This document shows, piece after piece, positions 1-18,685 of a stretch of 18,685 nucleotides of DNA. The translations under genes and the position numbers were made by a program. The DNA is from Sphingomonadaceae bacterium (GTDB lineage Bacteria > Pseudomonadota > Alphaproteobacteria > Sphingomonadales > Sphingomonadaceae). Location: contig JACDGO010000007.1 of the NCBI GenBank assembly GCA_013821585.1, positions 1 through 18,685 of the forward strand, in the 5' to 3' direction. The notes beneath the pieces were generated by a model. It did not search any database and was not told the origin of the DNA. It saw only the letters and a list, made by a program, of their open reading frames with translations. Positions within the stretch are counted from its first letter, which is position 1, and every line of letters begins with the position of its first letter.

Positions 1-1
1 C

Positions 2-856
2 GGCGGAGGCGGAGGCTTCGGCGGGGGCGGCGGCATCGGTTTCGCGCTTCTGCCGTTCGTGTTCAGTCGTTTCGGCTGCGGCGGCGTGGTCGTGCTTGGC
101 ATCGCGTTGCTGGTTTTCGGCGGACTCGGAAACATCGGCTCAATGCTGTCGTCTGTCGGCGGCGCACCGACCGCGCAGGTCGCGCCGGGCGCGGGTTCGG
201 GCGGGACGACCGCGGCAGAAATCTGCAATTCGGACCCGCTGAAGCTCCAGTCTTGCCATATGCTCGCCAGCCTCAACCAGACCTGGCCCAAGCTGATCCA
301 GGGCTACACGCCGCCCAAACTGTCCTTCTATTCGCAGGAGGGCCAGTCGGGCTGCGGTGTCGCGCAGTCGGCGATGGGGCCGTTCTATTGCCCCACCGAC
401 GGCAAGGTCTATCTCGACGTCGATTTCTACAAGGAGCTTCAGAACCGCTTCGGCGCGGCGGGCGATTTCGCGCAGGACTATGTCGTCGCGCACGAGGTCG
501 GCCATCATATCCAGAACCTGACCGGCACCGCCGACAAGGTTCGCGAGGCGCAAGCGAACGCGAGCCGCGTCGAGGGCAACGCGCTCTCGGTCAAGCTCGA
601 GCTCCAGGCCGATTGCTACGCCGGCGTCTGGGCAGCGCGGAACCGCGACCGCATGGAGGCCGGCGACCTTGAGGAAGGGATGCGCGCCGCCCAAGCGATC
701 GGCGACGACACGCTCCAGCGTGAGAGCCAGGGCGTCGTCGTGCCCGAAAGCTTCACCCACGGCACCTCGGCGCAACGTCAGTTCTGGCTGAAGAAAGGGC
801 TGGATTCGGGCGATCCCGCGCAGTGCGACACGTTCGGCGCGGGCGCGAACGCCTGA
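2..856 (+). CDS. Neutral zinc metallopeptidase, YpfJ family (5' end outside window)
   Basis: This is a predicted membrane-anchored zinc metallopeptidase of the YpfJ / putative neutral zinc metallopeptidase family. The reading frame is open from the first bases of the window, where it encodes a glycine-rich run followed by IGFALLPFVFSRFG. The true start therefore lies upstream, and the GTG at 59 is an internal codon. A hydrophobic segment (VVVLGIALLVFGG) just after this would anchor the protein, leaving the catalytic domain outside the cytoplasm. The zinc motif HEVGHH is encoded at about 490-507, and a downstream ELQADCYAGVWA (about 598-633) supplies the expected third-ligand Glu region. The C-terminus (GTSAQRQFWLKKG...) is typical of the family. 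The substrate is unknown. The gene is not obviously linked to the following respiratory genes, from which a 269-bp gap separates it. Confidence 0.9.
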   Translation, partial: GGGGGFGGGGGIGFALLPFVFSRFGCGGVVVLGIALLVFGGLGNIGSMLSSVGGAPTAQVAPGAGSGGTTAAEICNSDPLKLQSCHMLASLNQTWPKLIQGYTPPKLSFYSQEGQSGCGVAQSAMGPFYCPTDGKVYLDVDFYKELQNRFGAAGDFAQDYVVAHEVGHHIQNLTGTADKVREAQANASRVEGNALSVKLELQADCYAGVWAARNRDRMEAGDLEEGMRAAQAIGDDTLQRESQGVVVPESFTHGTSAQRQFWLKKGLDSGDPAQCDTFGAGANA

Positions 857-1125
857 AGGCGGCACATCGGCACGCTTGCCCCCCAGTCGCGTGAGCCGGA
901 CGCCGTTGCATCGGCGCGCGCGTCGTCGGAGAATTCGCTTGTCAATGTTCTCGCGCGGCGAAATGTTCCTGATGGGGAGGGGTTGATGACGCCCGCGTGA
1001 AGTGATCGCGCGAGATCATGCTGGGATTGAGATGAGCCGATTGTCCCCGCCATCTCATCGTCCTGCTCCCGCCGCGGCCCTCGCGCCGCTTCGGCGCTCC
1101 GATTGCCATTACCTTTGACTGGCTG

Positions 1126-1790
1126 ATGGCGCAGATTTTCAAGCCTTCGGCCGATACCTTCGCGCGACTCGCGATGGTCGCGGCGGTGCTTGGGTTTGTC
1201 GCGATCATTCTGGTGGGGCCGCTGGCCGCGCGATCGAGCTATCAGAGCGAAGTAGGTTGGATCGTTCGCGAGCCGGTCCCCTTCAGCCATAAGCATCATG
1301 TCGCGGGCCTCGGGATCGATTGCCGCTTTTGTCACGCGACCGTCGAGACGAGCGCCCATTCGGGCTTTCCTTCCACAAATGTCTGTATGACTTGCCATTC
1401 ACAGATCTGGACCGGTTCGCCGATGCTGGCGCCGGTCCGGCGAAGTCTCGCGGAGAATACGCCGCTGGTGTGGAACCGCGTTTCCAAGCTGCCCGACTTC
1501 GTATTCTTCAATCATTCGATTCACGTCGATCGCGGCGTCGCTTGCGTCGAATGCCATCGCCGCATCGATACGATGCCCTTGCTCGCGCGCGCGCGCAGCC
1601 CTTCGAAATGCGTTTTTGCCTCGATTGCCACCGCGATCCGGCGGGGCGGCTCGGCCCTGCGGATCAGGTCACACGGATGATGCCGCTCGACTGGGACGAA
1701 GCGACCCGCCGACGTTTTGCGCTCGCCGCGGTCAAGCGTTTCCATCTCGATCCGCAGCGGCTCGACAAATGCGATATCTGCCACCGATGA
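1126..1790 (+). pseudogene. actA: Alternative complex III pentaheme cytochrome c subunit ActA, frameshifted
   Basis: ActA is the multiheme cytochrome subunit of alternative complex III, a quinol:cytochrome c (or oxidase) oxidoreductase. The protein opens with MAQIFKPSADTFAR, the characteristic start of this family. A membrane anchor (about residues 16-36) and the PVPFSHKHHVAGLGIDC stretch follow. Heme motifs CRFCH, CMTCH and CVECH lie in the first frame (1126 onward). CLDCH and a terminal CDICH lie in a frame displaced by two bases (ending 1790). The switch falls in a run of alternating CG at 1584-1595. Removing one CG unit restores RIDTMPLLARAQPFEMRFCLDCH, an excellent family match of about 220 residues. 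As given, translation stops at 1680 with three of five hemes. This is either a slippage mutation, a contingency tract or a sequencing error. The stop overlaps the next gene's start as ATGA. Confidence 0.85.
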
Positions 1791-1876
1791 ACGCGCTCTG
1801 GGAAGATGCGCTCACGGCGTTGGGCGCCCAAGGCGGCCGCCGCTTCTGGCGCGGACTCGGCGAGCTCGCTGGTTCG
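1787..1876 (+). pseudogene. actB: 5' stub of alternative complex III subunit ActB (molybdopterin/Fe-S-like), truncated
   Basis: Overlapping the end of actA by ATGA is an ATG reading MNALWEDALTALGAQGG followed by RRFWRGLGELAG. Known ActB proteins (TAT-variant-translocated molybdopterin oxidoreductase family, Fe-S subunit of alternative complex III) begin with a short leader followed by a [YF]WR-S-L-E-E-L-A type motif, and this gene follows actA in act operons. About 30 codons match in style; then the sequence changes abruptly to an RHS-repeat fragment in another frame, and the actB frame stops at 1906. All iron-sulfur and MoCo-like domains are therefore missing. The identification rests on a short motif plus position and coupling, so it is good but not certain. 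Confidence 0.65.
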
Positions 1877-1879
1877 CGT

Positions 1880-2211
1880 CCCACACCGACGGCCTCGGCC
1901 GCGTGACCGATTACGCCTATGACAGCGCGGGCCGGCTGACCCAGCAGACCGACCCCGCCGACGCGAGCGGCGTGCGCCGCGTCAAATATCTGAGCTATGG
2001 CGGATCGTTCACCGCGCCGAGCGTCGTGCGGGTGTGCGGGCTCGGCACGACCTGCGGCACGAGCGCCGAGATCAGGACGGAGTATACGTACTTCGGCTTG
2101 TCGCCGCTGCCGCTGACCGAGACGCAGGTCGATGCCGCGGGCGGAACGTCGCTGACGACGACCTACGCCTACGACACGTCCGGGCGGATGCTCAGCGCGG
2201 ACGGGCGATGA
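1880..2211 (+). pseudogene. RHS/YD-repeat protein fragment
   Basis: From about 1880 the frame encodes HTDGLGRVTDYAYDSAGRLT, then later TTTYAYDTSGRMLSADG. These are two textbook YD repeats (x-Y-D-x-x-G-R-L/M) of the RHS family, large toxin-delivery or cell-surface proteins. A less regular section between them (about 1960-2130) contains CGLGTTCGTSAEIRTEYTY. No start codon, RHS core-end motif or C-terminal toxin tip is present, and the frame stops at 2209-2211. It begins exactly where the actB stub loses similarity and in a different frame, so this is an internal slice of a larger gene joined by recombination or misassembly. It should not be a functional product. Confidence 0.8.
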
Positions 2212-2374
2212 GGCCTTGCGCCTCAAACGCGTGTCGCGCGCCGACATATTCGCAAAGCTCCACGAACCGATACTCCGATCGGGCGTTCGCCAAAGCCTTC
2301 GTTTTAAAAACAACCGACGTTATCTCGTGCTGACACGGGCACCTCATCGGAATCCAGCGGACAATCTTAGGTAG
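2207..2374 (+). other. Unrecognised coding-like scrap after the RHS fragment
   Basis: After the RHS similarity ends, a different frame is open for about 55 codons (DEALRLKRVSRADIFAKLHE..., ending with TAG at 2372-2374). The first part has the GC-rich third codon positions typical of genes here, but there is no start codon and I do not recognise a family. The minus strand is also open through 2192-2521, so neither strand is clearly coding. It could be the 3' scrap of another displaced gene. The remaining bases up to 2384 would hold the leader of the NADH dehydrogenase gene, with a GGTAGGA-like ribosome binding site at about 2370-2376. Confidence 0.3.
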
Positions 2375-2384
2375 GATCCAAGCT

Positions 2385-3736
2385 ATGGAGACACAGCATC
2401 CAGATCGCTGCACCAATGGCCAGCCGCGCATCGTGATCGTCGGTGCTGGCTTCGGGGGCATGACGGCAGCCAAGGCGCTCGACTCCCACCAAGCGGACAT
2501 CGTGCTGATCGACCGCGCCAACCATCATCTCTTCCAGCCGCCCTCTACCAAGTCGCGACCGCCGCGCTCTCTCCGTCGGACATCGCGACCGCGAACCGGA
2601 CGCTGCTTCGTGGCAAGGACGTTCGTGTCGTAATGGCGGATGTGACGGGTGTGGACGTGGAAGGATCGGCTGTGGTGCTCGCCGACGGAAGCTACGAGGC
2701 ATACGATTATCTAATCCTGGCAACCGGCTCCGCCTACGGCTTTTTCGGTCACGACGAGTGGCAGCCGCATGTTTTCGTCCTGAAGTCCCTCGAGGATGCG
2801 CTTGCGATCCGCACGCACTTGCTGGGACGCTTCGAGGCGGCGACGCGGTCGGACGACGACACTGCTATCGCCAAGCTCTTGACCTTCGTGATCGTCGGCG
2901 GCGGTCCGACCGGTGTCGAGCTAGCAGGAACGATTGCCGAATTCTCCCGCTCCATACTTCCGAGGGATTTCGCCTCGCTGAGGCCGGATGTAACGCGGAT
3001 CATCCTGTGCGAAGGTGCAAGCCGATTGCTGACGGGCTTCACCGAGGCGCAATCCGCCTTCGCCCTCAAAACGCTCAGGTCGCTCGGCGTCGACGTCCGG
3101 CTGGGCGATGACGTGAAGGAGATCACGGCCGGTTGCGTGAAGGTTGGAGGGGAGACGATCGTTACTGCGACCGTGCTGTGGTGCGCAGGCACGAAGGCGC
3201 GCCCAGCGGCGGAATGGCTGGGTGTCGAGGCAAGTAAGCACTGCGGCGTTCCCGTGGCGGCAAACTGCTCGGTGCCCAGCAAGCCAGACATCTTCGTCCT
3301 TGGCGATACGGCAACGTTCAAGGGGAAGGACCGCAAGCCGCTGCCAGGCCTCGCCGCGGTCGCCAAGCAGCAGGGGCGCTTAGTCGCAGAACTGCTGAAC
3401 GCTAGGATCGCAGGCAAGACCGAGTCGTCAACGTTCCGCTATCGCGACTGGGGGACGTTGGCGGTCATCGGCCGCTCGCGCGCGGTGGCGACGTTTGGCG
3501 ACGTGCACCTGACGGGGTTCGTCGCGTGGCTCAGCTGGGCGCTGATCCACCTCGCGCTGCTTGTTGATTTCCGCAGCCGTATTCTCGTTTATGTGAACTG
3601 GGCGTGGGAGTGGCTGCATAGCAATCGCGGCGTCCGGTTGATCATCCGTCCAGCAGATGCGAAGGGTGGCAGGCCGGCGACCCCCGGGCGCTCAGCCAAA
3701 CGGGCCATGAAGAAGGCGAGCGCGACCGGGACGTAG
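2385..3736 (+). pseudogene. ndh: Type II NADH dehydrogenase (NDH-2-like FAD oxidoreductase), one-base frameshift
   Basis: NDH-2 is a peripheral, non-pumping enzyme that passes electrons from NADH to quinone. The first frame (ATG 2385) has the FAD Rossmann motif RIVIVGAGFGGMTAAKAL and LIDRANHHLFQP. Right after this, at about 2538-2546, one base is missing. Inserting one base gives LLYQVATAALSPSDIATANR, the standard continuation, and joins the frame that stops at 3736. That second part has the NADH motif FVIVGGGPTGVELAG, the second FAD contact FVLGDTATF, LPGLAAVAKQQG and a C-terminal hydrophobic/amphipathic membrane-binding region (VAWLSWALIHLALLVDFRSR). Full length would be about 450 residues, normal for NDH-2. 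As written, the product stops after 82 residues. An ATG at 2633 could start a fragment lacking the first FAD site. A sequencing error is possible. Confidence 0.85.
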
Positions 3737-3858
3737 ACGCCGATCAGCATCAATCCCTCGAGTGGGTTGTCTCGCTATCGGCGGCGATCGACTACGTGAC
3801 GGAGGCCGCTCGGCGATCGCGAACAGATCGAGCGAGCGTGGTAACGCCAATGTGATTG

Positions 3859-3874
3859 GGGGTGCCGGCGCCCC
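3859..3874. terminator. Short GC-rich palindrome between convergent genes
   Basis: The sequence GGGGTGCCGGCGCCCC can fold back on itself with one G-T wobble, but leaves almost no loop. It lies in the 149-bp gap between the 3' ends of the ndh gene and the SMP-30 gene, the right place for a bidirectional terminator. There is no T run on either side, so an intrinsic terminator is only a weak possibility. I see nothing else in this gap. Confidence 0.25.
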
Positions 3875-3885
3875 TGATAGCGCGC

Positions 3886-4767
3886 CTATTGCGCCATCAG
3901 TGACCGCTCGATGCCCTGCTCACCAGGCTTTAGCCTGAACAGCGCTCCGGCAAGCGGCTCGCGGTGCTTTTCGGCTTCGCTCATCTTGTCGGACGCGCTG
4001 GTCACAAACAATGTGTCGAGATTCCTGCCGGCGAACGCACACATCGTTGGCTGGCTGACCGGTAGATGGATATCTCGGTCGACCGATCCGTCAGCGCGGA
4101 AGCGGCGAAGCCTGCCGCCCCCATGGAGCGCGCACCAATAGCCTCCGTCCGTGTCGATCGCGGCCCCGTCGGGGATGCCCAGACCCTCCCCGATAGTCGC
4201 GAACAGGCGCCGGTTCGACAGGGTGCCGCTCGCAACCTCATAATCGAATGCGAAGATTTCGAGCGCATTGCTGTGCGAGAGATAGAAGGTGTGACCGTCC
4301 GCGCTCCATGCCATGCCATTGTGCAGCTCGGCGGCGTCAGGCTCGGGCCGCAGCCCGCCGGCTTGCGTGAAGCTGTGCAAGCAACCGGCCTGTGCGGGCG
4401 GATCGCCGTCTAGTGGATCGAACATCACGCCTACCCAGAATCGGCCCTGCGTATCGCATGCCGCCTCGTTGAAACGGAACAGCGCCGGATCGAACGGCGG
4501 AGGTGCGAGCAGGGTCAGTCCGCCGTTCTCCAGATCGAGCCGGTGAAGCCCCTCGCGGAGCGCAACCAGCGCGCCACCACCCTCTAGCAGGGCGAATCCT
4601 CCTATGTCGCTTGTCAGCGGCCAGCTTGAGATAGCCTCAGTCTCAGGAATGTAGCGATGCAGCGCTGGCGCCTTGACGTCGATCCAATAGAGCGCAGCCT
4701 CGTTTGCGACCCAGGTTGGCGACTCGCCGATCGTGGCATGGGCATCCAACGCGACACCGATCTGCAT
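3886..4767 (-). CDS. SMP-30/gluconolactonase family sugar lactonase
   Basis: A cytoplasmic six-bladed beta-propeller lactonase that opens sugar-acid lactones using a divalent metal. Numbered from the ATG at 4767, the expected metal ligands are all in place: E15 in GESPTW, N150 in LHNGMAWSADG and D200 in IPDGAAIDTDG. The substrate-side pair R98 and N100 (LFRFNEAACDTQGRFWVG) corresponds to R101/N103 of human SMP-30. Length, 293 residues, is normal. I chose the ATG at 4767 over the GTG at 4773 because GGAGGA sits about 7 bases before the ATG but only 1 base before the GTG. There is no signal peptide. The gene is divergent from the sugar isomerase gene across a 101-bp shared leader, which suggests joint control and a common pathway. 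The exact lactone cannot be read from sequence. Confidence 0.92.
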   Translation of the reverse strand: MQIGVALDAHATIGESPTWVANEAALYWIDVKAPALHRYIPETEAISSWPLTSDIGGFALLEGGGALVALREGLHRLDLENGGLTLLAPPPFDPALFRFNEAACDTQGRFWVGVMFDPLDGDPPAQAGCLHSFTQAGGLRPEPDAAELHNGMAWSADGHTFYLSHSNALEIFAFDYEVASGTLSNRRLFATIGEGLGIPDGAAIDTDGGYWCALHGGGRLRRFRADGSVDRDIHLPVSQPTMCAFAGRNLDTLFVTSASDKMSEAEKHREPLAGALFRLKPGEQGIERSLMAQ

Positions 4768-4868
4768 GTGCACGTCCTCCGGAATTGTATGAAACGATCG
4801 GCCCGGCGAGACGTTGCGGGATCTGTCTGGGGCGTTCGTGCATCAAGCTACAGAGGAGAATCTATTAG
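4768..4868. promoter_or_regulatory. Divergent promoter region of the sugar cassette
   Basis: These 101 bases separate the start codons of the SMP-30 gene (minus) and the isomerase gene (plus), so promoters for both must lie here or overlap the coding starts. Clear ribosome binding sites are visible at both edges: GGAGGA for the minus gene, and GAGGAG at 4853-4858, ten bases before the ATG at 4869. I could not identify convincing -35/-10 boxes or a clean operator palindrome, and no regulator gene is present in the window. Confidence 0.55.
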
Positions 4869-5729
4869 ATGATCGACCTCCCGTTCATGTTCGGAATCAG
4901 CGAGTTCACCACGATGCCGTGGTCGTTCGATGAGGATGTCGAACGCTACGCGAAGCTCGGCGTTGACACCATCGAGGTGGTCGAAGCCAAACTAGATGAA
5001 CGGCGGTTCGCTGAGCAAATGCAGTCGATCACGATAGCGGGGTTGGGGATCAGTGGTGTGCAGCCGAAGGTCCGCACATTCTTCAACAGCAAGATGACGC
5101 CTGAACCGAAGCCGCTAGACGAGAGAGTGGCGTGCCTGCGCGCATCGATCGAGCGGCTGGGCAAATTCGCACCCGGCGTGCCCTTCATCACCAACACTGG
5201 CGCGCATCCGAAAGGCGACATGGCCGAGGCGATGAAGGTCGCCGGCGAGGCGCTCAAGGAGCTGGCGAGCGTCGCCGCCGACAATGGCGTCACACTCGCG
5301 CTGGAGCCGCTCAATCCCACCTCCGTCAATGTGGAGAGTGCGATCTGGACGGTTGATCAGGCCCTTGACGTGATCGAGATGACCGGCAGTGACCATGTCG
5401 GGCTTTGCCTGGACTATTGGAACATCTGGCAGAATGCCGGGATCGAGTCCGCGATCACGCGGGCCGGCGACCGCATCTTCACCGTACAGGCAAGCGACTG
5501 GCGCACGCCGCGCTCCTTGGCCGACAGGATCATACCGGGGGAGGGAGATATTCCCTTGAGCCGCCTGATCGCGGCGACGCGCGCCACCGGGTACGACAAA
5601 CCTTGGGTGGTGGAGATCTTCTCGCAAGACGTAGCGGACTCTCTCTACGATAGCGACCTTGAAGAGGTCATCCGCCGGTGCCGCAGCGGAATGGCGGCAG
5701 CCTGGGCGGGCTCGGATGATCAGGGATAA
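4869..5729 (+). CDS. Sugar phosphate isomerase/epimerase (xylose isomerase-like TIM barrel)
   Basis: A 286-residue single-domain protein of the AP-endonuclease-2/xylose isomerase-like TIM barrel superfamily, which isomerises or epimerises sugars or sugar acids with a divalent metal. Core features are a strand-like start (FMFGISEFTTMPWSFDEDVE), metal-ligand-type E146 in LALEPLNP, D182 in GLCLDYWN, the late segment DRIIPGEGDIPLSRLI (typical loop before the last strand) and E249 in WVVEIFS. Q207 in FTVQASDW sits where many relatives have a metal-binding His, so it may define a subgroup. The start is supported by GAGGAG ten bases upstream. It leads a probable operon with the SDR gene (164-bp gap) and the GH130-like gene. 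The substrate is unknown. A hydroxypyruvate isomerase-like role is an alternative. Confidence 0.85.
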   Translation: MIDLPFMFGISEFTTMPWSFDEDVERYAKLGVDTIEVVEAKLDERRFAEQMQSITIAGLGISGVQPKVRTFFNSKMTPEPKPLDERVACLRASIERLGKFAPGVPFITNTGAHPKGDMAEAMKVAGEALKELASVAADNGVTLALEPLNPTSVNVESAIWTVDQALDVIEMTGSDHVGLCLDYWNIWQNAGIESAITRAGDRIFTVQASDWRTPRSLADRIIPGEGDIPLSRLIAATRATGYDKPWVVEIFSQDVADSLYDSDLEEVIRRCRSGMAAAWAGSDDQG

Positions 5730-5893
5730 CCCGGACGCGGCCAGCAGACAGGCAGAGCAAGGCGGCGCCTCGCACACGCAAAGATTTATTGGTCCAGAGT
5801 CGGCCCTAGCGGATCAACACGCAATGCAGGACGTTCTCGCTCGAAACTAGGTCACACAGCCGTCTTTCCGGCCACGCCGCAACGGAGAAGCCC

Positions 5894-6676
5894 ATGATCG
5901 ATCTCAATCTGAAGGGCAGGATCGCATTCGTCACCGGCGGCGAGTCCGGAATCGGCGCCGCCTGCGTCGCAGCGCTTGCGGCCGCTGGTGCCGACGTCGG
6001 AGTGATCTATTTCAAAGATAAGCAGGCCGGCGAAGCTAGCGCTGCCATAGCGACCGGGCTGGGTCGCAAAGCGGTGTCCATTCAGGCCGATATCAGCGTC
6101 GAGAAGGATGTAGAGAGCGCGTTTGACAAAATCGGGAAGGCGATCGGCGTCCCCGACATCCTTATCAACTCGGCGGGTAAGAACATGTCCGGCGTTAAGG
6201 TCTCGGAGATGCCGACGAAGCAATGGCAGAGGCTGATCGACACCGATCTCACCGGCAGCTTCTTCACCTCGCGCCGCTTTGTGCAAAACCTGAAGGGTTC
6301 AGGCAAGTTGGCGGCCATCATCAATATCACCTCGATCCATTCGAGCGTAATGCGGGCAGGCGGCGCGGACTATGATTCAGCGAAGGGCGGCCAGACCAAC
6401 CTTACCAAGACCCTATCACTCGAGGTTGCTGAGCACGGCATAACCGTCAATGCCATCGCGCCCGGCATGATCTTGACGCCGATGAACGACGAGGCGCTGC
6501 ACGACAAATCATATCGCGACAAGCTGACGAAGAGCATTCCGCTCAGGCGCGCCGGCAAGCCGGAAGAGGTCGCGGGCGTCGCGGTGTTCCTTGCCTCGCC
6601 GGCGGCAGCGTACATCACCGGGTCCACGGTGACGATCGACGGCGGCCTTTCGCTCCAGCTCGGTCAGGGCGCATGA
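5894..6676 (+). CDS. SDR family oxidoreductase, probable sugar dehydrogenase
   Basis: A 260-residue classical short-chain dehydrogenase/reductase. It shows the cofactor motif TGGESGIG (residues 14-21), the NAG-type motif as NSAG (92-95), and the catalytic S147, Y160 and K164 (TSIHSS, ADYDSAKGG). It also has the family end TGSTVTIDGGLSLQLG. D-rich beta2 residues that would fix NAD versus NADP are not obvious: the segment is VGVIYFKDKQAG, so cofactor preference is open. It resembles glucose 1-dehydrogenase and gluconate 5-dehydrogenase type enzymes, but SDR substrates cannot be assigned from sequence alone. GGAG lies seven bases before the ATG. Its last codon overlaps the start of the GH130-like gene (ATGA), so the two are co-translated. 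The 164 bases before it hold no gene that I can support. Confidence 0.9.
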   Translation: MIDLNLKGRIAFVTGGESGIGAACVAALAAAGADVGVIYFKDKQAGEASAAIATGLGRKAVSIQADISVEKDVESAFDKIGKAIGVPDILINSAGKNMSGVKVSEMPTKQWQRLIDTDLTGSFFTSRRFVQNLKGSGKLAAIINITSIHSSVMRAGGADYDSAKGGQTNLTKTLSLEVAEHGITVNAIAPGMILTPMNDEALHDKSYRDKLTKSIPLRRAGKPEEVAGVAVFLASPAAAYITGSTVTIDGGLSLQLGQGA

Positions 6677-7566
6677 CGCTGGGGTTCGAGGTCGAGCGGA
6701 TCGACGACGTCGCGTTGGACGGACCGTACGATCTTCTCGCCAAGAACCTGATGAGTCCGTTCGCGTGGCGCGTTGATGGCAATGCTGGGCTGATGGTGTT
6801 GGTACGCGCCGTGCCGCCCGACAAGGGTAAGGACGAAGAGAGCGGGCGGATCTGGCACGGCCGCAGCGGCAGCGATGGACTGTCCTTCCGGATGAACGAT
6901 ACACCACTCCTTGTGCCTGGCGTGCATGGCGACGACGCCATGGGCTGCGAGGATCCCACCGTGGTGCAGACCGACGATGGCTATGTCATCTTTTATACGG
7001 GTGTCGACAAAGGCAAGCGCGGACATCTGCTCTACGCCACCGGAAGCGACATGCGATCGCTCGAGAAGCGCGGCATTGCCCTTCCGAACAGCAAGAGTGA
7101 GCACAGCAGCAAGGAGGCGACGCTGCTTCGCCGAGGGGACAGTTGGCACCTGATGTACGAATATTCACACGACGGCCACTCGCTCATCAGCCTTACCGAT
7201 GGCGAGGGACCTGCAGGGCCGTGGCATGAGCAGCCGGACCCCTTCTCACCTCGCCCAGGCAAATGGGACGGCTGGCATCTTTCGACCGGTCCGCTGCTGC
7301 GCAGCGATCCCGAGCGGCCAGTGATGTTTTACAACGGAGCTCACACGGACGCTGACTGGGGGATCGGCTGGGTCGCTCTGTCGCCTGACCTGCGGACCGT
7401 TACGGGGCGCAGCGACGATCCATTGATCGCGCCGCCAGCAAATGTCGCGGGGCCGCGCGACATCTCGTTTGCCGCTTCCGTGATCGATACCGACGGGACG
7501 ATCTGGCTATATTACTCTCGCAACGATCGTGAATTGAAGCGCGCTACCGTTCGCCAGATCCAATGA
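6673..7566 (+). CDS. GH130-like glycosidase/phosphorylase (five-bladed propeller)
   Basis: A 297-residue protein resembling glycoside hydrolase family 130 (mannosyl-glycan phosphorylases and related hydrolases) and the wider GH43/GH32/GH130 five-bladed propeller group. The best signature is GCEDPT at residues 91-96, matching the conserved acidic GxEDP motif of GH130. Here Thr follows the Pro where many phosphorylases carry Arg. Propeller-like blade repeats follow: GYVIFYTGVD, SWHLMYEYSHDG, PVMFYNGAHTD, GTIWLYYSRND. There is no signal peptide, so it should act in the cytoplasm on an imported oligosaccharide or glycoside. The start overlaps the SDR stop (ATGA), indicating translational coupling. 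If it lacks the phosphate-binding residues it may be a hydrolase rather than a phosphorylase. Substrate is unknown. Confidence 0.75.
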   Translation: MTLGFEVERIDDVALDGPYDLLAKNLMSPFAWRVDGNAGLMVLVRAVPPDKGKDEESGRIWHGRSGSDGLSFRMNDTPLLVPGVHGDDAMGCEDPTVVQTDDGYVIFYTGVDKGKRGHLLYATGSDMRSLEKRGIALPNSKSEHSSKEATLLRRGDSWHLMYEYSHDGHSLISLTDGEGPAGPWHEQPDPFSPRPGKWDGWHLSTGPLLRSDPERPVMFYNGAHTDADWGIGWVALSPDLRTVTGRSDDPLIAPPANVAGPRDISFAASVIDTDGTIWLYYSRNDRELKRATVRQIQ

Positions 7567-7692
7567 TAGGCACCCGCCAGGTGACATCGAGCGTGCGGCA
7601 GCTGCGCTGTGGGAGTGATCAGGCCCCCGGCTTGCGCTGCCCGGACCCGCTTCGGAGAAAGTGGCGAGCTGCGGTGAAGTGGAAGGAACATC

Positions 7693-7752
7693 ATGACGAA
7701 GCAGCGATGGTCTACGAACGAGTTTTAGGACGAGGCTGTGCGGCTGACATAG
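7693..7752 (+). pseudogene. Remnant of an IS3-family orfA transposase
   Basis: Twenty codons read MTKQRWSTNEF, stop, DEAVRLT, stop. This is the start of an IS3-family OrfA (usual form MTKxRWSxxEFxxEAVRL, a helix-turn-helix protein), interrupted by two in-frame TAG codons. GGAAGG lies shortly before the ATG. The GC-rich leader from about 7610 may be the rest of the element's left end, but I could not define an inverted repeat. The remnant stops about 28 bases before the IS5-family element, and I do not see its continuation on the other side. Confidence 0.6.
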
Positions 7753-7780
7753 GTCTTTGATATCGTATTAGGCGCGCTTA

Positions 7781-7798
7781 GAGTCCGTTTGAGAATGT
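7781..7798 (+). repeat. IS5-family left terminal inverted repeat
   Basis: GAGTCCGTTTGAGAATGT, matching the complement of 8661-8678 at all 18 positions. It is preceded by the target duplication TTA (7778-7780). It lies just past the transposase stop codon at 7799. Confidence 0.9.
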
Positions 7799-8597
7799 TC
7801 ATGGATGAACGATTCTGCGCAGCAGGAGGCTTCCGAGGGCGACGTGGATCATGGCTTCGGAGACATCGAGGCGCTGTTCGTAGTCGCGGACGAGGCGTTT
7901 GCATCGGGTCATCCAGCCGAACGTTCGCTCGACCACCCAGCGTTTGGGCAGCACCTTGAAGCCGCCCTCCTTGTCGGTGCGTCTGACGATTTCGAGGATG
8001 AAGTCGCGATAGGCGGCAGCATCCATAAGCCGCGTCCGGTCATAGGCACCATCAGCGAACAGATGCTTGAGCCACGGCCAGCGCTGGCGGATGGCGGCGA
8101 CGATTTCCTGAGCCCCTGCGCTATCGGAGATGTCGGCTGTGGTCAGGTTGACCATCAGCAGACGGCCATCGGTATCGACCGCGATGTGGCGCTTGCGCCC
8201 AACGATCTTTTTGGCAGCGTCGAACCCGCGCTTTTGGGCGGCCGGGGCCTTGATCGACTGGCTATCGACGATGGCTGCCGTCGGCGACTGCTCGCGGGCC
8301 TCGCGCTCGCGGTCGAGCATCAGTGCGACGTCGTGGAGGGTGCGAAACAACAGCCGGCGCACAAACCGCCGGAACCACCAATACACCGTCTGCCATGGCG
8401 GAAAGTCGTTCGGCAGCATCCGCCAGCCGCCGCCCGTCCGTGCCAGGTAACGCAGCGCGTCGAGAACTGCCCGAAGGTCCGTCGTCGGCTTGCGACCGCG
8501 CTTCGACGCGCCCGGCAGAAACGGCTCGATGAAAAGCCCACTCCTCATCGGTCAGATCGGTCGGATAACGCTTCGCACGTCGTTCGAAATCAGCCAT
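7799..8597 (-). pseudogene. IS5-family DDE transposase with a frameshift near its N-terminus
   Basis: The main frame (ATG 8548 to the stop at 7799) encodes a typical IS5-family transposase: a DUF4096-like N-terminal part (RGRKPTTDLRAVLDALRYLARTGGGWRMLP...) and a DDE domain with D in VDSQSIKA, D in FADGAYDRT and E in WVVERTFGWM. The expected first ~22 residues (MADFERRAKRYPTDLTDEEWAF) lie in another frame starting at 8597, and the shift falls at about 8529-8535 in CTTTTCATCG. One extra base explains it. Some IS5 groups use programmed frameshifting, but usually further inside the gene and in the -1 direction, so a mutation or sequencing error is more likely. Initiation at the ATG at 8548 would give a 249-residue protein missing only the extreme N-terminus. 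Confidence 0.85.
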
Positions 8598-8660
8598 CCG
8601 GCCACGGCTCGCTCGGGTCCACATCCCGAGCCTGAATCACATCCGATCAACCGCTTCAAC

Positions 8661-8678
8661 ACATTCTCAAACGGACTC
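8661..8678 (-). repeat. IS5-family right terminal inverted repeat
   Basis: ACATTCTCAAACGGACTC, the exact complement of the left repeat at 7781-7798, followed by the target duplication TTA (8679-8681). It lies upstream of the transposase start. Confidence 0.9.
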
Positions 8679-8698
8679 TTAGGCCTTTGTTTGGCAAC

Positions 8699-8729
8699 CG
8701 TGCCTTTTCGACCGACGGGCACGTATGAT
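8699..8729 (+). promoter_or_regulatory. Candidate promoter/operator for the oxidase operon
   Basis: Between the IS end and ctaG there is a near-consensus -10 box, TATGAT (8724-8729), 33 bases before the ATG. A perfect 6-bp inverted repeat, CGTGCC (8699-8704) and GGCACG (8718-8723) with a 13-base spacer, lies directly against it, in the position expected for a regulator site. The -35 position (TGCCTT at 8701-8706) is poor. GAAGGG at 8747-8752 is a plausible ribosome binding site for ctaG. I see no match to a known regulator consensus, and a six-base repeat can arise by chance. Confidence 0.35.
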
Positions 8730-8761
8730 CACCGTTTCCGCGCATAGAAGGGCGTAAGGTA

Positions 8762-9541
8762 ATGGACATAAATGCGACTGCGGTGATGCCCTATTGTGGG
8801 TCGCCCCCTACCGCGGCGACACTGGCCGGGCGCTGGAATCTCGATCCAATGCTGCTCGTGGCTTTGGTGGGAATCGCAGCGCTATATTTCCTGTGGACGG
8901 CACGCGCGGGATCACGACGTGAAGCGTGGCTCTTTGGTCTTGGCTGGGCCACGACTGGATTGGCCCTAATATCGCCGTTATGCGCCCTGTCGGTGTCATT
9001 GTTCGGCGCGCGGGTTGGTCAGCACATGATTCTCACGCTGGTCGCCGCCCCGCTCGTCGCGCTTTCGTTGCCCGCAAACTGCAGGCGCGTACCGGGTCAG
9101 GAATTATGGGCCGCGCTCGCGTTCGCGATCGCTCTATGGGTTTGGCATTCGCCGGGACCCTATGATGAGACATTCGTCAGCCCGGCTATTTATTGGGCAA
9201 TGCACATCACCACCTGGGGCACTGCGGCTTTCTTCTGGTGGACGGTGCTTCGTGCGCCTCGCGACCGATTGGGCATGTCGGTTGCAGCGACAGTCGTGAC
9301 CGGGTTGCAGATGGCACTGCTCGGAGCGGTCATTACGTGGGCGCGAGCTCCGCTCTATTGGCCGCATCTCGTTACTCCGTTCGAATGGGGCTTCACGCCA
9401 TTGCAAGATCAGCAACTGGGCGGGACTTTGATGTGGGTTCCGGGTAGCTTCATTTTCCTGGCCGCCATCATTTTGCCGCTGGCGCTCGTGCTTCGCCGCG
9501 AACCGCATTCCGGCCTTGTTGGAGCCTTGGGTGAAGCATGA
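8762..9541 (+). CDS. ctaG: Cytochrome c oxidase assembly protein, CtaG (caa3 type)
   Basis: A multi-pass membrane protein of the caa3_CtaG family, involved in assembling the copper centres of caa3-type oxidases. It has 259 residues and about seven predicted membrane segments. Family hallmarks are visible: GQHMILTLVAAPLVALSLP, WHSPGPYD, an MHITTWGTAAFFWW segment and the late loop LQDQQLGGTLMWVPG. The start at 8762 follows GAAGGG about ten bases upstream. It is the first gene of a seven-gene operon; its stop overlaps the coxB start as ATGA. In act-linked clusters this gene usually follows alternative complex III genes, which here are broken and displaced to 1126-1876. Confidence 0.92.
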   Translation: MDINATAVMPYCGSPPTAATLAGRWNLDPMLLVALVGIAALYFLWTARAGSRREAWLFGLGWATTGLALISPLCALSVSLFGARVGQHMILTLVAAPLVALSLPANCRRVPGQELWAALAFAIALWVWHSPGPYDETFVSPAIYWAMHITTWGTAAFFWWTVLRAPRDRLGMSVAATVVTGLQMALLGAVITWARAPLYWPHLVTPFEWGFTPLQDQQLGGTLMWVPGSFIFLAAIILPLALVLRREPHSGLVGALGEA

Positions 9542-10608
9542 CGCCTTCATCGCCTCACGACGCCACGAGCGCGCGCTGGCCACTTGAATATCTGACCAGC
9601 GCCGGGCCGCATGCGGCGCCGGTTGTGGGATTGACCTGGTTTCTGCTCGTCATTTCCGTTGTGGTCATCCTCATCTTCACCGTGGCGGTGACCTTGGGAG
9701 TGATCGTCCGCCGCCAGCGAACCACCGGCGAACCGTTATCGACAGCCTCGGTAGAACCCAGTCAGAGAGGCCTTTCCTGGGTTTATATCGGTATGCCCTT
9801 GACGTTGGTGGCGCTAATCGTTGCCTTGTTCTGGTCGATGCTCGTCCTTGCCAAGATCGATCGACCCGCGACCCCCCCGACCCTGACTATCACGGTCACC
9901 GGTAGACAGTGGTGGTGGCAGGTCAATTATCCTGCGAGCGCCGGAACGCGCGCTTTTGAAACCGCGAACGAGATCCATATTCCGGTTGGCCAGCCGGTGC
10001 TCGTCAGGCTTCGGGGCGGGGACGTCATCCATTCTTTTTGGGTGCCGGCATTGGCGGGCAAAACTGATACCATCCCGGGCCAGGTAAACGTGACGTGGCT
10101 GCAAGCCGATCGACCGGGCGTCTATCGTGGTCAGTGCACCGAATATTGCGGCATGCAGCACGCCAATATGGGCTTTTTGGTGTTCGCCGATCCGCCGGAA
10201 GTATTCGCGGCATGGCGACACGATCAGGAAGGGCTAGCGACGGACACTCCGTCGGGGCCGGCGGCTGCGCCCGTGAAGATGACGGCTGCCTATAATGGAC
10301 TGCTCCCTCCCGTATCGGCGGGGAACGGGAAAGCGATCTTCGTACAGCATTGCGGGATGTGCCATACGATCGATGGGACGGCGGCTTACGGGTATCGACC
10401 GGGCGGCCACGGCCTTCGCGGCCCCAATCTGACGCATCTGATGAGCCGACGGACGCTCGCGGGTGTCACTCTTACGAACAACACGAACAATCTCGCCGGC
10501 TGGATCTCCGATCCTCAGGCGCAGAAACCCGGCGTGCTAATGCCGACCACCCATCTGAGCGGCCCCGAGCTTCAAGCGGTGGTCGCCTATCTGAAGGCGC
10601 AGCGATGA
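9538..10608 (+). CDS. coxB: Cytochrome c oxidase subunit II with fused cytochrome c (caa3 type)
   Basis: Subunit II accepts electrons at a dinuclear CuA centre and passes them to subunit I; the fused C-terminal cytochrome c makes this a caa3-type enzyme. Two N-terminal membrane helices (about residues 24-50 and 80-105) are followed by TGRQWWWQVNYP. The CuA ligands are H165, C200, E202 (backbone), C204, H208 and M211 in the CTEYCGMQHANM loop. The cytochrome domain has CGMCH (272-276) and probable axial M335 (GVLMP). Length is 356 residues, usual for the fused form. The periplasm-facing electron-transfer domains match the cytochrome c proteins encoded later in the operon. ATGA overlaps exist at both ends. 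Confidence 0.95.
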   Translation: MTPSSPHDATSARWPLEYLTSAGPHAAPVVGLTWFLLVISVVVILIFTVAVTLGVIVRRQRTTGEPLSTASVEPSQRGLSWVYIGMPLTLVALIVALFWSMLVLAKIDRPATPPTLTITVTGRQWWWQVNYPASAGTRAFETANEIHIPVGQPVLVRLRGGDVIHSFWVPALAGKTDTIPGQVNVTWLQADRPGVYRGQCTEYCGMQHANMGFLVFADPPEVFAAWRHDQEGLATDTPSGPAAAPVKMTAAYNGLLPPVSAGNGKAIFVQHCGMCHTIDGTAAYGYRPGGHGLRGPNLTHLMSRRTLAGVTLTNNTNNLAGWISDPQAQKPGVLMPTTHLSGPELQAVVAYLKAQR

Positions 10609-12563
10609 ATACTGCTAAGCCCGATGAATGGGAAGACGCCCGCACGCCGAAGATCGCCGAGATCGCGGGAGACTTCCCCGGCAATCGACTGGAGAAAATG
10701 TGGGAGACGGAGCCCGGCTGGAAGGGGTGGCTAGGCAGCGTCGATCACAAGCAGATCGGCATCCGTTACATCATCACCGCCTTCGCCTTTCTCCTGCTCG
10801 GCGGTCTCGAGGCGTTGGTGATGCGCATCCAGTTGGGCGGACCCGGCGAGACGGTGCTGACCCCTCAGGAATATAACGTGCTATTCTCGATGCACGGGAT
10901 CAGCATGATCTTTCTTTATGCGTCTCCCGTTCTCACGGGCTTTAGCAACTATCTTTGGCCCTTGCTGCTCGGATCGCGCGATATGGCCTTTCCGCGGCTG
11001 AACGCGTTGTCCTACTGGGTTTATCTCGCGGCCGGACTGTTCATCTATGCCGGGTTCGTGACCGGACACGGACCGAGCGACGGCTGGTTCAATTATGTCC
11101 CTTACGCGCTCAGGGATTACAGTCCTGGCCTCAATATGGACGTATATGCGCTGGGCATGATTCTGCTCGGTATCTCGACAACAGTGGGCGCTGCAAACTT
11201 CATCGTCACGTTTCTCCGCAACCGCGCGCCCGGCATGTCGCTCAACCGTGTGCCGGTTCTGCTGTGGGGTACGCTCACTGCCTCGGCCGCCAATATCATG
11301 GCGGTACCCAGCGTCAGCCTCGCCTTCTTCATGCTGTGGATGGATCGGCAGTTCGGGACGCATTTCTTTGACGCCAGACAGGGCCAGCCGCTTCTCTGGC
11401 AGCATCTGTTTTGGATGTTCGCGCATCCCTGGGTCTATGCGATCGTCCTGCCGGCGATGGGGATGGTCTCGGATGGCTTGCCCACCTTCTGCAGACGCCC
11501 GCTCGTCGGTTACACGCTGGTCGTGCTCGCCACCGTCAGCACGATGGCGTTCGGCTTCGGCGTCTGGGTCCACCACATGTTCGCAACCGGGCTGCCCAAT
11601 CTTTCACTGTCCTTCTTCAGCGACGCATCGCTAATCATCACCATACCGAGCGCCGTGGCAGTCATGTGTTGGACAGCTACAATTTGGACGGGGCGACCGG
11701 TCGTTACTACCGCTTTTCTGTATTTCGCGAGCATGATCGTCTTGTTCGTGATCGGCGGCGTTTCCGGTGTAGTGACGGCTGCTGCAGCATCCGACTGGCA
11801 ACTGACAGACACCTATTTTGTGGTCGCGCATCTTCATTACACGCTGATAGGCATCAATCTTTTCCCCGTAATCGGAGGAGTTTATTACTGGTTTCCGAAG
11901 ATGACCGGACGCCTGCTCAATGAACGGCTCGGCAAATGGAACTTCTGGGTGATGTTTATCGGTTTCAATGTCGCATTCCTTCCGATGCACACCCTGGGAC
12001 TGCTTGGCATGCCGCGGCGAATCTATACGTATCCTGTAGATATGGGATGGTCAGGCCAGAATCTTGTCGTATCTTTGGGCTCGGCGATGTTCGCGGTTGG
12101 CGTGTTGCTGTTTCTGATCAACGTCGTCGTATCACTCAAACGCGGGAAGGTGGCCGGTCCCAATCCTTGGGGGGCTGGCACGCTTGAATGGGCTATATCG
12201 TCACCGCCGCCGGTCTATAATTTTAAGGTTATCCCGATCGTTGCTAGCCGACACCCGTTGTGGGAAGAAGCGATGAACGAGTCCGATGAGCGGAGCAGCA
12301 TCGAGCGCGGGCTGCTGTTAGATCAGGGCAAGGAAACGATTGCGACATCGCCGCTCGATGGCGAACCGAACCTTATCCTCGAGATGCCGGGTGATAGCCT
12401 AGCCCCTTTCAGCGTCACGGTCGGGATGACGCTCGTGTTCAGCGGCGCCCTGTTGCGGCAGTGGTGGCTCGTCGCGATCGGAATCGCCGCGATCGTCATC
12501 TCGCTGATCGACTGGTTCTGGCCGCGTCGTGTTCATGCCGGACTGGAGAAGGTAAATGGATGA
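10605..12563 (+). CDS. ctaD: Cytochrome c oxidase subunit I (caa3 type), lacking classical D- and K-channel residues
   Basis: The catalytic, heme- and CuB-carrying subunit of a heme-copper oxidase, 652 residues. I use the ATG at 10605, which overlaps the coxB stop (ATGA); the frame is open further upstream but only in the shadow of coxB. Ligands are intact: H97 and H411 (heme a), H409 (heme a3), and H274, H323 and H324 (CuB). Y278, the His-Tyr cross-link partner, is also kept (HPWVY). D126 and N133 at the D-channel mouth (SRDMAFPRLN) are conserved. The classical Glu of HPEVY is W276, with F-A before the His rather than the Y-S of A2-type enzymes. The K-channel Lys position is A352 (IPSAVAVMCW), with Ser for the usual Thr at 349. 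After the 12-helix core, a soluble linker and an extra C-terminal helix pair (about 590-640) suggest a fused small-subunit region. Confidence 0.95.
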   Translation: MNTAKPDEWEDARTPKIAEIAGDFPGNRLEKMWETEPGWKGWLGSVDHKQIGIRYIITAFAFLLLGGLEALVMRIQLGGPGETVLTPQEYNVLFSMHGISMIFLYASPVLTGFSNYLWPLLLGSRDMAFPRLNALSYWVYLAAGLFIYAGFVTGHGPSDGWFNYVPYALRDYSPGLNMDVYALGMILLGISTTVGAANFIVTFLRNRAPGMSLNRVPVLLWGTLTASAANIMAVPSVSLAFFMLWMDRQFGTHFFDARQGQPLLWQHLFWMFAHPWVYAIVLPAMGMVSDGLPTFCRRPLVGYTLVVLATVSTMAFGFGVWVHHMFATGLPNLSLSFFSDASLIITIPSAVAVMCWTATIWTGRPVVTTAFLYFASMIVLFVIGGVSGVVTAAAASDWQLTDTYFVVAHLHYTLIGINLFPVIGGVYYWFPKMTGRLLNERLGKWNFWVMFIGFNVAFLPMHTLGLLGMPRRIYTYPVDMGWSGQNLVVSLGSAMFAVGVLLFLINVVVSLKRGKVAGPNPWGAGTLEWAISSPPPVYNFKVIPIVASRHPLWEEAMNESDERSSIERGLLLDQGKETIATSPLDGEPNLILEMPGDSLAPFSVTVGMTLVFSGALLRQWWLVAIGIAAIVISLIDWFWPRRVHAGLEKVNG

Positions 12564-13161
12564 TGCGATCGTTACAGACGCGCCATTGCCGGTCGGATCC
12601 GCCGGACGTAATTCCACAGCCTGGTTCGGCATGCTCTGTTTGATTGCAACCGAAGGGTCGCTGTTCGCCTATCTTTTGTTCAGTTACGCTTACTTCGGCG
12701 TGCAGAATAACTCGGATTGGTTGCCGACGCTCCACCCATCTTTCAAATACGGCCTGCCGGGAACTGTCGTTCTGTTCGCATCCAGCGGCACTATCTGGTG
12801 GAGCGAGCGAGGCATGAAAAGAGGCAATCGCAGCCAGCATCTAGTTGGTCTCGTCGTGACGATTTTGTTGGGCCTCGCCTTTATCGCGCTCGAACTCCTT
12901 GACTGGCACAGCAAAGGCTTTTCGCTTTCGAGCCGAGCCTATGGGTCCTTTTATTTCACGATTACAGGCTTCCATCTTTTGCACGTCATCGTGGGTATTG
13001 CGGTTCTAATGGTCGTGCTTGGCTGGTCCCTCGCCGGTTATTTCACCGAACGCCGCCACATGCACGTAACGATCAGCGGCGTTTACTGGCATTTCGTCGA
13101 CGTGGTCTGGATATTTGTCTTCTCGACCTTTTTCCTAGCACCATACGTGGTCGCATCATGA
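12556..13161 (+). CDS. coxC: Cytochrome c oxidase subunit III
   Basis: A membrane subunit of the heme-copper oxidase that stabilises subunit I and the proton uptake side. It has 201 residues and about five predicted membrane helices, the short form typical of caa3 and related bacterial oxidases. Recognisable features are FGMLCLIATEGSLFAYLLFSYAYF, a central FYFTITGFHLLHVIVGI helix and the C-terminal HVTISGVYWHFVDVVWIFVF, the standard end motif of the family. The start overlaps the ctaD end by eight bases, with GGAGAAGG just before it. The stop overlaps the next start (ATGA). Confidence 0.93.
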   Translation: MDDAIVTDAPLPVGSAGRNSTAWFGMLCLIATEGSLFAYLLFSYAYFGVQNNSDWLPTLHPSFKYGLPGTVVLFASSGTIWWSERGMKRGNRSQHLVGLVVTILLGLAFIALELLDWHSKGFSLSSRAYGSFYFTITGFHLLHVIVGIAVLMVVLGWSLAGYFTERRHMHVTISGVYWHFVDVVWIFVFSTFFLAPYVVAS

Positions 13162-13601
13162 CCCAGTTACCCACGCAGATCGGCCACCCAGCGCCACATC
13201 GCGACAGAGTGTCGGTACCCTGGCTATTGGCGGGGCTCGCCATCCCTCCCGTCGCCTGGACGCTGGAGATGCTGGTTGGCTTCGGTATCAGCAGCAATGC
13301 ATGCCCGCTGACGCAGGGCTCGACTTCGCAAGTTGGGTTCAGCGGTGAAGCAACGCTCCTGATTGTGTTGCAGATCGCCTGTCTGATCGTGGCGATTGCA
13401 TCTGGATTGATGTCATGGCGCCATTGGCGGCGGGTGCGTCTTGAAAACAAGGATAGCCAACATTCGCATTTGACACTCGGCGAAGGGCGAACGCGCTTTT
13501 TGGCGCTCGCGAGCATGTTGACGGCCGGTACCTTTTCAATCGCGATCGTGTTCAATCTTCTTGAACCGATCCTGATCCCACTCTGTTGGAGTTTGCGATG
13601 A
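13158..13601 (+). CDS. Small membrane protein of the oxidase operon, function unknown
   Basis: A 147-residue protein with about three or four hydrophobic segments (near residues 20-45, 64-86 and 110-140) separated by a basic loop (SWRHWRRVRLENKD). It has no cofactor motif that I can see. I do not recognise a named family. It is locked into the operon by ATGA overlaps at both ends, so it is very likely co-translated with oxidase subunits. It could be an accessory subunit or an assembly factor, but that is inference from position only. Two Cys residues (N-A-C-P-L, and L-C-W-S near the end) do not form a metal motif. Confidence 0.7.
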   Translation: MTQLPTQIGHPAPHRDRVSVPWLLAGLAIPPVAWTLEMLVGFGISSNACPLTQGSTSQVGFSGEATLLIVLQIACLIVAIASGLMSWRHWRRVRLENKDSQHSHLTLGEGRTRFLALASMLTAGTFSIAIVFNLLEPILIPLCWSLR

Positions 13602-13996
13602 ACGGATCACGATCATGGCTCGTGGCGTGCATCGTCTGGGCTGTCGTGGCATGCCCGGCCTTGCTGTTAGGGGGGTGCGCGCCCAGCGCCCCCAAGCCAG
13701 AGCGTTCCGGCAAGATTAGCGATCGCGAGGCGGGTGCGATCTGGATCAGTCGCTCGGGCTGCGGATCATGTCACCAGATTCCCGGCATCATGCACGCTAA
13801 TGGGCTCGTTGGGCCGCCGTTGATCCATTTTTCCAAGCGGACGATCATCGCCGGTTACCTTCCTAATACGCGCGATAATCTGACCCACTGGATTCAGCAC
13901 CCCCAACAGTTCGCGCCAGGCAACGCGATGCCCGACGCCGGTCTGACCGACCAGCAGGCGCACGACATCGTCGCCTATCTTTATGGGCTGGAATGA
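13598..13996 (+). CDS. Cytochrome c lipoprotein
   Basis: A 132-residue monoheme cytochrome c. The ATG at 13598 overlaps the previous stop (ATGA), and I prefer it to an upstream in-frame TTG at 13586. A signal peptide ends in the lipobox L24-G25-G26-C27, so the mature protein should be lipid-anchored on the periplasmic side. The heme motif is CGSCH (55-59), with M111 in GNAMP as the likely axial ligand. From the heme to the end it aligns with the cytochrome domain fused to subunit II: G-L-x-G-P-x-L-x-H, R-T, A-G, N-T, N-L, W-I, P-Q, M-P and V-A-Y-L recur in the same order. It may deliver electrons to the oxidase or be a detached copy of that domain. Confidence 0.88.
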   Translation: MNGSRSWLVACIVWAVVACPALLLGGCAPSAPKPERSGKISDREAGAIWISRSGCGSCHQIPGIMHANGLVGPPLIHFSKRTIIAGYLPNTRDNLTHWIQHPQQFAPGNAMPDAGLTDQQAHDIVAYLYGLE

Positions 13997-14610
13997 AGAT
14001 GGAGGCGCGGTGGAAAGGTCGCGCAGCTCGATTTTGGGCGCGCAATAAGCGCACCGTGTTGGCGTTCGTTGCCGGCGGTGCAGCGGCCGGTCTGCTTGCT
14101 GGACTTTGCGCGCTCGCGGTTGTCGAGTTTGGGCTTTATGATATCGCCGCGTCTCAGCCCCACAACAAGATCGTTAGCTGGGCGCTGCACAAGACGTTCA
14201 AGCGATCGGTCAAGCTGCGTGCGGGGGGCGAATTCGTGCCTTCTTTCACCCAAGAGCGGGTGATTTCCGGGTTCAGACAATATCAGGCCGACTGCATGAT
14301 GTGTCATGGTGGACCCGGGGTATCTCGCGCCGATTGGGTAAAGGGACTCGAGCCGACCCCACCGTTCCTACTGGAAAGCGGCAACGAGTGGACCTCGTCG
14401 CAACTCGACTACATTCTGGAGAAGGGCATCAAAATGAGCGCCATGCCATCCTGGGGCGAAACCCGCTCCAAGGACCAGATTTGGAACCTCGTCGCCTTTT
14501 TGAAAGCACTTCCGGGAATATCGCCTTCGCAGTTTGCCCAAATGCAAGGGCAATATCCGTTGGATAAGTCGCCGCCTCGGCAGCGCGCGACGCCTGAACA
14601 AATCCATTAG
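13993..14610 (+). CDS. Membrane-anchored monoheme cytochrome c
   Basis: A 205-residue cytochrome c, the last gene of the oxidase operon. A basic N-terminus and one hydrophobic helix (about residues 21-46) form a signal anchor, leaving the rest in the periplasm. The heme motif is CMMCH (101-105), and M151 in MSAMPSWG is the likely axial ligand. The following KDQIWNLVAFLKALPGISP is the usual C-terminal helix of class I cytochromes. The start overlaps the previous stop (ATGA), and another ATG follows at 13999. It has a different heme environment from the lipoprotein cytochrome before it, so the two probably do different jobs in feeding electrons to the oxidase. I see no terminator after it. Confidence 0.9.
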   Translation: MKMEARWKGRAARFWARNKRTVLAFVAGGAAAGLLAGLCALAVVEFGLYDIAASQPHNKIVSWALHKTFKRSVKLRAGGEFVPSFTQERVISGFRQYQADCMMCHGGPGVSRADWVKGLEPTPPFLLESGNEWTSSQLDYILEKGIKMSAMPSWGETRSKDQIWNLVAFLKALPGISPSQFAQMQGQYPLDKSPPRQRATPEQIH

Positions 14611-14632
14611 AGTCCAACGATTCAAGAGCGTA

Positions 14633-14905
14633 ATGCTGCGCGTCAAGTTAACTATTCCGCTTCCCAGACCTCCACACGTCGGAGTTCCACCTTCGCTACT
14701 GGTCTCGAGCGCAGGACCGATCTCGGCGCTATCAGACTATCCGATACCCAGTCGACTACGGAGGAATCCCAGCTTGCCGACGCAAATTGAGCACCTTGTA
14801 ATTATCATTTTGGAGAACCGTTCGTTCGACAATCTGCTGGGCGGGCTCTATCCGGGCAGGGAGGACTTTGACGGGCTCACAGGCCCATCGAGACTGCGCG
14901 GCTGA
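14633..14905 (+). pseudogene. N-terminal remnant of a phosphoesterase (phospholipase C/acid phosphatase family)
   Basis: The frame from ATG 14633 contains IEHLVIIILENRSFDNLLGG followed by LYPGREDFDGLTG. This is the conserved first metal/nucleophile region (ENRSFDN) of the phosphoesterase family that includes phospholipase C and acid phosphatases. It then stops at 14905, after about 90 residues, where full-length members have several hundred. The portion before IEHL (about 46 residues, proline-rich) is not conserved, so the real start may be nearer 14774 (TTG). The family's next block appears on the opposite strand immediately downstream (see next entry), so this is a broken gene. Confidence 0.7.
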
Positions 14906-15526
14906 GCCATATAATTGTCGACGAAACCGCCCATGTCGGGCTTGCCACGGGGCGTTCGGCATTCCGATTCTAGGCCGGCGCCTCGAAGGCAATCCATGCA
15001 CATCTCTCTTGAGCGCGCATAGCGATCCGAGCAGGCCCGCACTTTCGCGTTCACTGGGTCGTCCATTAGATCCCAGCCGCCGTCGCGCCGGCCTGGCTGG
15101 CAATAGTCGCAGGCTGATGCGGCGCAGCTCCGCTTCGCCTGAAGCCACGCTGCGCAGCACGCCGGACATGCCAAATATACGCGATGCCTTGCAAAAACGC
15201 GTCCTATCCTCCGTGGTCTGCATCTGTATCTCCACTCGTCCTTGCCGTCCGTCGAGACGTAGAAGGTGCAGCCCTCGTCAAAGTCATAAACAAGGAAATC
15301 AGCGCCGCGGAACCCTAGTCTCGCCGACCTCGTGAGCCGCGCCGTCATCATCATGAGCGGTTGGACCGCAGAGAACAAAGATTCTGAGCAGCGAAGGTGA
15401 ACAAAGCATGTTCATCCATCATGTGCGGGCAACTTCGCGTGGCCTCTCTAATCAAATAGGAATCGACGGTGGATATCTTTGAAAACTTCATCGTTGCAAT
15501 CAGGATACAGCGAAGGGATTGAGGGC
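14906..15526 (-). pseudogene. Gene-poor stretch with an inverted phosphoesterase piece
   Basis: There is no intact gene in these 620 bases. On the minus strand, about 14900-14940 encodes PDMGGFVDNYMAQP, which matches the block that normally follows FDGLTG by some tens of residues in phosphoesterases of this type (MxGFVxNY). This suggests that an internal segment of the same gene has been flipped. Further along the minus strand, one frame is open to 15378 and encodes stretches such as GADFLVYDFDEGCTFYVSTD. I do not recognise it, and codon use is not convincing. The last part, 15380-15526, should contain the promoter of the next gene; TTGAAA at 15479-15484 is a possible -35 box, but I see no good -10. 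GAGGG lies just before the ATG at 15527. Confidence 0.4.
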
Positions 15527-16504
15527 ATGTCATCAGCGAGGGGCCTGTGGCCGAGTCGCTTACTTCGTTGCCCTGGCAGCGCTGAACCTATCGAGGGATA
15601 TCGCGGCATCCAGATCGACGACGATCGGCTCGCTGCTATTACATCTCCCGAGGCTCCATTGCTCGAGCTGTACAAGGGAACGATCCACGGCGAAGGCCCG
15701 GCATGGCAGCCGACGCATGAGCGGCTGGTGTGGTCGGACGTGCCAAATCGTCGGCTGCTGGGCTGGTATCTCGACGGACATGTAGAGGTGGTTATCGACG
15801 GCACCTGGTTCATGAACGGCAACGCGGTCGAAGCGAGCGGTACTCTTGTCCACTGCGAGCACGGTCGACGCTGTATCAGTCGTGGCGGCGATTACGATAC
15901 CGCGCCTGAGCCGATCGTGACGCATTATCGCGGCAAGCGGATCAATTCTCCCAATGACGTGGCGGTCGCGCCCAACGGGATGATCTGGTTTACCGATCCA
16001 ACCTTCGGGATCATCATGCCCAACCAGGGCGCACTGGCGGAGCCCGAGGTCGACCACCGCAGTGTCTATCGCTTCGATCCGGCGAGCGGCGATCTCGCTC
16101 GAATGGCCGATTTCGAGCAGCCCAACGGCCTCGCGTTTTCAGCCGATGGCAGAATGCTTTACGTATCTGACACGTCGCTGTCGCTGGGCGAGGTGCCGCG
16201 CCACAAAGCCGGGACGAAGCACGAAATCATCGTGTTCGACGTCGCGGAGGACGGCGCGCTCTCCAACCGACGGTTCTTCTGCCACACCGATCACGGCTAT
16301 CCCGACGGCTTCGCCGTCGATGCGCGCGGCTGGGTGTGGACCACTGCGGCGGACGGCGTGCACATATGGGCAGCGGATCGGGTAAAGCTGGGTTTTATCC
16401 CGACACCGTCGGTAGCGTCCAATTGCACGTTCGGTGGCACGGACGGGCGGCGGCTGTTCATAGCGGCGACGAACTACCTGCTGGCGATCGACCTGAGCGC
16501 ATAA
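15527..16504 (+). CDS. SMP-30/gluconolactonase family lactonase (second copy)
   Basis: A 325-residue beta-propeller lactonase of the longer gluconolactonase subgroup. From ATG 15527 (preceded by GAGGG) the metal ligands are E56 (HGEGPAW), N143 (INSPNDVAV), N200 (QPNGLAFSADG) and D260 (YPDGFAVDARG). Other family marks are LVWSDVPNRRLLGW, LVHCEHGRR and IWFTDPTFGI. The frame is open back to a TTG at 15479, but the extra residues are not conserved. It belongs to a different branch from the SMP-30 at 3886-4767, as shown by the NSPND and CEHG motifs, so this is not a recent duplication. There is no signal peptide in the chosen form. It converges on the VOC gene, and their 3' ends overlap by 47 bases. 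Confidence 0.9.
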   Translation: MSSARGLWPSRLLRCPGSAEPIEGYRGIQIDDDRLAAITSPEAPLLELYKGTIHGEGPAWQPTHERLVWSDVPNRRLLGWYLDGHVEVVIDGTWFMNGNAVEASGTLVHCEHGRRCISRGGDYDTAPEPIVTHYRGKRINSPNDVAVAPNGMIWFTDPTFGIIMPNQGALAEPEVDHRSVYRFDPASGDLARMADFEQPNGLAFSADGRMLYVSDTSLSLGEVPRHKAGTKHEIIVFDVAEDGALSNRRFFCHTDHGYPDGFAVDARGWVWTTAADGVHIWAADRVKLGFIPTPSVASNCTFGGTDGRRLFIAATNYLLAIDLSA

Positions 16505-17309
16505 GCTGGTGCAAATGCCCATCGGGATCGCGGAGAAGCGCCTCCGTCCCCGCGCGCCAGACGATGCGTGTTGCGGCGAGGTCGTTGGCTGCGAGCGGGG
16601 CGTGCGGGCGGCCGACCGGCGTTCGATATCCAAGCAACTCGACATGCGGCGGCATGGTTGGCGGGTTCATTGGCACGACATCGACCTTTACGTCATCGAG
16701 GCCATCGAGCGCGACTTGGGTCGGACCGTAGTTGAGCGATGTCTTGGCTTCGCTCAGCGCGTGATCGACGTAGAAGCGGTGGCTGTCGGCGATGTTCGAT
16801 ACCGAGATCGCGCTGTGATCGATCCCCATCATGCCCCTGCCCGGCCATGTAGGATTGGAGCCGGCGGGAAATTGCAGGAACTCGAGCGGGTGCCCATCGG
16901 GATCGCGGAACTTGACTGCGGTTACGCCGCCCGCCGATTGCGGCAGCTCGATCGGGCCATCTCGACTAATTGGTGTTGCGCCGGCGATGGCCGCGCGGCG
17001 CAATGCCGATCGAACATTGTCGGTCACCAGCGCTAGGTGCTGGAAAATTAGATCGGCGGCGTTGGCGTCGGGGGGATAGGGGCAACCCGGCTCCGCGAAG
17101 CAGTCTAGATCTAGGCGGCTCTCGCCCATGCTCAGCGCCTGCCGCTCGCCTGCTCCGGCGAGCCCCAGCAGCTGCATTTCCTCTGCCGCGATCAGCTCTC
17201 TCGCGCCGACCGAAAAGCCGATCGCGCGGTAGAAAGCAATCAGCCTATCGAGATTGGCGGTTACAATCCGGAAGCCGACAATCGCGCGCAGCGTCACTGC
17301 AGGTGGCAT
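16458..17309 (-). CDS. VOC family protein with two glyoxalase/dioxygenase-like domains
   Basis: A 283-residue protein with two vicinal-oxygen-chelate modules. The first is at about residues 8-148 (IVGFRIVTANLDRLIAFYRA ... VKFRDPDGHPLEFLQF). The second is at about 158-270 (MGIDHSAISVSNIADSHRFY ... LLRDPDGHLHQLM). Each has the typical opening strand, FYxxxxGF-type motif and DPDGHxxxL end. I place the start at ATG 17309, because the upstream in-frame extension is only the shadow of the cupin gene; the two genes overlap by 16 bases. Members include glyoxalases, extradiol dioxygenases, epimerases and fosfomycin-type enzymes, so the reaction cannot be named. It is the last gene of a minus-strand operon and overlaps the 3' end of the SMP-30 gene. 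Confidence 0.85.
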   Translation of the reverse strand: MPPAVTLRAIVGFRIVTANLDRLIAFYRAIGFSVGARELIAAEEMQLLGLAGAGERQALSMGESRLDLDCFAEPGCPYPPDANAADLIFQHLALVTDNVRSALRRAAIAGATPISRDGPIELPQSAGGVTAVKFRDPDGHPLEFLQFPAGSNPTWPGRGMMGIDHSAISVSNIADSHRFYVDHALSEAKTSLNYGPTQVALDGLDDVKVDVVPMNPPTMPPHVELLGYRTPVGRPHAPLAANDLAATRIVWRAGTEALLRDPDGHLHQLMRSGRSPAGSSSPL

Positions 17310-17743
17310 GGTTCGCGCTGCGGATCGACATGGAGCTGAACCGTCATCAGGCAGCAAGGTTCGTCGCCGATAGTGCCCGAGCGGTGTCCCTTCTTGCGGT
17401 CCGTCTCGGTACAGCCCTGATCCTCGCCAAACGAGAAGTCGCCGGGCCCCTGCTCGATTCGGCTGCCATCCATGCTCTCGATCCACCAGCGACCTGAAAG
17501 CACGATGATCCATTGCGGCGCGGGATTCTCGTGCCAGTCGCCAATCCATCCAACCGGCTGGACGGTAAAGACAACTGTCGCCTCACCGCGCTCCATTTTA
17601 TTGTTCCATTGCGGATCGGCGGGGCCGACGCTCTTAAGCTCATAGTCGACCAGCGCACACTGTTTCATCCGGCTGACGCCGTCTTTATCGACGTAGAGAT
17701 GCGAGTAGGGAACTAAGGGCTTCGGCCCGGGATCGTCGCTCAT
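17294..17743 (-). CDS. Cupin-like protein
   Basis: A 149-residue small beta-barrel protein. The central stretch DWHENPAPQWIIVLSGRWWI (from about residue 69) fits cupin motif 1, with H71 and a Gly-ended strand, and IEQGPGDFSFGEDQ followed by H120 (KKGHRSG) fits the second half. Only part of the classical two-His/Glu/His metal set is clear, so metal binding and catalysis are uncertain. The start ATG at 17743 overlaps the DoxX stop (ATGA) and is preceded by AGGAGC. Being sandwiched between DoxX and the VOC gene suggests a role in the same sugar- or aromatic-like catabolic pathway, perhaps as an isomerase or accessory protein. Confidence 0.75.
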   Translation of the reverse strand: MSDDPGPKPLVPYSHLYVDKDGVSRMKQCALVDYELKSVGPADPQWNNKMERGEATVVFTVQPVGWIGDWHENPAPQWIIVLSGRWWIESMDGSRIEQGPGDFSFGEDQGCTETDRKKGHRSGTIGDEPCCLMTVQLHVDPQREPCHLQ

Positions 17744-18204
17744 GGAATGCTCCTGTAAGGATGGCTGGAGGCGAGGGGCGCGTCGAGAAAAGGCTTGAGA
17801 CCCGATCCATCGGTGTTGACGATGATCAGCAGGAAACCCGCGCCGAGCGATAGATTTTTAAGGAAATCCCACAACAGGGTGCGGCCCTTGCCGTTGGGAT
17901 CGGACCAGAAATCGCCTTGCGCCCAGAATTGCTTGAAGAGAACGGCGGTGATTATACAGTAGCCAGCGATGACGAGAGCCGAGGCACGATCGGCGACGCC
18001 GGCGACAACGCCCAGGGTGCAAAAAATCTCGATTGCGATCCCGATCAGGATAACGGTAACGGCGAGCGCGCGCCGTTGGAAGATCTGCTGCGCCTGCCCG
18101 ACTGCGTGATCGAAACTGAAAATCTTGTCGAGGGCGCTGAACGGCAGGAACAGCAGCACCAGTCCGTAACGGACGACGAGAGCAACGATCGCCGCCGTCG
18201 TCAC
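17740..18204 (-). CDS. DoxX-like membrane protein
   Basis: A 154-residue integral membrane protein of the DoxX/DoxD-like group, with about four hydrophobic helices: VALVVRYGLVLLFLPFSALD at the start, then ALAVTVILIGIAIEIFCTLG, SALVIAGYCIITAVLF and SLGAGFLLIIVNTDG. The FSALDKIFSFD loop after helix 1 fits the family. DoxX proteins are linked to quinone-coupled oxidations or redox partners in several systems, but their biochemistry is poorly known. The start is GTG at 18204, overlapping the GMC stop as GTGA, and the stop overlaps the cupin start. Its position next to a GMC oxidoreductase suggests that it serves as membrane partner or electron link for that enzyme, which is inference. Confidence 0.85.
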   Translation of the reverse strand: MTTAAIVALVVRYGLVLLFLPFSALDKIFSFDHAVGQAQQIFQRRALAVTVILIGIAIEIFCTLGVVAGVADRASALVIAGYCIITAVLFKQFWAQGDFWSDPNGKGRTLLWDFLKNLSLGAGFLLIIVNTDGSGLKPFLDAPLASSHPYRSIP

Positions 18205-18685
18205 AGCCGGTCCTTGATGACGTCAGCCACGCGAAGCGCATTGGCGATAATAGTGAGCGTCGGATTCACAGCGCCGATCGAGGGGAAGAAGCTCGCGTCT
18301 GTGACATAGAGATTGTCGATCTCGTGGGCGCGGCAATCGAGGTTGAGCACCGAACTGGCCGGATCGGTGCCGAAGCGGCAAGTGCCCGCCTGGTGGGCGG
18401 TGCCTGAGAGCGGAATATCTTTGCCGAGGTACAGCGAGCGCTGGAGCAAAACCGCTGGCCAGCCTATCTTCGACAGCACATCCTTCAGCTTGCGCTGGAG
18501 GTGCACGAGGGCTTGCGGGTTCGTCTCGACTAGGTCGAGATGAACTTTGCCGTCCTTATAGTAGACCCGGTTTTCCGGGTGCGGCAGATCCTCGGCCTGC
18601 AGCCAGAAATCCATCGAGTGTCGAGCGATCTGGTCGAACGGCATGTCGGGCAGCCATTCGAGCCAGTTCGGCAGTTCCTCCCCCT
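18201..18685 (-). CDS. GMC family oxidoreductase, C-terminal part (5' end outside window)
   Basis: The C-terminal ~160 residues of a glucose-methanol-choline type FAD oxidoreductase. The reading frame is open to the window edge (GEELPNWLEWLPD before the first Met), so the gene starts beyond 18685. Visible hallmarks of the GMC C-terminal domain are GTAHQAGTCRFGTDPASSVL with the probable active-site His, NLYVTDASFFPS, and AVNPTLTIIANALRVADVI, with the conserved Asn of the His-Asn pair. Such enzymes in proteobacteria often oxidise sugars, sugar acids or alcohols. It is the first visible gene of a tightly overlapping operon with DoxX, cupin and VOC. The FAD-binding N-terminus and any TAT signal cannot be seen. 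Confidence 0.9.
   Translation of the reverse strand, partial: GEELPNWLEWLPDMPFDQIARHSMDFWLQAEDLPHPENRVYYKDGKVHLDLVETNPQALVHLQRKLKDVLSKIGWPAVLLQRSLYLGKDIPLSGTAHQAGTCRFGTDPASSVLNLDCRAHEIDNLYVTDASFFPSIGAVNPTLTIIANALRVADVIKDRL

Follow-up and report, generated by a model that had tools for sequence, protein, structure and literature searches.

Gene organization of the oxidase locus

The window, i.e., the whole stretch of 18,685 nucleotides analysed here, carries on its plus strand a group of oxidase genes. A profile match identifies ctaG (8762..9541, Caa3_CtaG), encoding a CuB assembly factor; it is followed by coxB (9538..10608), whose product, subunit II, was recognized by profile and alignment and has CuA ligands and a fused cytochrome c but lacks the Glu of the K-channel entry. 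The COX1 gene (10605..12563) is an intact open reading frame whose 652 aa translation belongs to the A family. Homology and profile matches identify a short COX3 of 201 aa (coxC, 12556..13161) and a monohaem cytochrome c (13598..13996, Cytochrom_C, SoxX-like); between them lies a gene for a 147-aa protein (13158..13601), which at E 0.001 matches no Pfam or NCBIfam family and for which a similar sequence was found in 43 of 80 related loci. A second cytochrome c (13993..14610, Cytochrome_CBB3) was identified by profile match.

About 7 kb upstream lies what we take to be a frameshifted ActA-like gene, together with the start of a possible actB. The act-cta context proposed in the initial annotation was not borne out: the window's ActA query matched none of 80 and none of 87 related loci (a search without a positive control, which a distant ActA could escape), and the organism's own genome, which is 91% complete, gave no match to NrfD. 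An Act-linked oxidase (type a-I) was thus dropped as a candidate.

Residues lost and kept in COX1

The best PDB matches of COX1 are aa3 oxidases (E 1e-139), with ba3 reaching only 1e-11, and a structural look-up confirmed the fold among the families in its listing, leaving room for families outside it. In the AlphaFold model (mean pLDDT 69), two further helices are predicted in a C-terminal extension (residues 600-616 and 620-638). Alignment with the Rhodobacter sphaeroides enzyme equates W276 with E286, A352 with K362, S349 with T359, Y278 with Y288, S289 with S299, D126 with D132, and N133 with N139. The initial reading of a Trp at the E286 site and an Ala at the K362 site is thus borne out by the mapping and by the codons, TGG (11430..11432, +) and GCA (11658..11660, +). 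The segment from the CuB His pair to helix VIII had been called gapless, which holds against R. sphaeroides, with a spacing of 28 in both (H324-A352 and H334-K362); the closest solved relatives are actinobacterial chains, and the alignment with these has a gap of two residues in the segment, which leaves the match of IPSAVAV to (V/I)PTGIK undisturbed.

We then counted residues over 331 distinct aligned COX1 sequences, among them 206 of the W class (COX1 with Trp at 276), 70 E/K (canonical), 52 E/Q (Glu kept, Lys replaced by Gln), and 1 D/Q; the W-class sequences were gathered by similarity and are related to each other. Trp occupies position 276 in 206/206 W sequences, within a helix VI motif F(A/G)HPW or a near variant, and position 352 is Ala, Ser, Gly, Thr, or Val, never Lys (0/206), so the pair recurs well beyond the window. 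This conservation over distinct sequences rules out a sequencing error, a chance change, or a pseudogene and, as judged from the sequences compared, the Trp/non-Lys change is ancestral and conserved, not a one-off. In Methylobacter tundripaludum, the W-class gene seems interrupted: the match stops at residue 443 and the gene lies in two pieces.

A substitute carboxylate or Lys one turn away was also considered and rejected. No W sequence has Asp, Glu, or Lys at positions 268-288 of helix VI, and 205/206 have no Asp, Glu, Lys, Arg, or His at 338-358 of helix VIII, the exception being one sequence with an Asp. Positions 272-273, said at first sight to be Phe-Ala where A2-type oxidases have Tyr-Ser, do fall in the Tyr-Ser columns of the A2 sequences in the alignment; they are Phe-Gly or Phe-Ala in 119 pattern-matched relatives.

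The metal ligands, the cross-link Tyr, and the D-channel entrance are preserved, as had been noted for the window alone. All six His ligands of the haems and CuB are present, each in at least 205/206 W sequences, along with the helix VI cross-link Tyr (Tyr278, 206/206), Asp126 at the D-channel entrance (10980..10982, +; 205/206), and Asn133 (11001..11003, +; 206/206). According to PMC3084760, the cross-linked Tyr is the mark dividing O2 from NO reductases, and no proton channel from the cytoplasm has been found in cNOR. The latter resemblance could suggest that the protein is NO reductase-like, or a degenerate paralogue, and not an O2 reductase; with the Tyr and the His ligands so strictly kept, and operons that encode a CuA subunit II and COX3, and often CtaG, we consider this very improbable. 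The window COX1 is an O2-reducing respiratory enzyme of a mitochondria-like family.

Subunit II and the order of loss

In subunit II, the Glu at the entry to the K channel occurs in 43/43 E/K sequences and is absent from E/Q (0/44), D/Q (0/2, two identical sequences), and W (0/85) sequences; an acid within four residues of this position occurs in 1/85 W and 7/44 E/Q sequences. The CuA site and the fused cytochrome c are kept: 86 of 87 W subunit II sequences have all five CuA side-chain ligands, the exception being cut by a contig end, and 86/87 have the CxxCH of the fused cytochrome c. In 46 of the W sequences, the Glu between the CuA Cys residues is replaced by Gln.

In the COX1 tree, built with the trait columns removed, all 24 W sequences included form a single group (support 100/99). 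W and D/Q group together (100/93), with the E/Q class as their sister (100/100 for the three). Because the W clade is nested in a larger clade in which Lys is already Gln, the tree suggests that Lys was lost once, to Gln, ahead of the replacement of Glu: K362 would have gone first and E286 second.

Gene neighbourhood of the W class

Length-filtered matches place a PQQ alcohol dehydrogenase near 29 of 87 W loci, a GMC dehydrogenase near 20, and a triheme cytochrome c near 46. At least one of the three is found at 75/87 W loci versus 0/20 canonical loci; the 12 W loci with none of them include several short ones. Annotated plasmid loci show the same associations, namely pqqABCDE with a PQQ dehydrogenase and coxB-ctaD-cox3, and GMC with gluconate-dehydrogenase subunit 3. 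In the window, the C-terminal piece of a GMC dehydrogenase lies near the contig end (18201..18644, minus strand), a possible electron source by analogy with relatives; in the organism's own genome (91% complete), GMC was seen as this kind of fragment only, and a PQQ dehydrogenase had no match. Of 24 genomes carrying a W oxidase, 22 were also seen to have a canonical E/K oxidase, as does the window's own genome. One has to keep in mind that the W sequences are related and were fetched by similarity; therefore, one ancestral event accounts for most of the co-occurrence.

Comparison with known oxidase types

COX1 groups with A-family sequences in a tree without a B/C outgroup, and CuA plus a fused cytochrome c in subunit II make the enzyme caa3-type. 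It nevertheless differs from the A1 type (aa3/caa3 of R. sphaeroides and P. denitrificans, mycobacterial aa3), defined by Glu286: in the W class, this residue is Trp throughout, Lys362 is replaced by small residues, and subunit II has lost its entry Glu. The A2 type likewise has no Glu286, but the two A2 sequences in our set (L187 and L188) keep Lys and have YSHP, whereas the W class is F(A/G)HPW-like, without Lys and without the Tyr(-Ser) one turn away. The E/Q class shares the loss of the subunit II entry Glu and differs in keeping Glu286 and in its D-channel entrance (see below).

The B and C families (ba3, cbb3) have neither Glu286 nor Lys362, as in the W class, which is, however, A-family by sequence score. 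Where B-type enzymes have an alternative K channel of Thr, Ser, and Tyr and no D-channel residues, W sequences mostly have Ala, Ser, and Ser and keep the D-entrance; where C-type enzymes have the cross-link Tyr in helix VII and none in helix VI, theirs is in helix VI. The published A1, A2, and B definitions, thus, do not fit the W class.

Glu69 in helix I (10809..10811, +; 206/206 W sequences) falls in the column of Asp75 of E. coli bo3, which raised the possibility of a quinol oxidase. Of the bo3 set Arg71, Asp75, His98, and Gln101, Glu69 and a mostly conserved Gln92 correspond, whereas the Arg and His positions differ; the CuA ligands and these missing partners rule a quinol oxidase out.

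Another close description is that of COX operon type a-II (reference COX1 from M. extorquens PA1, YP_001637594), with a COX1 of 630-670 aa, a C-terminal extension in the form of a COX4-like fusion, and often a PQQ dehydrogenase in the cluster (PMC4013037). The window COX1 resembles it in length and in having a C-terminal extension, here with its two predicted helices, and the W loci resemble it in their PQQ dehydrogenases, although not in the window's own genome; type a-II is, however, filed as A1 (PMC6431628). Because an E/Q operon of equal size exists (L236, 637 aa), type a-II may hold both W and E/Q classes. In the open-licence literature, as far as listings, abstracts, and text passages were consulted, we found no description of a Trp at the E286 site or of an A-family class without both residues.

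Possible routes for protons

The W class keeps the D-entrance as strictly as canonical sequences do. PMC3084760 lists, for P. denitrificans, Asp124, Asn113, Asn131, Asn199, Tyr35, Ser134, Ser193, and Glu278 as D-channel residues; six are kept in the W class, Ser193 is Thr in 204/206 sequences, and Glu278 is Trp in all. Besides Asp126 and Asn133, the kept residues include N115 (201/206), N198 (206/206), Y55 (206/206), and S136 (203/206). In contrast, E/Q sequences have N115 in 0/52, N133 in 11/52, and N198 in 4/52, with Glu common at 111 (48/52) and at 198 (44/52). A polar set in helix V, Thr223-Thr225-Ser227-Asn230 (11271..11294, +), is conserved in 206, 198, 200, and 199 of 206 W sequences, respectively.

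Of the K-channel set Lys354, Thr351, Ser291, and Tyr280, the W class has lost Lys (0/206), has Ser for Thr (206/206), and keeps the last two as Ser289 and Tyr278. Three polar residues mark this side of the protein: Asp290, where helix VI ends on the cytoplasmic side (11472..11474, +), adjoining S299 of R. sphaeroides, with an acid in 203/206 W, 0/52 E/Q, and 0/1 D/Q sequences; Thr391 (11775..11777, +), in 206/206 W, 4/52 E/Q, and 0/70 E/K sequences; and Asn418 (11856..11858, +), in 206/206 W, 0/52 E/Q, and 0/70 E/K sequences.

The initial annotation had concluded that protons must take another route or that the enzyme pumps poorly or not at all. With both donors missing, no substitute in the same helices, an ancestral change, and the entry Glu co-lost, some other route is indeed needed; its course and a weak pumping, on the other hand, are what we infer. 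The W class is a monophyletic group of A-family caa3-type oxidases with the D-channel entrance kept, and the reading we favour, at about even confidence, is that its members, the window's included, are working enzymes with a rebuilt relay, free of both Glu and Lys, translocating fewer than one or no protons per electron and serving as an outlet for periplasmic dehydrogenases. Protons would enter at the cytoplasmic D-entrance (D126, N133, N115, N198, Y55) and would reach the haem-CuB site through Ser, Thr, and Asn side chains and water around W276, with S191, T192, T193, S/T111, Y105, and N230 as candidate relay residues. With the Glu gate absent, fewer than one proton might be translocated per electron, or none. 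Pumping by the W class is probably lowered, an idea that comes from mutants of other oxidases, none of them of the W class. The W oxidase could then take up the electrons of periplasmic alcohol and sugar dehydrogenases as their dedicated outlet, while the canonical oxidase alongside would carry the main energy conservation.

As D290, T391, and N418 are polar on the K side, a rebuilt K pore is indicated as well: protons for chemistry would pass from an Asp290 mouth via Ser289, a water-filled space opened by the small residues at 352/355, Thr391, Asn418, and Ser349 to Tyr278, giving one K-like channel and no Glu286, as in B- and C-family oxidases, in an enzyme that is nonetheless A-family by descent. 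The class-specific or nearly class-specific residues above speak for it, as does a table in PMC12901375 placing Ile235/Thr312 of ba3 and Ala209/Gly286 of cbb3 at the two sites. We hold it to be rather unlikely, given the strict conservation of the D-entrance, the loss of the subunit II entry Glu, an Ala at position 355 (Ser365) in 186/206 W sequences, and the absence from the W class of the alternative K-channel residues listed in PMC3084760.

Chemistry could also draw on periplasmic protons, as in cNOR, making the enzyme non-electrogenic; both cytoplasmic donors are missing, and a low energy yield would be tolerable when coupled to periplasmic dehydrogenases. The strict cytoplasmic D-entrance conservation would then have no reason, a scan of the ionisable residues of the helices revealed no class-specific periplasmic acid chain, and Glu69 falls in the quinol-site column of bo3, so this route seems improbable to us.

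Significance of the W class

The W class might equally well turn out, or not, to be a third kind of A-family enzyme: one reducing O2 with neither Glu gate nor Lys channel, with the K pathway dismantled in both subunits first and Trp acquired second, an undescribed relay, a stoichiometry other than one per electron, and a role as private outlet of periplasmic PQQ/GMC dehydrogenases. Most A-family pumping models rest on Glu286 and Lys362, and the family types are defined by both. Nature seems to run the W-class enzyme another way, as both presumed proton-feeding residues are absent, likewise in about 200 compared relatives. A natural class without either residue, occurring in culturable organisms such as Paraburkholderia xenovorans LB400 (locus L025), opens to direct test the need for the Glu gate in turnover and pumping, and the role of a D channel lacking its end. 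When such a gene is automatically labelled a “standard ctaD”, one pumped proton per electron is implied, and the energy gained from PQQ- and GMC-linked respiration may be put too high.

Channel Residues of the Window COX1

The COX1 gene (10605–12563, + strand) is an open frame of 652 residues that matches PF00115 with 480 bits. The nearest solved relatives of its product by sequence are actinobacterial aa3 COX1 chains (six sequences, E 1e-139 to 1e-136), with ba3 far behind (1e-11). Mapped onto R. sphaeroides, the Glu286 site is held by Trp276 (codon TGG) and the Lys362 site by Ala352 (codon GCA), just as the initial annotation had read them; its statement that the alignment is gapless between the CuB His pair and the Lys site holds against R. 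sphaeroides (spacing of 28 in both) but not against the actinobacterial chains, where a two-residue gap precedes helix VIII. The predicted model of the protein (pLDDT 69) supports the fold only.

A Class of A-Family Oxidases without Either Residue

The motif HPWVY was found by simple pattern in 119 of 121 sequences (the window COX1 and the 120 best of 7998 protein matches), and alignment places Trp there in the two missed rows too. We then speak of a W class (A-family COX1 with Trp at 276), as opposed to E/K (Glu and Lys, canonical), E/Q (Glu and Gln), D/Q (Asp and Gln) and A2 (YSHP) rows. The pooled set of 361 rows, collected by similarity and thus not a random sample, comprises the protein-search rows, COX1 frames from the best 80 of at least 540 loci in named genomes, class, family and phylum samples, the 25 genomes behind named loci and six plasmid loci. 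Once copies were removed, 331 distinct rows were left: 206 W (the protein search supplied 115 of them and loci the other 91), 70 E/K, 52 E/Q, 2 A2 (with Lys retained) and 1 D/Q. The residue pair recurs in relatives, position 352 being Ala in 185 W rows, Ser in 7, Gly in 6, Thr in 4 and Val in 4. A carboxylate or Lys on a neighbouring helix turn, which the initial annotation itself named as a refuting finding, is not seen: Asp, Glu and Lys are absent from positions 268–288 in 206/206 W rows, and Asp, Glu, Lys, Arg and His from 338–358 in 205/206. It is near certain that the class exists and has lost both residues.

In NCBIfam, W members come under CtaD/CoxA: the three others that were tested exceed the cut-off, as does one E/Q protein, and the window COX1 falls slightly below it. 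In Methylobacter tundripaludum SV96 (L082), the W-class COX1 is apparently broken after about residue 443, the remaining end being located further on.

Phylogeny and Order of the Losses

The tree (74 rows, 498 columns) was built with columns 276, 352, 111, 69, 223, 227, 230 and 418 left out. W rows form a single group (support 100/99), the D/Q row groups with them (100/93), and these together with the E/Q rows make up a wider single group (100/100) that sits among Lys-bearing rows; the five class labels require 4 changes, the minimum possible. The plain reading of the tree is a single Lys to Gln change, followed later by Glu to Trp, a direction suggested by Lys being general outside the wider group on a midpoint-rooted tree free of any B/C outgroup. 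The D/Q oxidase, from Blastococcus sp. DSM 46786 (L080), has Gln at Lys362 and Asp at Glu286, is sister to the W class and is possibly an intermediate.

The E/Q rows (loci L116–L132, L208–L231 and L236) are another A-family class, in which Glu286 is present and Lys362 is replaced by Gln.

Subunit II and the Proton Route

Canonical subunit II carries a conserved Glu ahead of its second helix (E101 in R. sphaeroides), the K-channel entry. It is present in 43/43 E/K rows with letters there and absent from all E/Q (0/44), D/Q (0/2, the same sequence twice) and W rows (0/85), where W rows were unfiltered and the others retained only with C-x-E-x-C; an acid lies within 4 residues in 1/85 W rows (L027) and 7/44 E/Q rows. 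All five CuA side-chain ligands are found in 86/87 W rows, the remaining one being cut at a contig end. Between the two CuA Cys (residue 202 in the window CoxB, 9538–10608, + strand), these 87 rows hold Gln in 46 (L025 and L234, for example) and Glu in 36, while another 4 have Ala, Lys or Val; the Glu at this place ligates via its backbone. The loss of both entry Glu and Lys362, with CuA ligands intact, argues that the K pathway was taken apart in both subunits and the electron-entry site retained.

The D-channel entrance is kept in the 206 W rows (D126 205, N133 206, N115 201, N198 206, Y55 206, S136 203, S191 206, T192 204). In the E/Q class, which has Glu286, it is rewritten, with Glu at 111 in helix II (48/52), Glu198 in place of D-channel Asn207 (44/52) and N115 in 0/52. 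T223, T225, N230, S/T111, Y105, S114, T391 and N418 are near-fixed across the W class and seldom or never found in E/K and E/Q rows; D290, also near-fixed, sets W apart from E/Q only, E/K rows holding Gln, Glu or His there, and T310 and T313 are common to W and the D/Q row. Judged by spacing, T223, S227 and N230 would share one face of helix V. We favour a route in which protons would enter via the D-channel mouth and pass W276 by a Glu-less relay, with pumping lowered or absent. Its main rival is a K pore rebuilt as the proton route; class-own polar positions occur in both pores, so the route is not readable from sequence alone. According to PMC8079940, all pumped protons of the A family go through the D channel, and B and C families, with a single K-like channel, probably pump less.

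Glu69 (10809–10811) is invariant in W and D/Q rows and shares its column with Asp75, in the quinol site of E. coli bo3; among that site's other columns, Gln101 is mostly matched in these rows, and Arg71 and His98 are not.

PMC12901375 gives Ile235/Thr312 in ba3 and Ala209/Gly286 in cbb3 as equivalents of Glu286/Lys362, so working oxidases without both residues are known outside the A family; none was found within it in the open-licence literature searched. In PMC3084760, A-type enzymes are defined by D and K residues, and 4/1216 curated sequences lack their own family's channel residues, all four nearest the B type. The W-class operon fits the COX operon a-II as described in PMC4013037 (COX1 of 630–670 aa, PQQ dehydrogenases). 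The class does not fit the A1 type, although a-II is placed under A1 (PMC6431628). We only infer that W is a-II, because an E/Q operon of similar size also exists (L236).

Occurrence and Operon Context

With the window COX1 as query, W-level matches (at least 64% identity) occur in at least 6/398 genomes of the phylum sample, its own genome counted, a lower bound since at most three candidates were scored per genome, and in 3/149 of the family sample. All fetched loci at 40–50% identity in the former (24/24) and at 42–46% in the latter (17/17) are E/Q, the commoner class in both samples. W records are labelled Pseudomonadota, Acidobacteriota and Gemmatimonadota, several being MAGs. At 60% identity or above, matches come from 19 plasmid records; of six plasmid loci read, one is E/Q and five are W (L232–L235, L237), on plasmids of Methylocella, Mesorhizobium, Paraburkholderia and Methylocystis.

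Within the window, an IS5-family transposase (7799–8548, − strand) lies between sugar-metabolism genes and the oxidase operon. An NDH-2-like gene (2385–3736) apparently occupies two frames, with a break at about 2633. At 1126–1906, recognised by eye, an ActA-like pentahaem cytochrome gene broken by a frameshift is followed by a short actB-like start that passes into a YD-repeat (RHS-like) fragment, an arrangement that looks like a rearrangement or misassembly.

We compared 87 distinct W loci, which span 4.5–22 kb and are in some cases truncated by a contig end, with 20 canonical E/K loci (11–19 kb) from genomes that yielded W or D/Q loci. By length-filtered tblastn, W loci hold a triheme cytochrome c (46), a PQQ alcohol dehydrogenase (29), a GMC dehydrogenase (20) or at least one of the three (75), against 0/20 controls for each and for any; loose limits give short triheme matches in 5/20 controls. 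The Fisher value of 9e-14 overstates independence, many W loci being from related Burkholderiales. ORF clustering of 79 loci gave triheme in 37, PQQ in 18 and both together in none, and tblastn both in one W locus. The annotated Mesorhizobium INR15 plasmid reads pqqABCDE, PQQ dehydrogenase, cytochrome c, coxB, ctaD, cox3 and assembly factor; Methylocella and Paraburkholderia plasmid loci carry a GMC dehydrogenase with gluconate 2-dehydrogenase subunit 3, and one Paraburkholderia locus has cytochrome c and arsenic genes in place of these two. A PQQ dehydrogenase adjoins the operon in 4/5 of the nearest genome relatives read; the window's own genome gave no PQQ dehydrogenase match, and the only such dehydrogenase in the window is a terminal GMC fragment.

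An E/K oxidase is also present in 22/24 W genomes (not all matches fetched); the two exceptions are a genome with an A2 oxidase and one left unassigned among the matches fetched. Given this companion oxidase and such dehydrogenase neighbours, an accessory role as a dedicated outlet seems likely for the W enzyme.
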